Below, piece after piece: positions 1-64,000 of a stretch of DNA of 64,000 nucleotides. A program made the position numbers and the translations under genes. The stretch covers positions 1-64,000 of the forward strand of contig JAAFKA010000019.1 in assembly GCA_013299115.1 (NCBI GenBank). The letters are read 5' to 3'. The notes beneath the pieces are model-generated. The model did not search any database. It worked only from the letters and a program-made list of their open reading frames with translations, and had not been told where the DNA came from. How positions within the stretch are numbered: the first letter of the stretch is position 1; each line of letters starts with the position of its first letter. The DNA comes from Cytophagales bacterium (GTDB lineage: Bacteria; Bacteroidota; Bacteroidia; Cytophagales; Thermoflexibacteraceae).

Positions 1-161
1 AAACCTAAAGACTTACTTACTTGTAGACCTGACAAACCATCAGAGAGATGTAAAATAATTGTTGCCCGTTCTCTATCACGAGAACTGCCTGTAGTTTGTT
101 TGGATAAGGTGGTTAAGAATTCACGTTGTAGGGAACTCAAAACTATGGCGGGACTTTTCAT
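1..161 (-). CDS. IS630-like transposase, N-terminal part (cut by window start)
   Basis: Reading the minus strand from the ATG at 161 gives an open frame that runs off the window. It starts MKSPAIVLSSLQREFLTTL and continues with SRDRERATIILHLSDGLSG and LQVSKSLG. The order 'short lead, R-A-x-I-I-L-x-L-S-D-G-x-S, then a helix-turn-helix start' is the usual N-terminus of IS630/Tc1-like transposases and related HTH proteins. The rest of the protein, including the DDE triad, lies outside the window, so completeness cannot be judged. A TATCTTTG box lies at 166-173, only a few bases before the ATG. The neighbouring small ORF (158-397) overlaps the first codon and seems to lose its natural end here, which fits an insertion. 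It could also be an IS630-type HTH regulator fragment. Confidence 0.6.
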   Translation of the reverse strand, partial: MKSPAIVLSSLQREFLTTLSKQTTGSSRDRERATIILHLSDGLSGLQVSKSLG

Positions 162-397
162 AGCACAAAGATAACCAAAAAAAGTAAAATAAAAAATAGG
201 CACTTATTTATGAGATGTAACACTATGCTCTCTCGTAAGTAGCCCACAAGATTTTCTTCGGCTATTTCCAACTCAAAAGTAGCTACATTCAAACCACATT
301 CTTTGGCATTTTGCTCATCAAGCCACTGATAAAAATTTTCATAATCTACTATAATTCCCAAATCATAGGAAATCCAAATTCTCTTTTTGATATTCAT
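158..397 (-). CDS. Small hypothetical protein, probably 3'-truncated
   Basis: A 79-residue ORF beginning MNIKKRIWISYDLGIIVDYE. The first 55 or so residues look like a genuine small soluble protein: mixed charge, with a WLDEQNAKECG segment. The last 20 residues become an almost purely hydrophobic run (CLFFILLFLVIFVL) that ends inside the start codon of the IS630-like gene. That change in composition suggests the original 3' end was replaced by insertion-sequence DNA. The start ATG at 397 is the only one near the conserved-looking N-terminus. I do not recognise a named family and give no function. Confidence 0.45.
   Translation of the reverse strand: MNIKKRIWISYDLGIIVDYENFYQWLDEQNAKECGLNVATFELEIAEENLVGYLRESIVLHLINKCLFFILLFLVIFVL
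166..173 (-). promoter_or_regulatory. TAnnTTTG box before the IS630-like gene
   Basis: The minus strand reads TATCTTTG here, matching the Bacteroidota -7 consensus TAnnTTTG. It ends four bases before the ATG, so a transcript starting at the usual distance would have almost no leader. Confidence 0.4.
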
Positions 398-514
398 TTT
401 TTTATTTTTTTAGCAAGTTACTATGTTTTTTTGAGTTTTGCAAGGGGACGAGGAAACTGATTTTCGTCACAGAAGTTGTAGCTTCAAATTGTTTTCCTTA
501 GCATGGTTTAGGTT

Positions 515-1975
515 TCAAAAAGAACTCACCTTCATTTTTGCCTTGATAGCCTCTAACGTAGCCTTGTAACTATCATCAGCTTGGGCTTTTTTCTCTACGG
601 CTTTGGAGGCGTGGGTTACGGTGCTGTGGTCTTTGCCCCCAAACAATTCGCCAATCATTTTTACCGAACTTTTGGTATATTGTTGGCACAAATACATAGC
701 AATCTGCCTTGCATGAGCAATTTCTTGCTTGCGATTGGCAGCTTTTAGGTCTTCTACTTTCACTCCCAAATAACTTGCCACTGTTTTTTGAATATACTCC
801 ACACTCAAATCAATCGGTTGCTGTTTTACTATGTCCTCTATGGTATCTTTTGCCATTTGCAAATCTATGGTTTTGCGGGTCAAAGACGACTTCGCCATCA
901 ACGAAACCAATACGCCTTGCAATTCCCTTACATTGGTATCTACATTTTTTGCTACAAATTCTATCACATTTTTAGGCATTTCCAAACCTTCTTGTTTTGC
1001 CTTGCTTTTCACTATCTCTATGCGGGTTGCCTCGTCTGGCACTTTTACATCTGTGGTCAAGCCCCATTTGAACCTCGACAACAGCCTTTCTTCCAAACCT
1101 TGCAAGTTTTTGGGCGGACAATCAGAAGTCATAATAATTTGTTTGCCCGATTGGTGCAAGTGGTTGAAAATATGGAAAAAACTTTCTTGGGTTTTTTCTT
1201 TGCCCGCCAAAAATTGAATATCATCTATAATTAAGACATCGACCTGCAAATAATAGGTAGTAAAAAACGCAACTTGGTTGTTTTTTACGGCATCTACAAA
1301 CTGCGTAATAAATTGGTCTGACGATACATACAAAACCTGTTTTTGTGGAAGACTTTGCTTTATTTCATTGCCAATAGCCTGTACCAAATGTGTTTTGCCC
1401 AAACCCACGCCCCCATGAATAACCAAAGGGTTAAAAGACGTGGAACCCGGATTTTTGGCTACTGCCTGTGCAGCAGCATAAGCCAAACGGTTGCAATCTC
1501 CTTCTATAAAATTGGCAAAGTTATACAACTTACTCAAATTCGACCTGATTTGAGGGTGCTGAATGACTTTTGCCTCTGGCATATAATACGTAGAATTAGC
1601 AATTTTCTCTACCACCGCCACCGCATTGCCTACGGGTTGCGTATGTGTAGATGTCGGCGAATGACGCAAAGAAGCAGCAGTCGGCAAATTCATAGAGATA
1701 GGTTTTTGCTTATTGTTGCCTTTGTCCACCACTATCGAATACTCCAATTTGCCCGACTCTCCCAACTCATTGATAATTGCCTTCTTTAAAACCTCGACAT
1801 AATGCTCCTCCAACCACTCATAGAAAAATTGACTTGGCACTTGAATTGTCAAGGTATGATGCGCCAACCGTATCGGATTGATAGGTTCAAACCAAGTTTT
1901 AAAACTTTGCTCGCCTACGTGAGTCCGAATAGTGGTTAGACAGTTGTTCCAAACAGTTTTACAATCTTTTCCCAT
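515..1975 (-). CDS. dnaA: Chromosomal replication initiator protein DnaA
   Basis: DnaA binds DnaA boxes at oriC and opens the duplex in an ATP-dependent way. All four domains are visible in 486 residues. Domain I (about 1-85) has the W-x-x-C-L and F-x-x-W-F helices. Domain II is a variable linker. The AAA+ domain has Walker A GGVGLGKT (188-195) and Walker B VLIIDDIQFL. The C-terminal DNA-binding domain carries the DnaA signature with KDHSTVTHA. Length is normal for the phylum. The ATG at 1975 fits the conserved start of domain I. It stands alone, with no dnaN or recF beside it. The DNA upstream (1976-3214) is rich in palindromes and AT runs, but I found no convincing TTATNCACA boxes there, so an adjacent origin is not shown. 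Confidence 0.97.
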   Translation of the reverse strand: MGKDCKTVWNNCLTTIRTHVGEQSFKTWFEPINPIRLAHHTLTIQVPSQFFYEWLEEHYVEVLKKAIINELGESGKLEYSIVVDKGNNKQKPISMNLPTAASLRHSPTSTHTQPVGNAVAVVEKIANSTYYMPEAKVIQHPQIRSNLSKLYNFANFIEGDCNRLAYAAAQAVAKNPGSTSFNPLVIHGGVGLGKTHLVQAIGNEIKQSLPQKQVLYVSSDQFITQFVDAVKNNQVAFFTTYYLQVDVLIIDDIQFLAGKEKTQESFFHIFNHLHQSGKQIIMTSDCPPKNLQGLEERLLSRFKWGLTTDVKVPDEATRIEIVKSKAKQEGLEMPKNVIEFVAKNVDTNVRELQGVLVSLMAKSSLTRKTIDLQMAKDTIEDIVKQQPIDLSVEYIQKTVASYLGVKVEDLKAANRKQEIAHARQIAMYLCQQYTKSSVKMIGELFGGKDHSTVTHASKAVEKKAQADDSYKATLEAIKAKMKVSSF

Positions 1976-2038
1976 AGCTCAAAATGTTGTTACTGTTTTG
2001 TTTTTAATTAGTTGTTGTTGTTGTTTGCAAATTCCTTA

Positions 2039-2297
2039 GAAACCTCGGCAGTGGTCGATAGACCCTGCCGATGGTTTCGTTCCGTTCAACCATTGGCAAG
2101 GTTTAGAAACTTTGGCAGTGGCTTTTTTGCCCTGCCAATAGTTTCGAAACCTCCGTTCAACCATTGGCAAGGCTTAGAAACTTTGGCAGTGGCTTTTTTG
2201 CCCTGCCAATAGTTTCGAAACCTCCGTTCAACCATTGGCAGGGTCTATCGACGGGGCTGCCACCAGCCACTGCCAAGGTTTCACTACTACTACAGTT
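2039..2297. repeat. Tandem about 71-bp palindromic repeat
   Basis: The segment CATTGGCAAGG/CATTGGCAGG starts at 2091, 2162 and 2233, giving a period of 71 bp. Each unit contains an imperfect hairpin with arms AAACTTTGGCAGTGG and CCCTGCCAATAGTTT. Related palindromes occur in the 32-38 kb island. Confidence 0.8.
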
Positions 2298-2567
2298 GTT
2301 TGTGTCCTCACAAACGATATTTTTAAAATAAATTCAATAAAAATTTTTATATTAATTTATTTTCATTAATTTTGTATAAATAAAAAAATAAAAATTAAAT
2401 TATTTTCTGCGTTAAAATTGCAAATACTTGATAATCAGCTATTTATTTGCTGTTTGCTATCTATTATTTGCTATTCAATTTTATATTTCTATTTTCTTTC
2501 TTTTCCAAAGCTACTAAGGCAGTCCGTAAGAGATTTACGGACAAGTGCCGTTGCGTATTTATTTTTT

Positions 2568-2720
2568 AGTTAGAAACTTTGGCAGTGGCTTTTTTGCCCT
2601 GCCAATAGTTTCGTTCCCTTCCGTTCAACCATTGGCAGGGTCTATCGACCACTGCCAAGGTTTCACTACTCTGCCGTTGTTTGTGCCCTCACAAACGACT
2701 TATTGACTTATAGGGGCAAA
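2568..2720. repeat. Second copy of the dnaA-upstream palindromic repeat
   Basis: Repeats the AAACTTTGGCAGTGG / CCCTGCCAATAGTTT hairpin and the CGTTCAACCATTGGCAGG segment. It is followed by a GTTTGTG...CACAAAC hairpin that also closes the first block near 2303. Confidence 0.75.
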
Positions 2721-3214
2721 AAATCCAACCCTTCTAATTTTTTAGAAAGTTCATAATCAAGCACTTAGCAATAAATTGTATTTTGTTAGCTATCCTGATA
2801 AGCCTGTATAAAAGTATGTTGCCAATGTTTCCACGAAGTAGGCGTAGCTTTGCCTTTGACTTGTTGCCCGATGGCTGTTCTGTATCAGGACAACAAAAAT
2901 GTAGGAAAAAAAAATAAAAAAAAAATGCTTAAAAAACTTGACTTGTTCTATGGTATCAAAAAGCCACAAAAAAAAAATATGCCTAAAAATTTTTTTTATA
3001 GCTTGTTTTTTATAGCACTATTTGCCTCTTGATTATCAGTTTTTTAAGAATAATTGCAAAATAAGTGCTATTTTTTTGATAAAATTTTAATTTAAAGTCA
3101 ATAAAATGGAAATTTATCAAAAGTGTTTTTTATAGGGCTTGATTTTCAACACATAAGGGTAATGCAGAGTTAATGATTTGGTAATGGTTTGTTCGATAAA
3201 GTTTCTCAAAGAGC

Positions 3215-5698
3215 CTACCTTTTCAAAAACCCATGTTCATAAATTTTCGGCTCTATTTTCTTTGCCAGCATATCTAATTTTTCTCTCAAATCAGCTAACA
3301 ACTCATTATATTTTTCGTCTGCACTTTTGCTGTTCATTTTGCCTGCTGCGTTGCGACCTTGAAAATACTCCCGAATGTCATAAAAAGCTGCATCAACTGC
3401 CTTTGGTGGCAAGTTGGCAAGAGGAATTTTATTGATACTCTCATGATAATATGCCCACAATGCCCTGCCTGCCGAAAAAACTGCGGTGGCTTCGGGTGAA
3501 AATTGCAAAGGGGCAACTGTTGTATTTTTAGTTTCTTTTTCAAACAAAACATCAGCACCGGCAATTTTTAGCTTGCCCGCAATGAATTGTGCCATCAGGT
3601 TACTTTCAAATTTTTGGCGTGCTTTTACTTCATGTTCTGTAAAAGGTATCCAATGATTGATGCCATATTTCGAACTAATTTTATTTTGTCCATGAAATAA
3701 CGTGAAAGCCAAACAATCATTTTGAAATTTTTTATCTGTTTGCCAAGTTTCTTGTGGATAGAGAAACTGGTCACGGTCATTTAACCAAGTAGCTGTTATG
3801 GCTTGACGCACTGCAACGTAAACACATACCCATAATAAGTTTTTTTGATTAAATGGAAAATAAATTCCATGTCTTGTACCTCGTATGCTTTGAATGGCAA
3901 TTAAGTTTTTATGTTGAAAATCTGGTGCATCTGCCATTAAAACAGCAACATAATTATTGGAAACATCTTTAAAAGACATTAACCAATCATTAATTTTCCC
4001 TTTTTCATTATCATAGGAATAGAAATATTTATTTCCTACAATATTTTTGGTGGTTTCAAATATGTTAGCCTCTATTTTTTCAAATTTTTCTTTGATTTGC
4101 GTATTCCAAATAAAAAAACCAATCGGAAACTTACCTTTTACATTATCAAAACTATCAGCAGGTATTACAAATAATTTTTCAAGTTTAGCTAAAAAATTAC
4201 TTCTAAAAACTTTTGAATTTGTAGCACTAATAACTTTTAAAGTAGAAAATTGTCCAATAATACAGTCAGGAATTTCAAAATAAATTCTTGCTAAAAATTG
4301 TGCAAAAAGTTCAGGGGCAACTTTTTCTAATTTTGTAGCATATTTATTATGAGTAGTAGAAACTTGTACTTTACTTCGATTGGTACTTACTCTACCGTTA
4401 CTTTCCACATAAGGCGGGTTGATATAAATTACCAACTTCTTGCGTTTTTCGGGATGATTGATAACCTCTTGCAAGTTTTTTGGCAACTTCTCAAAACTAT
4501 CATTCAAAAAATCAAATTGAAAAACATTGTCCTCCATCATGTTTGCCCCGTTTTGTATTCTGTCTTTCATCACGTCCACATCTTGCCTGTCCAGCGTAGA
4601 AGCCCAAATATTATACTTGTTCGTCAGCCCTGTTAGCAAATTGCCTGTGCCTGCTGCACAATCCCAGATGTAATATTCATCCTGCCAATCTTCGCCCAGC
4701 ACTTTTGCCAAATATTCTTGCGACAACTCCACCCAAATTTGTGGCGTAAAAAAGCTACCTTTTCTTTCTCTTACGTCTTGGGGAACTAATAAATCACGTC
4801 TTTCTACAATATAGTCCCAATATTGTTCTTTCGGAGGTCTTTCATATTTATTCCAAAATTGAGTGTGTGCTTTTTGTTGGTCTGTAAAACTTGTTTTGCT
4901 CGAATTAAAAAATCCACTGGTGTCTATCTTTCTATCCAATTCGTAATAATTTTTATGCAACAGCACAAATAATTTTTCTTTAAGGGGTATATTTTCCTGT
5001 GATAATAAATCAGCCAAATAAAAATCTCCGTCTATCAAGCCACTTTTTTTGATTAAATCCCAATTCGCAGCAATAGTTGGCTTCACTGTTTGAAACCATT
5101 TGCTATAAATGCTAATAAAATTATTTTTGTCAATCCTAATTTTTGAAGTTGCAGCATTGCCAACCACAAAATTTGTCTTGATGAATTCACGCAGTTCTTG
5201 GTCGTCTTTTTGGTAGTAAAACAGCAAAGTTTCGTTCTCAATCGTAGTTTTTACCTTGTCATAAACTTGCTTAAATTCTTTGGTTTCGTGGTTAGAAGGG
5301 GCAACATTCCAATTAAAATCATTTTGGTAAAAAATTTCCTGAATAGCATTGTAAGGCAGAAAAGCAATTTTTTCGGCATCAAAAGCACCCAAAAAGGGCG
5401 GAGGCAGCACCTTGTCAAAAGTCCTCGCCTTGCCAATGGTCAATATCAACTGCACCACAGATTTGTAAACGTCAGATACCCCTTTTTTGGCTTCAGCCCA
5501 AAGTAACCCCTGCCCCTCCTCCCCAAAAGGAAGGGGAGTTTTTAGCCCTCCCAGAAGGGGAGGGTTGGGTGGGGTTTGTCTTGGACTTACACAAAAATCT
5601 ATATCACCCATTATTTTTCGGCAATCAAATTCTCCGAAATAATCTTGGGCTACACTATTTTTTAGTTCCTCCTCTCTGCTGTTTAGTTGGTAATTCAT
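3215..5698 (-). CDS. Single-chain restriction-modification-like N6-adenine DNA methyltransferase (copy 1)
   Basis: An 827-residue enzyme likely to methylate adenine in DNA and possibly to cut it, in the manner of Type IIG/IIL enzymes. The methyltransferase core shows motif I as DCAAGTGNLL and the catalytic motif IV as NPPY, preceded by ERKGSFFTPQIW. The N-terminus has D-F-C followed by L-W-A-E-A-K-K, which resembles the D...ExK pair of a PD-(D/E)XK nuclease; this nuclease call is inference. The region after NPPY should hold target recognition. It ends YEHGFLKR. It lies 12 bp downstream of a paralogue (5711-8212) on the same strand, so the two are probably co-transcribed. A palindromic element (5504-5587) is inserted in frame between the D and ExK segments. 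No separate helicase or specificity gene is nearby. Confidence 0.8.
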   Translation of the reverse strand: MNYQLNSREEELKNSVAQDYFGEFDCRKIMGDIDFCVSPRQTPPNPPLLGGLKTPLPFGEEGQGLLWAEAKKGVSDVYKSVVQLILTIGKARTFDKVLPPPFLGAFDAEKIAFLPYNAIQEIFYQNDFNWNVAPSNHETKEFKQVYDKVKTTIENETLLFYYQKDDQELREFIKTNFVVGNAATSKIRIDKNNFISIYSKWFQTVKPTIAANWDLIKKSGLIDGDFYLADLLSQENIPLKEKLFVLLHKNYYELDRKIDTSGFFNSSKTSFTDQQKAHTQFWNKYERPPKEQYWDYIVERRDLLVPQDVRERKGSFFTPQIWVELSQEYLAKVLGEDWQDEYYIWDCAAGTGNLLTGLTNKYNIWASTLDRQDVDVMKDRIQNGANMMEDNVFQFDFLNDSFEKLPKNLQEVINHPEKRKKLVIYINPPYVESNGRVSTNRSKVQVSTTHNKYATKLEKVAPELFAQFLARIYFEIPDCIIGQFSTLKVISATNSKVFRSNFLAKLEKLFVIPADSFDNVKGKFPIGFFIWNTQIKEKFEKIEANIFETTKNIVGNKYFYSYDNEKGKINDWLMSFKDVSNNYVAVLMADAPDFQHKNLIAIQSIRGTRHGIYFPFNQKNLLWVCVYVAVRQAITATWLNDRDQFLYPQETWQTDKKFQNDCLAFTLFHGQNKISSKYGINHWIPFTEHEVKARQKFESNLMAQFIAGKLKIAGADVLFEKETKNTTVAPLQFSPEATAVFSAGRALWAYYHESINKIPLANLPPKAVDAAFYDIREYFQGRNAAGKMNSKSADEKYNELLADLREKLDMLAKKIEPKIYEHGFLKR
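5504..5587. repeat. In-frame palindromic element in RM enzyme copy 1
   Basis: Encodes residues 38-65 (SPRQTPPNPPLLGG...GQGL). Arms built from CCTCCCC and GGGGAGG runs form an imperfect inverted repeat. The paralogue carries a different palindromic element at the same protein position. No stop codon or frame change results. Confidence 0.75.
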
Positions 5699-5710
5699 CT
5701 TTTTTGTATT

Positions 5711-8212
5711 TTATTTTTTCAAAAACCCATGTTCATACACTTTTTCGGCTATTTTTTCTCCCAAAACTTGCAAAGCCTCACGCAAATTGCCTATCAACTC
5801 ATTATATTTTTCGTCTGCACTTTTGTTGTTCATTTTGCCTGCTGGGTTGCGACCTTGAAAATAGACTTTTATGTCATAAAAAGAGGCATTCATCAATTCC
5901 TTAGTAATATTTTGCAAAGGCAATTTATTGATATTTGCATGATAATACTGCCACACCTTTTTTCCTGCCTCAAAAACTGCGGTGCTTTCGGGTGAAAATT
6001 GCAAAGGTGCAGCAACTGTATTTTTGCGGTCTTTTTCAAACAAAGCATTGCTATTTTCACTCGTAATTTTGCCTTGTAAAAACCTGACTATCAAATTACT
6101 TTCAAATTCTTGGCGTGCATTTACTTCGTCTTCGGTAAAAGGCAACCAATGGTTTATGCCATTTTTTGTGGTAATCTTATTTTGCCCATGAAAAAGTGTA
6201 AAAGTCAAACAATCATGTTGAAATTCTTTATCTATTTGCCAAGTGTCATGTGGATAGGTGAATTGGTCTCGGTCATTGAGCCAAGTGCATTTAATACAAT
6301 GACGAACAGCAAAATAAATACAAGCAACTAATATATTGTGCTTGTTCAGTCCAATAGTTGATAAATGGCTGGTAGGTTTGAAAGAACTAACTCTTACTTG
6401 GTTATTGTTTTGAAAATCATTACCCAAATAGGCTAAGAAACCAATCCAGTTATTTTCAAGATTTGTATATTGCTGTATCCATTTATTGATATACTCCTTT
6501 TCGGAGTAAGCAATAAGTGTTTTATTTCCTATAAATTTATTGTTTTTGTCATAGATAGCTGTTGTAATGTTAGTAAACAATTCCTTTTGTTGGGTTTGCC
6601 AAATCATAAAACCTATTGGAAATTGCCCAGCCACATTATCAAAAGTATCAGCAGGGACAATAAACATTTTTTGTAATTTAGCTAAAAAGAATTGACGAAA
6701 ACTAATAAAATTAGCAGATTGTAAGATTTTCAGTGTTGAAAATTGCCCAATAACAGCCCCATCAAGTTCTTTGTAAATACGCACCAAGAACTGAGCAAAT
6801 AACTCATTTTTTGCCTTTTTTAAAATACTCCCATACTTTTCATAAATTTTTGTTTCCTTAGAAACATCTATTTTTTTGCCACCCTGCCCTATTCCATCAG
6901 TAGCTTCTGCATACGGAGGATTGATATAAATGAGCAATTTTTTCCTTTTCTCTGGACTATTTACAATTTCTTGCAACTTAGCAGGCAATTTTTTAAAATC
7001 ATCATTCAAAAAATCAAACTGAAATACATTGTCCTCCATTAGATTTGCACCGTTTTGAATACGGTCTTTCATCACATCTACGTCTTGTCTATCCAAAGTA
7101 GAGGCAAAAATTCGCCTTTTATTTGTCAGTCCTACCAATAAATTTCCTGTTCCTGCTGCACAATCCCAAATGTAGTATTCATCTTGCCAATCTTCACCTA
7201 AAACTTGTGCTAAATATTGTTTGGAAAGGTCTGCCCAGATAACGGGCGTAAAAAAACTGCCTTTTCTCTCCCTCACGTCTTGCGGAACTAACAAATCTCG
7301 TCTTTCTACAATATAATCCCAATATTGTTCTTTCGGAGGTCTTTCATACTTGTTCCAAAATTGGGTGTGTGCCTTTTGCTTGTCGTTGAAAAATGTTTTT
7401 TTGGTTTGAAACATTCCCATTTCGTCAAGAATTTTGTCTAATTCATAGTAATCTTTTTTGAGCAACACATACAAATTGTCTTTCAAACTTTCATTCTCTT
7501 GCGAAAGCAAATCTGCCAAATAAAAATCTCCGTCTATGATATTATTTTTCTTAGCAACTTCCCAATTCAATACGATTGTGGGCTTGACCGCAGCCAACCA
7601 CTTGGTATAAATCGTAATGAAATTATTTTTGTCAATCCTGATTTTGGAAGTTGCCACGTTGCCAACCACAAAATTTGTCTTGATAAATTCACGCAATTCT
7701 AAGTCGTCTTTTTGGTAGTAAAACAGCAAAGTTTCGTTCTCAATCGTAGTTTTTACCTTGTCATAAACTTGCTTAAATTCTTTGGTTTCGTGGTTGGAGG
7801 GGGCAACATTCCAATTAAAATCATTTTGGTAAAAAACTTCCTGAATGGCATTATAGGGCAAAAAAGCAATTTTTTCGGCATCAAAAGCACCCAAAAAAGG
7901 AGGAGGCAACACCTTGTCAAAAGTACGAGCCTTGCCAATAGTCAAAATCAACTGCACAACAGATTTGTAAACGTCTGATACGCCTTTTTTGGCTTCTGCC
8001 CAAAGCCCCCCAGCCCCCAAAGGGGGAGTAGCCCCCCTGCCCCCCAAAGGGGGAGTAAATGCGTCAAAAACTCCCCCTTTGGGGGGCTGGGGGGCTTGGC
8101 TTGTTACACAAAAATCCACATTGCCTATGATTTGCGTGCAATCAAAAGCTGCAAAATAGTCTTGGGCTACTTTGTTTTTTAGTTCTTCTTCTCGGCTGGT
8201 TAGGTAGGACAT
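5711..8212 (-). CDS. Single-chain restriction-modification-like N6-adenine DNA methyltransferase (copy 2)
   Basis: A paralogue of the 3215-5698 gene with the same layout: MSYLTSREEELKN start, D-F-C...LWAEAKKG nuclease-like pair, ERKGSFFTPVIW, motif I DCAAGTGNLL, NPPYAE and the YEHGFLKK end. I take the ATG at 8212 rather than the in-frame start 24 bases upstream, because it aligns with the start of copy 1. Residues of about 70-200 are almost identical in the two copies, down to the DNA, while the part after NPPY has drifted strongly. That pattern suggests gene conversion of the backbone plus diversification of the presumed target-recognition region. It is the first gene of a two-gene unit. A palindromic element (8006-8104) lies in frame between the presumed catalytic D and ExK. 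Confidence 0.8.
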   Translation of the reverse strand: MSYLTSREEELKNKVAQDYFAAFDCTQIIGNVDFCVTSQAPQPPKGGVFDAFTPPLGGRGATPPLGAGGLWAEAKKGVSDVYKSVVQLILTIGKARTFDKVLPPPFLGAFDAEKIAFLPYNAIQEVFYQNDFNWNVAPSNHETKEFKQVYDKVKTTIENETLLFYYQKDDLELREFIKTNFVVGNVATSKIRIDKNNFITIYTKWLAAVKPTIVLNWEVAKKNNIIDGDFYLADLLSQENESLKDNLYVLLKKDYYELDKILDEMGMFQTKKTFFNDKQKAHTQFWNKYERPPKEQYWDYIVERRDLLVPQDVRERKGSFFTPVIWADLSKQYLAQVLGEDWQDEYYIWDCAAGTGNLLVGLTNKRRIFASTLDRQDVDVMKDRIQNGANLMEDNVFQFDFLNDDFKKLPAKLQEIVNSPEKRKKLLIYINPPYAEATDGIGQGGKKIDVSKETKIYEKYGSILKKAKNELFAQFLVRIYKELDGAVIGQFSTLKILQSANFISFRQFFLAKLQKMFIVPADTFDNVAGQFPIGFMIWQTQQKELFTNITTAIYDKNNKFIGNKTLIAYSEKEYINKWIQQYTNLENNWIGFLAYLGNDFQNNNQVRVSSFKPTSHLSTIGLNKHNILVACIYFAVRHCIKCTWLNDRDQFTYPHDTWQIDKEFQHDCLTFTLFHGQNKITTKNGINHWLPFTEDEVNARQEFESNLIVRFLQGKITSENSNALFEKDRKNTVAAPLQFSPESTAVFEAGKKVWQYYHANINKLPLQNITKELMNASFYDIKVYFQGRNPAGKMNNKSADEKYNELIGNLREALQVLGEKIAEKVYEHGFLKK
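8006..8104. repeat. In-frame palindromic element in RM enzyme copy 2
   Basis: About 99 bp with arms AAGCCCCCCAGCCCCC...AAAGGGGG and CCCCCTTTGGGGGG...GGGGGGCTT and a GCGTCA motif in the centre. It is translated as APQPPKGG...TPPLGAGG (residues 37-69). It belongs to the same family as the elements in metH and in the Type ISP gene. Confidence 0.85.
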
Positions 8213-8303
8213 AGATTTTCTGTAAATTACTTGCAAAATTATGAAATCTTTTGGTAATAAAATTTTTTCTTACTTTTTTAATCAAAAATCCAATTTTTAG
8301 ATT

Positions 8304-8311
8304 TACCTTTG
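8304..8311 (+). promoter_or_regulatory. -7 box for ahcY
   Basis: TACCTTTG matches the Bacteroidota TAnnTTTG consensus and lies 39 bases before the ATG. No clear TTG element is visible at the expected upstream distance. Confidence 0.5.
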
Positions 8312-8349
8312 CAGCGAAAAATTAAAAAAACACTTTTAATAGTCTAACA

Positions 8350-9657
8350 ATGGTCGATACATTCGTAAAATTCAAGGTAAAAGACATCAAATTAGCCGAG
8401 TGGGGCAGAAAAGAAATCCGTTTGGCAGAGGCAGAGATGCCCGGCTTGATGGCATTGCGTGAGCAATATGGCAAAAGCCAACCTTTGAAGGGAGCAAGAG
8501 TGGCAGGTTGCTTGCACATGACTATCCAAACTGCGGTTTTGATAGAAACTTTGGTGGCTTTGGGAGCAGAAGTTACTTGGTCTTCTTGCAATATTTTCTC
8601 TACACAAGACCACGCAGCAGCAGCCATTGCAGCAGCAGGTATCTCGGTGTATGCTTGGAAAGGACAAACAGCAGAAGAATTTGATTGGTGTATAGAACAA
8701 ACCTTGTTCTTTGGCGAAGACCGCAAACCTCTCAATATGATTCTCGATGATGGTGGCGACTTGACTAATATGGTGTTTGACAAATACCCTGAATTGATTA
8801 AAGGAATCAGAGGTTTGTCAGAAGAAACAACCACTGGCGTACACCGTTTGTATGAAAGAATGAAAAAAGGCACGTTGTATATGCCAGCTATCAACGTAAA
8901 CGACTCGGTTACAAAATCTAAATTTGACAACAAATATGGTTGCCGCGAGTCTTGCGTAGATGCTATCCGCAGAGCAACCGACATCATGATGGCGGGCAAA
9001 GTAGCCGTAGTAGCAGGTTATGGTGATGTGGGCAAAGGTTCGGCAGCTTCGTTGAGAGGGGCAGGTGCAAGAGTTATTGTAACAGAAATAGACCCAATTT
9101 GTGCTTTGCAAGCCGTAATGGACGGTTTTGAAGTTCGTAAAATGGACGAGGCAATGAAAATTGCAGACATCGTTGTAACAGCAACAGGTAACTTGGGTGT
9201 GGTAGGTGCAAAACACTTTAAAATGGCGAAAGACAAAGCTATTATCTGCAATATTGGTCACTTCGATACAGAAATAGATATGGCTTGGTTGAACACCAAC
9301 TACGGTCATACAAAATCTGAAATCAAACCACAAGTAGATTTGTACGAAGTAGATGGCAGAGATATTATTGTATTGGCAGAAGGTCGTTTGGTAAACTTGG
9401 GCTGTGCAACAGGACACCCTTCGTTTGTAATGTCTGCTTCTTTCACCAATCAAGTATTGGCTCAATTAGAATTGTGGGAAAATCACGCAAAATACGAAAA
9501 CAAAGTTTATACCTTGCCTAAACACTTAGACGAAAAAGTTGCACGTTTGCACTTGGCTAAGGTTGGTGCAGAAATAGACGAATTGTCAGGCGAGCAAGCA
9601 GAATACATTGGCGTAACAGTAAAAGGTCCGTTCAAATCTGAAATGTACCGTTACTAA
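8350..9657 (+). CDS. ahcY: Adenosylhomocysteinase (S-adenosyl-L-homocysteine hydrolase)
   Basis: Cleaves S-adenosylhomocysteine, the by-product of methyl transfer, to adenosine and homocysteine, with tightly bound NAD+. The 435 residues include the substrate-domain signature running through [15 protein letters not shown], the [10 protein letters not shown] segment, the Rossmann motif GYGDVGKG (about residue 223) and the C-terminal FKSEMYRY end that closes the NAD site. Length is normal. The ATG at 8350 fits the family start, and a TAnnTTTG box precedes it. A strong hairpin follows the stop. The homocysteine product feeds methionine synthase, encoded further along at 40640-44992. No riboswitch was seen in the 113-bp upstream gap. 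Confidence 0.97.
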
Positions 9658-9678
9658 GCCTAAGTAAGTTAATAATTT

Positions 9679-9720
9679 TAAGTGTTTGGGGTTGCAATAA
9701 CCTTAAACACTTATTTTTTT
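9679..9720 (+). terminator. Intrinsic terminator after ahcY
   Basis: TAAGTGTTTGGGGTT pairs with AACCTTAAACACTTA around a 5-base loop (GCAAT), with two G-T pairs. A run of seven T follows. It sits between convergent ahcY and vgrG. Confidence 0.85.
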
Positions 9721-9749
9721 AAAATTTATCAACTTTACTTATTCATTTT

Positions 9750-11543
9750 TCAATTAATCATTACCAACGTACCTTTTACTGTGGTTTGTCCAGAAGATAC
9801 CAACTCTGCCATAGCTTGCCCATTGGCTGCAAACTTCACGTTGGCAGCGTTGCTGATGTTCATACCCGAAACTTTGACATCGCCACCTGATGAACTAATG
9901 GCAACATTGCCTGTGGCGGAGAGGGTAATTCCTTTGGCGGCGGAGAGTTTGAGGTCGCCAGCACTGTCTATGGTAATTCCCGAAGAAGTCATTTTGATAC
10001 TGTTGCCTGTTTTGTCGGTTATGGTAATTTGTCCGTTTTTGTCGTCAAGCACCAAACTGTTGCCCGCAGGAGTTTTGAGGGTCAAAATGGTGTCTTTGTC
10101 GTTGAAAATCAGGGTCAATTTGCTTTTGGTCGTAATTTGTTTGGTGGAGTTGTCGGCATCAGGTTCTATGGCTGGTTTGATAGTTTTGCTGTATAAACTA
10201 CCCAAAATAACAGGAAAAGCAGGGTTATTGTCCATAAAAGCAAGGGCTACTTCGTCGCCAATTTCGGGCAAAAAGAAGAAACCTTGCCCTTGTGTGGCGT
10301 AGTCGTGGGCAAGCCTTGCCCATATGCCCTCGTCTGTCGTACCCCAAAGAGGCAGGGTAACTTGTATGCGATATTGCCCATCGGCGTCTTGGTGAATTTG
10401 CTTGACAAAAGCCGTATGTACGCCTTGCATGGCAGGTGTCCAGTTGGCAGCAGTAGGTAAGTTTTTTGCTATTTCCTCCGCAAACCACTCAAAATCTAAA
10501 CCTAACTTCACTTCTGTTTGCCAACTTCCTACTTTTATTTCGTGAATAACAGCACCGACCAGTAGATTGCCACTAAACTTTTTGCCCACATTGGCTAAGG
10601 CTATGACGTTGGCGGGATTGACCGAAGCATTGCCAAAAAAAGTAACTTTGCCTTTAATTTTTGAGTAATTAGATTTGAGCAACTGTGCCGTAGCCCAAGT
10701 TTCTAAGGGAGTTTGGGGCAAAGGGGCTGCTGTTTGTTGCACATAAGGTTTTGTACCTGTAACGCCATTAAGTTGGGCGTAAGTGATAGTGCCACCAATG
10801 GTAGGATTGGGGGCTGTGCCGCTGCCTGTGGTTAGCGAAGTTTCTCCTATTTTGGTTGCAACTACCTGAGCAGTAGAGAGTTGTGAAGTAACATCTACGT
10901 AGGCTTGAAGGCTGATGATGCTTTCTCCGTAGGTCAAAGTTAAAGCAGGAGCTTTGCTCATGTCGGGCTTTTTTACGCTGACTGTGCTTGCATCTGTGGT
11001 TACGCACAAGCCGTTTAATTCGGCTCGCATTACCAAAAAGTCCCAATCTGTTGCCTGATATTGCACTAATTTGGGGTGTTGGAAGGTGGTACTGTCGGTG
11101 CTGGCTGTCAAACCAGCATAATTGCCAATGAGAGCAGCCAATATTTCGCTGTCTTTCTTTTTGCTAAAAGTTGCTGTTTTTTTGCCAACAGTCATTTTTA
11201 TTGCCTTATCTCTACATTCTATTACCAACAAGGCAGGGGCATCTTCTTGTATCCGAATTTCATGGCGGGTAATAATTCCTTTAAAAATAGAAGTGGTTTT
11301 CAAGTTGTAACCTGCTTTTATTTCTATCGCCGACCCTACTGCAAAATCATCTTTGTCGCTAATCGGAAAAGTTTGTTCGGCTGGGCTACCGTCATAAATA
11401 AACAGTCGAGCAAACGAAATTTTGTTTACAGCTTTGCCCACCGTAATTCGCTGCACTGCATAACTGCTGTCAATTTCTTTGCCACCCACTAAAACAGTAA
11501 AGGAGGGGAGGCTCATGCCACTTTGAATGGGAGTTTTTGTCAT
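9750..11543 (-). CDS. vgrG: VgrG-like spike protein (T6SS or extracellular contractile injection system)
   Basis: VgrG forms the membrane-piercing tip of contractile injection machines. The N-terminal part has the gp27-like fold order of the family (FKGIITRHEIRIQ, followed by ATDWDFLVMRAELNGLCV). The middle has the gp5-like OB segment with PLWGTTDEGIWARL, QGFFFLPEIGDEVALAFMD and FPVILGSLYS. The C-terminus is a beta-rich repeat region (KLSAAKGITLSATGN). The frame is open upstream, but the ATG at 11543 (MTKTPIQSGM) is the first start before recognisable family sequence. No sheath, Hcp/tube, baseplate or ClpV gene is in the window, so this is an orphan copy. It is convergent with ahcY. Whether it serves a Bacteroidota T6SS (type iii) or an extracellular contractile system cannot be decided here. 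Confidence 0.85.
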   Translation of the reverse strand: MTKTPIQSGMSLPSFTVLVGGKEIDSSYAVQRITVGKAVNKISFARLFIYDGSPAEQTFPISDKDDFAVGSAIEIKAGYNLKTTSIFKGIITRHEIRIQEDAPALLVIECRDKAIKMTVGKKTATFSKKKDSEILAALIGNYAGLTASTDSTTFQHPKLVQYQATDWDFLVMRAELNGLCVTTDASTVSVKKPDMSKAPALTLTYGESIISLQAYVDVTSQLSTAQVVATKIGETSLTTGSGTAPNPTIGGTITYAQLNGVTGTKPYVQQTAAPLPQTPLETWATAQLLKSNYSKIKGKVTFFGNASVNPANVIALANVGKKFSGNLLVGAVIHEIKVGSWQTEVKLGLDFEWFAEEIAKNLPTAANWTPAMQGVHTAFVKQIHQDADGQYRIQVTLPLWGTTDEGIWARLAHDYATQGQGFFFLPEIGDEVALAFMDNNPAFPVILGSLYSKTIKPAIEPDADNSTKQITTKSKLTLIFNDKDTILTLKTPAGNSLVLDDKNGQITITDKTGNSIKMTSSGITIDSAGDLKLSAAKGITLSATGNVAISSSGGDVKVSGMNISNAANVKFAANGQAMAELVSSGQTTVKGTLVMIN

Positions 11544-11635
11544 GAGAACAGAGGAAAAATTGGTTTTAGTATTGCAAATTAGTAACTTTTTTTTGTTTTT
11601 ATTCAAAAAATTCAAAAAACACAAATAAAAAGTTA

Positions 11636-11666
11636 TTGTTTGTTCATTCTCTTTTGCCTACCTTTG
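11636..11666 (+). promoter_or_regulatory. Promoter for the symporter gene
   Basis: TTG at 11636-11638 is followed, 20 bases later, by TACCTTTG at 11659-11666. This matches the Bacteroidota -33/-7 pattern, 62 bases before the ATG at 11729. Confidence 0.6.
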
Positions 11667-11728
11667 CCTTGTACCTTTTCTGTTTTGTATATGCTCGGCA
11701 ATTTAGATAACGAAGTAATTTTTTCCCC

Positions 11729-13444
11729 ATGACCTCCTTAGATTGGTTTGTATTATTGACTACCCAAATATTTATTATTGGCTATGGTTTTTGGAAAAGC
11801 CGCGATGCCAATAAAGATATGAAAGGTTATTTGTTGGCGGGCAACCAAATGGGCTGGCTTACGATAGGCATTTCGGTTATGGCTACGCAGGCAAGTGCCA
11901 TTACGTTTTTGTCTATACCCGGACAGGCTTTTTATGATGGCATGGGCTTTATTCAAATCTATTTTGGCTTGCCGTTGGCTATGGTTATTTTGTGTATCAC
12001 CGCCTTGCCAATTTACAGAAAATTAGGAGTTTATACGGCTTACGAATACTTAGAACGAAGATTCGACCTCAAAACAAGGGCATTGGCTGCGGTGCTATTT
12101 TTGGTGCAGCGAGGCTTGTCCACAGGCGGAACTATTTATGCACCTGCCTTAATTTTGTCCACTGTTTTGGATTGGGATATTAACTGGACTATCATTTTAA
12201 CAGGCTCTATCGTTACAATTTACACCGTTTTTGGTGGTACAAAGGCTGTAAGTTACACCCAAACGCAGCAAACTTTGATAATATGGCTCGGTATGGGGGC
12301 TGCGGTGGTAGTTTTGTACCAACATTTGCCACCTTTTTCTCTAAGCCACTTGATAGATTTGGCTACGCAACTCAACCGAATGGAATTGATAAATTTTTCT
12401 TTCAATCCTGCTGACCGTTATACGATTTGGTCGGGCATTTTGGGTGGAATTTTCCTTTCTTTGTCTTATTTTGGCACAGACCAGTCGCAAGTACAACGCT
12501 ATTTGGGTGGCGAAACCTTAGCCCAAAGTAGGTTGGGTTTGCTGATGAATGCAGCCATAAAAATTCCTATGCAATTTTTTATTTTGTTGTTGGGTGTTTT
12601 CCTGTTTTTATTCTACCAATTTTCTGCCCAACAGCCCATTTTTTTTAATGCCAATGAGGTAAAAAAAATTTATGCCTCGCCCCTCAAAGCAGATTTTCAG
12701 GTCTTAGAAAAGCAATTTGCAGATACCTTGCAACTCAAAAAAAGTGTGATGCAAACTTATTTGCAACTAAAAGCAACCGAAAATACTCATTCAACTGAAC
12801 AGCTTGCAACCCTAAACCAACAACTCACTTTGCTCAAGCAACTCAACGAAAGTGAAAAAAGGCTACACAAAAAAGCTGTTGATTTGATAAACAAAAACAA
12901 CAAAAAAGAAGGGGCAAAAGACTCGGATTATGTTTTTATTAGTTTCATTATCAACTACTTACCCGTAGGTTTAATTGGGCTATTGGTGTCCGTTATGATT
13001 TCTGCCTCCATGTCTTCGGCTGCCTCTGCATTCAATGCCTTAGCCTCCACGACCATTGTAGATATTTACAAAAGATTGGTAAACACCACTGCCACGCCTG
13101 CCCATTATTTGCAGACTTCCAAAATCTTGACTGCCATTTGGGGAATTATCTGCATGGGTTTTGCACTTTTTGTAAGTCGGTTAGACAATTTGATACAAGC
13201 CGTAAATATCTTAGGTTCTTTGTTTTATGGCACAGTCTTAGGTATTTTTTTGGTAGCTTTTTACCTCAAAAAAATTGGTGGCACAGCCGTATTTTGGGCT
13301 GCGGTCTTATCAGAAACCTTAATTTTGGGCTGCTTTTATTACTACGAAGACCGAATAGCCTATCTTTGGTACAACCTAATTGGCTGCGTCTTGGTAATAG
13401 GTTGGGCAGCATTGTTTCAGAAATTATTAGTATCACAAAAGTAA
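11729..13444 (+). CDS. Sodium:solute symporter (SSS family)
   Basis: An integral inner-membrane transporter of 571 residues that should couple Na+ entry to uptake of an organic solute; the substrate cannot be read from sequence. Family marks are the YLLAGNQMGWLTIGISVMATQASAITFL segment (TM1-2), FGGTKAVSYTQTQQ, the SYFGTDQSQVQRYLGG signature, and SMSSAASAFNALASTTIVDIY near the later helices. A hydrophilic block of about 95 residues (about 305-400, rich in K, Q and L) interrupts the membrane part and is probably a cytoplasmic or periplasmic helical domain. It has its own promoter at 11636-11666 and ends near a hairpin-rich gap shared with the convergent 13654 gene. Confidence 0.9.
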   Translation: MTSLDWFVLLTTQIFIIGYGFWKSRDANKDMKGYLLAGNQMGWLTIGISVMATQASAITFLSIPGQAFYDGMGFIQIYFGLPLAMVILCITALPIYRKLGVYTAYEYLERRFDLKTRALAAVLFLVQRGLSTGGTIYAPALILSTVLDWDINWTIILTGSIVTIYTVFGGTKAVSYTQTQQTLIIWLGMGAAVVVLYQHLPPFSLSHLIDLATQLNRMELINFSFNPADRYTIWSGILGGIFLSLSYFGTDQSQVQRYLGGETLAQSRLGLLMNAAIKIPMQFFILLLGVFLFLFYQFSAQQPIFFNANEVKKIYASPLKADFQVLEKQFADTLQLKKSVMQTYLQLKATENTHSTEQLATLNQQLTLLKQLNESEKRLHKKAVDLINKNNKKEGAKDSDYVFISFIINYLPVGLIGLLVSVMISASMSSAASAFNALASTTIVDIYKRLVNTTATPAHYLQTSKILTAIWGIICMGFALFVSRLDNLIQAVNILGSLFYGTVLGIFLVAFYLKKIGGTAVFWAAVLSETLILGCFYYYEDRIAYLWYNLIGCVLVIGWAALFQKLLVSQK

Positions 13445-13452
13445 TACTTGGT

Positions 13453-13570
13453 ATTAAGTAATAAGACAAAATAAATTTCTGTTTTTCTTTGTGGACTTTA
13501 TGCGTTAGTGGGTCATAATCAAGTAATGACAGCAATCGAAATTTATACCTTTATTTTGTCTTATACTTAG
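13453..13570. repeat. Inverted repeat after the symporter gene
   Basis: AAGTAATAAGACAAAATAAA near 13455 is matched by TTTATTTTGTCTTATACTT near 13549, with a few mismatches. Function unknown; it may help transcription end between convergent genes. Confidence 0.5.
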
Positions 13571-13604
13571 ATAGGAAATGTGAAATTAAACTATTGATTT
13601 TTAG

Positions 13605-13633
13605 CACTAACATTTATCTGAGAAATGTTAGTG
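13605..13633. terminator. Hairpin between convergent genes
   Basis: CACTAACATTT (13605-13615) pairs perfectly with AAATGTTAGTG (13623-13633). It lies just past the ends of the symporter and the 821-residue gene and could act in both directions, though it lacks a long T run. Confidence 0.4.
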
Positions 13634-13653
13634 TTAAGCATTAGTTTCAAAAA

Positions 13654-16119
13654 TTAAACACTTATCTGGTCATTTGCCTGTCCTCTGCCCACAATTTGCG
13701 GAATATTGAGTAGCACCTCTTGCCCTTTTTGGTAATAAGTAAAACTTGTGGTAAAAAGTTGGCGGTGGTCTTTCAAAAACAAGAGCATAAACCGACTAAA
13801 CCAACGCATCTCGAAATCACTATCCAACATTTGCAGCACAAAATTGTATTGATTTTTCTCTATAGCAGCAGGCGTAAGGTCGTCTAAGGAACAGTTTAAA
13901 CTCAACATATTTTGCACACCCTCTAAGGCAATTTGGAAACCTCTGATATAAACCATTTCGAACATCGTTCTTGTATCTGAGGAGAAAGCAGAATTTTCTA
14001 CAAATAAATCGGCAGCAAAAGCCAAACGGCTGCGTCTGTCCTCTTTTTCAAACTCCTCCACCTCTGTATCGTAAAGAGGCATATCTATCACTTGCAAGGA
14101 GTCGCCAAGACGGTTATATGTTTCACGCATACCCCTGCGGAGGTCGCCTGTAGGAATTTTTGACCAGTTTTTGAAAAACTCTACCCAAAGAGCCGAATAA
14201 AACAGCACTTTGGAATCAAAAGTTTTTTTGCATTTGTAGGCAGAGTCATAAAACATAGCCCCTGCAAGACTTGTAGCCAAGTCGTTTCGGAAGGCTACAT
14301 CATGTGCAATAGACGTTACTAATTTTTTAAATTTTGTGCCTTCCAATTTGCTCATAAAAACTTCCCAAGCAGCATCTTCGGCTTTGAAAGTTAGCAAAAA
14401 TTTATGTTGGGTCTGCCCTTTGCTTTGCAAGTAAGCAGCTAATTTATCTATTTCGTTGGGGCGAAGTTGCAAATCTTTGATGTCCCAGAGATAAGCCAAG
14501 TCCACCATTTCGGCTATGATGTTGGAGTCTATTTTATTGTTCATCAGGCTTTGCAACCACTCAAAACCCAAATCTAAGCAATAGTCGGTGTTGCGGTTGG
14601 TGATATGCCCAATAACAGGCTGGGGTGTAGTAACCGAAAATTTGCTGAAATACCTCGTGCCATTGATACGGCTGCGGATACCATAATACAATGCCACTTC
14701 TCTTGCCGACTCATAGTCTAAGTTGGTAAGCAATTCTTGTTGGTCGTAAAAATTGCTGATAGCAAATTTGGTTTGGGCGTTGGAGCTAAGTTTAAATTGC
14801 AACCAATTAAACAGCGAAATTTCTACGCCAATGGCTAAGGAAGTGGTAATTTCTTTTTTCAACAGCCATTCCTCTATGACTACTTCATTTGGAATTGCCA
14901 ATAAATCTTGAAAATCAAATGCCAATAATTTGCCGTAGTGAGTCTGCAAAGCTGCCAAAGAAGTGAATTTGCCACGCAAAACTTTGCTCGTTTTCCAGCT
15001 TTTTTGGTAGGTAGCCTTTACACTTGCCTGCAATTTGCTACTGACAAGCATATAAATTTCCTCTTTTACCCTCGTAACCCACGCCTGCCACTGCTGCTGC
15101 AAGGCAGAAACTTTGGTAGAAACTTTCAAAAAATCTGTCAAACCTCCTGTAAACCCAAACATTCGGGCTATTTTTTCGAAGTCTTTTATTTCATCTCCTT
15201 CCAATACTTTGTTGTCGACCAACAATTTTTTGAACAATCTGTCCACTGTAGCCAAATCCGTAGGCACAAATTTGGTGATGACTGCATCGATGGCTTGGTT
15301 GATTTGCTTAGGATTTTTTAAGCCGATGGCTGTGCCTGCCGACAAAGTTCCACCGACCATTTTGCTAAAATCTTTGGTAAGTTCGAAGTGATAAGCATTG
15401 TTTTTGTTGGCAATTTCCAAACGAAATTGGTCTTGCAAAGCTACATCGAAGGTAAACGTAGCCCCTGCTTCGCCGCTGAGGGCTAAGGCGTTGTTGGGCA
15501 AGGCTATTTTTTTCAATCCTTCCACTGTATTGAAGGCTGCAAAGAGCAAATCATTGACTTTGATAGCAATACCAAACTCCAAATTGCCACCAATTTGCAA
15601 GCTAACTGCCTCATTATCTTGGAGATGTTGCAAACTTTCTTTATTAAAAATAGAAGGAATTTGCTTGGCATTGGCTTTGAGGGCATCTGCCAACAGTCCT
15701 GTATTGGCGTGAACTTTATAGGTGCTGACTTTCATTTGCACGCCTACTTTGCCCCCTAACTCGTCTATGGGTATGCCTGCCAATTTGGAGGTAGTGGCTG
15801 CCAAATTGCTACTTAAATTGACCCCAGCCATGAGTTGGTAACGCAACCAAACCTTGTCTTTGTGTTGTTCGACATCGAAACAAGGCGAATTTGATGCGTT
15901 TTTGACTACCATATTTACCACATCATCTTGCTTATGTGTGGCAGATAAAATTGCTACGGTTACACCTGAACTTGCCGACCATGCCGTAGCAAAGCCTAAA
16001 GAAGTGGGTTGAATAGCAAAATTGGCAAGGGTAAGGTCGTTTTGCTTTTTGTCCGATAATTTTTCGAAGCCTCTTAGCGTAGAGAGAATGGTATCGAGAG
16101 GTATAATTGGAGTTGCCAT
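13654..16119 (-). CDS. Large protein of unknown function (821 aa)
   Basis: A well-formed 821-residue ORF starting MATPIIPLDTILSTLRGFEK. It has no signal peptide, no clear membrane helix and no motif I can name. The N-terminal 280 residues alternate small and beta-branched residues (ATAWSASSGVTVAILSATH, GGNLEFGIAIKV, ALSGEAGATFTFDVAL), suggesting repeated beta structure. The rest is mixed alpha with many aromatic residues (SFTYYQKGQEVLLNIPQIV near the end). Codon use looks like that of its neighbours. It is on the same strand as vgrG but separated from it by the symporter gene. A role as cargo or partner of the injection apparatus is only a guess from distance. The start ATG at 16119 is the first in the frame. 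Confidence 0.6.
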   Translation of the reverse strand: MATPIIPLDTILSTLRGFEKLSDKKQNDLTLANFAIQPTSLGFATAWSASSGVTVAILSATHKQDDVVNMVVKNASNSPCFDVEQHKDKVWLRYQLMAGVNLSSNLAATTSKLAGIPIDELGGKVGVQMKVSTYKVHANTGLLADALKANAKQIPSIFNKESLQHLQDNEAVSLQIGGNLEFGIAIKVNDLLFAAFNTVEGLKKIALPNNALALSGEAGATFTFDVALQDQFRLEIANKNNAYHFELTKDFSKMVGGTLSAGTAIGLKNPKQINQAIDAVITKFVPTDLATVDRLFKKLLVDNKVLEGDEIKDFEKIARMFGFTGGLTDFLKVSTKVSALQQQWQAWVTRVKEEIYMLVSSKLQASVKATYQKSWKTSKVLRGKFTSLAALQTHYGKLLAFDFQDLLAIPNEVVIEEWLLKKEITTSLAIGVEISLFNWLQFKLSSNAQTKFAISNFYDQQELLTNLDYESAREVALYYGIRSRINGTRYFSKFSVTTPQPVIGHITNRNTDYCLDLGFEWLQSLMNNKIDSNIIAEMVDLAYLWDIKDLQLRPNEIDKLAAYLQSKGQTQHKFLLTFKAEDAAWEVFMSKLEGTKFKKLVTSIAHDVAFRNDLATSLAGAMFYDSAYKCKKTFDSKVLFYSALWVEFFKNWSKIPTGDLRRGMRETYNRLGDSLQVIDMPLYDTEVEEFEKEDRRSRLAFAADLFVENSAFSSDTRTMFEMVYIRGFQIALEGVQNMLSLNCSLDDLTPAAIEKNQYNFVLQMLDSDFEMRWFSRFMLLFLKDHRQLFTTSFTYYQKGQEVLLNIPQIVGRGQANDQISV

Positions 16120-16186
16120 AATTTAATTTGAAGTATTTTGCTGTTTTTTTGTGAGTTATTTTATAGATTTGAAGTAATTATCGAGG

Positions 16187-16267
16187 TACGTTGGCAATGG
16201 TCGCAGACCTTGACAATCGTAGGCTCTTTTTATACGGTTGTCAAGGTCTGCGACCATTGCCAACGTA
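16187..16267. repeat. Long perfect hairpin (30-bp stem)
   Basis: The arm beginning TACGTTGGCAATGGTCGCAG (16187-16216) is the exact reverse complement of 16238-16267, with a 21-base loop. A decayed copy is at 61386-61471. It sits between divergent genes. Confidence 0.9.
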
Positions 16268-16331
16268 AAAAAAGTGATAGACCTAAATAGTTTGGTTTTG
16301 AAAAAATACACATTTTTGCAAATATTTTACT

Positions 16332-18302
16332 GTGATTTACTACTTCTGTTGTTTTTTATTGGCTTTGGGCTGCGTGCAATTCAGTTTGTATGCACAAAGT
16401 CCGCCTACGTCTTACCGCAATACAATTCCAAACATAGAAAAAAAATCAAACAAAATCATTGATAGTTTAGAAAATTTATTAAAAAAACCTCTCAATGAGC
16501 AAGATAAATTTGCAACCCTCAAAGAATTGTGTTGGCGAAACAGAAATGCAGACAGATTAAAGGCTATTGAGTACGGCAAACAGGCTTTGGCTATAGCCCA
16601 ACGGACAAAGCACCGCATGGGCGAGGCAGATATGTGGCGTTTTTTGGGTATTGTGCAGTGGCAACATCTCTACAATCAGTTGGCGTTGGAAAATTTTTTT
16701 AAAGCCTTAGAAATTTCAGAACAGCTTGATTATCAAGAAGGTATAGGCTATTGCTACGACAATTTGTCGGTGGCTTTTACAGACCAGCGAAAGTATGAAC
16801 AAGCCCTGACCTACGCCCTGCAATCTGCCCAAGTTTTTGAGAAAATAAACAATTTGCAAGGCATGGGCTATGCCTATATGCACTTAGGCGTAATTTATAT
16901 GCACCTCCACAACTACGAAAAAGCCTTAGCCATTCAACAAAAAGGTTTGAAAGTGAGAGAATTGCAAAAAGATACAACCCTGATAAACAACACGTTAAGA
17001 GAAATAGGGCAAATTTATAAATTGCAAAAGCAATACAAAGAAGCTGAATTTTATTTGCAACAAGCCTTAGCGTTGGCACTCAAAGTGGGCAATGATTTTG
17101 CCACTGCCGAAACTCAACAACATTTGGCAGAAGTGTATTTGGCTCAAAATCAAATAGATAAGGCTTTGGAAACAGCCCAAACGAGTTTTGCCATAGCTGA
17201 AAAGTATCACAACCTCAAACAGTTGATTTACAACGCCAATGTATTATCAAAAATCTATGAGGCACAAAAAAACTACCCGCAGGCGTTGCATTACATAAGA
17301 GTTTCGCAGACCCACCAAGATAGTTTGTTGAACGAGGAAATCCGTATGAAGTTGATAGAAAAAAGTATGCAGCATGATTTTCACAAGAAAGAACAAGAAT
17401 TTTTGGTAGAACAGGCAAAAGATGAGGAAAAAGATAGGCAACAAAATTTGATTATTGGTTTGTTAGCTGTTTTGGGTGTGGTAGGTTCGAGTTTGCTCTT
17501 TGTGATTTATAAAAGACATAAAGAAAGTGTGGCGATGAACGAAGATTTGCAGCAAAAAAACGAGGAAATTATGCAAATGGCAGAGGAGTTGCAAGCCCAA
17601 GCCGAAAGTTTGCAGATTTCCAATGAATTTAAAGACCAACTTTTTTCTATTATTGGGCATGACCTCCGCAGCCCTCTGGTGGGTGTAAACGGCATTTTTG
17701 AACTCCGCAACGAAGGGCTGCTCGATGATGAGGAGTTTTTGGCAGTCTTGCCCGATGTATCGCAAAATATTTATCAAGTTACAGTTTTGACTGAAAATCT
17801 ATTATTCTGGGCAAAAAGCCAAATCAAAGGACAATTTTTGCGGTTGGAAGTGCTTGATTTACACTCTTTTGCCAATAATCAAGTGGACTTGTTTCGCACC
17901 CAAACTTTAAGCAAAAATGTTCTCTTGACTAATCAAGTACCCTTTAAAATGATGGTCTTGGCAGACAGCAATATGTTGGATTTGGTCTTGCGAAATTTGG
18001 TGGGCAATGCTGTAAAGTTTACCAAAGACACCGACATTATCACCATAAAAGCCGAAAAAATAGATGCAGACACCATACAGGTATGCGTAGAGGACACAGG
18101 CGTGGGCATGAGCAAAGAAAGCGTAGATAAATTATTTGGAAATTTTGTGTTTACTTTGCGTGGCACTTCCAATGAAAAAGGAACAGGTTTAGGCTTGCGG
18201 TTGTGCAAAGAATTTGTAGAGAAAAACGGGGGCAAAATTTGGGTTACAAGTGAGTTGGGCAAAGGAAGTAAGTTTTATTTTACGCTGAAAGTGAGTTTTT
18301 AA
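16332..18302 (+). CDS. TPR sensor histidine kinase
   Basis: A membrane-bound two-component sensor of 656 residues. Order: secretion signal ending FSLYAQ (1-22), a TPR array (about 45-330, for example GIGYCYDNLSVAFTDQRKYEQAL), one transmembrane helix (LIIGLLAVLGVVGSSLLFVIY, about 375-395), a coiled coil, a HisKA domain with the phospho-acceptor in IIGHDLRSPLVG, and an ATPase domain with the N box NLVGNAVKFT, G1 DTGVGMS and G2 GTGLGL. The frame opens with GTG at 16332. A TGA lies ten codons upstream and no ATG fits, so GTG is taken. No response-regulator gene is adjacent. The same architecture recurs at 45350-47296. Confidence 0.9.
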   Translation: MIYYFCCFLLALGCVQFSLYAQSPPTSYRNTIPNIEKKSNKIIDSLENLLKKPLNEQDKFATLKELCWRNRNADRLKAIEYGKQALAIAQRTKHRMGEADMWRFLGIVQWQHLYNQLALENFFKALEISEQLDYQEGIGYCYDNLSVAFTDQRKYEQALTYALQSAQVFEKINNLQGMGYAYMHLGVIYMHLHNYEKALAIQQKGLKVRELQKDTTLINNTLREIGQIYKLQKQYKEAEFYLQQALALALKVGNDFATAETQQHLAEVYLAQNQIDKALETAQTSFAIAEKYHNLKQLIYNANVLSKIYEAQKNYPQALHYIRVSQTHQDSLLNEEIRMKLIEKSMQHDFHKKEQEFLVEQAKDEEKDRQQNLIIGLLAVLGVVGSSLLFVIYKRHKESVAMNEDLQQKNEEIMQMAEELQAQAESLQISNEFKDQLFSIIGHDLRSPLVGVNGIFELRNEGLLDDEEFLAVLPDVSQNIYQVTVLTENLLFWAKSQIKGQFLRLEVLDLHSFANNQVDLFRTQTLSKNVLLTNQVPFKMMVLADSNMLDLVLRNLVGNAVKFTKDTDIITIKAEKIDADTIQVCVEDTGVGMSKESVDKLFGNFVFTLRGTSNEKGTGLGLRLCKEFVEKNGGKIWVTSELGKGSKFYFTLKVSF

Positions 18303-18355
18303 GTAGTTGTAATTGACAAGACAAAGTAAATGGTTAGTTGCCAAGTGGTTATTTT

Positions 18356-19417
18356 TTACCTAAAATCAGCCTTCAAACTAATCACATGAGAAGTAAGTCC
18401 TGAATTGGTGCTGCCAAAATTAGTGAGAGCATAGTCTATAATAAACCTGTTGATATGCAAACCAACGCCAAAACTCAACTGCCCTGTGGTGCTGATTTGG
18501 CGGTTAATGTCCCGCACTTGTTGAAAATTGCCGTAGCCTGTGCGGAGAAAAACCAAATCTTTGTAGCCCACCTCTAAGCCTGCCCGAAGGTCTGCCGAAA
18601 CCAAGTTACTCTGTATCAAGGTGTTGCGTTTGCCATCAAAAGTACATTCTATTCCTATGCTGGGTTTCAGGCTAATTTCTTTGAAATTTAAAGGAACAGT
18701 GGCATCTACCAACAAACGAGGCAAAGTCAATTCTATGGTGTTGTTCGGAATTTTTTGTCCTGTTTGGGAAAAAGTGGCTCTGATAGCCTCTATGTTATAG
18801 TTCCAAGCATTAAAAGTGGTGGTAATGTCCCTTGCCATAAAGCCCAACGTCCATTTTTTGAAGTCGTACTGCCCACCGAGGTCTATACCAAAACCCCACG
18901 CATTGGCAAATTGTCCTGCGTTGCGGTGTAGCACCTTCACGTTTACGCCTGTCCGCAAACGAGGTATCCACTTGTTGTAACCTGCATAAGAAAACATAAA
19001 AGCATAAGATGCCTCCGAAAAAGAACTTACGTTATCAAAATTGAAACTTCCATCGGGGTTGCGGAGGTTTAGCGTATTGGGTATGCCATCTACACCCATG
19101 CGTATGACAGTGAAAGCCAAGCAATTTGCCGTATCCATTTTGGCTGCAAAACCAGCATAATTGTAGCTGGCAATGCCCCCAAAATATTGGTTGTGGGTGG
19201 CAGCAGCCTGATATTTGTTTTTGATACGCAGCAGCCCTGCGGGATTCCAATAGGCAGCACTCACGTCATCACTGAGGGCAGTCATAGAGCCACCCAAACC
19301 TAACCCTCTTGCTTCTACGCCAATGGCTAAAAATTCGTTGCTGTATTTGGGTGTGGTTTGGGCAAAAACACCCAAAGCAAAGCCAATAAAAAGTAAGATA
19401 AGAGCTATTTTTTGCAT
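18356..19417 (-). CDS. PorV/PorQ-like outer-membrane protein
   Basis: A 353-residue outer-membrane beta-barrel of the FadL-related PorV/PorQ group, members of which act with the type IX secretion system. The signal peptide MQKIALILLFIGFALGVFAQ sets the start at 19417, although the frame is open 11 codons further. After it come ARGLGLGGSMTALSDDVSAAYWNPAGL, the hallmark of the family's N-terminal hatch region, then alternating strands. The C-terminus (SLKADFR) is aromatic-ended as expected for barrel insertion. It is convergent with the upstream TPR kinase, 53 bp apart. It is not proven to be PorV itself; paralogues are common in gliding Bacteroidota. Confidence 0.8.
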   Translation of the reverse strand: MQKIALILLFIGFALGVFAQTTPKYSNEFLAIGVEARGLGLGGSMTALSDDVSAAYWNPAGLLRIKNKYQAAATHNQYFGGIASYNYAGFAAKMDTANCLAFTVIRMGVDGIPNTLNLRNPDGSFNFDNVSSFSEASYAFMFSYAGYNKWIPRLRTGVNVKVLHRNAGQFANAWGFGIDLGGQYDFKKWTLGFMARDITTTFNAWNYNIEAIRATFSQTGQKIPNNTIELTLPRLLVDATVPLNFKEISLKPSIGIECTFDGKRNTLIQSNLVSADLRAGLEVGYKDLVFLRTGYGNFQQVRDINRQISTTGQLSFGVGLHINRFIIDYALTNFGSTNSGLTSHVISLKADFR

Positions 19418-19439
19418 AATTTTTATATCGTAAACGTAC

Positions 19440-19541
19440 CCACGTTGCACATGGGGCTATTGAAGTTTAACTTCTTCGAGGTTATAGAGTATTTTTAAAA
19501 CCCAAATGTGTTGAACTTCAATAGTTGCATGTGCAACATGA
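19440..19541. repeat. Diverged palindromic repeat of the 50.9-kb array type
   Basis: GTTGCACATGGGGCTATTGA and CTTCTTCGAGGTT on one side face GTTGAACTTCAATAG and TTGCATGTGCAACATG on the other. The wording matches the 50868-51345 array (GTTGCACGTAGGGCTATT, TTCGAGGTTG). It lies in the gap before the PorV-like gene. Confidence 0.6.
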
Positions 19542-19567
19542 GGAACTTTGGTAAACTTTCACTAAAA

Positions 19568-20566
19568 TTATTGTAATTGCAAAATAAATCCAAACAATAA
19601 CTTATATTTTCGCCATTTGGGTAGCAAATTACTTACAGGAACTTGCCAAAACAGTCGGGCAAGTTTTGTACCTAAATTGCGATTATGCAGACAACTATCT
19701 ACCCAAAGTTGCAAAATCCACTGCTCGAATACAACAAGGTCGTAAATTTTGTGTTTTCGGTTTTGCTCTACCAAACGCCAAAGCCAATGGGCTGTTTGCT
19801 CTACAAATGCCAAATTATTGTCAAATTGGTAATTGCCAATTTTTTTATGCAGCACCAATTCCTCCTCCTTAGCCTCGATGTCCAGCTTTTGGAGTTGGTA
19901 AGCATAGATTTTATGAACAGTTTGCAAATGCTGCACCTGTTTTACGGTGGTAATATTGTTTTCGTGTATGCGGTGCTGCACCCACGCATCTTGTAAGGCA
20001 ACTACCTGATACATTTCTGCTATTTGCACCCACACAATATAATCTTCTGCCAAATAATAAGTAGGGTCGAAAGGAAATCTGCGTAAAACCTCTGTTTTTA
20101 CCATAATAGAGGAATGAATAAAAACATTGCGAAACAACAGATGTGTAGGAATGGCGGCTATGCTTTGTTGGTAATAAGTAGGATACAAAGCCTTGCCCGC
20201 ACTGTCTATGAGCAAAGCCCCTGTGCCTAACAACGCCACTTCGGGGTGCTGGTCGAGATAACGGACTTGATTTTCCAATCTGTCGGGCATTGCCACATCA
20301 TCAGCATCGAGCCTTGCCAAATACTTGCCTCTGGCAACACTTACGCCCCAGTTTAAGGAGGCTATCAGCCCCGCATTTTTTTCGGCAGTGAGTACACGCA
20401 AACGAGTGTCCGTATAGGCTGCTAAAATGGTTGCTGTGCCATCAGTAGAACCGTCATCGACCACGATTAGCTCAAAGTCTTTGAAACTTTGAGCCAATAA
20501 GCTATCAATAGCTTCTTTCAAATAAGTTTCGCCGTTATAAACAGCTAAGAGAATAGATACTAACAC
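19568..20566 (-). CDS. Family 2 glycosyltransferase
   Basis: A GT-A fold enzyme of 332 residues that should transfer a sugar from a nucleotide donor, probably for a surface polysaccharide. The N-terminus has the GT2 pattern: VSILLAVYNGETYLKEAIDS, IVVDDGSTDGT (donor binding), then ARLDADD, the D-x-D metal site. The C-terminal 80 residues are basic and aromatic. No membrane helix is visible, so it is probably cytoplasmic or peripheral. The frame starts with GTG at 20566; the upstream frame has no ATG before a stop. No other polysaccharide genes are next to it, so its product cannot be assigned. Confidence 0.9.
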   Translation of the reverse strand: MLVSILLAVYNGETYLKEAIDSLLAQSFKDFELIVVDDGSTDGTATILAAYTDTRLRVLTAEKNAGLIASLNWGVSVARGKYLARLDADDVAMPDRLENQVRYLDQHPEVALLGTGALLIDSAGKALYPTYYQQSIAAIPTHLLFRNVFIHSSIMVKTEVLRRFPFDPTYYLAEDYIVWVQIAEMYQVVALQDAWVQHRIHENNITTVKQVQHLQTVHKIYAYQLQKLDIEAKEEELVLHKKIGNYQFDNNLAFVEQTAHWLWRLVEQNRKHKIYDLVVFEQWILQLWVDSCLHNRNLGTKLARLFWQVPVSNLLPKWRKYKLLFGFILQLQ

Positions 20567-20644
20567 ATTGAAAATGAGGTATATATTTTTTGTGTTTACC
20601 TTAAAAATTTCAATTATTTATAACAAGCAAATATGGTTGTCCAA

Positions 20645-20744
20645 CAATTTTTGTGGAATCGCAACAATGTGGGCATTTGATTTATCAAATGCTTTGCTCA
20701 AAAGGTTTTTGATAAACCAAAAACCTACGTTTCCACAAAAATTG
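20645..20744. repeat. Imperfect inverted repeat
   Basis: CAATTTTTGTGGAA (20645-20658) pairs exactly with TTCCACAAAAATTG (20731-20744). The inner part forms further hairpins around GATTTATCAAATGC and GGTTTTTGATAAACC. It fills most of the gap between the glycosyltransferase and amidohydrolase genes. Confidence 0.65.
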
Positions 20745-20791
20745 TCGGATAACTGCAAATATTTAGTAAATTTACAATTTACAACTAAAAA

Positions 20792-23700
20792 TTACTCCTG
20801 CGTTTCCTCCTCACGCCAAGTATCCTCAAAATCCTCACAATGAATCATTTTGTAGGGCTTAAATTTAGGTTTTTGAGTATTGTCGCCATCTTTTTTGGCG
20901 TCGAGCATTTTTTGAATAAGTCGGTTTCTTTCTTTGTTTATTTCCTCACGCAACAAGTTGTCTTTTTCTCTGTCGAAGTACAAAATACCATCTACAAAAG
21001 TTTTTTCGGCTTTGGCGTAGATAGACAAAGGATTTTCTGACCAAATCACCACGTCTGCATCTTTGCCTGTGGCAATGCTGCCCATTTTGTTGTCTAAGTG
21101 CAGCATTTTGGCGGGATTCAGGGTTACAGTTTTCCAAGCCTCTTCTTCGGTGAGGTTGCCGTATTTTACAGTTTTGGCTGCTTCTTGATTCAGTCGGCGT
21201 GCCATTTCTGCATCATCAGAGTTGATAGCAGTGTTTACGCCTACCTTTGTCAAAATGGCTGCGTTGTGCGGAATGGCATCTACCACTTCCATTTTGTAGC
21301 CCCACCAATCGGCAAAAGACGAGGCACTTACGCCATGTTGTTTCATCTTGTCTGCCACTTTGTAGCCCTCCAAAATGTGGGTAAACGTATTGACTTTGAA
21401 ACCATATTTGTCGGCAACTTTCATCAACATATTGATTTCAGATTGCACGTAAGAGTGGCAAGTGATAAACCTTTTTTTGTTCATTATTTCCAAAACAGTT
21501 TCCATTTGCAAATCTTTTCGCGTACCTATGGGGTCTTTTTTGCGGTTTGCCTCATATTCTCTTGCTCTGGTAAAAGCATCTTCATAGACCTGTTCCACGC
21601 CCATACGAGTCTGAGGAAAACGCACAGGATTGGGTATGCCCCAATTTGCTTGTTTCACGTTTTCGCCCAAGGCAAATTTGATAAAACCATCTGCCCCCGC
21701 TATTTTCATTTCCTCTGGTGCCACTCCCCAACGCATTTTGATTAAAGACGACTGCCCACCAATGGAGTTTGCCGAGCCATGCAACTGCTGAATAGCCACC
21801 ACGCCACCCGCCAAATGTCTGTAAATGCTAATATCGTCAGGATTGACTACATCACCAATCCTCACCTCTGCACTTATGGAGTTTACGCCTTCGTTTACGC
21901 CACGCGAAATGCCTATGTGTGAATGTTCGTCTATGATACCTGCCGTAAGATGTTTGCCTGTTGCATCTATAATTTTTGCAGTAGGCACTTGCAAATTTTT
22001 ACCAATTTGGGCTATTTTGCCGTTTTGTAGCAATACATCAGTAGCTTGCAATACGCCTTGTTTTTCGCCTGTCCAAACCGTTGCATTTTTGATAAGTACA
22101 GTTTCATTTTTTGGGACTTCTGTCCAGCCGTAGCCCATAAAAGGGTAGCAAACTTTGCCCAAATCCTTAGTAGCTTGATTTTCAGGCTGTTTGGTGTCTT
22201 TTTTGTTTGCCTCCAAGTCTTTCACTTTTTCGGCTTTCCATTTCAACCAGCTGCCGTCTAAGGCTTGCCCTTCACCTTGCAAAGTCAAAGGCGTAGTTTT
22301 TTCCAACCAACCCGCCAAACGGATTTGGCGTTTTTCGTTTTTGTCTGCACTTCCAAAAGCTAACTGGAGGTTGTTGTTTTCAAACTGAAAAGTTGTTTCT
22401 ACTTTCACTGTATCTTTTTCGAAAACTTCGGCAGTAAAAGCATTTTCGCCACCCATTTTTTGCTTGTCGCCAGCTATTTTGAGTTTATACGTTTGCGTGC
22501 CTACTGTCAATTTGTATTCTGCTCGCAAATCAGGTTGTTTGTAATCTTTGAAAACATATTTTTTGCCACCAATCCAATTTTCATAAATAGTTGTTTCTTT
22601 TTCAAAAATATCGTTGGAAGTGATTAAAAAATTAGCCAAAGCACCTTTTTTCAAATTACCTGCTTCGTTTTCCATTCTCAACAATTTGGCAGGTGTGGCA
22701 GTCAAGGCTTTCAAAGCATTTTGCTTGCTTAGTCCATATTGTATTGCTTTTTGCAAGTTTTTGAGGAAATCAGCCTTGTTTTTCAAGCCCGAAGCCGTAA
22801 TTGCAAACTCAATTCCTGCATTTTGTAGGCTGGCGGCATTGGTTGGGGCAAGTTCCCAGTGTTTCATTTCGGCAAGACTCACGTTGCGTGCTTCCAGAGG
22901 GTCTGCCACGTCATAAGCCTCTGGAAAAGTGAGGGGAATGATAAAAGTAGCCTTACTTTTTTGTAATTCGGCAATGCGTTGATACTCGTCGCCACTGCCT
23001 TTGATAATAAACTGCACGCCAAATTCATCGCCAATTTTGTCGGCTCTTAGGGCATCAAATCTGTTGCTGGTTTCAAAAATTTGGGGCAAGTTTTTGGCTT
23101 TGTTCCACTCCTCTAACGACAGATTGGTTTCTTTTTTTGCTCCTCCATTTGCATACCATTCGGCATCGAGGAAAGTTTGACGCAACAAAGCAATAGAACC
23201 CATCAAAGAATTTGGGTAATTTTGGGTAGAAGTGCCTTTGTTAAAAGAAAAATGAGCCGAAGCATTTTGCTTGACTATCAATAAGTTATCTTGCTCTTCT
23301 TGCAAACCGACCACTACACCTGTGCCACGTGCTATGCCATCGGCATGGTGGGTTAGCACCAATCCAAAGCCCAACTCCCTCAAACTTTTTGCTTCTTTGG
23401 CATCGGCAGCAAAGAGGGCAGCCCCGTTCATTTCGGGTTTGATAGCCATGTTCCAATTATACGCCCCAGCTTTGGGAGAAATAAATTCGGCACTCCACCA
23501 AGCCCTATTGGTTGCACTTTTTGGTTTTGTAATTCCGTAATCTGTGTAGGCATCGATGAAGGAAGGATAAATGTATTTGCCTTGCAAATCTATGACTGTG
23601 GCATCGGCAGGAATTGCCAAATTAGTGCCTACGTCTTCTATCCGCCCTTGATTGACCAGCAAAGTAGCATTTTGCAAAGTCGTTTGATAATCCACCACCA

Positions 23701-23857
23701 CTGTTGCATTTTTAAATGCGTATCGCGCAGGTCGGGCATCATGCACGCCATTGACAGGAAACGTGGCGGGAGTTTGGGCATAAACAGCCAGACTGCAAGG
23801 CAATAAGGTAGCCGTTGCAAAGGTCAAGCCTATGAGTTTTTTGAGTAGTTTTTTCAT
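20792..23857 (-). CDS. Secreted amidohydrolase with two metallo-hydrolase halves
   Basis: A 1021-residue exported protein with two imidazolonepropionase-like amidohydrolase units. The signal peptide MKKLLKKLIGLTFATATLLP...VYAQ fixes the start at 23857, although the frame is open 13 codons further. In the second half, DEHSHIGI supplies the HxH metal pair and MLHLDNKMGSIATGKDADVVIW is the typical C-terminal closing segment. In the first half the same place reads PSFIDAYTDYG, without histidines, so that half is probably not catalytic. The substrate is unknown; relatives act on peptides, hydantoins or imidazolones. It follows a lipoprotein gene by 4 bp, so the two form an operon and probably work together in the periplasm. 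Confidence 0.85.
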   Translation of the reverse strand: MKKLLKKLIGLTFATATLLPCSLAVYAQTPATFPVNGVHDARPARYAFKNATVVVDYQTTLQNATLLVNQGRIEDVGTNLAIPADATVIDLQGKYIYPSFIDAYTDYGITKPKSATNRAWWSAEFISPKAGAYNWNMAIKPEMNGAALFAADAKEAKSLRELGFGLVLTHHADGIARGTGVVVGLQEEQDNLLIVKQNASAHFSFNKGTSTQNYPNSLMGSIALLRQTFLDAEWYANGGAKKETNLSLEEWNKAKNLPQIFETSNRFDALRADKIGDEFGVQFIIKGSGDEYQRIAELQKSKATFIIPLTFPEAYDVADPLEARNVSLAEMKHWELAPTNAASLQNAGIEFAITASGLKNKADFLKNLQKAIQYGLSKQNALKALTATPAKLLRMENEAGNLKKGALANFLITSNDIFEKETTIYENWIGGKKYVFKDYKQPDLRAEYKLTVGTQTYKLKIAGDKQKMGGENAFTAEVFEKDTVKVETTFQFENNNLQLAFGSADKNEKRQIRLAGWLEKTTPLTLQGEGQALDGSWLKWKAEKVKDLEANKKDTKQPENQATKDLGKVCYPFMGYGWTEVPKNETVLIKNATVWTGEKQGVLQATDVLLQNGKIAQIGKNLQVPTAKIIDATGKHLTAGIIDEHSHIGISRGVNEGVNSISAEVRIGDVVNPDDISIYRHLAGGVVAIQQLHGSANSIGGQSSLIKMRWGVAPEEMKIAGADGFIKFALGENVKQANWGIPNPVRFPQTRMGVEQVYEDAFTRAREYEANRKKDPIGTRKDLQMETVLEIMNKKRFITCHSYVQSEINMLMKVADKYGFKVNTFTHILEGYKVADKMKQHGVSASSFADWWGYKMEVVDAIPHNAAILTKVGVNTAINSDDAEMARRLNQEAAKTVKYGNLTEEEAWKTVTLNPAKMLHLDNKMGSIATGKDADVVIWSENPLSIYAKAEKTFVDGILYFDREKDNLLREEINKERNRLIQKMLDAKKDGDNTQKPKFKPYKMIHCEDFEDTWREEETQE

Positions 23858-23861
23858 GTGT

Positions 23862-24563
23862 TTATTTGATTTTAATTGTATTTGCCAACTCCTCACTACC
23901 TTCTATCACTTCTTGCAAGGGTACACTCCATCGCAAAACAGTTTTTGTGTAGTCAATTTCGGCTTTTTTATTGTTATATTTTTTTATTTTGCCATTTATT
24001 TTTGTAGTAATCACATAATTTGCCCCTTGCAATAGCAATTTAATTTGTTCACTTTTTTCTGTGGGTGTTGTATTGGGTTTATTTTTGAGCAATTCACTCA
24101 CATTGCTCAAATAATAGGTGTTGTGGCGGGTTACTATGTTTTTTGCAAAACTATAAACAGGTTGCGTTAATGTAATTGCACCATTTTCGTCTTTATTAAG
24201 TGCTGCAAGGGCATTGTTCAAGGCTTCGACACTGGCAAATTGGAAAGAAACCCCAAAGATATAATCAGTTTTATTTATAGTGTCCTTTGCTTGGCTGATT
24301 CCTGCCATGCCATTAAACCGAGCCACACTTTTTGCAAAAGTAGAATCTATTGTAAAATTGAGGTTTTGCGTTGCTTCCCCATCTTTTTGCTGCTGCATTT
24401 TTTGGGCAAGGTCTATGGTTTGTTTGCTCTGGCTCATGTCCAAAAGTAATTGGTAACTACCAGAACCATCTTTATTGAGGGTAACTTCCTCTCTTAATTC
24501 AAAACAAGCAGAAAATAATCCGCAAAATAACAAAAGAAGAACAGTGTGATAGGCTATTCGCAT
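23862..24563 (-). CDS. Lipoprotein of unknown function
   Basis: A 233-residue protein with a lipoprotein signal: MRIAYHTVLLLLFCGLFSAC, with the modified Cys at about residue 20, so it should be anchored in the outer or inner membrane facing the periplasm. The mature part starts FELREEVTLNKDGSGSY, a pattern seen in small Bacteroidota lipoproteins. The remainder is hydrophilic with a basic KINGKIKKYNNKKAE stretch. No enzymatic motif is visible. It is the first gene of a two-gene unit with the amidohydrolase, and the 4-bp spacing suggests translational coupling. Confidence 0.75.
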   Translation of the reverse strand: MRIAYHTVLLLLFCGLFSACFELREEVTLNKDGSGSYQLLLDMSQSKQTIDLAQKMQQQKDGEATQNLNFTIDSTFAKSVARFNGMAGISQAKDTINKTDYIFGVSFQFASVEALNNALAALNKDENGAITLTQPVYSFAKNIVTRHNTYYLSNVSELLKNKPNTTPTEKSEQIKLLLQGANYVITTKINGKIKKYNNKKAEIDYTKTVLRWSVPLQEVIEGSEELANTIKIK

Positions 24564-24622
24564 GATTTAATAGATAAGTAATAAATATGAAATACAAAAT
24601 ACAAAATACAAAATAAGCTACC

Positions 24623-25753
24623 TTAAAAATCTGCACAAACCGTTTCACTTTCATTGAGAATTTGCTGAATAGATTCTATGAAATTCCAATGGTCGGAGTT
24701 GGTAGGGTGGTGCAAAGAAATAATAGTACGGTTGCACTCCACAAATCTGATAAACATCGGGTTGGCGTCTTCCCACAACCCTCTATGATAAACTATTCTG
24801 TCGCCAACTATCGAACTCCGCAACCGCCAGCCAAAACCATAATCAAATTTTTCGTTTTCGGAGGTCATGCCCTGCACAAAGGCAGAGTCTAAAGTGCTGG
24901 TTTTCAGCAACTTTTTGGAGTAAAGGGCTTGGTCAAATTTGAGCATATCCTCCACCGTAGAGTAAATTCCTTTTGCCCCCATAATTCCTTCTCTGTAATC
25001 CTCTCTTATGTTTTCTATGTCGGTCATACTGGGTTGATACACAAAAGTATGCACCATACCCAAAGGCAGAAAAATATTTTCTTTCATAAACTTTGGGAAA
25101 CTTTTTTTGCTCACTTTTTCCACTATACTCGCCAGCAACGCATAACCTGTATTGCTATAACTAAATCTTTTGCCTGTTTTGAAGCGGAGATGAATTTTCT
25201 GCGTTTCTAAAACCCGAATCAGGTCGTTGTTTGTCCAGACAATTCCTCTGCCTTTGTTCTTTGCAAATTTGATAAAGAGGTAATTGTCATTGATATAATC
25301 GGGCAAGCCCGAAGTATGTTGCAACAAGTGGCGAATGGTAATGCCTTTGTGCTTGATTTTTGGAAACCATTTGGCTATTTCGTCATCAAATTGCAGTTGT
25401 CCTTTTTCTATCAACAGCAACACCGCCATAGCCGTAAAAGGTTTGGAAACCGAAGCTAATTGCATGACCTGTGTGGTGTCGAAGGGCTTTAAAGTATCTT
25501 TGCGGAAGTAACCAAAGGCTTTTTTGTAAATAGGTTTGCCGTTTTCAGCTATGAGCATCACGCCATTAAAGTTGTGGTTAGTAGCCACGTCTTGCATCAT
25601 AGAGTCTATGTGGCGGTGGCGATATTGCTGCTGACAAAGTTGGTTGGCAGTGATATTGTCGGGCTTGTTGATAGCAGCCCAACGGAGTCGGTTGTTTGAA
25701 TCAAAACTCAAACAAATACCCACAAAGGTCATTAGAAGAATACGGAGTAACAT
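24623..25753 (-). CDS. Serine hydrolase, beta-lactamase class C/PBP4-like
   Basis: An exported 376-residue protein of the beta-lactamase/D-alanyl-D-alanine carboxypeptidase superfamily. It carries the nucleophile motif S-V-S-K in QLASVSKPFTAMAVLLLIEKG, the second motif Y-S-N in FSYSNTGYALL, and an H-x-G type third motif in YHRGLW. Family members include esterases, peptidases and true beta-lactamases, so resistance cannot be inferred. The frame opens nine codons earlier with TTG; I take the ATG at 25753 because it starts a good signal segment (MLLRILLMTFVGICL). It is divergent from the propeller kinase. Confidence 0.85.
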   Translation of the reverse strand: MLLRILLMTFVGICLSFDSNNRLRWAAINKPDNITANQLCQQQYRHRHIDSMMQDVATNHNFNGVMLIAENGKPIYKKAFGYFRKDTLKPFDTTQVMQLASVSKPFTAMAVLLLIEKGQLQFDDEIAKWFPKIKHKGITIRHLLQHTSGLPDYINDNYLFIKFAKNKGRGIVWTNNDLIRVLETQKIHLRFKTGKRFSYSNTGYALLASIVEKVSKKSFPKFMKENIFLPLGMVHTFVYQPSMTDIENIREDYREGIMGAKGIYSTVEDMLKFDQALYSKKLLKTSTLDSAFVQGMTSENEKFDYGFGWRLRSSIVGDRIVYHRGLWEDANPMFIRFVECNRTIISLHHPTNSDHWNFIESIQQILNESETVCADF

Positions 25754-25841
25754 GGGAATAGAAAAAAGTTTAGTAGTCAAGTTGGTTTGGATTTAGTAAA
25801 ACTAACAAGTTCAATGCCACAAGTCGCAAATAGCAATTTGT

Positions 25842-25874
25842 TTTGTAAAATTCAAAATATTTTATTTAACTTTG
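25842..25874 (+). promoter_or_regulatory. Promoter for the propeller histidine kinase
   Basis: TTTG at 25842-25845, a 21-base spacer, and TAACTTTG at 25867-25874. This matches the Bacteroidota pattern 44 bases before the ATG at 25918. Confidence 0.55.
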
Positions 25875-25917
25875 AGAAATTGCAAAAAAATATAAACTAC
25901 TATAAAAAACTTCTTTT

Positions 25918-28900
25918 ATGATAAGCCGTTTGCTGTTTCTTTTCTATTGTTGTTTAGCAACTTTTGCTTTACAGGCACAAACCAAACCTTATTTATTGCC
26001 GCCTACCCAAGATTTCAATACAGCCTTAATCAAATCATTGAATAGCAAAAATGGATTGCCAACCACAGGCATTTTGGATATGGCAGTAGACCGAAAAGGC
26101 TACTTTTGGTTTGTCAATCAAGAAGGAATTATACGTTATGATGGGCTTAATTTTAAGGTTTTCAACAAAGACAATACGCCCACACTCACGACCAGTGCCT
26201 TTCGTGGCGTGCTTACCTACCCCGACACTGATACAATTTATTTCACCTCTTTTGAAGAAGGTTTATGGACATATTACGAGGGAAGTTTTAAGCAATTGCC
26301 CGACATAGAAAAGTATAATGCCATTAACCCAACAGCCAGTGATGAGCAAGGCAGGGCTTGGGGGAGAACAAAGAATAAAAAAACTGTTTTTTACAAAAAA
26401 AAGACCGAAATTTATGATGTTTTGCAACTCGACACTGCCCAGCAAAAAAAGGGCGTAGGTATATTTCCTTTCAAAAATCGTATTTTCTTTATATTTATTG
26501 CAAAGGACAATACTTTTCAAATTTATGAGTGGTTGGCTGTAAATGTTATCAAATTGATAGCTACAAATGAAAAGTTGGCAAAAGACTTAAAAAACAACAA
26601 AGAGTATTTTACCTTCATGACAGATGACGGTCAGAACTTTGCATTCGATGGCGAAGTGGTAGTAAAAGAGAACTTTGAAGTAAATGAAGATATTTGGAAT
26701 AGCTATCTCGAAGGAGGCACTAATTGGAAGGTTACAACTAACCACCTTTATCGCAAACAAGGAGATAGTTACAAAGTAGTAACCAATCCTTTGTTCAATG
26801 CAACTGTTTGGACTATGACCGAAGACCCAGAGGGGAATATGTGGTTTTTTCTCTATAAAAAAGGTATTTTAATAAGCAAAATGCCCAAAATTCAGGTGCA
26901 TAATGCCCCGCCAAACAATGAAAATAATATTATCAATAGTGTAGTGCCTTACAATGACAGTTTATTGTTGGTGGCTTTTGACAGGGGCGAAGTAAGCCTT
27001 TGGAATAAAAATACATTGGCTTGGTTGCCTTCGCCCTACAATAAAATAACAGATGGCAAAAGAGTAAAGCACGTATTGAAAGATAGCAAACAAAATTGGT
27101 GGTTTGCTACTTATCATGGCTTAGTAAAAATAGACCCACAAGGCAAATCTACTGTTTTTAACAAAGAAACAGGCTGGGCAAGCAACATGACCAGATTTAC
27201 TTTTGAAGACAAAGTAGGTAATTTATGGATAGCCACCAAAGATGCTTATGTCCTCTTGCTCAAACCAGATGGCAGCGTAGAACAGATAAAAGAAGGAATT
27301 ACCAACAAAGAAATCTTAGCTATCAACCAAGATTTGCAAGGTAATATATGGTTAGGTACAGGTAGTGCAGGGGCAGGTATCAATAAGTTGGAGAATAAGA
27401 AAGTTACCAAAATTTATGATACCAAAAATGGATTGGCGGGCAATGTTGTATTTAATATCTACATAGACAAACAAGGCATCATTTGGGCAGCTTGCAGTGG
27501 TGGGTTGAGCAGAATAGACGACAAAAACAACCAAATCACGAGTTATACTCCACAAAATGGTTTGCCTTTTGCCTTAGTTTTGGATATAAAAGAGGACTCA
27601 AAGGGCAACTTTTGGGTTATTGGTAGCCAAAGTATAGCCAAAATTGCAAAACAAGAATTGGAGGATTATGTAAAGGGAGTTACCAAAAAAATAAAGGTCG
27701 ACAAAATTTACGACAAGTATGATGGTTTGTTGCAAACCGAAGGGCTAACCGCAGCCACGCACACCACCAAAACCGCAGACGATTGGCTCTATATGCCTGC
27801 CATCGATGGTTTTGCTATGATGGACTTGAAAAATATACCAACCAATCCCACGCCACCGCCTACGCACATAGAAACGGCATCGGCAGACCAAGATACTATT
27901 CGCAATGGAATGGAGGTGGCAGCAGGAAAAAAACACTTTACTTTTCAGTTTACAGCCATAGACTATTATGCTCCCGAAAAAGTCCGTTTTCGTTACCAAT
28001 TAGAAGGTTTTGACACCGACTATATAGAAACAGACTACCAAACTCGCCAAGTTGCTTACACCAACTTGTCCGCAGGCAAGTATGTATTTCACGTGTGGGC
28101 TTGCAACAACGATGGGGTCTGGACACCGCAAAGCACCAAAATAGCTTTCTCTGTTTTACCTCATTTTTACCAAACATGGTGGTTTTTCTTGCTTTGTTTG
28201 GGTGCTTTGCTTGTTTCGTTTTACCTTTTTTACAAATGGCGAGTGTATAGCTACAAAAAGAAACAGGAGGAATTGGAACATATTGTAGCTTTGCGAACTA
28301 CCGAAATCTCTCAACAAAAAGAGGAGATTTTACAACAAGCCGAAGAATTGAAAACGACTAATCAAAAGTTGGTAGAGTTAGACGACTTCAAACAAGGCTT
28401 AACCAATATGATTGTGCATGACCTCAAAAACCCCTTGAATGTTTTGCTCAATCTTTCTATTCAAAATCCTATCAAACAATTAGAAAAGGTAAAGCAATAC
28501 AGCAAACAAATGCTGAATCAAGTGCTAAATATTTTGGACGTGCAAAAATATGCCGCTGCCGAAATGAATTTAGATTTGCGACCCCAAGCTGTTCATGTCA
28601 TAGCGGAGAGTGCCATAAACGAAGTAGTTTTTTTGGCAGCAGCCAAATCTATTGTCATTCAAAACACCATAGACCGCAGCTATTTGGTTTTGACCGAACA
28701 AGAAATTTTGCACCGAGTTTTTGTAAATATCTTGACTAATGCCATTAAATATACGCCACTCAACGGGGCTGTTACGCTAAAAAGCAGCCTTGCAGGTGAG
28801 TTTCAACTGAATACGGACAGCAAAATTGATTTTTCTACGCCTTTGCGTCAAGAAACAGTGAATTTTGCCAAACACGAAATTGCCTATACCCAAAAAGACG

Positions 28901-29541
28901 AAGGCAAAATAGATGACAAAGCAAATGATAATTTGCAAGAAACAAAAACAGTTGATTTTCAACAAAATAGCAACCAAAGAACAGGTTTTGAAAAACCCAA
29001 CGACCATTTGCACCAAGCTACTTTGCCACCTCGCAGATTGGTTATCAGCATTACAGACACAGGACAAGGGATACCTGCGGACAAAAAACATCTGGTTTTT
29101 CAGCAATTTGGGCAAGTAGATGCCAAAAGTTCAGGTACTATTCGTTCAACAGGGCTGGGCATGACCTTCTGCAAAATGGCAGTGGAGGCACATGGCGGTA
29201 TCATAGATTTAGACAGCGAAGTGGGCAAAGGCACTACTTTTTGGTTTACCTTGCTTTTGGCAGGAAAAGAACAAACCGAAAACCCAACGCAACAGCCCAC
29301 GCAAAAAGAAGGATTAATGCCACGAACTCCGTTGAGCCAAGAGGACAAAAAACTTTTGCAACCTTACTACCAATCATTCAATAAACTAATGGTGTATGAA
29401 ACTTCTGAATTGGAATATTTGCTACACAGCCTCTCAACTGCCGACTCCGAGCCTATTAAACAGTGGAAACAAGTTGTTTATATGGCAATGGAGCAAATGA
29501 ATGAGGAAAAATACAAGGAATTAATTCTTGTGATAGCCTAA
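25918..29541 (+). CDS. Two-component sensor histidine kinase with periplasmic propeller
   Basis: A 1207-residue sensor of the propeller (hybrid-like) type. Order: signal peptide ending FALQAQ, about 700 residues of regulator-propeller repeats (for example NGLPTTGILDMAVDRKGYFWF, NGLAGNVVFNIYIDKQGIIWA), a Y_Y_Y domain (VRFRYQLEGFDTDY), one membrane helix (WWFFLLCLGALLVSFYLFY), a coiled coil, HisKA with the phospho-acceptor in MIVHDLKNPLNV, and an ATPase domain with N box NILTNAIKYTP, G1 DTGQGIP and G2 STGLGM. There is no receiver or AraC domain, unlike true hybrid HTCS proteins. About 85 polar residues are inserted between the N and G1 boxes. A further helical tail follows the kinase. Its ligand is unknown. 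Confidence 0.88.
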   Translation: MISRLLFLFYCCLATFALQAQTKPYLLPPTQDFNTALIKSLNSKNGLPTTGILDMAVDRKGYFWFVNQEGIIRYDGLNFKVFNKDNTPTLTTSAFRGVLTYPDTDTIYFTSFEEGLWTYYEGSFKQLPDIEKYNAINPTASDEQGRAWGRTKNKKTVFYKKKTEIYDVLQLDTAQQKKGVGIFPFKNRIFFIFIAKDNTFQIYEWLAVNVIKLIATNEKLAKDLKNNKEYFTFMTDDGQNFAFDGEVVVKENFEVNEDIWNSYLEGGTNWKVTTNHLYRKQGDSYKVVTNPLFNATVWTMTEDPEGNMWFFLYKKGILISKMPKIQVHNAPPNNENNIINSVVPYNDSLLLVAFDRGEVSLWNKNTLAWLPSPYNKITDGKRVKHVLKDSKQNWWFATYHGLVKIDPQGKSTVFNKETGWASNMTRFTFEDKVGNLWIATKDAYVLLLKPDGSVEQIKEGITNKEILAINQDLQGNIWLGTGSAGAGINKLENKKVTKIYDTKNGLAGNVVFNIYIDKQGIIWAACSGGLSRIDDKNNQITSYTPQNGLPFALVLDIKEDSKGNFWVIGSQSIAKIAKQELEDYVKGVTKKIKVDKIYDKYDGLLQTEGLTAATHTTKTADDWLYMPAIDGFAMMDLKNIPTNPTPPPTHIETASADQDTIRNGMEVAAGKKHFTFQFTAIDYYAPEKVRFRYQLEGFDTDYIETDYQTRQVAYTNLSAGKYVFHVWACNNDGVWTPQSTKIAFSVLPHFYQTWWFFLLCLGALLVSFYLFYKWRVYSYKKKQEELEHIVALRTTEISQQKEEILQQAEELKTTNQKLVELDDFKQGLTNMIVHDLKNPLNVLLNLSIQNPIKQLEKVKQYSKQMLNQVLNILDVQKYAAAEMNLDLRPQAVHVIAESAINEVVFLAAAKSIVIQNTIDRSYLVLTEQEILHRVFVNILTNAIKYTPLNGAVTLKSSLAGEFQLNTDSKIDFSTPLRQETVNFAKHEIAYTQKDEGKIDDKANDNLQETKTVDFQQNSNQRTGFEKPNDHLHQATLPPRRLVISITDTGQGIPADKKHLVFQQFGQVDAKSSGTIRSTGLGMTFCKMAVEAHGGIIDLDSEVGKGTTFWFTLLLAGKEQTENPTQQPTQKEGLMPRTPLSQEDKKLLQPYYQSFNKLMVYETSELEYLLHSLSTADSEPIKQWKQVVYMAMEQMNEEKYKELILVIA

Positions 29542-29569
29542 AACTTAGAAAGAGTTGTTACATTTTATG

Positions 29570-29596
29570 CTTTCCAAGTTTCCAAAACTTGGAAAG
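29570..29596. terminator. Hairpin after the propeller kinase gene
   Basis: CTTTCCAAGTTT and AAACTTGGAAAG form a perfect 12-bp stem with a 3-base loop, 29 bases past the stop. No T run follows, so termination is uncertain. Confidence 0.45.
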
Positions 29597-29790
29597 TATC
29601 ATTTTATGGTTTTACTTCATTTCTGATAAATTTATCGGACATTTTTAGAGTGTTTGAGAGGCTATGAAAGACTTTCGCAAAAAGTCTGTTAATTTTTTTT
29701 TATTTTTTTTCTCAAATATATTGCAAAAAAGAGAATTTAGTTATATTAGTGTAACGAAACCAAATTTTTTAAGTCATTCGCCATTAGTCT

Positions 29791-31998
29791 ATGCAAAATA
29801 TAGCAAAGGAAAAAGATGCTTTGAAAGAAAAGCTCAAAGAGGTGTTTGGATATAGTCAATTCAGGGGCAACCAAGAAGTGATTATCAGAAATATATTGCA
29901 AGGTAAAAACACCTTTGTCATCATGCCTACGGGTGCGGGCAAGTCATTGTGTTATCAGTTGCCTGCGGTGATGTTAGAAGGTACAGCTATAGTCATTTCT
30001 CCCTTGATAGCCTTGATGAAAAATCAGGTTGACCAACTGAATGCCTTGGGGATTAATGCCCAAGTGCTAAACTCTACACTGTCGAAGGCAGAGATGACCA
30101 AAGTTCGCAAGGAAACTCTGAATGGCGAGGTCAAACTGTTGTATGTAGCCCCCGAATCTTTGACGAAAGATGAAAATGTTGCTTTTCTCAAAAACGCAAA
30201 ACTTTCTTTTGTAGCCATAGACGAGGCTCACTGTATTTCAGAGTGGGGGCATGACTTCCGCCCCGAATATCGGAGAATCAAGCATATCTTAGAGCAAATT
30301 GGCAATATGTCGGTCATTGCCTTGACAGCCACCGCCACACCCAAAGTGCAGTTAGATATTCAACGCAACTTGCAGATGGAAGAAGCCGACATTTTTAAGT
30401 CGTCTTTTAACAGACCCAACTTGTTTTATGAAGTGCGGGCAAAAAATAACACCAAAAAACAACTCATCAAATTTATTAAACAACACAAAGGCAAGTCGGG
30501 CATTGTTTATTGTTTGAGTCGCAAAAAAGTAGAAGAAATTGCGGAGTTGCTCAAAGTCAATGACATCAAGGCTTTGCCTTATCATGCAGGTTTGGAGGCA
30601 AATGTGCGGGTGCAAAACCAAGATGCTTTTCTGAACGAAGACGCAGACGTAATCGTAGCAACCATAGCTTTCGGTATGGGAATAGACAAGCCCGATGTCC
30701 GTTTTGTGATTCATTATGATGCCCCCAAATCCTTAGAGGGTTACTACCAAGAAACAGGAAGGTCGGGCAGAGATGGGTTGGAGGGACATTGCCTGATGTT
30801 TTACAGCCAAGAAGACATAGACAAATTAGAGAAGTTTAACAAAGACAAAACCGTAACCGAAAGGGACAATGCACGCATTTTGTTGCAAGAAATGACCGAC
30901 TATGCGGAGTTTGCGGTGTGCCGCCGCCGCCAACTGTTGCACTATTTTGGCGAAAGATATACGGAAACAGATTGTGGCTCTGGCTGCGATAATTGCCGTA
31001 AACCCTCAGAAAAATTTGAGTCAAAAGAAAAAGTTTTGTTGGTGTTGCAAACAGCCAAACTCACAGGGCAACGATTTGGAGTCGACCATTTGGTAGATGT
31101 GATTTGCGGCGTAGAAACCAACTATGTTATCAGTTACGAACACAACAGACTCGAAGTGTTTGGCAAGGGCAAAGACCCCGACAATGCCAATAATTGGGAA
31201 TATTGGCGGTCTATTGTTCGCCAAGTATTGCTGTACGACTTTTTGGAGAAGGACATAGAAAATATGGGTACTGTCAAACTAAGTGATAAAGGTGAGTTCT
31301 TTTTGGAAAGACCAAGCCCCATTCAGTTTAGCAAAAACCACAAGTACGAAATTACGGAAGGCACAGAGGAAGAAGAACCGCAGCAAGAGCAGCAACAAAC
31401 CAAAGCCCATGATGATGTGCTGTTTGATATGCTCAAAGCCTTGCGAAAAAGAGTGGCAAAACAAAAAGAATTGCCTCCGTATGTCATTTTTCAAGACCCT
31501 TCATTGGAAGAAATGGCAACGACCTACCCAACCAATATGGAGGAATTAGCCCAGATAAATGGCGTAGGCATAGGCAAGGCAAAGAAATTTGGCAAACCTT
31601 TTATAGACCTCATAGCCAAATATGTGGAGGAAAACGAAATAGAAACAGCCTCCGAAGTGGTGGTGAAGTCGATGGTAAACAAGTCTAAAATTAAGATTTT
31701 CATTATTCAACAGATAGACCGCAAGGTAAATTTGGAGGACATAGCCGAAACCAAAGAGTTGGAAATGAAGGACTTAATAGAGGAAATAGAACATATTTGC
31801 TATTCGGGTACAAAACTCAACATAGACTACTACCTCGAACAAATCATGGACGAAGACCGACAAGGTGAGATTTTTGGCTACTTTATGAGTGCCGAAACCG
31901 ACAACATTGCTTCGGCTATGGAAACTTTGGGCGATGATTACAGTGAGGAGGAACTACGCTTGATGCGGATTAAATTCTTATCGGAAGTGGCGTTGTAG
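29791..31998 (+). CDS. recQ: ATP-dependent DNA helicase RecQ
   Basis: A 3'-5' DNA helicase that acts in recombination and fork repair. The 735 residues show motif 0 and I (FRGNQEVIIRNIL, MPTGAGKSLCYQLPA), DEAH box with the RecQ loop (IDEAHCISEWGHDFRPEYRR), motif III (ALTATATP), motif VI (YYQETGRSGRDG), the zinc-binding cysteines (CRRRQLLHYFGERYTETDCG, then CDNC), an RQC winged helix, and an HRDC-like domain (about 545-620). A C-terminal helical extension of about 110 residues follows the HRDC. The ATG at 29791 fits. It ends before a strong terminator and marks the left edge of the accessory island. Confidence 0.96.
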   Translation: MQNIAKEKDALKEKLKEVFGYSQFRGNQEVIIRNILQGKNTFVIMPTGAGKSLCYQLPAVMLEGTAIVISPLIALMKNQVDQLNALGINAQVLNSTLSKAEMTKVRKETLNGEVKLLYVAPESLTKDENVAFLKNAKLSFVAIDEAHCISEWGHDFRPEYRRIKHILEQIGNMSVIALTATATPKVQLDIQRNLQMEEADIFKSSFNRPNLFYEVRAKNNTKKQLIKFIKQHKGKSGIVYCLSRKKVEEIAELLKVNDIKALPYHAGLEANVRVQNQDAFLNEDADVIVATIAFGMGIDKPDVRFVIHYDAPKSLEGYYQETGRSGRDGLEGHCLMFYSQEDIDKLEKFNKDKTVTERDNARILLQEMTDYAEFAVCRRRQLLHYFGERYTETDCGSGCDNCRKPSEKFESKEKVLLVLQTAKLTGQRFGVDHLVDVICGVETNYVISYEHNRLEVFGKGKDPDNANNWEYWRSIVRQVLLYDFLEKDIENMGTVKLSDKGEFFLERPSPIQFSKNHKYEITEGTEEEEPQQEQQQTKAHDDVLFDMLKALRKRVAKQKELPPYVIFQDPSLEEMATTYPTNMEELAQINGVGIGKAKKFGKPFIDLIAKYVEENEIETASEVVVKSMVNKSKIKIFIIQQIDRKVNLEDIAETKELEMKDLIEEIEHICYSGTKLNIDYYLEQIMDEDRQGEIFGYFMSAETDNIASAMETLGDDYSEEELRLMRIKFLSEVAL

Positions 31999-32015
31999 AA
32001 TCTAAAAAAATGATT

Positions 32016-32046
32016 AAGGCTTTTTCGGAGGAGAAAGCCTTTTTTG
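32016..32046 (+). terminator. Intrinsic terminator after recQ
   Basis: AAGGCTTT pairs with AAAGCCTT around TTCGGAGGAG and runs into TTTTTTG. It lies 18 bases after the recQ stop. Confidence 0.9.
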
Positions 32047-32134
32047 TTTGATGTTTTTGTCCATTCTCAAAATATACAATGATTTGTGAACTATAATTGG
32101 CATATCCTTTCTGAAATTGTTTTAAACTATTAAG

Positions 32135-32323
32135 TTATATATCAGAGTTAGTAATTTCCTTAGCCCAATATTCTTTAACTTCGTGCATTCTTTTGATTTC
32201 TGGAAACTCTTCTCGCAACTTTAAATCAATATCATAAGAAGGAGTTTCTAATTTTTCCAACTCAAGCTTATAATTTACTCCTTCTGCACGTAACTTGTAA
32301 TCTGTAAGTAAACTTTGAGTTTG
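32135..32323 (-). pseudogene. 3' remnant of a decayed gene
   Basis: On the minus strand a 62-codon open stretch reads QTQSLLTDYKLRAEGVNYK, then LELEKLETPSYDIDLKLREE, then FPEIKRMHEVKEYWAKE and a stop at 32135. It looks like real protein (helical, charged, non-repetitive) but has an in-frame TAA directly upstream and no start codon. It is probably the C-terminal end of a lost gene at the edge of the island. The family is not recognised. Confidence 0.5.
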
Positions 32324-32337
32324 TTAGAGAATAAATA

Positions 32338-32374
32338 ACTATTGGCAGGGCTAACAAGCCACTGCCAAAGTTTT
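32338..32374. repeat. TTGGCAGGG palindrome (copy 0)
   Basis: AACTATTGGCAGGGCT and GCCACTGCCAAAGTTT flank a short loop. Same family as the palindromes before the metH-end repeats and upstream of dnaA. Confidence 0.7.
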
Positions 32375-32394
32375 ATTCATATTGCTAATAGTAA

Positions 32395-32430
32395 CCTAAA
32401 CATCTTAGTTTGTAGCTAAGATGTTTGGGT
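32395..32430. terminator. Repeated terminator-like hairpin, copy 1
   Basis: AAACATCTTAG (32398-32408) pairs perfectly with CTAAGATGTTT (32416-32426) around TTTGTAG. A near-identical hairpin with the same loop is at 35744-35778. It follows the DUF5618-like gene on the minus strand. Confidence 0.65.
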
Positions 32431-32439
32431 TTTGTATGA

Positions 32440-32823
32440 TTATTGTTCCTTAATAAAATCAATAATAGCATAAGCCTCCTCAAAACCTGCTTGAATATTT
32501 TTTACAGATTTTGTACCGTGATAGTAGCCCAAAATATGTAAATTGTCATAAACATCATTGACCAATGTTAGCAATTTTTTATTTTGTTTAGCTATTCTTT
32601 TTGTATAATCTTCGATAGATTTTGGCTTTTTGTAATCATTGTCCTCTTTTCGTTTCAGATATTCGTCAAGTGCTATCAAAACCGCATTATACGCTATGCC
32701 AGATGCAGTACGCACATATTTAATATCGTCATAAAGTCCGTCATCTTTGCCTGCTTTTTTAAGATTTTCCTTTGCGTTATCCATATAACGCAAGGATTCG
32801 AGATAAGGTGTTGCTGCTTTCAT
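32440..32823 (-). CDS. DUF5618-like small helical protein
   Basis: A 127-residue all-helical protein starting MKAATPYLESLRYMDNAKEN. It contains the GLYDDIKYVRTASGIAYNAVLIALDEYL stretch that I associate with the DUF5618 family of Bacteroidota, which looks HEPN-like in helical pattern. No function is established for that family to my knowledge. It sits at the left end of the toxin-antitoxin island, with a palindrome and a terminator-like hairpin after its stop. Its length is complete and the ATG at 32823 is the natural start. A toxin-antitoxin role is possible from position only. Confidence 0.65.
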   Translation of the reverse strand: MKAATPYLESLRYMDNAKENLKKAGKDDGLYDDIKYVRTASGIAYNAVLIALDEYLKRKEDNDYKKPKSIEDYTKRIAKQNKKLLTLVNDVYDNLHILGYYHGTKSVKNIQAGFEEAYAIIDFIKEQ

Positions 32824-32897
32824 TGCATAGTTTTTTACAAAAATAACGAAAATTTATAGCTAATGGTTTGCTTTTACTAATTTTTATTGCAAAAAAA

Positions 32898-32933
32898 ACT
32901 GTTGGCAGGGCTTGCATCCACTGCCAAAGTTTT
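32898..32933. repeat. TTGGCAGGG palindrome before metH-end repeat R1
   Basis: GTTGGCAGGGCTTGC and CCACTGCCAAAGTTTT. It lies ten bases before R1, the same arrangement as at 33752, 36504 and 37468. Confidence 0.75.
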
Positions 32934-32943
32934 ATAAAATTAT

Positions 32944-33033
32944 CCTACACCAAACTCCCCAGCCACCTTTCCACTTCCCTCAATTCTGTACCTTTTCGTT
33001 GGGCAATTAGCTGCGAGTTGGTCTTTGGCTAAC
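32944..33033. repeat. metH 3'-end direct repeat R1
   Basis: Begins CCTACACCAAACTCCCCAGC, identical to the metH end at 40639 for 42 bases, then about 85% similar up to GTTGGTCTTTGGCTAAC. Like R3 and R4 it reads CAATTAGCT where metH reads CATAATCT. It is not translated in the metH frame. Confidence 0.85.
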
Positions 33034-33094
33034 AGAAAATAAAATAGCCTACTAATTTTTGCTTGCAATAGCTTATTTTCTGATAAAATAAATG

Positions 33095-33102
33095 TAAATT
33101 TG
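33095..33102 (+). promoter_or_regulatory. -7 box for the first antitoxin/PIN pair
   Basis: TAAATTTG matches TAnnTTTG and lies 17 bases before the ATG at 33120. No TTG is seen at the usual distance. Confidence 0.4.
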
Positions 33103-33119
33103 TATAAAAATAAAACGAT

Positions 33120-33341
33120 ATGATAGCACAACCTTTAACTAATGTTCAGGTAGAATTGTTGAAAATTTTTGCGTATCAGGTAGATGAACAGACTTTATTG
33201 GTCTTGCGTGATATGTTATCAGATTTTTTTGCCAAACAAGCCACACAACAATTTGATATGTTATGGGAAAAAAATAATTGGTCTGATGCCACAATGGATA
33301 GTTGGTTGGCAGAGGAAAATGTAAACAATGAAATTCAATGA
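33120..33341 (+). CDS. Putative antitoxin partner of PIN toxin (pair 1)
   Basis: A 73-residue acidic, helical protein (MIAQPLTNVQVELLKIFAYQ) ending WLAEENVNNEIQ. Its stop overlaps the start of the PIN gene (ATGA), the usual antitoxin-first arrangement. It is clearly paralogous to the 35864 gene: LELIKVFSYQV versus VELLKIFAYQV, and a shared (D/E)NNW(S/T)D(A/E)TMDSWL segment. No DNA-binding fold is obvious, so it probably neutralises by direct binding. The name of the antitoxin family is not certain. Confidence 0.75.
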   Translation: MIAQPLTNVQVELLKIFAYQVDEQTLLVLRDMLSDFFAKQATQQFDMLWEKNNWSDATMDSWLAEENVNNEIQ

Positions 33342-33748
33342 AAGTGGTTTTAGATACAAACGTATTGATAGTTTCGATTGGTAAAAACTCCAAGTATCGT
33401 TGGTTATTTGATAGCTTGTTAGAAAAAGAATTTCAATTACTCATCACAAACGATATTTTAACAGAGTTTGAGGAAATTATTACACAAAAAACAGATGCCA
33501 CTGTTGCCAATAATATTATTCAAATGTTGCTAATTCGGTCTAATGTTATCAAAATTGATGTGAGTTATAAATGGAATTTGATAGATGCAGACAAAGAGGA
33601 TAATAAATTTGTGGACTGTGCAGTGGCAGGTTCTGCCGATTATTTGGTAACAGAAGACAAGCATTTTAATACGCTGAAAACTATTGATTTCCCTTTTGTT
33701 AGGGTTATTAGCATTGCAGAGTTTAAGGAAATTATAGAAAATATTTAA
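33338..33748 (+). CDS. PIN-domain toxin (pair 1)
   Basis: A 136-residue PIN ribonuclease of the 'putative toxin component, PIN family' group. The acidic metal site is visible as D-T-N in MKVVLDTNVLIVSIG, E in ILTEFEEI, D in DNKFVDCAVAGSADYLVTEDKHF, and a last D nearby. It should cleave RNA when its antitoxin is degraded. The start overlaps the antitoxin stop by four bases. Its last 87 coding bases are identical to those of the second PIN gene (36406-36492) although the rest of the two genes has diverged, indicating recent recombination. Confidence 0.88.
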   Translation: MKVVLDTNVLIVSIGKNSKYRWLFDSLLEKEFQLLITNDILTEFEEIITQKTDATVANNIIQMLLIRSNVIKIDVSYKWNLIDADKEDNKFVDCAVAGSADYLVTEDKHFNTLKTIDFPFVRVISIAEFKEIIENI

Positions 33749-33751
33749 AAC

Positions 33752-33788
33752 AAACTATTGGCAGGGTTTATAGCCCTGTCAAAGTTTT
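33752..33788. repeat. TTGGCAGGG palindrome before R2
   Basis: AAACTATTGGCAGGG and CCCTGTCAAAGTTTT with a short loop. It starts right after the PIN stop. Confidence 0.75.
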
Positions 33789-33797
33789 AAAAAATCT

Positions 33798-33832
33798 CCC
33801 TACACCAAACTCCCTCAATTCCATACCTTTTT
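33798..33832. repeat. metH 3'-end direct repeat R2 (internally deleted)
   Basis: CCCTACACCAAACTCCC is joined directly to CTCAATTCCATACCTTT. The intervening block present in metH and in R1, R3, R4 and R5 is missing. Confidence 0.75.
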
Positions 33833-33839
33833 TGGAGTT

Positions 33840-34385
33840 TTACAAAATTACCTTCTTATAAATAGCTGATAGCTTAATATTACAAGTTCCAATTTGTAGG
33901 CTTGCTGTTTCGTCTTCGTAGTCTGTTGTCAGCCATTCATTGTTGCTAATTCGGTTGAGTATTGACACATATTTCTCTTTCTGAGAAACTAAAACGTATG
34001 TTTTTAGAGAAGGAATTTTTTTATAGCATCGCCATTTGTCATTAATATCTATGTTTTCGGTGCTATCTGATAAGATTTCAATAATGATAGTTGGGTTTAA
34101 ACTTGCTTGCATTTTTTTGCCAAACAGCTTAAATTCCTCTTGTTCACAAACAACAGTAATATCTGGGTAATAAACCCTATCACATTGTGGAACATATACC
34201 ATTCTATTGCTGCCATAAACTTTACAATCACTTTCTGATAAACAAATATTGAGCAAGGTAATTAAATTAGCAACAATTAACTCGTGTGCAGGCGAAGCAT
34301 AAGCACTTGCTATTATTTCACCACCTAAATATTCGTGCCTAATTTCTGTTTGTTCTTCTTGTACTAAATAGTCTTCTAATTGCAT
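33840..34385 (-). CDS. Uma2-family (DUF820) nuclease-like protein
   Basis: A 181-residue member of the Uma2 group, with a PD-(D/E)XK-like fold. The typical order is visible: EIRHEYLGGEIIASAYASPAHE at the start, YPDITVVCE carrying the acidic residue, then NPTIIIEILSDSTE with the E of the presumed site and KWRCYKKIPSLKTYVLV. The molecular role of the family is unsettled; nuclease activity is inferred from fold. It is on the minus strand, divergent from the MNT/HEPN pair, and its stop lies 8 bp from R2, so it appears to be a cassette gene of the island. Full length. Confidence 0.8.
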   Translation of the reverse strand: MQLEDYLVQEEQTEIRHEYLGGEIIASAYASPAHELIVANLITLLNICLSESDCKVYGSNRMVYVPQCDRVYYPDITVVCEQEEFKLFGKKMQASLNPTIIIEILSDSTENIDINDKWRCYKKIPSLKTYVLVSQKEKYVSILNRISNNEWLTTDYEDETASLQIGTCNIKLSAIYKKVIL

Positions 34386-34534
34386 AAGATTAAAAGTTTT
34401 GTTATTTTAGAATACTTTTAAGCAAAATAGTTGTTTCTTGGAAATTTGTCAAATAAAATAAATACGATTGACAAATTAAATTTTGAAATATAATTTTCTT
34501 TTCATAAATTTATTTAAACCAAATTAAGACAACA

Positions 34535-34885
34535 ATGAAAACGCAACTCCCCGAAAAATCTCTTGTGATATTGCCTATTTTACAGGATTTTCAAAAGGAA
34601 TTATTGAAAATTTATGGTGATAATTTGCAAGGCATTATTTTGTTTGGCTCTTATTCACGTGGAGATTTTAATGCTGAGTCTGATGTAGATTTGTTGTTGC
34701 TATTTGATGAAAATTTTAAGTATTTTCAGAAAGATAACGAAGTTTATAGTAAAATAGTAGATATTTTATCAGCTAATAACTTACTAATTAGCTTAATACC
34801 AACTTCAAAATATTTATTTGATGTCAAAAAAGCACCTCTTTATATCAATGTAAAACAAGAAGGAATAGAATTATGGAAGAAATAA
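34535..34885 (+). CDS. MNT nucleotidyltransferase antitoxin (HEPN/MNT pair 1)
   Basis: A 116-residue minimal nucleotidyltransferase. The motif GSYSRGDFNAESDVDLLLL gives the G-S-x-x-x-G and D-x-D residues needed for metal and nucleotide binding. In HEPN/MNT modules the MNT protein neutralises the HEPN toxin, in studied cases by AMPylation. The 13-bp overlap with the next gene supports a single module. The start ATG at 34535 follows AAGACAACA, a weak ribosome site that is usual in this phylum. It lies between R2 and R3. Confidence 0.88.
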   Translation: MKTQLPEKSLVILPILQDFQKELLKIYGDNLQGIILFGSYSRGDFNAESDVDLLLLFDENFKYFQKDNEVYSKIVDILSANNLLISLIPTSKYLFDVKKAPLYINVKQEGIELWKK

Positions 34886-35271
34886 ATATACTTTGTAAAC
34901 GAGCAGACACGTATTTGCATTCTGCACAAATGCTAATAAATGAGCAAGATTTTAATTCTGCGGTTTCTCGAACTTATTATGCAATGTTTTATATGACTCA
35001 GGCTTGTTTATTTTCGCAAAATGTTACAGTGGCTACACACAAAGGCAACGCAAGTAAATTTAATGAATTATTTGTAAAAACAGGTGTTTTCCCAAAACAA
35101 TTTAGCCAATATTTGACAAGTGCAATGGATAAACGTAGCAAAGGAGATTATGATTTATTTTCTATCATAGATTTTGACCTTGCCCAAGATTTATTGCAAA
35201 CTGCCCACATTTTTAAGGCTACTTTGCAAGGATATTTAGAGGAAAAGGGTTTTGTGGGGAATAATTTTTAG
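34873..35271 (+). CDS. HEPN-domain toxin (HEPN/MNT pair 1)
   Basis: A 132-residue all-alpha HEPN protein. AVSRTYYAMFYMTQACLF and KRSKGDYDLF are the two conserved blocks of the PF05168-type HEPN family. The canonical R-x4-6-H of ribonuclease HEPNs is not obvious, so catalysis cannot be claimed. It overlaps the MNT gene by 13 bp. Complete; the stop is at 35271, four bases before the XRE-tail remnant. Confidence 0.85.
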   Translation: MEEINILCKRADTYLHSAQMLINEQDFNSAVSRTYYAMFYMTQACLFSQNVTVATHKGNASKFNELFVKTGVFPKQFSQYLTSAMDKRSKGDYDLFSIIDFDLAQDLLQTAHIFKATLQGYLEEKGFVGNNF

Positions 35272-35275
35272 CAAA

Positions 35276-35345
35276 TTATTCCCCTTTCTTTTGCTTATAA
35301 ACCTGCAATAATTTTTCTAAATGCTGGATAGTATGCGTATTCATA
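35276..35345 (-). pseudogene. Remnant of an XRE regulator tail
   Basis: The minus strand encodes IQHLEKLLQVYKQKKGE and a stop. This matches IQHLEELLQVYKQQKGE downstream of the XRE gene at 38348-38416, with a shared core of nearly 40 bases. Only the coiled-coil end survives; the HTH part is gone. The longer open frame to 35476 is not supported. Confidence 0.65.
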
Positions 35346-35357
35346 AAAAGTAAAAAA

Positions 35358-35383
35358 GTTGTTTGTTTTACGAAACAAACAAC
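35358..35383 (-). terminator. Hairpin with T run on the minus strand
   Basis: GTTGTTTGTTT and AAACAAACAAC form an 11-bp stem with loop TACG. On the minus strand it continues into TTTTTTACTTTTT. No intact gene ends at it now, so it may be left from a lost cassette. Confidence 0.5.
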
Positions 35384-35517
35384 CTCTAATAATACAACGA
35401 GCAAATGCCTTTGTGCAAAACACAAATCCTTTCTCCTACGTCTAAAACGTCTTTGTATTCTGAAACAAAGATACAAAATAAATAAGATTTACATTATTTT
35501 TAGCACAATAATTTAAA

Positions 35518-35615
35518 AACTCCCCAGCCACCTTTCCACTTCCCTCAATTCCATACCTTTCCGTTGGGCAATTAGCTGCGAGTTGGTCTTTGGCTAACTT
35601 GCTGATAACGAAATT
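35518..35615. repeat. metH 3'-end direct repeat R3
   Basis: From AACTCCCCAGCCACC to GCTGATAACGAAATT. It matches metH from the WLGSL codons to the KYFG codons and shares the CAATTAGCT variant with R1 and R4. It has no preceding TTGGCAGGG palindrome. Confidence 0.85.
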
Positions 35616-35743
35616 ATTTTACACAAAAACATTGTTTTTTCAAATAATTTTACTACATTTACGTAGTTGTTAGTAGGGAAGCGGAGTTTAGACGTATAGT
35701 TGGAGGTTTTCGTAAACATCAAAACGCCTATTACTAACAGTAA

Positions 35744-35778
35744 CAAAAACATCTTGGTTTGTAGCTAAGATGTTTTTG
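35744..35778. terminator. Repeated terminator-like hairpin, copy 2
   Basis: CAAAAACATCTT pairs with AAGATGTTTTTG, loop GGTTTGTAGCT. Runs on both sides would allow termination in both directions. Near-identical to 32395-32430. Confidence 0.65.
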
Positions 35779-35833
35779 TTTTTTGGGCTACATAAAGTTT
35801 ATCAAAAAATACTAACCTATTAGCTTTTTTCCT

Positions 35834-35841
35834 TATCTTTG
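35834..35841 (+). promoter_or_regulatory. -7 box for the second antitoxin/PIN pair
   Basis: TATCTTTG matches TAnnTTTG, 22 bases before the ATG at 35864. Confidence 0.5.
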
Positions 35842-35863
35842 TTTCATAAAATCATAGAAAATT

Positions 35864-36088
35864 ATGCAAACTGCCCGATTAAGCAATTTACAATTAGAGT
35901 TGATAAAAGTTTTTAGTTATCAAGTGCCAGACAAGCAACTCCTCGAAATTAAAGATATTTTGGCTGCTTATTTTGCCGATACATTGAGCAAAGAAATGGA
36001 TAAACTCTGGGACGAAAACAACTGGACAGACGAAACAATGGACAGTTGGCTAAACGAAGATTTAAGAACTCCTTATCAGCCGAAATAA
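35864..36088 (+). CDS. Putative antitoxin partner of PIN toxin (pair 2)
   Basis: A 74-residue acidic helical protein (MQTARLSNLQLELIKVFSYQ) ending WLNEDLRTPYQPK. It is a paralogue of the 33120 gene, with the same D-x-x-NNWTDETMDSWL block near the end. Its stop TAA shares a base with the ATG of the PIN gene (TAATG), implying coupled translation. A TAnnTTTG box lies 22 bases upstream. Confidence 0.75.
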   Translation: MQTARLSNLQLELIKVFSYQVPDKQLLEIKDILAAYFADTLSKEMDKLWDENNWTDETMDSWLNEDLRTPYQPK

Positions 36089-36498
36089 TGAAAATAGTAT
36101 TAGACACCAATGCTTTTTTGGTTGCTATTCCTCCAAAATCGCAGTATAGACCTATTTTTAATGCTTTATTGCAAAAAAAGTTTAGGCTGGTTTGTAGCAA
36201 CGATATTTTGTTAGAATATGAGGAAATCTTAAAACAAAAAGCAAATCCAATCGTAGTGGCAAATGTCTTAGAACTATTGAGTGCTATGTCGAATATTGAA
36301 AAAGTTGAAGTTTATTTTCATTGGAATTTGATAGAAATAGACCCTGACGATAATAAATTTGTGGACTGTGCTATTGCTGCCAACGCCGACTATATTGTTA
36401 CGAATGACAAGCATTTTAATACGCTGAAAACTATTGATTTCCCTTTTGTTAGGGTTATTAGCATTGCAGAGTTTAAGGAAATTATAGAAAATGTTTAG
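36088..36498 (+). CDS. PIN-domain toxin (pair 2)
   Basis: A 136-residue PIN ribonuclease with MKIVLDTNAFLVAIP, ILLEYEEIL and DNKFVDCAIAANADYIVTNDKHF carrying the acidic site. The frame is open 14 codons upstream inside the antitoxin, but the ATG at 36088 overlaps the antitoxin stop and aligns with pair 1. The last 87 bases before the final codons equal those of the pair 1 toxin base for base. A palindrome and repeat R4 follow directly. Confidence 0.88.
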   Translation: MKIVLDTNAFLVAIPPKSQYRPIFNALLQKKFRLVCSNDILLEYEEILKQKANPIVVANVLELLSAMSNIEKVEVYFHWNLIEIDPDDNKFVDCAIAANADYIVTNDKHFNTLKTIDFPFVRVISIAEFKEIIENV

Positions 36499-36503
36499 AA
36501 AAT

Positions 36504-36539
36504 AACCTCGGCAGTGGCTTTTTAGCCCTGCCGATGGTT
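36504..36539. repeat. TTGGCAG-type palindrome before R4 (variant)
   Basis: AACCTCGGCAGTGGC and GCCCTGCCGATGGTT. The arms carry paired changes relative to the other copies, so the hairpin is kept. Confidence 0.7.
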
Positions 36540-36551
36540 TTGTTATACTTT

Positions 36552-36660
36552 TACACCAAACTCCCCAGCCACCTTTCCACTTCTCTCAATTCCGTACCTT
36601 TTCGCTGGGCAATTAGCTTCGAGTTGGTCTTTGGCTAACTTGCTGATACCGAAATACTTA
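36552..36660. repeat. metH 3'-end direct repeat R4
   Basis: From TACACCAAACTCCCCAGCC to GATACCGAAATACTTA, matching the last 35 codons of metH over the full length. It carries the CAATTAGCT variant of R1 and R3. The HEPN stop codon at 36667 lies seven bases beyond. Confidence 0.88.
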
Positions 36661-36666
36661 TAATAC

Positions 36667-37056
36667 TTACTTCAAAAGCCCCTCAATACAATGCACAAAT
36701 TCTGTTGTAGGCTGCATAAGTGCCTCTACTTGGTTTTTGTCCCAATTCAATAAATCACTATAATCTCCTTTTTGTCTTTTATCGAACAATTCAGAAAATA
36801 ACATTCCCATTTCGAGAGAAATTTTACCTGTTTTTACAAAATGTTGATTAAAAAGAATTTTTATGCCATTATGTGTCTGTGTTTGGTATTCGTGACTGAT
36901 AAGCAATGCACCCACAGCATAAAAGCAAGCATAATACAAACGATTAACTGCGGTATTCCAAAATCCATTTTCATTCAATAATTTTGCCTCCTGCAAAGTT
37001 TCAATAGCCCTTGCCATTCTATATCGCACTAAGGCTTCTCTGTCTTCCTTGTTCAT
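36667..37056 (-). CDS. HEPN-domain toxin (HEPN/MNT pair 2)
   Basis: A 129-residue HEPN protein with NTAVNRLYYACFYAVGALL and KRQKGDYSDLL, the same two blocks as in the 34873 gene, but too diverged to be a recent copy. In this module the MNT gene (37081-37431) is upstream, 24 bp away. The start ATG is at 37056. The gene abuts R4 at its 3' end. Confidence 0.85.
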   Translation of the reverse strand: MNKEDREALVRYRMARAIETLQEAKLLNENGFWNTAVNRLYYACFYAVGALLISHEYQTQTHNGIKILFNQHFVKTGKISLEMGMLFSELFDKRQKGDYSDLLNWDKNQVEALMQPTTEFVHCIEGLLK

Positions 37057-37080
37057 AGAATATTATTCATAAAGTAATGT

Positions 37081-37431
37081 TCATAAAATAATACCTTCTT
37101 TTTTAATATTTTGGTAATAGGGCGTGATTTTATAGGTATTTTCCCACGCTGTTTTTGAAAATACTTGTAAACTAAGCACTTCGTTGAGTTCTAATTCGAG
37201 CATAAAAAATGGCAAACGAAATTGTTTTTCTATTTCGGAGGTTATGATATTTTGTTCAGATAATACCAAAAAATCCCAGTCTGAATATTTTTTAGCGGTG
37301 TTTCTTGCCCTCGAACCATACAAAATAATTTCTGCTGAGGGTTCTACTTCCTTAATTTTTTGTTTTAAGGTTTGTAGCCACGCAATAGCTAAGATTTTTT
37401 TGGTTTTTTTATGGTTTTTGAGGTTTTGCAT
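37081..37431 (-). CDS. MNT nucleotidyltransferase antitoxin (HEPN/MNT pair 2)
   Basis: A 116-residue nucleotidyltransferase with EIILYGSRARNTAKKYSDWD, giving the G-S-x-x-R and D-x-D site (SDWDFLVL). I use the ATG at 37431; the frame is open 11 codons upstream, but that part is hydrophobic and unlike the family. A TATCTTTG box (37435-37442, minus strand) lies just three bases before this ATG. First gene of the module with the HEPN gene at 36667-37056. Confidence 0.82.
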   Translation of the reverse strand: MQNLKNHKKTKKILAIAWLQTLKQKIKEVEPSAEIILYGSRARNTAKKYSDWDFLVLSEQNIITSEIEKQFRLPFFMLELELNEVLSLQVFSKTAWENTYKITPYYQNIKKEGIIL

Positions 37432-37467
37432 AGCCAAAGATAAAGAAATAATTACAATTAACAAAAC

Positions 37468-37505
37468 AAACTATTGGCAGGGTTTGCAACCACTGCCAAA
37501 GTTTT
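37468..37505. repeat. TTGGCAGGG palindrome before R5
   Basis: AAACTATTGGCAGGG and CCACTGCCAAAGTTTT around a short loop, ten bases before R5. Confidence 0.75.
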
Positions 37506-37514
37506 ATAAAAATT

Positions 37515-37614
37515 CCCTACACCAAACTCCCCAGCCACCTTTCCACTTCCCTCAATTCCATTTTTGTAGTATAGACTTCATTCTGTGTCTAACTTACTGA
37601 TAATGAAATACTTA
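37515..37614. repeat. metH 3'-end direct repeat R5
   Basis: Starts CCCTACACCAAACTCCCCAG and ends CTGATAATGAAATACTTAC. The outer thirds match metH; the middle has diverged. The TTA at its end is the stop codon of the minus-strand PIN gene. Confidence 0.82.
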
Positions 37615-38034
37615 CAAATCAGCAAATAACTTATCAAAAAGTATCACATTTTCAAAACCTTTTGCTATCAAACCATCGTGTAATTTTACATCTCTTGTTA
37701 CTAAGGTCATATCAAGTTCCATACTTAGTGCTATATATGGCGTGTCTTTTTCGTCTATATCAGCACACAAAGCTAAGGCTTTTTCAAAATTTTCTACTGA
37801 AATTATCAAATCTGGAACAACTGTAAGCAAAGAAAATAAATCTAAGAGTTTAGATTTGAATGTTGCATTATCAGTTTTATGCTTTTTTAAGATTACTTGC
37901 CTATATTTTTCTAATTCTTGCAAGGCATAATCGGGCAAATAAAAGTGATGCAAAGAAAATAGTTTAAAATAAACTTCTTTGCCACTAATCAAGGCACTAA
38001 AAATAATATTGGCATCAATAACATAGTTTTTCAT
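37612..38034 (-). CDS. PIN-domain toxin (pair 3)
   Basis: A 140-residue PIN ribonuclease of a different branch from pairs 1 and 2: MKNYVIDANIIFSALISGKE at the start, EKYRQVILKK, ADIDEKDTPYIALSMELDMTLVTRDVKLHD carrying the later acidic residues. A GTG codon lies in frame one codon before; I take the ATG at 38034, three bases after the antitoxin stop. Its stop codon is built from the outer end of repeat R5, which suggests the gene was joined to the repeat when the cassette was inserted. Confidence 0.85.
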   Translation of the reverse strand: MKNYVIDANIIFSALISGKEVYFKLFSLHHFYLPDYALQELEKYRQVILKKHKTDNATFKSKLLDLFSLLTVVPDLIISVENFEKALALCADIDEKDTPYIALSMELDMTLVTRDVKLHDGLIAKGFENVILFDKLFADL

Positions 38035-38037
38035 CAC

Positions 38038-38268
38038 TTACAGTCGGTTTTTATAAAAATTTTGCTTGTAAGTTGTCCAAACTTCACTACGGACTTGTTC
38101 CATATCTGCCAAATCTTCTTGCTGTGTTTCCATCTCTGCAATAAAACTGGCTGCCAATAGTTTAATTTGTTGTTGAGCCAAAAAATCATTGAGCTGCTGC
38201 TGCAAAGTCTGCCAACCTATTTGATGCAGCAAACTGTCGGTTATTTCTACTTGAAGGGTTGCTATCAT
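38038..38268 (-). CDS. Putative antitoxin partner of PIN toxin (pair 3)
   Basis: A 76-residue helical protein, MIATLQVEITDSLLHQIGWQ, rich in Q, L and E. Its stop is immediately before the PIN start, the antitoxin-first order. A TAACTTTG box on the minus strand (38286-38293) lies 18 bases upstream. The family is not recognised by name; the role is inferred from position. Confidence 0.7.
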   Translation of the reverse strand: MIATLQVEITDSLLHQIGWQTLQQQLNDFLAQQQIKLLAASFIAEMETQQEDLADMEQVRSEVWTTYKQNFYKNRL

Positions 38269-38416
38269 TGTAATTTGTGTTTTAACAAAGTTACAAAAAT
38301 AGTTTTTAAAAAACTATTGCTTATTTGGATTTGAGTAAACTAATAACTTATTCGCCTTTTTGTTGCTTATAAACCTGCAATAATTCTTCTAAATGCTGGA
38401 TTTTGTCTTGCAATAA

Positions 38417-38758
38417 TTATTGGTTTTCTCGTTTGAGGAAGGTGAGTTCTTGGTCTTTTAACTCTATGGTGTGCAAACTTTCTTTGTCTGAATAATTGTA
38501 GGAATTTCCAATAACAAAACCAATTTGTCCGTTTCCGTTATTGCTATGAATAGCACAAGTTTCGGGTAAAAATTCTTGCACAGGAATTTGTAATAGTTTT
38601 GCAAAATTTACAATTTGTTCAATTTCGGCAGAAGTTTCGTTTACCTCTAAACGAGAATAGGCAGACTGCGACAAACCTAAGATTTTTGCCATCTCAGTTT
38701 GGTTTATTTTTCGTTCTTCTCTTGCCGAAAAAAGCCTATTGCCTACTTTTAGTTTCAT
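38417..38758 (-). CDS. XRE-family transcriptional regulator with premature stop
   Basis: A 113-residue protein with an N-terminal HTH of the Cro/C1 type (INQTEMAKILGLSQSAYSRLE, about 20-40), a linker, and a C-terminal coiled coil (IELKDQELTFLKRENQ). The TAA at 38417-38419 interrupts the frame: reading on without shift gives LLQDKIQHLEELLQVYKQQ and a second stop at 38348. A homologous tail remnant at 35276 shows that this sequence belonged to the family. So the gene is truncated by one nonsense codon, losing about 22 residues of coiled coil. I take the ATG at 38758; an upstream GTG at 38785 is possible. ACCCGAATTT and AAATTCGGGT (38759 and 38818) form a spaced inverted repeat that could be its operator. 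Confidence 0.8.
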   Translation of the reverse strand: MKLKVGNRLFSAREERKINQTEMAKILGLSQSAYSRLEVNETSAEIEQIVNFAKLLQIPVQEFLPETCAIHSNNGNGQIGFVIGNSYNYSDKESLHTIELKDQELTFLKRENQ

Positions 38759-38993
38759 ACCCGAATTTTGGTTAGAGTTACCCACTTATTTTCTTGATTT
38801 TGTGTAAAAATACTTAGAAATTCGGGTAAACAAAAATATTTAGAAATGTTTTTGTTTGCGGAAGCCAAAACGCAGGAAATAGGAGGCTATATTCCAAATT
38901 CTAAGGTATTTCTATACAACGGACATTTCCACAGAAACTTTACTATCTTGTGGAGTTTAAAAAATAAAACCAACATTTTTAAACATCAAAAAT

Positions 38994-39917
38994 ATGAAAA
39001 ATTTACTCATTATACTTTTCTGTTGTCTCTCTTTACAAGTCTGGGGACAAGATAAGGAGGCGGAAACTTATTACAAAAATGGACTTGAAAAGTATAATTT
39101 AAAGAAATACCAAGAAGCTATTTTAGATTTTGATAAGGTTATTTCTTTATCCCCTAATGATGTAAATGCGTATTGGCAGCGAGGACTATCGAAATTTTAT
39201 CTAAAACAACCAGATGTTGCTATTTTAGATTTTGACAGGGTAATTCAATTATCACCTAATTTCGCAGAAGGTTATTATATGCGAGGAAGAGCAAGATATG
39301 CTAAATCACCGTATAAAAGCTTAGAAATTATGCCCGATTATGATAAAGCTATTGAATTAAAACCAACTATTGCAGAATTTTATTTACACAGAGCTATTGC
39401 TAATAATTCTTTTATGTCTGTTGAATTATACGCAGAGAGTATGAGCAAAGCCACAACAAATTTAATAAATATAGGAAAATCAAAAGAGCAACAAAAACAA
39501 TACGATATAAATAAGGAGGAGGGTAGTTGGAAATATGCTAAATTGATTATTGCAGATTTAGATAAATTTTTGACCTTAATTCCAACTCCAAAAGATAATA
39601 GGGCTTATTATTATAGAGGAATTAGCAAAAAGGTATTAGAAAAATACCAAGAGGCTATTTTAGATTTTGACAAGGCTATTCAATTAGCCCCCAAAGATGA
39701 AAAATCTTATGAAGAAAGAGCAGAAACAAATTTTGCATTAGGTAAATACAAAGAAGCTATTGCAGACTTTGACAAAGCTATTGAATTAGACCCTGAATAT
39801 GCTGGGGCTTATCGCCAACGAGCAAAAGCCAAAGAAAAACTTGGTTTGAAAGCAGAATCTGCCGCAGATGAGGCAAAGGCAGATGAAATTTATAAAAAGA
39901 ACAAAGATAAAAAATAG
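38994..39917 (+). CDS. Exported TPR-repeat protein
   Basis: A 307-residue periplasmic protein: signal peptide MKNLLIILFCCLSLQVWGQ, then six or so TPR units with the usual W/Y-G/A-A spacing (NGLEKYNLKKYQEAILDFDK, RGISKKVLEKYQEAILDFDK, FALGKYKEAIADFDKAIELD). TPR arrays bind other proteins; no partner is indicated. The C-terminus is Lys-rich (KKNKDKK). The repeats at 214-235 and 26-47 of the protein are close copies (KKYQEAILDFDK / EKYQEAILDFDK). It is followed 14 bases later by a REP hairpin that may stop transcription. Confidence 0.85.
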   Translation: MKNLLIILFCCLSLQVWGQDKEAETYYKNGLEKYNLKKYQEAILDFDKVISLSPNDVNAYWQRGLSKFYLKQPDVAILDFDRVIQLSPNFAEGYYMRGRARYAKSPYKSLEIMPDYDKAIELKPTIAEFYLHRAIANNSFMSVELYAESMSKATTNLINIGKSKEQQKQYDINKEEGSWKYAKLIIADLDKFLTLIPTPKDNRAYYYRGISKKVLEKYQEAILDFDKAIQLAPKDEKSYEERAETNFALGKYKEAIADFDKAIELDPEYAGAYRQRAKAKEKLGLKAESAADEAKADEIYKKNKDKK

Positions 39918-39931
39918 GTATTTTTACTTAC

Positions 39932-39968
39932 TTACCTATCGGGTGGCTTCGAGCCACCCGATAGGTAA
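39932..39968. repeat. REP hairpin left of the RAYT gene
   Basis: TTACCTATCGGGTGGC and GCCACCCGATAGGTAA around TTCGA. The partner hairpin on the other side of the gene is at 40583-40629. Confidence 0.9.
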
Positions 39969-39971
39969 ACG

Positions 39972-40541
39972 TCATACCAATATTTGTTGTATCTCCTCAT
40001 TTGCTATCACATGATATGACTGTTTATAAAACTCCTCTGCATTTTGTGGCAAATCTAATAATTGAATTGCTAAGGTTTTATTACACAAAGTTCCATTTCT
40101 TTGGTTTATATAATCTTTAAAAGATGAAAATTCCCAGTCTTCCATTTTCTGAACTAATTTTGCAGCCATTGGATTTTGGTGAATATATTGAAAACAAATA
40201 AAAGGATAATTTGCATCTCCATTTTCTAAATTTTTGGCTTTACTTCTTTGTTGAAACAGTGAACCCGTCCTATTTTCTTGTTTATTTATTGCTTGTGTAT
40301 ATGACCGCAAAATAATTGCAATTCCTTGATTTATAGCTTGTTCAGTCATAGTTGCGGGTGTTTCTATCAAAAAATGAAAATGATTAGGCAACAAACAATA
40401 AGCTAATAACTGGCAATTAGGTAATAAATGTTCTCTTATTTTTCTCAAAAAGAACAAATAATTTTCTCGTGTAAAAAACACTTTTTGACTGTTATTTCCT
40501 CTGTTATAAATGTGATACAATTTCTGAGGTTCAAATTGCAT
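39972..40541 (-). CDS. REP-associated tyrosine transposase (RAYT, Y1/HUH)
   Basis: A 189-residue single-stranded-DNA transposase of the IS200/IS605-related Y1 superfamily. Marks: YHIYNRGNNSQKVFFTRENY at the start, the HUH metal pair in LLPNHFHFLIE, and the presumed nucleophile tyrosine in RSYTQAINKQ, followed by GSLFQQRSKAK and FICFQYIHQNPMAAKLV. RAYTs are thought to recognise and spread REP hairpins. This one is bracketed by two hairpins with the same core, and a third copy of the core lies at 51698. It is intact and may still be active. Confidence 0.92.
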   Translation of the reverse strand: MQFEPQKLYHIYNRGNNSQKVFFTRENYLFFLRKIREHLLPNCQLLAYCLLPNHFHFLIETPATMTEQAINQGIAIILRSYTQAINKQENRTGSLFQQRSKAKNLENGDANYPFICFQYIHQNPMAAKLVQKMEDWEFSSFKDYINQRNGTLCNKTLAIQLLDLPQNAEEFYKQSYHVIANEEIQQILV

Positions 40542-40582
40542 AAGTTTGTTGTTTTATATTTTGAAAGATATTTTAGCTATTG

Positions 40583-40629
40583 TTTTTTTACCTATCGGGT
40601 GGCTTTGAGCCACCCGATAGGTAAAAAAA
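40583..40629. repeat. REP hairpin right of the RAYT gene
   Basis: A 21-bp perfect stem TTTTTTTACCTATCGGGTGG.. closing on TTTGA, ended by a run of seven A. With T runs on both strands it could also terminate metH transcription. Confidence 0.9.
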
Positions 40630-40637
40630 CGGTAAAA

Positions 40638-40748
40638 ACCTACACCAAACTCCCCAGCCACCTTTCCACTTCCCTCAATTCCATACCTTTCCGTTGGGCA
40701 TAATCTTCGAGTTGGTCTTTGGCTAACTTGCTGATACCGAAATACTTA
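40638..40748. repeat. metH 3' end: parent copy of the island repeats (R6)
   Basis: Codes for the final residues [12 protein letters not shown]...ERWLGSLV and the TAG. The reverse complement of this block is what R1-R5 repeat. This is the only copy in a working metH frame. Confidence 0.85.
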
Positions 40749-43700
40749 CTTTCAGGGTGCGAAAAATACCAACCTGAAACCGAAGCCGCAGGATACATTG
40801 CCAAACTTTCTGTGAGTTCAATACCAATTTTGGCAGTTACGTCAAGCATTTCAAATAATTTCCACTTTTCTGTATGGTCAGGACAAGCTGGATAACCAGG
40901 GGCAGGACGAATTCCCTCGTATTTTTCGGCAATTAACAAGTCATTTTCCAAGTTCTCGGCAGGTGCATAACCCCAAAACTCCTTGCGTACTCTTTCGTGC
41001 ATCCGTTCTGCAAATGCCTCCGCAAATCTATCGGCTAAGGCTTGCAACATAATTGCATTATAATCGTCAAGGTCAGCTTTCAATTTATCGACAACAGGCT
41101 GCATTCCTAAACCCGAAGTAACCGCAAAACCTCCAATATAATCAGCTTTTCCGCTTGATTTTGGTGCTACGAAATCCGCTAAACAGAAATTAGGCAAGTT
41201 TTTAGCTTTTTGGTTTTGTTGGCGAAGATGACATAATTTTTTCCAAACCGTTGTGCGTGTTTCGTCTGTATAAACCTCGATGTCATCACCCACAGAGTTT
41301 GCAGGATAAAAACCAATTACGCCACTTGCTTTTAACAATTTTTCATTCAAAATACGGTTAAGCATTTTCTTTGCATCTGCAAATAAATCTGTTGCTTGTT
41401 TGCCCACAACTTCATCTTCCAAAATTGCAGGAAACTTGCCCGCCAATTCCCAAGTCTGAAAAAACGGTGTCCAGTCAATATATTTTGCTAATTCCACCAA
41501 ATCATATTCCACAAAATATTGATTACCAACAACTTTTGGTTTTCTCATTTCCGAAGTTTCCCAATTTATTTGTACCGAATTTTGTCTTGCTTCTGCTAAG
41601 GAAATCAGTTTTTTATCTGCTTGACGACTTGCGTGGTCAATTCGCAAAGTTTCGTATTCTTGGCTTATGGCTGCTGCAAATTCGTCTTTTTTATCAGGCG
41701 TAAGCAAACTTTGTGCAACAGGCACAGCACGACTTGCATCTAAAACGTGAATTACAGGCGTATCTATTTTTGGCGAAATTTTAACCGCAGTGTGAATACG
41801 TGAAGTTGTTGCACCACCAATTAACAAAGGAATGTTGATATTTTGGCGTTTCATTTCACTTGCCACATACACCATTTCGTCCAAAGAAGGCGTAATCAAG
41901 CCACTCAAACCAATAATATCTACCTTGTGCTTTTTGGCTTCTGCTAATATTTTTTCGCAACTCACCATTACGCCTAAATCTATTACTTCAAAATTATTGC
42001 AAGCCAAAACCACACCTACAATATTTTTTCCAATGTCGTGAACATCTCCTTTTACGGTTGCCATTAAAATTTTACCTCCCCCACTAAGCCCCCCACCCCC
42101 CGAAGGGGGAGTTTTTGACGTATTAACGTCAGTTCCCCCTTCGGGGGTTAGGGGGCTTGGCATTTGGCTTTTTTTCTTCTCAGCCTCTATGTACGGAAGG
42201 AGGTAAGCCACAGCCTTTTTCATCACCCTTGCAGATTTTACAACTTGGGGCAAAAACATTTTTCCTGCACCAAATAAATCACCCACCACATTCATTCCGT
42301 CCATTAATGGACCTTCAATCACTTGCAAAGGTCTTTCAAAATTCTGACGGGCTTCCTCAGTATCTACATCTACAAAAGCATCAAAACCGTGAACTAAGGC
42401 GTGGGCAAGACGTTGATTGATTGGCAAATTTCGCCAAGCTAACAAATCACTATCATCAATTTTTTTGCCACCACCTTTATATTTTTCGGCAAGTGTTACT
42501 AATCTTTCCGTTGCGTCATCTCTGCGATTTAACAAAACATCTTCTACGTGTTCAAGCAAATCTGCGGGAATTTCGCTATACACTTCTATCATACCTGCAT
42601 TGACAATGCCCATTGTCAAACCTGCTTTTATGGCGTGATACAAAAATGCGGAGTGCATTGCCTCACGCACTCTATTATTTCCTCTAAATGAGAATGAAAT
42701 ATTACTCACACCACCCGAAACCTTTGCGTATGGCAAATTTTGACGTATCCAACGAGTTGCATTAATAAAATCTACTGCATAATTATTATGTTCCTCAATA
42801 CCTGTGGCAACAGTCAAAATATTAGGGTCAAAAATGATGTCTTGCGGAGGAAAACCAACTTTATGAACCAAAATATCATAGCAACGCTGACAAATTGCAA
42901 TTTTTTTCTCAAAAGTATCAGCCTGTCCTTCTTCGTTAAATGCCATTACAATAACCGCAGCACCATATTGACGAACTAAATTTGCTTGCTCTATAAATTT
43001 TGCCTCTCCTTCTTTCAAAGAAATTGAATTGACAATTCCCTTGCCTTGCAAACATTTTAAACCTGCCTCAATAACAGACCATTTTGAACTGTCTATCATA
43101 AAAGGCACTTTTGCAATATCGGGTTCTGCTGCAATTAAGTTCACAAATTTTGTCATACAAGCCTCACTATCCAACATTCCCTCGTCAAAATTGATGTCAA
43201 TAACTTGTGCCCCATTCTCAACTTGTTGGCGTGCAACTGCTACGGCTTCTGTAAATTTTTCTTCTTTAATCAACTTCGCAAAAGCTGCTGAACCTGTTAC
43301 GTTTGTTCTTTCACCCACATTGACAAACAAAGTTTCTTCTGCAATAATGAAAGGTTCTAAACCTGATAAATTCATAACAGGTTGTAAATCAGGTATTTGT
43401 CTTGGTGGGTGTTTTTCTATGGCTTCTGCAATAGCACGAATATGGTCTGGCGTTGTTCCACAGCAACCACCCAAAACATTAACTAAACCATCTTTTGCAA
43501 AAGGCTCAACCAATTTTGACATCATGGCTGGCGTTTCGTCATATTGCCCAAATTCGTTTGGCAAACCTGCATTTGGATACGCAGAAACAAAAACATTAGC
43601 AACTCTCGATAATTCTTGTATGTAAGGTCGCAATAAGTCCGCACCTAAGGCACAATTTAAGCCAACACTCAACAAATTTGCGTGAGAAACAGAATTCCAA

Positions 43701-44992
43701 AAAGCCTCTGTAACTTGTCCCGATAAAGTACGACCACTTTGGTCGGTAATGGTGCCAGAAACCATGATGGGAATAACTAACTCCACGACAGCCCCCAAAC
43801 CCCCAAAGGGGGCTTTTGACGTTATTGTGTCAAGAATTTTCTGTAAAATATTATCTGTATCACCAATTACTTCATTATTGGTAAATCTAATTACTTTAAA
43901 TCCATTTTGATTTAACCATTGTGTTCTAATTTCATCTTGTTCCTGATTTTCAGGTAATTGATGAATTAAACCATCTATTTCAATAATCAAATTTTCGTTT
44001 AGGCAAACAAAGTCCGCAATATATTGTCCTATAATATGTTGCCTCCTAAATTTGTAACCTCCTAATTTTTTGCCACTCAACAATTCCCACATAATTTCCT
44101 CTGCTTGGGTAGGAAACTTTCTATGTTTTTCTGCATACTCTTTTAGTTTTGGATAAAACGCAGAATTTGCTGTTTCATAGCCATATTTCAGCCCCCCAGC
44201 CCCCAAAGGGGTAGTTTTTGACATTATTTCGTCAGTTCCCCCTCTGATGATTAGTGAGCTTACTCCCTTCTCCCCCTTTGGGGGTTGGGGGGCTTTTGTT
44301 CCCCCTTCGGGGGTTAGGGGGCTTAAGAATTTCCTTAAATATTCCTCATTTTCACGTAATTCGTAATTTTGAATTTGCAATTTTTCATTTAACTCATTCA
44401 CATATTTTTCAATAGCAAACAAGGCAGCCTTTGCATTTAGCGTATCAAAAATAGTTTCGACAAGCAAAATATCAGAACCACCCTCAATAAGTCCTTTTGT
44501 TTGCGTGTAATATGCATCGACAAGTTGGTCAAAAGTAATAGCCCTAAAACCGGGGTCATTCACATCAGGAGAAAGCGAAGCTGTACGGTTGGTGGGACCT
44601 AATGCACCCGCCACAAAACGAGGTTTATCAGGCGTGAGTTTATTCATTTTATCAACTTCCTGCTTTGCCACTTTTGCCGACTCATAGTTGAGTTCATAAG
44701 CCAAATGTTCCATTTCGTAGTCCGCCATCGCAATCCACGTACCACTAAACGTATTGGTTTCTACGATGTCTGCCCCAGCTTCAAGGTACAAACGATGAAT
44801 TTCGGCAATAATTTGCGGTTGGGTAATGGAAAGCAAATCGTTATTTCCCTTCAAATCTTTGTGGAAATCTTTAAATCTTTCGCCTCTATAATCTGCTTCA
44901 TTCAGGTTATAGCGTTGTATCATCGTACCCATTGCCCCATCGAGGATTAAGATGCGTTGGCGTAGCAGGTCTTGTAGTTTTGATTTTATCAT
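40640..44992 (-). CDS. metH: Cobalamin-dependent methionine synthase MetH, with in-frame insertions
   Basis: Transfers the methyl group of methyl-tetrahydrofolate to homocysteine through cobalamin. Order: homocysteine domain (1-204, then from 405; zinc cysteines in GLNCALG and [12 protein letters not shown]), folate-binding domain ([11 protein letters not shown] onward), Cap, cobalamin domain ([15 protein letters not shown], the D-x-H-x-x-G lower ligand), and the SAM-dependent activation domain ending [20 protein letters not shown]. At 1450 residues it is about 220 longer than usual. About 200 extra residues (205-404), including a DUF559 endonuclease domain, sit in the homocysteine domain, and about 25 extra residues precede the cobalamin domain. 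Both are in frame and bounded by palindromic elements. The last 35 codons are duplicated five times in the island downstream. It follows ahcY and ftcD functionally in one-carbon metabolism. Confidence 0.95.
42085..42158. repeat. In-frame palindromic element in metH, before the cobalamin domain
   Basis: AAGCCCCCCACCCCCCGAAG...TTTTTGACGTATTAACGTCA...CTTCGGGGGTTAGGGGGCTT. Long outer arms and a nested TGACG/CGTCA centre. Translated as [20 protein letters not shown]; it lies in the linker before [16 protein letters not shown]. Confidence 0.9.
43781..44380 (-). mobile_element. DUF559 endonuclease domain inserted in frame in metH, between palindromic elements
   Basis: About 200 codons absent from ordinary MetH proteins, placed between [13 protein letters not shown] and [20 protein letters not shown], which are contiguous in other MetH proteins apart from a short loop. 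The core (about 43823-44155) reads [45 protein letters not shown] and [11 protein letters not shown], the order of DUF559/VSR-like PD-(D/E)XK nucleases, with the D and E-x-D residues present. It has no stop and no start of its own. On both sides lie elements of the CCCCC...GGGGG palindrome family (43790-43833 and 44190-44323, the latter compound, with two to three arms). No intein splicing motifs are visible, so it is probably retained in the mature protein. Confidence 0.85.
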
Positions 44993-45019
44993 TGCGGTTG
45001 CAAAGTTTTGTTAAGGTTG

Positions 45020-45027
45020 CAAAGATA
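45020..45027 (-). promoter_or_regulatory. -7 box for metH
   Basis: The minus strand reads TATCTTTG, matching TAnnTTTG, 27 bases before the metH ATG. No cobalamin or SAM riboswitch structure was recognised upstream. Confidence 0.45.
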
Positions 45028-45196
45028 GGAAGGAAAAAAGAGAAATTTTAAAAAATTGGTGTTTTTCATGTTATTTTGTGCTTGGAGGTTGGTAAAAATA
45101 TCAACTAAAAGATAGGAAGAAAGAAGATATTTTGTATTTAGTATAAAAATTATACAAGTATTTTTGAGGCTTATGCAATTATAAATCTATTTTTCG

Positions 45197-45204
45197 TATA
45201 TTTG
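45197..45204 (+). promoter_or_regulatory. -7 box upstream of the TPR kinase
   Basis: TATATTTG matches TAnnTTTG. It lies about 105 bases before a duplicated ftcD start and 145 before the kinase ATG. It may once have driven ftcD. Confidence 0.35.
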
Positions 45205-45308
45205 GGTTTTTTATTGAATTTGCTTTACTAATTCAATAGAAAATCATATATAAAAGTGTGTGCTACATATTATATGTAACTTACGTTATCACTTAATTGC
45301 TAACTGCA

Positions 45309-45344
45309 ATGCAAAAACTTATAGCATCTGTCCCCAAATTATAA
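45309..45344 (+). pseudogene. Duplicated start of ftcD (11 codons, then stop)
   Basis: ATGCAAAAACTTATAG followed by CATCTGTCCCCAAATTATAA gives MQKLIASVPKL and a stop. The real ftcD at 47363 starts MQKLIECVPNF with the same first 16 bases and the same TGTCCCCAA. Five bases later the TPR kinase begins. Confidence 0.55.
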
Positions 45345-45349
45345 ACTAA

Positions 45350-47296
45350 ATGTTAAATCTTTCTTTTAGAGGTGTGTTATTTTTTATTGTGTTGCTCTTT
45401 AGTTTTGTAGCCATTAGTAACGCCCAAAACCAAAAGATATTAGACAGCCTTGTAGGTCTGTATAGCAATGCCCGACATGACACCAGTCGAATTATCTTAC
45501 TCAATAGTATAGCCTATGAGTACAGAAATGACAAGGCTGATACTTGCCTAATCATTGCAGAACAAGCTCTGCTGATGAGCAATAAGATAGGCTTTGAGAA
45601 AGGAAAAAGCAAGGCATATACTAACATAGGATTGGGTGTTTTTACCAAAGGTAAATATCCAGAGGCTCTTAAAGCATTTCAAACAGCCTTGACTATATGC
45701 GAAAAAATAAAGGACAAACAAGGTGTGGCTGTTAGTCTGAACAATATCGGAAATATTCACATCTATCAAGGTAACTATGCTTTGACACTTGAATATTACC
45801 ACAAAAGCCTGAAAATTACCGAAGAAATCGGAGATAAACACGGCATTGCTTCGTGCTTGAATGGCATTGGAAATATCTATGTCTATCAAAAAAACTATCC
45901 TTTGGCTCTCGAATACCATAAAAAAAGTTTAAAAATTAGAGAAGAAACAGAAAATAAATATGGTATTGCTTCAAGTTTTAATAATATAGCCACCATTTAC
46001 TATGAGCAGGGCAATTATACTTCTGCACTTGCAGCTTATCAAAAAAGTCTGAAAACCTATGAAGAAATTGGAGATAAATATGGACAACTTTTTACAATAG
46101 AGGGCATTGTACTTACTTATCAAAAACAAGGCAATTATGCTCAGGGGATAATATATGGAGAAAGAGGAGTGAAAACAGCTCAAGCAATCGAGGCTTTACC
46201 AGAGTTTAGTGCATTAAGCAAAGTCCTCTCTGAAAGTTATAAACTCAACAAAGAGTATGCTAAAGCCCTCAAATACTATGAAATCTACAAACAAACTAAC
46301 GACAGCCTTTTTAATGTGGAGAAAAGCAAAGCCCTTGCCAATCTTGAAGCCAAAGTTGAAATAGAACATAAGGAGAGAGAAATCCAAAATCTAAACCAGA
46401 GTCAACTGTTTTTACAGAAAGAAAAACAATTTCAGCAATATATCATTTACTTAGTTTTGGTAGGCATGGTTTGTGTACTCGGTTTTGCTTATTTTATTTT
46501 CAGCAGTCGTCAGAAAGAACGAAAAGCAAATCAATTAGTATCTGAACAAAAAGAAGAAATAAATCAACAAAGAGATGCGTTGCTACAGCAAGCCAATCAA
46601 TTAGCAACTGCCAATCAAACCAAAGATAAACTCTTTGCCATTCTTGGACACGACCTGAGAAGCCCAATAGCTTCTCTGGAAGGCGTACTTAGCCTGATGA
46701 ATGAGGGGCTAATGACTCATGACGAATTTCAAGATTTTATCCCTATTTTTCACAAAAACGTGAAAAATATGCAAAATACCTTAGAAAATTTGCTCCAATG
46801 GTCTGTAAGTCAAATGCAAGGGATGACAGCAAGTCCGTCTTCTCTTAATTTTTATGAACTAATTGACGAAAAAATACAGTTATTTGCAGCAGTTGCCAAA
46901 GCTAAAAATATTACGCTGGCTACTGAAATTACCCCTAATTTAGTCGTATGGGCAGACCCTAATCATGTACGTTTACTACTCCGAAATCTTATTAACAATG
47001 CTATTAAATTTACACCTGAGCATGGGCATATCCGAATAGTTGCTCAACAACAAGAGGCTCAAGCTGTATTAAGCGTAATAGATACAGGAGTAGGTATGTC
47101 GGAAGAACAAGTGAGTAAATTATTTAACAAGAATGAAACTTTTACTACCTACGGTACAAATGGTGAAAAAGGAACAGGACTGGGCTTGCAACTTTGTCAG
47201 GAAATAGTAGCTAAAAATAGAGGCACTATTTGGGTAAGTAGTGTGCAAGACGCAGGCAGTACTTTTAGTTTCTCCTTGCCTATATCGCCAAAGTAA
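45350..47296 (+). CDS. TPR sensor histidine kinase
   Basis: A 648-residue membrane sensor with the same build as the 16332 gene. Signal peptide ending AISNAQ, about seven TPR units including near-identical copies (GNIHIYQGNYALTLEYYHKS, GNIYVYQKNYPLALEYHKKS), a membrane helix (YIIYLVLVGMVCVLGFAYFIF), a coiled coil (QKEEINQQRDALLQQANQLA), HisKA with the acceptor in ILGHDLRSPIAS, and an ATPase domain with LLRNLINNAIKFTPE, DTGVGMS and GTGLGLQL. The gene lies between a copy of the ftcD start and ftcD itself, so it seems to have been inserted there. No response regulator is adjacent. Confidence 0.9.
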   Translation: MLNLSFRGVLFFIVLLFSFVAISNAQNQKILDSLVGLYSNARHDTSRIILLNSIAYEYRNDKADTCLIIAEQALLMSNKIGFEKGKSKAYTNIGLGVFTKGKYPEALKAFQTALTICEKIKDKQGVAVSLNNIGNIHIYQGNYALTLEYYHKSLKITEEIGDKHGIASCLNGIGNIYVYQKNYPLALEYHKKSLKIREETENKYGIASSFNNIATIYYEQGNYTSALAAYQKSLKTYEEIGDKYGQLFTIEGIVLTYQKQGNYAQGIIYGERGVKTAQAIEALPEFSALSKVLSESYKLNKEYAKALKYYEIYKQTNDSLFNVEKSKALANLEAKVEIEHKEREIQNLNQSQLFLQKEKQFQQYIIYLVLVGMVCVLGFAYFIFSSRQKERKANQLVSEQKEEINQQRDALLQQANQLATANQTKDKLFAILGHDLRSPIASLEGVLSLMNEGLMTHDEFQDFIPIFHKNVKNMQNTLENLLQWSVSQMQGMTASPSSLNFYELIDEKIQLFAAVAKAKNITLATEITPNLVVWADPNHVRLLLRNLINNAIKFTPEHGHIRIVAQQQEAQAVLSVIDTGVGMSEEQVSKLFNKNETFTTYGTNGEKGTGLGLQLCQEIVAKNRGTIWVSSVQDAGSTFSFSLPISPK

Positions 47297-47362
47297 GGTT
47301 TCATAAATCAATTAAATTAAGATTTTGTATCAACTCTTTATTGATAAACTGCTCATTGAAAA

Positions 47363-49033
47363 ATGCAAAAACTTATAGAGTGTGTCCCCAACTTTTCGGA
47401 GGGCAGAGATATGTCCGTAATTAAGCAAATTACAGACGAAATAGAAAAAATTGAAGGCGTAAGGTTGCTCGACGTGGACGGCGGCTATGCCACTAACCGC
47501 ACAGTTGTAACCTTTGTAGGCACACCCGATGCGGTGGTGGAGGCGGCTTTTCAGGCAATCAAAAAGGCTGCCGAAGTCATAGACATGAGCAAGCACACAG
47601 GAGAACACCCTCGCATGGGAGCTACTGATGTTTGCCCCTTGATACCCATTGCCAATATCACAATGGAGGAAACTGTTGCTTTTGCTCATAAATTGGCAAA
47701 GAGGGTAGGGGAGGGGCTGGCAATTCCTGTCTATTGCTACGAGTCGGCTGCTCTGCACGCAGACCGCAAAAATTTGGCAACCATCAGGGCTGGAGAATAC
47801 GAAGGGCTACCTCAAAAACTGAAACAACCCGAATGGAAACCCGACTTTGGGCAAGCTGTTTTCAACGCCAAAAGTGGGGCTACGGTCATTGGGGCAAGAG
47901 ATTTCTTGATTGCCTACAACTTTAACCTCAATACCACTTCGGTTCGTCGAGCAAACTCCGTTGCCTTCGATGTGCGGGAGGCGGGGAGAGTGGTAGAAAA
48001 AGAGGGCAAAAAAGTGCTTGACGAGCATGGCGAACCTTTGCGAGTGGCAGGCACCTGCCCCGCAACGAAGGCAATCGGCTGGTACATAGCCGAATATGGC
48101 ATAGCCCAAGTGTCTATGAACCTCACCAATATCAATGTTACACCTTTGCACGTTGCCTTTGACGAGGTTTGCAAATCTGCCACCAACAGAGGTATGCGGG
48201 TTACAGGGTCGGAGTTGGTCGGTTTAGTGCCGTTGAAAGTAATGGTGGAGGCGGGCAAACACTTTTTGCGTAAACAACAACGCAGCGTGGGCGTATCGGA
48301 AGCCGAATTGATACACATTGCGGTAAAAAGTTTGGGTTTAGACGAATTGAAACCTTTTGACCCCAACAAAAAAATCATTGAATATTTGCTCAAAGACGAA
48401 CAAGCAACGCCTTTGGTCAATATGAAACTCAACCAATTTGCTCACGAAACGGCATCAGAAAGTCCTGCACCCGGCGGCGGTTCAGTGGCTGCTTATGTGG
48501 GGGCTTTGGGAGTTTCGTTGGGTACAATGGTTGCCAATTTGTCGGCACACAAAAAAGGTTGGGACAGCCGTTGGGCAGAATTTTCGGATTGGGCAGAAAA
48601 AGGACAGGTTTTGAAGGACAGCTTATTGCATTTGGTAGATGAAGATACCAAATCTTTCAATGCCATTATGGTTGCATTTGGTTTGCCCAAAGGCAATGAA
48701 ACAGAAAAAGCTGCACGTCATCAGGCTATTCAGGAAGCCACCAAATATGCAATAGAAGTGCCTTTGCAAGTAATGGAAACAGCTTTGCATAGTTTCAATT
48801 TGTTGTTGGCAATGGCAGCAGATGGCAATCCTAATTCGGTTTCTGATGCTGGGGTAGGTGCTTTGTGTGCCTGTGCGGCGGTGCGTGGGGCATACCTGAA
48901 CGTAAAAATCAATGCAGCCAGCTACAAAGACAAGGATTTTGTGAATTTGGTTTTGGCAAAAGCACAAGCAATGGAGGCAAAGGCAGTAGAGTTGGAGGAA
49001 GATGTATTGGAAATTGTCAATGAAAAATTGTAA
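47363..49033 (+). CDS. ftcD: Bifunctional glutamate formimidoyltransferase / formimidoyl-THF cyclodeaminase
   Basis: Moves the formimino group of formiminoglutamate, from histidine breakdown, to tetrahydrofolate and then releases ammonia to give methenyl-THF. The transferase part (1-330) starts MQKLIECVPNFSEGRD and has TGEHPRMGATDVCPLIPI, the signature with its catalytic His. The cyclodeaminase part (about 350-556) has ESPAPGGGSVAAYVGALGVS and SDAGVGALCACAAVRGAYLN. Total length matches fused enzymes of animals and Bacteroidota. No other hut gene is in the window. The 66-bp gap to the upstream kinase gene has no clear promoter, so they may share a transcript. Confidence 0.95.
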   Translation: MQKLIECVPNFSEGRDMSVIKQITDEIEKIEGVRLLDVDGGYATNRTVVTFVGTPDAVVEAAFQAIKKAAEVIDMSKHTGEHPRMGATDVCPLIPIANITMEETVAFAHKLAKRVGEGLAIPVYCYESAALHADRKNLATIRAGEYEGLPQKLKQPEWKPDFGQAVFNAKSGATVIGARDFLIAYNFNLNTTSVRRANSVAFDVREAGRVVEKEGKKVLDEHGEPLRVAGTCPATKAIGWYIAEYGIAQVSMNLTNINVTPLHVAFDEVCKSATNRGMRVTGSELVGLVPLKVMVEAGKHFLRKQQRSVGVSEAELIHIAVKSLGLDELKPFDPNKKIIEYLLKDEQATPLVNMKLNQFAHETASESPAPGGGSVAAYVGALGVSLGTMVANLSAHKKGWDSRWAEFSDWAEKGQVLKDSLLHLVDEDTKSFNAIMVAFGLPKGNETEKAARHQAIQEATKYAIEVPLQVMETALHSFNLLLAMAADGNPNSVSDAGVGALCACAAVRGAYLNVKINAASYKDKDFVNLVLAKAQAMEAKAVELEEDVLEIVNEKL

Positions 49034-49222
49034 GGTTTTGATAGAAAATAGTTGGAGGTAGCTGTTCAAAAAGTCAAAAGAATGAAAAAACAAAAAATAT
49101 AAATAATTGATTTTCAATAAGTTATATTTTTTTAAATTCCAAATTTTTGACTTTTCGAACACCTTTAGCATTACACCAATGGTACTATTCAAGCCAAGCA
49201 TTTAATAAATCAAACTTTTGGC

Positions 49223-50614
49223 TTACAAATGGATTACCTCGCCATAAGCAGCAGCAGCAGCCTCCATGATAGCCTCCGACATAGTTGGGTGAGGGTGAAC
49301 AGCCTTAATAATTTCGTGTCCTGTTGTTTCCAATTTGCGGGCAACCACAGCTTCGGCTATCATTTCTGTTACGTTTGCCCCAATCATGTGACAACCCAAC
49401 CACTCACCATATTTGGCATCAAAAATTACTTTTACAAACCCTTCTTTCACACCACCTGCACTTGCTTTGCCCGATGCTGCGAAAGGAAATTTGCCTATTT
49501 TGACTTCATAACCTGCTTCTTTCGCCTGTTTTTCGGTCATGCCAACAGATGCAATTTCGGGACTGCAATAGGTACAACCGGGAATGTTGCCGTAGTTCAA
49601 AGGTTCGGGGTGATGCCCTGCAATTTTTTCTACGCAAATAATTCCCTCCGCAGAGGCAACGTGAGCAAGAGCCTGCCCTTTCACAATGTCGCCAATGGCG
49701 TAAATGTTAGGAATATTGGTGCGGTAAAACTCATCTACCAATACTTTGCCTTTGTCTGTAGCCACGCCTACTTTTTCTAAGCCTATGCCCTCAATGTTGG
49801 TGGTTACGCCCACAGCCGACAAGACCATATCACATTCAATTACGTTGGTTAAACTGCCTGTTTTTACTGTAACTTTGCAACCTTCGCCACTCGTATCTAC
49901 TGATTCCACAGTGGAGTTGGTAAGTACGGTCATGCCCGATTTTTTAAACTCTTTTTCTAATTGTTTGCCCACTTCCTCGTCTTCCAAAGGCACAAGTGTA
50001 GGCAAGTATTCTACAATGGTAACTTTTGTACCAATGGTATTGTAAACATAGGCAAATTCAACGCCAATAGCCCCAGAACCAATGACGACCATAGATTTTG
50101 GTTGTTTTTCCAAAACCATAGCTTTGCGGTAGCCCACTATTTTTTGGTTGTCAATTTTGATATTGGGCAATTCTCTGGCACGTCCTCCTGTTGCCAAAAT
50201 AATGTGATTGGCGTCATAAATGGTTTCTTTTCCTGCCGAGTCGGTTACAGAAACTTGCTTGTTGGAAACCAATTTGCCAAAACCCATGAGTTTTTCAATT
50301 TTGTTTTTCTTAAACAAAAATTCTATGCCTTTGCTCATGCCGCCTGCTACGCCGCGGCTGCGGGCTATCATTGCCGAAAAGTCCATTTCGGCACTTTCTA
50401 CCTTGATTCCGTAGTCTTTTGCGTGTTTGATATAGTCAAACACTTGAGCAGATTTGAGCAAGGCTTTAGTGGGAATACAGCCCCAGTTCAGGCAAATGCC
50501 GCCGAGTTCTTCTTTTTCTACTACGGCTACTTTCATGCCCAACTGCGAGGCACGAATAGCTGCCACATAGCCGCCAGGGCCTGAACCAATGACAATTAAA
50601 TCGAATTTTGACAT
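49223..50614 (-). CDS. lpdA: Dihydrolipoyl dehydrogenase (E3)
   Basis: A flavoprotein that re-oxidises dihydrolipoamide in 2-oxoacid dehydrogenase complexes or the glycine cleavage system, using NAD+. Seen: FAD site DLIVIGSGPGGYVAAIRASQ, redox disulfide GGICLNWGCIPTK, NAD site VVIGSGAIGVEFAYVY, second FAD motif YAIGDIVKGQALAHVA, and the interface His-Glu in AVHPHPTMSEAIME. The frame is open 19 codons upstream, but that stretch is not conserved-looking; the ATG at 50614 (MSKFDLIVIG) is the family start. 464 residues, normal length. It stands alone with a long hairpin upstream. Confidence 0.96.
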   Translation of the reverse strand: MSKFDLIVIGSGPGGYVAAIRASQLGMKVAVVEKEELGGICLNWGCIPTKALLKSAQVFDYIKHAKDYGIKVESAEMDFSAMIARSRGVAGGMSKGIEFLFKKNKIEKLMGFGKLVSNKQVSVTDSAGKETIYDANHIILATGGRARELPNIKIDNQKIVGYRKAMVLEKQPKSMVVIGSGAIGVEFAYVYNTIGTKVTIVEYLPTLVPLEDEEVGKQLEKEFKKSGMTVLTNSTVESVDTSGEGCKVTVKTGSLTNVIECDMVLSAVGVTTNIEGIGLEKVGVATDKGKVLVDEFYRTNIPNIYAIGDIVKGQALAHVASAEGIICVEKIAGHHPEPLNYGNIPGCTYCSPEIASVGMTEKQAKEAGYEVKIGKFPFAASGKASAGGVKEGFVKVIFDAKYGEWLGCHMIGANVTEMIAEAVVARKLETTGHEIIKAVHPHPTMSEAIMEAAAAAYGEVIHL

Positions 50615-50633
50615 ATTTTTATGGTGTTTTGGT

Positions 50634-50693
50634 ATTGTAGCATAGGCTTTAGCCTGTGCCTGACTAAACACAGGCTAAAGCCTATGCTACAAT
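50634..50693. repeat. Long hairpin upstream of lpdA
   Basis: ATTGTAGCATAGGCTTTAGC..., a 25-bp arm, pairs perfectly with its complement at 50669-50693; a T run follows on the + strand. Weaker relatives are near 50805 and 62608. Confidence 0.85.
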
Positions 50694-50867
50694 TTTTTTG
50701 TTGCTTGCAAAATTAAAAGGTTTTTTTGAAAATCTATCAAATTTTTAATTTTCCGTAGTGTAGGGGTTGCAATGCCTACATTACGAAAAATTAAAATACA
50801 GGCTAAAGCATACGCTACATTTAAGACACGGACTAAAGTCCGTGCTATTAAGCTAAGAAACAACCTA

Positions 50868-51345
50868 CAACCCTGAAAGGGTTGAACAACAATAGCCCTA
50901 CGTGCAACGTAGGGGAAAAGGTGCAAGGCTACACCACAACCCTGAAAGGGTTGAACAAGAATAGCCCTACGTGCAACGTAGGGGAAAAGGTGCAAGGCTA
51001 CACCACAACCCTGAAAGGGTTGAACAACAATAGCCCTACGTGCAACGTAGGGGAAAAGGTGCAAGGCTACACCACAACCCCGAAGGGGTTGAACAACAAT
51101 AGCCCTACGTGCAACGTAGGGGAAAAGGTGCAAGGCTACACCACAACCCTGAAAGGGTTGAACAACAATAGCCCTACGTGCAACGTAGGGGAAAAGGTGC
51201 AAGGCTACACCACAACCCCGAAGGGGTTGAACAATGACATATTGCTACACGAATGTTCAACCCCTTCGGGGTTGGATGCACATTTGCAAATACTTCCCTA
51301 CGTTGCACGTAGGGCTATTAGTGTTCAACCTCTTCGAGGTTGTAA
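50868..51345. repeat. 69-bp tandem palindrome array
   Basis: Six near-identical units: TTGAAC(A)A starts at 50882, 50951, 51020, 51089, 51158 and 51227, a strict 69-bp period. Each unit holds two hairpins, CAACCCTGAAAGGGTTG (or CAACCCCGAAGGGGTTG) and CCCTACGTGCAACGTAGGG. An inverted partial copy follows (51255-51340). Because 69 is 23 codons, open frames of 171 and 160 residues appear on both strands; they are not treated as genes. Confidence 0.92.
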
Positions 51346-51394
51346 ACACGATTCCTTAGCTTAACAGCATTGGACTAAAGTCCGTGCTACAGGT

Positions 51395-54300
51395 TTACAG
51401 CATAGGCAAACTTCGCACTATCTCCACTGTTTCTATGCTCAACCGAATGACCCGCAGCAGCAATTCGTAGATGTATTTTTCGTTGCCTGTTTCTGCTGCC
51501 CAGTCGTTGGGGTTGTTGCGAATACCACTTTCTTTGTGGACTGTTGGTTGGTATCTTTCCATAATCCACTCTATGGCACTTTTGCCGTTTACCACATAGT
51601 CGTAAGCCTGCAAAGGGATATTTTCTATGCTGATTTGGCTGTTGTAATGAATAACGGTTTTGTCGTATTTTTCGGCTTTTTCCTCCGTACTTGGCAAGCC
51701 ATCGGGTGGCTTCGAGCCACCCGATGGCTGTGTTTTAAGTTTGCCAAAACGCATTTTTTCTACTTGGTAGTTTACCGTATTGCCTGCTGCAAAAATGGTG
51801 ATAACTTCTTTGGCAAATTCTCCTGTTTCATAATTCAGATGCAAGGCTGCTAATTGGCGACCTGCTCGGCTAAAAGCCCAAAAATCTTTACTCTCCTCGA
51901 CCAAAGGCAGGCGGGGCAGCATTTTTTTGAGGTCATTGGCGTATTTTTCCCGATAACTCTCACTGTGCAAAGCACCATAAACATAATAAAAAATGTCTTC
52001 TTTTTGCACGCTGCTGCCATAAGCCTTGTGTGCCAAATCTAATATAAAATCTGAAATGCCATCACGCCGCATGAGCTCATGGGTCTTGCCTCCCTCAAAC
52101 AAGTTAGCATTTTGAATAGCAACCTCCTCGTAATAGTAAAGTGGGAAACATTGACAAGCTGAAAGCATACCCAAATCTGGAAGTACATTTGTTATCAATG
52201 TAGAAAAGTCTTTTGTATTGCCAATTCCAGGCAAACAAATTAGTTTGTTCTCTTTCCCAATAGGGAAAAAACTATCCAATCTTGAAACTGTATTATTTAA
52301 TTCACGAGAAAAGTAAACATTTTGTTTAAAGAAAGGTCTATACATAGCCTTTGTAATACTTGCAACGTCAAATTTTTTCGTTTTACCTGTGGCAGCATCA
52401 GTGCGAAATGCACGTGACCAACTAATATTTTTATCATCATAAGTAATAAAATCCTCTATATTTAGACTTGGGTTTACTATTTTCTTTTCTTTGAAAAGAG
52501 ATGATTGTTCATTGAAAAAATTTATTGTTGTTTGTACGTTATTTTCTACATTGGCTTTATTTGAATTATAAACCCATACATCACGAGAGGTTTCTAAACC
52601 TCTACAATAGATTTCAGAGTAAAAAAATGTATTTTTATCTTCTCTTTCTCCCAACGCCAAAAAACTTTCAAATCCTTCTGTTCGTTGGCTTATCCAGTCT
52701 GCGTGTTCGTTTGGCTGGAGAGTTTGCCAATTGATGTTTTCTATGCTCTTAAATTTTGTGAGCAAAGCCAATTTTTCTTCTCTGTTTAGGTAGTCGCCTA
52801 TGTCGTGGTAGTAGATAATAGCCCCTGAAGTAAGCCCCCCAACCCCCGAAGGGGGAGTTGACGAAAGTACGTCAAAAGTTCCCCCTTCGGGGGTTAGGGG
52901 GCTATTTGTTCCCCCTTCGGGGGTTAGAGGGCTATTTGTTAGGGGGCTATTTGTTCCCCCTTCGGGGGTTAGGGGGCTTTTCACCAAAAACGTAATGGTG
53001 ATGGGAGTTCTTGACCCTAAGCCAAATACGTTTCCACTTTCTTTTCTGCGTAATTCTCCATTTGTTCGTGCATTGCCTCTTAGGTTAAAGACATAAATAG
53101 CCGAAAATTCTTTTTCTAAGCATTTGCGAAAGCCGTCTGTTGCGTTGCCATCGAGCCATGAGCCGTTGCTCACAAAGGCTATGATGCCCCCTGCCGAGTC
53201 TAACCTGTCTGCCGACCAACGAAAAGCCTTGATGTAGGAGTCGTACAAAGAGTTTTTATTGGTAGCTTCTGTATGAACTGCGTAGGTTTTTGCTATTCTT
53301 TCATTCAATTTTTCGTATTCTTGGTTTTGTGCGTTGTCGTTTGCAGATTTCTGCCCTACGGAGTAAGGCGGATTGCCCATGATAATACGCAGGGGTGCTT
53401 TCTTTTGGGCTATTACTCTTTCAGAGTTTTGCTGCAATTTGTCTGAAAACAGCTTGTCTGCATCATCGGTTTCGCCCAGCTGAAAGGTGTCTGTGAGGAC
53501 TATGCCGTTGAAAGGGGTGTAAACAAGCCCCACGTCAAGCCCCCCAACCCCCAAAGTAAGCCCCACCCCAACCCTCCCCAAAGGGGAGGGAGTTGACGTT
53601 GTTTCGTCAGTTCCCCCTTTGGGGGTTAGGGGGCTGCTTGTTAGGGGGCTTTGGGTTTGGTTTTCGTGGTAGGCATTTTCTATGTTAATGGCAGCAATGT
53701 AGTATGCCAATAGCACAATTTCGTTTGCGTGTAGTTCTTTGGTATATTTTCGGTGCAGGTCTTCAGGTTTTATGAGTTTGTTTTGCAATAGTCGGGTCAT
53801 AAACGTACCAGTGCCAGTAAATGGGTCGAGGATATGCACGTTTTCGTCTGTTAGGCTGCGGTCAAACTCTTTTTTGAGCAAGCTCTCTACCGAATGGACA
53901 ATAAAATCTACGACCTCGACGGGTGTATAGACAATTCCGAGTTTTTCGACCATCTTTGGGAAGGCAGTCTTAAAAAACTTGTCGTAGAGTTCTACAATAA
54001 TTTTTTGTTTGGCTGCTGCATTGTCCAGTCCTGCTGCTCTTTTCTTTACCGATTCATAAAACTTTTCCAAAATTTCTGTTTCTTTTTCGAGTGCTTGGTT
54101 TTCCAGCACTTCCAGCATGGTTTGCATGGCAAGAGAAACAGGGTTGTTTTTCACAAAAGAATAATCACTAAACAGGGCATCGAACACAGGTTTTGTAATG
54201 AGGTGTTGCGACAGCATTTCCACAGCTTCGCCTGCCGAAATAGCGGGGTTTATGTTGCGTTGCAAGCCTGTTAGAAACTCTGTAAAGGTGTTTTTATGTT

Positions 54301-56623
54301 CTCCCTCTTGCGAAATCAGCCTGTTTATTCTCTCCACGTGCCTCTCCGCTATGAGGGCTACATCTTTTGCCCACTGCTCCCAGTATCGTCTGTCGCCTAC
54401 TTTTTGCACCATTTTTGCATAAAATATACCCTGAATCACAGGATAATCAATCACAGTTTGCTTAAATTGGTCGTGAGTCGAGTTCGGTTGGTTGTCTTTT
54501 GGCGTGCCGTTGCCTTGCGTGTCTGCATTTACTACCTTGATTTGTGCAGGTTTTTTTCGGTTGAGTTCTATTTGGTTAATGGTGGCGTTGAATCTGTCGT
54601 CATGCGCCCGCAAGGCGTTGAGTACCGACCAAACTACTTGGTATCTGTTGTTGTCGTCTAAGGCTCTATCAGGCTCCACGTCTGTCGGTATGACAACGGG
54701 AATGATAATGTAGCCATATTTTTTGTTGGGTGCTAACCTCATGACTCTACCTACCGACTGCACCACATCTACCTGTGAATCTCGTGAAGCCAAAAAGATA
54801 ACGGCATCAAGCGAAGGCACATCTACGCCCTCACTCAAACATTTGGCATTGGTGAGTATCCTACATTCTTGGTTGTCTGTTGGCGTTTCTTTGAGCCAAT
54901 TCAATAAATCTTCTCTTTGTGGGGCAGTCATGGTGCCGTCCACGTGGTCTGCTTTTACTTTTGCCACAGATTCTTGCTTTCCCTTTGGCAAGTTTTCGTA
55001 ATAAGGCTTTTCTAAGTTGTTAAAAATATTTTTTACTCTTTTAGAGTCTTTTATTTTGCTGCAAAAAGCCACTGCCCGCCGCATAATGTTGGGGTCTGTT
55101 TTCAGGATATGGTCTTCCTCGTTGTCTATGATGTGTTTAGACAGGGCATTGATACAACCAATGAGTTTGGAGGCATCGTCAGTCGTAATTTCGTTTTCAT
55201 CGTCAGCCACCATGTTCTGCACAGCTTCGGGTATATCTGCTTGGCTCATGGTGAGTATCAGCACTTTATAATCACTCAACAGCCCTTGCTCTACTGCATT
55301 TCCAAATCCGATTCTGTATATTTCCTGCCCATAAATTTTTTCGTCGTCCATCGAGCAAAGCACCGCCTCATAACGGTCTGCCTTCGATTTGGCATCATCT
55401 GCATAGAGTTTGGGCGTTGCCGTCATGTAGAGCCGTTTCTTTGCCTTTATCAGTTCGTTGTCGTGTACTTTCACAAAGGCGGAGGAGTCCTCATCGGCAA
55501 GGGTAATGCCTGTGGTTCGGTGGGCTTCATCGCAGATGATGAGGTCGAAGATGCCAAGCCCCCCAGCCCCCAAAGTAAGCCCCCTAACCCCCGAAGGGGG
55601 AACATTTGACGTGATTTCATCGATTCCCCCTTCGGGGGTTAGGGGGCTTATTGCTTTTGCAATGACCTCAATAGATTGATAAGTAGAAAAGACGACGGTC
55701 ATACCTTTTTTGTTGTCTTGTGCTGCCAATTCAAATTGTCGCAAAATATCGGGTACGTGTGTAGATGCGGGCAAAGCTAAATCAATGATAGAAAATCCAT
55801 CACTATCCTCGTTTTTCGTTCTTTTTTTACTCACATTGGCATCAGAGCATATACAAATCGGAAAAATAGGTTGCTCGGCTTCGGCTATCCATTCTCTCAA
55901 ACTCTGCCCTAAGAGTGCAATAGAAGGCACTAAAAACAGCACCAATCCTTTGTGATTAGTTTCTTTTTCGGCAATTTTCAGCGAAGTAAAAGTTTTGCCT
56001 GTGCCACAAGCCATGATAAGTTTTCCTCTTTCTTGGGTCTTAAAATAGTTGTTTGCAGCCAAAATAGCCGTTTCTTGGTGAGTTTTCGGACTTTTTTTGA
56101 TAGCCAACAACGCTGCTTTGCCCTCCAAACCCTGTGCTATTTTCTCCCAATCTACTGCTGCTTGGTTTAGCTGCCCAGCGGAGATTCGAATCACTTCGGG
56201 GTTTTGGTTTTTGATAGCCTCCTCCGCATTAGTTCCCCATTTATTGGTGGTGCTTATCCAGAGTCTTTTGGCAAAGCCTGTGGTTTGTAGCTGTTCGTTT
56301 TTAAATTGTCGGCTGGAAGTAGAGAGAAAAGTGTCTATTGCGGGTTTGTCTATGGTGGTTGCCTCGTCATAGCATTTGCACTGCACCGCCCAGTAGTCGC
56401 CGCCTTGTGTGAGGGCTACCAAATCTATGCCTGTGTCTTTGCCTCCCAAGTCGTTTTTGGCGGGAAAATCTGCCCAGAGCCAAACTTTTTTGAATAGATT
56501 GGCATAGAGTCTGTCCGTTTGCAAATAACGCAACATCAGGCTTTCAAACTTCGCCCCTTTGTCTTGTTCGGAGGTAGCCTGTTGGCGAATGGTATCGAGG
56601 ATTTGGGCAAATGATTGGGGCAT
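51395..56623 (-). CDS. Type ISP restriction-modification enzyme (single polypeptide)
   Basis: Nuclease, helicase and methyltransferase in one chain, like LlaGI/LlaBIII. Order: Mrr-like nuclease (1-165; GIDLVALTQGGDYWAVQCKC, the D...QxK site), helicase (Walker A ACGTGKT at about 205-211, DEAH at 365-368, MTATP, SVGRVMRL as motif VI), a coupler, and an N6-adenine methyltransferase (DPFTGTGTFMTRLL as motif I, NPPYSVGQK as motif IV near 1083). The rest should recognise the target. At 1742 residues it is longer than known relatives of about 1570. Most of the excess is four in-frame palindromic inserts: three CCCCC/GGGGG elements and one REP hairpin. The inserts fall in loops: between motif Ia and DEAH, in the methyltransferase, and near the end. 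The ATG at 56623 fits. It has no accompanying gene, as expected. Confidence 0.9.
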   Translation of the reverse strand: MPQSFAQILDTIRQQATSEQDKGAKFESLMLRYLQTDRLYANLFKKVWLWADFPAKNDLGGKDTGIDLVALTQGGDYWAVQCKCYDEATTIDKPAIDTFLSTSSRQFKNEQLQTTGFAKRLWISTTNKWGTNAEEAIKNQNPEVIRISAGQLNQAAVDWEKIAQGLEGKAALLAIKKSPKTHQETAILAANNYFKTQERGKLIMACGTGKTFTSLKIAEKETNHKGLVLFLVPSIALLGQSLREWIAEAEQPIFPICICSDANVSKKRTKNEDSDGFSIIDLALPASTHVPDILRQFELAAQDNKKGMTVVFSTYQSIEVIAKAISPLTPEGGIDEITSNVPPSGVRGLTLGAGGLGIFDLIICDEAHRTTGITLADEDSSAFVKVHDNELIKAKKRLYMTATPKLYADDAKSKADRYEAVLCSMDDEKIYGQEIYRIGFGNAVEQGLLSDYKVLILTMSQADIPEAVQNMVADDENEITTDDASKLIGCINALSKHIIDNEEDHILKTDPNIMRRAVAFCSKIKDSKRVKNIFNNLEKPYYENLPKGKQESVAKVKADHVDGTMTAPQREDLLNWLKETPTDNQECRILTNAKCLSEGVDVPSLDAVIFLASRDSQVDVVQSVGRVMRLAPNKKYGYIIIPVVIPTDVEPDRALDDNNRYQVVWSVLNALRAHDDRFNATINQIELNRKKPAQIKVVNADTQGNGTPKDNQPNSTHDQFKQTVIDYPVIQGIFYAKMVQKVGDRRYWEQWAKDVALIAERHVERINRLISQEGEHKNTFTEFLTGLQRNINPAISAGEAVEMLSQHLITKPVFDALFSDYSFVKNNPVSLAMQTMLEVLENQALEKETEILEKFYESVKKRAAGLDNAAAKQKIIVELYDKFFKTAFPKMVEKLGIVYTPVEVVDFIVHSVESLLKKEFDRSLTDENVHILDPFTGTGTFMTRLLQNKLIKPEDLHRKYTKELHANEIVLLAYYIAAINIENAYHENQTQSPLTSSPLTPKGGTDETTSTPSPLGRVGVGLTLGVGGLDVGLVYTPFNGIVLTDTFQLGETDDADKLFSDKLQQNSERVIAQKKAPLRIIMGNPPYSVGQKSANDNAQNQEYEKLNERIAKTYAVHTEATNKNSLYDSYIKAFRWSADRLDSAGGIIAFVSNGSWLDGNATDGFRKCLEKEFSAIYVFNLRGNARTNGELRRKESGNVFGLGSRTPITITFLVKSPLTPEGGTNSPLTNSPLTPEGGTNSPLTPEGGTFDVLSSTPPSGVGGLTSGAIIYYHDIGDYLNREEKLALLTKFKSIENINWQTLQPNEHADWISQRTEGFESFLALGEREDKNTFFYSEIYCRGLETSRDVWVYNSNKANVENNVQTTINFFNEQSSLFKEKKIVNPSLNIEDFITYDDKNISWSRAFRTDAATGKTKKFDVASITKAMYRPFFKQNVYFSRELNNTVSRLDSFFPIGKENKLICLPGIGNTKDFSTLITNVLPDLGMLSACQCFPLYYYEEVAIQNANLFEGGKTHELMRRDGISDFILDLAHKAYGSSVQKEDIFYYVYGALHSESYREKYANDLKKMLPRLPLVEESKDFWAFSRAGRQLAALHLNYETGEFAKEVITIFAAGNTVNYQVEKMRFGKLKTQPSGGSKPPDGLPSTEEKAEKYDKTVIHYNSQISIENIPLQAYDYVVNGKSAIEWIMERYQPTVHKESGIRNNPNDWAAETGNEKYIYELLLRVIRLSIETVEIVRSLPML
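51698..51728. repeat. REP hairpin inside the Type ISP coding sequence
   Basis: GCCATCGGGTGGC, loop TTCGA, GCCACCCGATGGC. The 25-base core ATCGGGTGGC..GCCACCCGAT equals the hairpin at 39932-39968 next to the RAYT gene. It is translated as PSGGSKPPDG without a break in the frame. Confidence 0.9.
52831..52979. repeat. In-frame palindromic element 1 in Type ISP gene (compound)
   Basis: A full element (AAGCCCCCCAACCCCCGAAG, centre TTGACGAAAGTACGTCAA, closing arm) followed by two or three extra half arms CCCCCTTCGGGGGTTAGGGG. Translated as repeats of [10 protein letters not shown]. Confidence 0.9.
53524..53652. repeat. In-frame palindromic element 2 in Type ISP gene
   Basis: AAGCCCCCCAACCCCCAAAG with centre TTGACGTTGTTTCGTCAG and closing arm CCCCCTTTGGGGGTTAGGGG. 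It includes a nested CCCTCCCC/GGGGAGGG pair. It lies in the methyltransferase part, before LVYTPFNGIVLTDTF. Confidence 0.9.
55556..55650. repeat. In-frame palindromic element 3 in Type ISP gene
   Basis: AAGCCCCCCAGCCCCCAAAG, then a second arm, centre TTTGACGTGATTTCATCGA, closing arm CCCCCTTCGGGGGTTAGGGG. Translated as [20 protein letters not shown]; it separates helicase motif Ia from the DEAH box. Confidence 0.9.
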
Positions 56624-56724
56624 GGGATTGTTTTTTTGTTTTTTGCAAAAATAAAAATATTTTTTTAATTAACAATTTTGTTGTTTTTTTATTAAAACTA
56701 AATTGCTTGCAATATTTTATGTAT

Positions 56725-56754
56725 TTTGTTTTTAGGCAAGTCTTGTTATTTTTG
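56725..56754 (+). promoter_or_regulatory. Promoter for the DUF420 gene
   Basis: TTTG at 56725-56728, an 18-base spacer, TATTTTTG at 56747-56754. The leader to the ATG at 56871 is about 110 bases and contains a small palindrome around ACGCTTTAGCGT. Confidence 0.5.
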
Positions 56755-56870
56755 CAAAACATTTAGACAACAAGGGAAGTTGCATACTATAAATGTAACA
56801 TACGCTTTAGCGTGTGGTTTTTGTATCATAAATGTAACATTCGATAAACATACCTTAACAATAGAATTTT

Positions 56871-57416
56871 ATGGAAGTTTCAATCAAACAAAATCCCAAA
56901 ATGAATTGGGTCATTGGTATTGTTTCAGTGGCTATTCCTGTGGTGGTAGCCCTGTTGTTTTATGCCCAACGGACAGGCAACAGCATAGGCAATGCAGACG
57001 TAGGTTTGTTGCCCCACCTCAACGCTATGCTCAATACAGCAACATTTTTCTGCTTATTGGGTGGTTTTTATGCAGTTAAGAACAAAAATGTAAGTCTGCA
57101 CAGAACTTTTATGATGGCAGCTTTTACTTTGTCGTCTATCTTTTTGGTTTCTTATGTTATCTATCACTCGCAAGGGCATCAGGTTTCGTTTGGCGGCGAA
57201 GGGGCAATTCGATATTTCTATTTCTTTGTCTTAATTACCCATATTTTGTTGTCGGCAATCGTAGTTCCTTTTGTCTTGTTTGCCATTTATTTTGCGTGGT
57301 CGGGTCAAATAGCCAAACACAAAAAATTGGTGAAATGGACTTTCCCTATTTGGACTTATGTAGCTGCTACGGGGGTATTGGTTTACCTTATGATTAGTCC
57401 TTATTATCCTGTATAA
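56871..57416 (+). CDS. DUF420 membrane protein
   Basis: A 181-residue integral membrane protein with five predicted helices (NWVIGIVSVAIPVVVALLFY; LNTATFFCLLGGFYAV; FMMAAFTLSSIFLVSYVIYH; FFVLITHILLSAIVVPFVLF; WTYVAATGVLVYLMI). Histidines in LLPHLNA, SLHRTFM, IYHSQGH and LITHILL are conserved in the DUF420 group, which is often found near cytochrome oxidase assembly genes and may bind haem or copper; that role is only suggested. Start chosen at ATG 56871. Confidence 0.85.
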   Translation: MEVSIKQNPKMNWVIGIVSVAIPVVVALLFYAQRTGNSIGNADVGLLPHLNAMLNTATFFCLLGGFYAVKNKNVSLHRTFMMAAFTLSSIFLVSYVIYHSQGHQVSFGGEGAIRYFYFFVLITHILLSAIVVPFVLFAIYFAWSGQIAKHKKLVKWTFPIWTYVAATGVLVYLMISPYYPV

Positions 57417-57572
57417 TAAAAAACACAGGCTGGTGGCAGCCCCGCTAAAGCCCAATGCGGTTAAGCTAAGAAAACAACTAATTGATAATCAATTAGTTAG
57501 CAATATTATAATTTTATTTTCTTAGCTTAATAGCAAATTGATTGCATCAACTTTCAGTTTATAGAAATAGGT

Positions 57573-58349
57573 TTATTTTCCTTTAAAAACTGCTTTTCGT
57601 TTCTCTAAAAACGCCATTACTCCTTCGGCAAAATCTTCGGTTTGAAAGCAAAGTCCTTGATTGACAGCTTCTTGTGCTAAGGTTTCCTCTAAGGTACTAT
57701 TCAATCCTTTGTTCAGGTTTTGCTTGATTAAACCAATGGCTACGCTGGCTGCTTGCGAAAAATGCAGAGCTGTTTGTGCTGTTTGTGCCTCCAATTCTTC
57801 GGCTGTATCGAATACTTTGTTTACAAAACCTAATTCTTGTCCTTGTGTGGCAGTGAGCATGGCAGCTTGTGTTACCAACTCAAAGGCTTTGTGATAGCCC
57901 ATCAAACGAGGCATAAAAAAACCGCCACCGCCGTCTGTTGCCAATCCTATTTTGCTGAATATTTGGCTAAAAGTTGCTGTCTTTTCTGCAAAAACCATGT
58001 CGCAAGCTAAGGCAAGACTAAACCCTATGCCTACACATACGCCTTGCACTTTGGCTATGATGGGCAAGTTGCTGTTTCGCATTGCCAATACAACAGGGTT
58101 GATATAGGTCTGCAAATATTGGGTTACGTTGCCAAATCTTTCGTCCATAGCACCGCCTGAAAGGTCTGCTCCAGCACTGAAATTGCCACCTTCTCCTGTG
58201 AGTATCAAGACTCTTGTGCCATCGGTTTGGCTTTCTGCCAGCACTTGTTTCAATCCTACGAGCATATCTATCGTAACAGGATTTTTCTTTTTGGGCAAAT
58301 TGAAAGCAACAGTTTTTATTTGTTGATTAGTTTGGATTGATAAAGACAT
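57573..58349 (-). CDS. Enoyl-CoA hydratase/isomerase family protein
   Basis: A 258-residue crotonase-fold enzyme. The CoA and oxyanion segments are seen: GGNFSAGADLSG and KVQGVCVGIGFSLALACDMVFA, followed by FSQIFSKIGLATDGGGGFFMPRLMG, where an Asp (LATDGG) replaces the Glu of classical hydratases. That pattern is seen in PaaG-like isomerases, so the reaction may be isomerisation of a 2,3-enoyl-CoA and not hydration. Complete and full length, ATG at 58349. The next gene downstream on the minus strand is divergent in function (unknown secreted protein upstream at 58370), 20 bp apart, so the two may be one transcript. Confidence 0.88.
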   Translation of the reverse strand: MSLSIQTNQQIKTVAFNLPKKKNPVTIDMLVGLKQVLAESQTDGTRVLILTGEGGNFSAGADLSGGAMDERFGNVTQYLQTYINPVVLAMRNSNLPIIAKVQGVCVGIGFSLALACDMVFAEKTATFSQIFSKIGLATDGGGGFFMPRLMGYHKAFELVTQAAMLTATQGQELGFVNKVFDTAEELEAQTAQTALHFSQAASVAIGLIKQNLNKGLNSTLEETLAQEAVNQGLCFQTEDFAEGVMAFLEKRKAVFKGK

Positions 58350-58369
58350 GATTTTGTGAGTAATTTTTT

Positions 58370-59158
58370 TTAGTGTTTCAAATCCATCAATGCTGTAAAA
58401 GCATCTCGCATATTCGTGCCTGCTTTTTCTTTTTCTACCAATTTGGGGTGATTTTGGAGTCCTTGTTGCCCTTGCAAAACAGTTTCTTTGTGTTTTTTAT
58501 CTTTTAACATTTCTGTCCAAAAGTCTGCCCATTCTTTGAGAGAAAGTCGAGGGTTTTCTATCCTCTTTTTTTTCATATAGGCTTCGAGCAAAGAAGTAGC
58601 CAAATCGAGGGCAATTCTTTTGGCTTCTATGGCTTCGGCTTCGGTCATCTTGGGCAATACTTTTTCGGTGGCAGCTTTCTTTTTCAAGACAAAACCTTCG
58701 TATTTAGGGGCTACTTCGCCCATCAACTGCACAATATCGTACTTCAAAATATCTGTTGTAATTTTTTTGCGTATGCCTCCCACATCTATTTTGTTGTTTT
58801 TTGCCACTTTCAACAAAGAACTCATCAGGTCTTTCTGCCCTGTGAAGGCGGGCAAAAGCATAGACTCGGCTATGGCTTGCTCACTATAAGATTTCCAAGT
58901 GGCTAATTTTAGCTTTTCTATGGCTGTTAGATACTCTTGTGCTACGGTTTTGCCCGAAAAAAATTGGCTTTTCACACTATCACCATAAGTTGCCAACAGG
59001 TCGGTAGCTGCTTTTTGTTGTATTTGCAGGCTGTCCAATGATTTGGTAATTCCCTTGTCGGCAGTTTGAGCAACGGCAGATTGCCCTCCCAAAAAAGAAG
59101 GCAAACTCAACAAGAGTAGCCAAAAATAAAAGTAGTGAGTGATAATAAACCCTTTCAT
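58370..59158 (-). CDS. Exported protein of unknown function
   Basis: A 262-residue protein with a signal segment (MKGFIITHYFYFWLLLLSLP...SAVAQ). The mature part is helical and highly charged (LKLATWKSYSEQAIAESMLLPAF, KKAATEKVLPKMTEAEAIEA, KEWADFWTEMLKDKKHKE). No motif is recognised. The frame is open 12 codons upstream; the ATG at 59158 is chosen because the hydrophobic core then lies at the normal distance. It precedes the enoyl-CoA hydratase-family gene by 20 bp. Confidence 0.65.
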   Translation of the reverse strand: MKGFIITHYFYFWLLLLSLPSFLGGQSAVAQTADKGITKSLDSLQIQQKAATDLLATYGDSVKSQFFSGKTVAQEYLTAIEKLKLATWKSYSEQAIAESMLLPAFTGQKDLMSSLLKVAKNNKIDVGGIRKKITTDILKYDIVQLMGEVAPKYEGFVLKKKAATEKVLPKMTEAEAIEAKRIALDLATSLLEAYMKKKRIENPRLSLKEWADFWTEMLKDKKHKETVLQGQQGLQNHPKLVEKEKAGTNMRDAFTALMDLKH

Positions 59159-59370
59159 AACACAAGAAACAAAACTTTTGTAAATTCTTTGCACACAAAG
59201 ATAAGAATTTTATTCAAAAGGCAAAAAATGTCTGTTTATTTTCGTGTGGAGGAGTGTTACAAAACCATTAGAAGAAGAACTTAGCAAGGGCTGAGTTTAA
59301 CAGAAGATGTAGAAACTGTTTAACTCTTGCTGGTTTATATTTTCCTATTCGACAAAACAAGAAAAAAATG

Positions 59371-61368
59371 CTACGGCAACTCTTTTTTTAACAACGCCCT
59401 GCGAATAAGCCAAAAAGCAACTGCAAAACCGACTGCAAAGGCAAATAATAACCCCAGAACTAAAAAAATCCAGTCGTATTGGGCTGCTTCTTGTCTAAAT
59501 TGGTGGCTACTATCCCAAAAAAGTAAGTAAAACAAATAAAGCAAGGCACACAAAACAATCAAGCCCAATAAACCTTTCAACAGCCATTGCCCTGATTGTT
59601 TGAAAGTGAAACCCAACCTAAACAGCAAATACAACATACTTGCATTGATAGTAATGCCCAACAAAGGCAAGGCAAACAACAAAATTGAAAATAAATCTCC
59701 TCGCAAAATACTTGGGTTGGTCAAAACATTGAGCAGTAGGGTAGGGGATTGCAACAGCCTACCAATTACCCTGTCAAAATAACCTAATTCTGCTGAAGGT
59801 GTATCGAGCAAAGTAGCAACAGGTTTGTTTTGGGCTTGAGTGGTACTGTCGGCAAGAGGTTGGGCAAATTTGGTAGCCAACAATTTCCACAAGTCGGGGT
59901 AGCCGTTGTCATAACCCAAAGCCCAAATACCTACGCCTTTTAGCTTATTTTGCAGTATCCAATCGTATTTTTTTGCTAAACTTACCTCATCTTCAAACCA
60001 AATTTGCGTACAGTTGCGGTTTTTGTCTTGGTCTAAACAAAAACGACTGCCACTGCTTGCCTCCTCGTTAAAAGGCAAATGAGTATAATTTTTCTTAATG
60101 TATCGGTAAGTATGGTAACTCAAAAACTTTTTTTCTATTACATCAGAGGCTAATTTTAGGTCTGTCGTTTGCCACGCAGCACCATAATAGGGCAAGGCAA
60201 GCACCATTTTATCGGGTGACATGGCTGCTGCCAAATGATTTTTCAGGCTTTGCTCCAAATCATAACTCCACCACAATTTGCCACTCGACAAAGGGGCTAT
60301 GGGTCCTGCTTTGGTACTTCCTTTGCCATAAAATTCATAACCCATGACTACATAATAAGCCACGTGGTTATTGAGTTGCAAAAAATCAAAACTTTCGTCA
60401 AAATCTAAGGCTGGCACCGCCAAGCTGACCACATAACTACTGTCTGCTTTTTTGAGTTCGGTAGCCAAATTGATTACAAAGTTGGTAAACAAGTTGCGGT
60501 ATGATTTTGGAATATTCTCAAAATCCAAATTTACGCCGTTTGCTTTGCGTTTTTGCAACAAATCTATCAAAGTAACGGCTAATTTTTGCTGGGCTGCTTT
60601 GTTTTTAAGAAAAACTTGGTTGTTTGCATAGCCCAAATTGGTAACAGTGAGTAAAAGACTGATGTTTTTATTTTTACTTTTGGCAAGGGCGAGGAGAGGG
60701 GTAGTAAGCCAATCGTGAATGGAAGTGTAGCCTCCAGTTTGGGGATTGAGTTCGTAAGAAAAATAAGCCAAAGCCGACAGCAAAGTAAAATTATAACTTC
60801 GGTAGGCTTCACCCATCCAATAGGGATGCCAGCCAAAAACAAATTGATTGGCTTGGAGTTGGTGAGGGGTGGTGTAGCTATTTTGGTCGTTGATACCTTG
60901 CACCAAAGCCCACTGTTTTTCACTGCGGTTACTGTAAGGTTGGTTGCCTATTTCCACCCCAAAAGGTCGTTTGATTTGCAATAATCTGTTGCGAAACACA
61001 ATCGTATCTATGGGAGCAGAGGGCAAAGTGTCCAAAACAGGTTGATTAACAGCATTTTGCTTAGTTGTTCCTTGATTTTGGGCTTGTTGTTGAGCCTGCT
61101 TTTGTAGTTGTTCTTTTAGCTTTTTTATAGTATCTTGGGCAGCTTGTTGCTGTGCCAAGAGTTGGTCGGTTTTGGCTTGGGCAGTTGCAATTTTTTGTTT
61201 TTTAACCTCTTGCACCGAGTCCGCTATTTTCTTTTGCGTAGTCAAATAACTTTCTATCACTTTTTTTTGGGCAGTAGCCGAAAAAAAAGTAATAAAATTT
61301 GCAAATAGTACCAAAATAAAAACCAATAAGTGATTGGAGAATAGAGAGCAAAAAAAGGTTATATTCAT
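59371..61368 (-). CDS. Membrane-anchored family 18 glycoside hydrolase-like protein
   Basis: A 665-residue protein: N-terminal membrane/signal segment (LLVFILVLFANFITFFSATA), a coiled coil rich in Q and K (40-110), a GH18 barrel (about 165-490), and three membrane helices at the C-terminus. In the barrel GVNLDFENIP is the D-x-x-D-x-D-x-E strand, with the catalytic Glu kept but the first Asp changed to Asn. VVMGYEFYGKG, MVLALPYYGAAWQ and GVGIWALGYDNG are further GH18 landmarks. Such proteins hydrolyse or only bind beta-1,4-linked GlcNAc polymers, including peptidoglycan. Here the two-ended membrane anchoring suggests an envelope role. Confidence 0.82.
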   Translation of the reverse strand: MNITFFCSLFSNHLLVFILVLFANFITFFSATAQKKVIESYLTTQKKIADSVQEVKKQKIATAQAKTDQLLAQQQAAQDTIKKLKEQLQKQAQQQAQNQGTTKQNAVNQPVLDTLPSAPIDTIVFRNRLLQIKRPFGVEIGNQPYSNRSEKQWALVQGINDQNSYTTPHQLQANQFVFGWHPYWMGEAYRSYNFTLLSALAYFSYELNPQTGGYTSIHDWLTTPLLALAKSKNKNISLLLTVTNLGYANNQVFLKNKAAQQKLAVTLIDLLQKRKANGVNLDFENIPKSYRNLFTNFVINLATELKKADSSYVVSLAVPALDFDESFDFLQLNNHVAYYVVMGYEFYGKGSTKAGPIAPLSSGKLWWSYDLEQSLKNHLAAAMSPDKMVLALPYYGAAWQTTDLKLASDVIEKKFLSYHTYRYIKKNYTHLPFNEEASSGSRFCLDQDKNRNCTQIWFEDEVSLAKKYDWILQNKLKGVGIWALGYDNGYPDLWKLLATKFAQPLADSTTQAQNKPVATLLDTPSAELGYFDRVIGRLLQSPTLLLNVLTNPSILRGDLFSILLFALPLLGITINASMLYLLFRLGFTFKQSGQWLLKGLLGLIVLCALLYLFYLLFWDSSHQFRQEAAQYDWIFLVLGLLFAFAVGFAVAFWLIRRALLKKELP

Positions 61369-61385
61369 AGAAATACCAATAAAAA

Positions 61386-61471
61386 TACGTTGGCAATGGT
61401 CGCAGACCTTGACAATCGTAAAGTTAAACTAAAAATTATGAATTGTCAAGGTCTGCAACCATTAGCAAATG
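61386..61471. repeat. Decayed copy of the 16.2-kb hairpin
   Basis: TACGTTGGCAATGGTCGCAG and a right arm ATTGTCAAGGTCTGCAACCA with two mismatches in the stem; the loop is unrelated to that at 16187-16267. Confidence 0.85.
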
Positions 61472-61529
61472 GACAATCCATTGTTTTTCAGAGCAAGAAA
61501 AGAGCCAAAAATATAAAAAACAGTTTTGC

Positions 61530-61559
61530 TTGCTTTTCTGTATAAAATTGCTACTTTTG
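61530..61559 (+). promoter_or_regulatory. Promoter for the DUF2795 gene
   Basis: TTG at 61530-61532, a 19-base spacer and TACTTTTG at 61552-61559: an exact fit to the Bacteroidota pattern. Confidence 0.65.
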
Positions 61560-61647
61560 CGAACTTTTTACAAAAGCTATTTGTAATAAGCAAAATAGTA
61601 ACAAAAATACAGTCAAAAAAAATCTTTAAAAAATTTATTTTACACCT

Positions 61648-61869
61648 ATGTATTGGACACTTGAATTGGCTTCTTATCTCGAAGATGCTCCTTGGCCTGC
61701 TACCAAAGATGAATTGATAGACTACTCTGTACGTTCTGGCGCACCCTTAGAAGTTGTAGAAAATCTACAAGAACTCGAAGATGACGGACAGCCGTATGAA
61801 AGTATAGAGGAAATCTGGCCTGATTATCCAACCAAAGACGACTTCTTTTTTAACGAAGACGAATATTAA
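61648..61869 (+). CDS. DUF2795 domain protein
   Basis: A 73-residue acidic protein, MYWTLELASYLEDAPWPATK, ending YPTKDDFFFNEDEY. It is almost the textbook form of the small DUF2795 proteins found throughout Bacteroidota. Function unknown; the high conservation suggests a core role. It has its own promoter and is monocistronic, followed by a long inverted repeat that ends at the convergent gldH. Confidence 0.88.
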   Translation: MYWTLELASYLEDAPWPATKDELIDYSVRSGAPLEVVENLQELEDDGQPYESIEEIWPDYPTKDDFFFNEDEY

Positions 61870-61870
61870 T

Positions 61871-61952
61871 ACAGTTAGCAGTGAACAGTTATCAGTGAAA
61901 ACTAAATTTACAAGTTTTGCTACTTAACTGATAACTGTTTACTGCTAACTGT
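61871..61952. terminator. Long inverted repeat between DUF2795 gene and gldH
   Basis: CAGTTAGCAGTGAACAGTTA..(25-base arm from 61872) pairs with 61927-61951 with one mismatch. It separates two convergent genes and could end both transcripts. Confidence 0.7.
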
Positions 61953-62432
61953 TCACTGTTTTTCCACCACCCGCATACCTACTGCCACTATTTCGGGCAG
62001 AGGGTCTAACCGCATGGCTTGTTTTAGCGTAAAAGTATAACCTCCTTTTTTTGGAAATTTAAAATTTTCTAAGGCTATGAATTCGTGGTCGTAAAGGTCG
62101 CCTATGCCCTTGCCATACGGCTCACCTGTTTTGGGGTTGAGCAGATTTTTGTCCACTCGTTGGGTCGAAATGACTTTGCCTGTTGCATCAGCCAAAGTAT
62201 AGTCGAGATAGAGGTTATAATAAGGATAGCCTACTGTGTTTCGAATGGAATAGCTGATTTGGTAGGGTTTTGTATCTTCTGTTATTTCAAAATTGAAAAC
62301 GGCTGTTGCGTCTGCCTTCCATTGTTTGTTTTCAAAGTTTTTATAGCCCTCATACGTGGAACTATTGCCACAAGCTGCCAAATTGCCCAATAAAACCAAT
62401 AGAATAAATAATACACTATATTTTTTTTTCAT
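61953..62432 (-). CDS. gldH: Gliding motility lipoprotein GldH
   Basis: A 159-residue lipoprotein with the signal MKKKYSVLFILLVLLGNLAA and the lipidated Cys in AACGNS. The mature part follows the GldH pattern: WKADATAVFNFEITEDTKPY, YSIRNTVGYPYYNLYLDYTL, GIGDLYDHEF and FTLKQAMRLDPLPEIVAVGM. GldH is needed for gliding and type IX secretion in Flavobacterium. Homologues also occur in non-gliders, so motility is suggested, not proved. The frame is open 26 codons upstream; the lipoprotein signal places the start at 62432. A TATCTTTG box lies at 62508-62515, with a palindrome in the leader. Confidence 0.85.
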   Translation of the reverse strand: MKKKYSVLFILLVLLGNLAACGNSSTYEGYKNFENKQWKADATAVFNFEITEDTKPYQISYSIRNTVGYPYYNLYLDYTLADATGKVISTQRVDKNLLNPKTGEPYGKGIGDLYDHEFIALENFKFPKKGGYTFTLKQAMRLDPLPEIVAVGMRVVEKQ

Positions 62433-62462
62433 TGTCAGGTGATTGATTGTAAACTCTGCCCT

Positions 62463-62501
62463 AAAAACCTTACAAGGATTTAAAATCCTTGTAAGGTTTT
62501 T
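62463..62501. repeat. Perfect palindrome in the gldH leader
   Basis: AAAAACCTTACAAGGATTT and AAATCCTTGTAAGGTTTTT with a one-base centre. It lies between the -7 box and the gldH start. Confidence 0.85.
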
Positions 62502-62507
62502 GACCAA

Positions 62508-62515
62508 CAAAGATA
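62508..62515 (-). promoter_or_regulatory. -7 box for gldH
   Basis: The minus strand reads TATCTTTG, matching TAnnTTTG, 75 bases before the ATG at 62432. Confidence 0.45.
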
Positions 62516-62686
62516 AAGTATCTATTACAGCCTTGCATATTTTTTTTAGAAAAAAACTTTATTTGTCTAATTTTTGCAAAATATTAGCAATATTGTAGTT
62601 ATTTAATGTAGCATAGGCTTTAGTCTGTGCCTTATACCCACACTGAATCTTATGTTACATTCATTCATACCAAATACCATAAAACC

Positions 62687-64000
62687 ATGTATCGAATAAT
62701 TTTAATCATTGCAATTTTTTTTGTTAGCTTTTTCTCCTATGCAGGTGATGAAAAGATAATAGAAAGTAGCCCCGCAGAAGTTACAGTATTCTTGTCGGGG
62801 GCAGAACTCCGCTACCAAACCGAATTGAAGTTTTTGGTGGGGCAAAATACATTTAAGTTTGTTGGTTTGCCATCTTCTATTAACCTGAACAGCATCAGTT
62901 TTGGTTTAGACGAAAGTATTAAAATTTTGTCTATTTCAGGCGAAATTAATTATGAAGGCAAGCTAAAACCCAGCAAAGAAAGGTTAGCCTTAGAAGACTC
63001 GGTAGCTTATTTTGAAGACGAACAGCAAAAATTGCAAATAGAATTGGCTGTTTGGAAGTCAGAATCAGATTTATTGGAACAAAACAAAGGCAGAATAGGT
63101 AGCAATAACGGACTTTCTTTGTTAGAATTACAAAATTTTGGTACGTATTATAGAAACAAGACCAAAGAAATTGCAGAAAAGACAAAAGAAATCAACAAAA
63201 AAATTGCAAACCTCCAAAAAAGAGGGAAAGATTTTTTCAAAGCCTTAGAGAAAATGAAGGCAAAAGACATAGCACCAGCTTTTGAGCTAACCTTGATAGC
63301 TGTTGCAAAAGAGGCAAAAACAGTACAAGCCCGTTGGAGTTATGTGATAACAGAGGCAGGTTGGTCGCCATTATACGATTTCAGAGCAAAAGGCGTGGAC
63401 AAACCCATTCAATTTACTTACAAAGGCAATATTTTTAACAATTCAGGCGTAGATTGGCAGAAAGTACGTCTTACTTTGTCCACTGCCGAAGGGTCGCAAA
63501 ACACCACACCACCCGAATTGACGACTTGGAAATTGGATTTTTCTAATCCTAACGACTATTCACAAAATCTTTATTACAGTAACAACGCCAATATACAACA
63601 ACAGGTTATGATGTCGGCAGACGAAATGGAGGAAAGCCGAGCAGGAGGCGTGGACAGGTCGGGGAGTAGGGTAGAGGCTTATTCAGATATTGCCGTTTCG
63701 GAACTTAGTGTAGAGTTTGAAGTCAAAGAATTGTATTCCATTCCTTCTGATAACAGAGCCTACGCCGTAGAAATTAACGAATATCAACTCAAAGCAGACT
63801 ACAATTATGTTTGCACACCCAAAATGGACAAAGATGCTTTTTTGATAGCCAAAATATTGGGCTGGGAAACCTTAAATTTGGTAGAGGGGGTTGCCAATAT
63901 TTACTATAACGACAGCTACATTGGCAAAACGTCCATTAACCTACGCAAAGCAGACGATACGCTGCAAATTTCGTTGGGCAGAGATAAAAAGGTAATGGTT
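62687..64000 (+). CDS. DUF4139/MuiA-like protein, 5' part (cut by window end)
   Basis: Open from ATG 62687 to the last base (438 codons). It starts with the signal MYRIILIIAIFFVSFFSYAG and continues AEVTVFLSGAELRYQTELKF and FKFVGLPSSINLNSISFGLD, a coiled coil (SVAYFEDEQQKLQIELAVWK through KEINKKIANLQKRG) and a DUF4139 region (VITEAGWSPLYDFRAKGVDK; NIFNNSGVDWQKVRLTLSTA). This is the layout of the mucoidy-inhibitor-A-like family, exported proteins of unsettled function. The C-terminal part is outside the window. It is divergent from gldH, with 254 bp between them. Confidence 0.85.
   Translation, partial: MYRIILIIAIFFVSFFSYAGDEKIIESSPAEVTVFLSGAELRYQTELKFLVGQNTFKFVGLPSSINLNSISFGLDESIKILSISGEINYEGKLKPSKERLALEDSVAYFEDEQQKLQIELAVWKSESDLLEQNKGRIGSNNGLSLLELQNFGTYYRNKTKEIAEKTKEINKKIANLQKRGKDFFKALEKMKAKDIAPAFELTLIAVAKEAKTVQARWSYVITEAGWSPLYDFRAKGVDKPIQFTYKGNIFNNSGVDWQKVRLTLSTAEGSQNTTPPELTTWKLDFSNPNDYSQNLYYSNNANIQQQVMMSADEMEESRAGGVDRSGSRVEAYSDIAVSELSVEFEVKELYSIPSDNRAYAVEINEYQLKADYNYVCTPKMDKDAFLIAKILGWETLNLVEGVANIYYNDSYIGKTSINLRKADDTLQISLGRDKKVMV

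Follow-up and report, generated by a model that had tools for sequence, protein, structure and literature searches.

The two paralogous restriction-modification (RM) enzymes A and B of the window (the whole stretch of 64,000 nucleotides analysed here) carry in-frame inserts that are ordinary members of an unusual palindrome family. This family is genome-wide and has a nuclease-bearing form, which the preliminary description of the two genes had overlooked. Its palindromes lie in frame within protein genes, the same sites are found in an empty, a small and a full state, and one clade of DUF559 domains is paired with one type of palindrome. From these observations we infer, with a probability of roughly 0.65, that the inserts represent small, non-autonomous derivatives of palindrome-bounded, in-frame, unspliced mobile elements whose full form bears a DUF559 nuclease.

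Two RM enzymes carry palindromic inserts at one position

Enzymes A and B are 68% identical to each other and are located, together with their inserts, as follows.

3215..5698 (-): RM enzyme A, type IIG-like single-chain restriction-methyltransferase with an in-frame insert (alignment, fold match)
about 5504..5577 (-): palindromic insert of enzyme A, SPRQTPPNPPLLGGLKTPLPFGEEGQGLL, CCCTCCC-n-GGGAGGG type
5711..8236 (-): RM enzyme B, paralog of A with an in-frame insert (alignment, AlphaFold2 model, fold match)
about 8003..8097 (-): palindromic insert of enzyme B, TSQAPQPPKGGVFDAFTPPLGGRGATPPLGAGGL, three type-A units (AAGCCCCCYNNCCCCCRAAGGGGG), one of them inverted

Both inserts are Pro/Gly-rich, are encoded by GC-rich DNA and lie between DFCV and LWAEAKKG, at the single shared position that had been described. 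The palindromic character of the DNA was confirmed by folding and by core counts. The enzyme B insert, whose DNA consists of three GC-rich palindromic units (AAGCCCCCCAGCCCCCAAAGGGGGAGT ... inverted), folds with -73.9 kcal/mol (z = -5.1 against shuffled sequences), while the folding of the enzyme A insert is weaker when compared to its shuffles (z = -2.0). Allowing up to two mismatches, the core CCCCCAAAGGGGGA is found 16 times in the window for 0.27 expected, and the core of the enzyme A insert twice for 0.00 expected; all the C5-N3-G5 cores of the window are within ORFs. An Rfam scan of window positions 3000-9000 gave no match. PADLOC returned weak matches only for the RM enzymes, and the weak Rab GTPase matches obtained with an RM profile against PDB sequences (E about 1e-3) were judged spurious.

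The insert is probably tolerated beside the nuclease site

The earlier proposal that DFC and AEAKK belong to a nuclease site is supported by alignment and by structure prediction, which had been named as its test. D33, E73, K75 and Q87 are invariant in an alignment of 73 members (homolog loci and genome-search matches), and both AlphaFold2 models bring these catalytic residues together on adjacent strands. In the model of enzyme B, a strand (34-37) is followed by a low-confidence loop, by the strand that contains ExK (68-74) and then by a helix with Q87. When the full-length model was used in a fold search, the type IIG enzyme BpuSI was closest and DrdV came next, with the type ISP enzyme LlaBIII and the type IIL enzyme MmeI lower; the N-terminal domain alone gave weak matches only, BpuSI being the first (E = 0.04). 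Judged by sequence and model, the enzymes combine in one chain the type IIG features of a D...ExK nuclease and a SAM-dependent N6-adenine methyltransferase with NPPY. They share with BpuSI, DrdV and MmeI the order of an N-terminal nuclease-like domain, the methyltransferase and a C-terminal region, but differ from these type IIG/IIL enzymes in having a palindrome between D and ExK and in matching no Pfam or NCBIfam family at E 0.1.

According to the models, the insert most likely hangs out of a hairpin, in a loop that is probably solvent-exposed. It is probably tolerated, with the nuclease not switched off, since it is predicted to be disordered and to lie between two strands, beside a confidently modelled core. 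In the aligned homologs, the loop from DF[C]V to WAEAK is highly variable, with 8-29 aa in the absence of a palindrome and 28-41 aa in its presence.

What occupies the insert site in paralogs and homologs

The genome (G000) encodes seven RM paralogs and all seven have palindromes at the insert site, in mosaics that differ from copy to copy. In the sister species (G001), two of the three informative copies have palindromes and one is empty; a unit resembling the enzyme A insert is nested between type-A units in the copy of contig C310. Altogether, palindromes occupy the RM site in 9/10 copies of the genus versus 0/66 other aligned homologs, and more than 60 homologs elsewhere display a short variable loop at this position. 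No DUF559-bearing element was seen at the RM site among the copies examined. The idea of repeated hits at the site stands in part: the differing mosaics and palindrome families, nesting included, speak for it, although gene conversion between paralogs also contributes. Synonymous identity beside the RM insert is 0.87 as compared to 0.57-0.69 in insert-free paralog sets, a modest and one-sided difference that is only suggestive of co-conversion.

Two of the seven paralogs (contigs C22, L177, and C74, L178) have a frameshift at the insert, beyond which the frame is open to the usual C terminus, and the C74 paralog contains a 26-nt unit in tandem copies. These frameshifts may represent phase variation or decay, and assembly errors in hairpins are also possible. 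They bear on the view, put forward when the inserts were first described, that the insert inactivates the nuclease and leaves the methyltransferase in place. The position between D and ExK and the two frameshifted copies are in keeping with this, but the catalytic residues are invariant, the loop naturally varies from 8 to 29 aa, the core is modelled with confidence next to a disordered insert, and the frameshifts would also remove the downstream methyltransferase unless translation restarts; we consider such inactivation quite improbable. The same two copies and the tandem units of one of them could point to a contingency locus, in which changes of the 26/27-nt unit or of C/G runs in the palindrome array would switch the enzyme on and off. 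With one assembly per species, no variation within a population was seen, and the same elements are found in essential genes such as that of LeuRS, where selection for switching off is unlikely, which makes this explanation improbable too, if slightly less so. Finally, the N-terminal region is nearly identical between the paralogs, and identity is raised there even in insert-free paralog sets, as would be expected if the RM paralogs had inherited a low-complexity loop long ago and gene conversion had since kept their copies alike. That the insert is such a loop and not mobile DNA is nevertheless hardly credible in view of the same palindromes in unrelated genes throughout the genome and of the empty copy in the sister species.

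A genome-wide family of palindromes tolerated in reading frames

About 175 type-A units are present in the genome, where a reversed control pattern gives 0, and beyond the genus such units are rare in the same bacterial family. Among 86 sampled clusters (the window and contigs picked by DNA pattern alone, the embedded fraction thus resting on sampled loci), 76 (88%) are in frame within ORFs of at least 200 aa. The fraction is close to the typical coding density of bacteria, and it therefore shows tolerance in frame and not a preference for genes. The usual peptide of the embedded clusters is SPLTPEGGT...TPPSGVGGL; an idealised 73-nt element has one open frame per strand, both encoding peptides of this type, and stops in the other frames.

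Type-A units also occur in two genomes that have no PF04480 match, G069 with 323 units (94% complete assembly) and G041 with 25 units. Only 5/25 of the type-A clusters sampled in these two genomes (L435-L451 for G069) are embedded in ORFs, so that the type-A family can live mostly outside ORFs. DUF559 has either been lost there or is not the mobiliser: the palindromes can be maintained without it, and their spread may be due to something else.

A DUF559 nuclease occupies the same sites in MetH and in related bacteria

Further members of the family are found in two other proteins of the window, one of which contains the nuclease-bearing form.

40640..44992 (-): MetH, 1450 aa, two in-frame insertions, a nuclease-bearing element and a small palindrome
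43789..44324 (-): full element at MetH site 1, DUF559 (PF04480) nuclease ORF with type-A palindromes on either side
43823..44149 (-): DUF559 domain, complete (114 bits), the only PF04480 match in the genome
42086..42158 (-): small type-A palindrome at MetH site 2
51395..56623 (-): type ISP restriction-modification enzyme, 1742 aa, three sites with palindromic inserts, four consecutive cores at one of them
52832..52979 (-): palindromic insert cluster of the type ISP enzyme
53537..53636 (-): palindromic insert of the type ISP enzyme
55556..55649 (-): palindromic insert of the type ISP enzyme

PF04480 is present in 53/118 genomes of the order, with many matches inside ORFs of 1000-1600 aa. DUF559 is inserted in frame in LeuRS (at two sites), IleRS, MutS, HsdR and a type ISP enzyme and is fused to the C terminus of PurL and of N-formylglutamate amidohydrolase, usually flanked by palindrome peptides; further sites are in MetH, in IleRS and in a helicase-nuclease and an N6-methyltransferase-type RM protein, these last two identified by eye. 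The element of another type ISP enzyme (L287) was set aside, as its site differs from the insert sites of the type ISP enzyme in the window. A tail-insertion mode is represented by the PurL fusions of three genomes of one genus (L261, L265, L282) and by N-formylglutamate amidohydrolase (L272).

When orthologs are compared, LeuRS site 1 is empty (13 aa), has a palindrome only (G000, G001) or contains DUF559 (G035, G076, G094). The same three states are found at LeuRS site 2, which is empty (11 aa), palindrome-only in G000, G076 and G105 and DUF559-bearing in G030, G031, G046, G086 and G091, and at MetH site 1, which is empty (15 aa), palindrome-only in G001, G006 and G011 and DUF559-bearing in G000. 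At MetH site 2, the small palindrome of G000 has its counterpart in DUF559-bearing elements of G046, G086 and G115. Palindrome-only and DUF559-bearing states thus occur together at four sites, three of which also have empty orthologs, while the MutS of G001 contains DUF559 and that of relatives is empty. As in homing elements, occupied and empty alleles exist at one site and the nuclease ORF is either present or lost. Pfam scans of ten DUF559-bearing host proteins detected DUF559 and the domains of the hosts, but no Hint (protein-splicing) domain. A search of the open-access literature found nothing relevant that links DUF559 to palindromes, mobility, insertion or transposons, and as far as this literature goes, the association of DUF559 with palindromes is unreported.

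One DUF559 clade is paired with type-A palindromes

In a tree of 37 DUF559 domains, the bootstrap of which is not fully settled, the domains from MetH site 1 of G000, LeuRS site 2 of G091 and MetH site 2 of G046 and G086 form one clade with support 99/99. Type-A palindromes are present on both sides of 4/37 domains, and these are exactly the members of the clade (p = 1.5e-5; Fisher p = 1.7e-4 with near-identical rows collapsed). Units of the CCCCTCTCC-n-GGAGAGGGG or CCCCTCCTT type accompany many of the other DUF559s, and at some DUF559 genes the palindromes are weak or one-sided. The clade covers three bacterial families and three gene sites, which indicates that the element can switch from one site to another instead of keeping to a single target. 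All four genomes of the clade are among the 13/118 that have type-A units (p = 9e-5). Because several loci have palindromes in common, comparing inverted flanks across loci was not informative as a control; near and far stems were compared instead, and the stems near DUF559 exceed those in distant flanks (p about 1e-5). Two stand-alone DUF559 genes (L259, L281) have very long perfect stems of the CCCCTCTCC type nearby (24-25 bp).

Proposed mobile element and other possible mobilisers

We propose that the full form consists of a DUF559 nuclease ORF (Vsr-like PD-(D/E)XK) between inverted palindromic units. The nuclease would recognise or cut its cognate palindrome or the target site, and during repair the element would be copied to an allelic or a new site. 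Once the nuclease ORF is lost, a small palindrome would be left, and in the RM enzymes this small form would be tolerated in the variable loop between the two catalytic strands, where recombination among paralogs may have shared and remodelled it and sometimes broken the frame. That the elements move, that DUF559 drives them and that the enzymes are active is inferred here; neither a target-site duplication nor a new insertion at strain level was seen. DUF559 is a strong but unproven candidate for the mobility enzyme of the palindrome family. The broader proposition, that DUF559 nucleases drive unspliced, translated, palindrome-bounded elements which enter essential genes in frame, are tolerated as loop peptides and leave coding palindromes behind, seems to us evenly poised.

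DUF559 could instead travel as a passenger, or be a selfish gene in its own right that often lands in palindrome-rich spots, with another enzyme or hairpin replication or recombination spreading the palindromes. The many type-A units of G069 and G041, both without a PF04480 match, would agree with this, as would the weak or one-sided palindromes at some DUF559 genes. That a single clade of DUF559 is flanked on either side by its cognate type-A palindromes, and that small and full forms occupy the same sites, argues against it, and we regard a passenger role as unlikely, while giving it some weight. The palindromes might also be REP/BIME-like units that a RAYT (Y1 transposase) moves and that are merely tolerated in genes. 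Their GC-rich inverted pairs resemble REP/BIME, the genome has three Y1_Tnp genes, and the units sampled in G069 and G041 are mostly outside ORFs. However, the surroundings of all three Y1_Tnp genes, out to about 1.5 kb, contain neither a C5-N3-G5 nor a CCCTCCCC-type core, and 88% of the sampled G000 clusters are in frame within ORFs. Since none of the three genes is flanked by cognate palindromes, a Y1 transposase was rejected as the mobiliser, and we see little likelihood in this explanation.

Relation to known palindromic and homing elements

Coding palindromes have reportedly been known in Rickettsia since 2000. The Rickettsia palindromic elements (RPE) are palindromic DNA of about 75-150 nt that is in frame in unrelated protein genes and is translated (reviewed in PMC2229807, PMC10969869). 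An RPE-bearing Gmk is active (PMC2229807), while the mechanism of RPE mobility is unknown, and how such small elements move is given as a future question in the same review. The G000 palindromes are likewise repeated and in frame in unrelated protein genes, but the family is GC-rich, belongs to a Bacteroidota host, has 76 of its 86 sampled clusters in ORFs and shares its sites with a nuclease-bearing form. We therefore call it RPE-like and not RPE, the host phylum being different and the likeness being one of description. An RPE-like lifestyle is now seen in Bacteroidota, where the sites of the palindromes also harbour a candidate mobility nuclease. Our proposal, if true, would explain by what mechanism in-frame palindromes of the Rickettsia kind come to lie in coding sequences. 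It would also give a role to DUF559, which is widespread and still of unknown function in the Pfam annotation. Having a single candidate master copy next to numerous small ones, G000 makes the question of mobility directly testable.

PD-(D/E)XK and EDxHD are among the six homing endonuclease families listed in PMC6083498. The homing cycle of inteins and introns resembles the present case in that a nuclease ORF resides in an element within conserved genes and a given site can be full, without the nuclease or empty; in contrast, the present element is bounded by palindromes, no splicing domain was found in it, and one lineage occurs at several sites. REP/BIME with RAYT (PMC3733652) share with the family the many GC-rich inverted pairs of short palindromic units, but the G000 units are in frame in genes and no RAYT association was found.

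A caution applies to PEGG/PPSG-rich loops in such proteins, which are to be read as element peptides and not as features of the enzyme. Repeated ORFs about 2-4 kb apart (...LFNGKELQT), RHS-core-like by eye, are present on contigs C41, C47 and C59 of G000 (L243, L244, L245, L251). In about ten of them a PPSGAGG palindrome stands just before the LFNGK motif, making these ORFs a second paralogous family with inserts at the same site.
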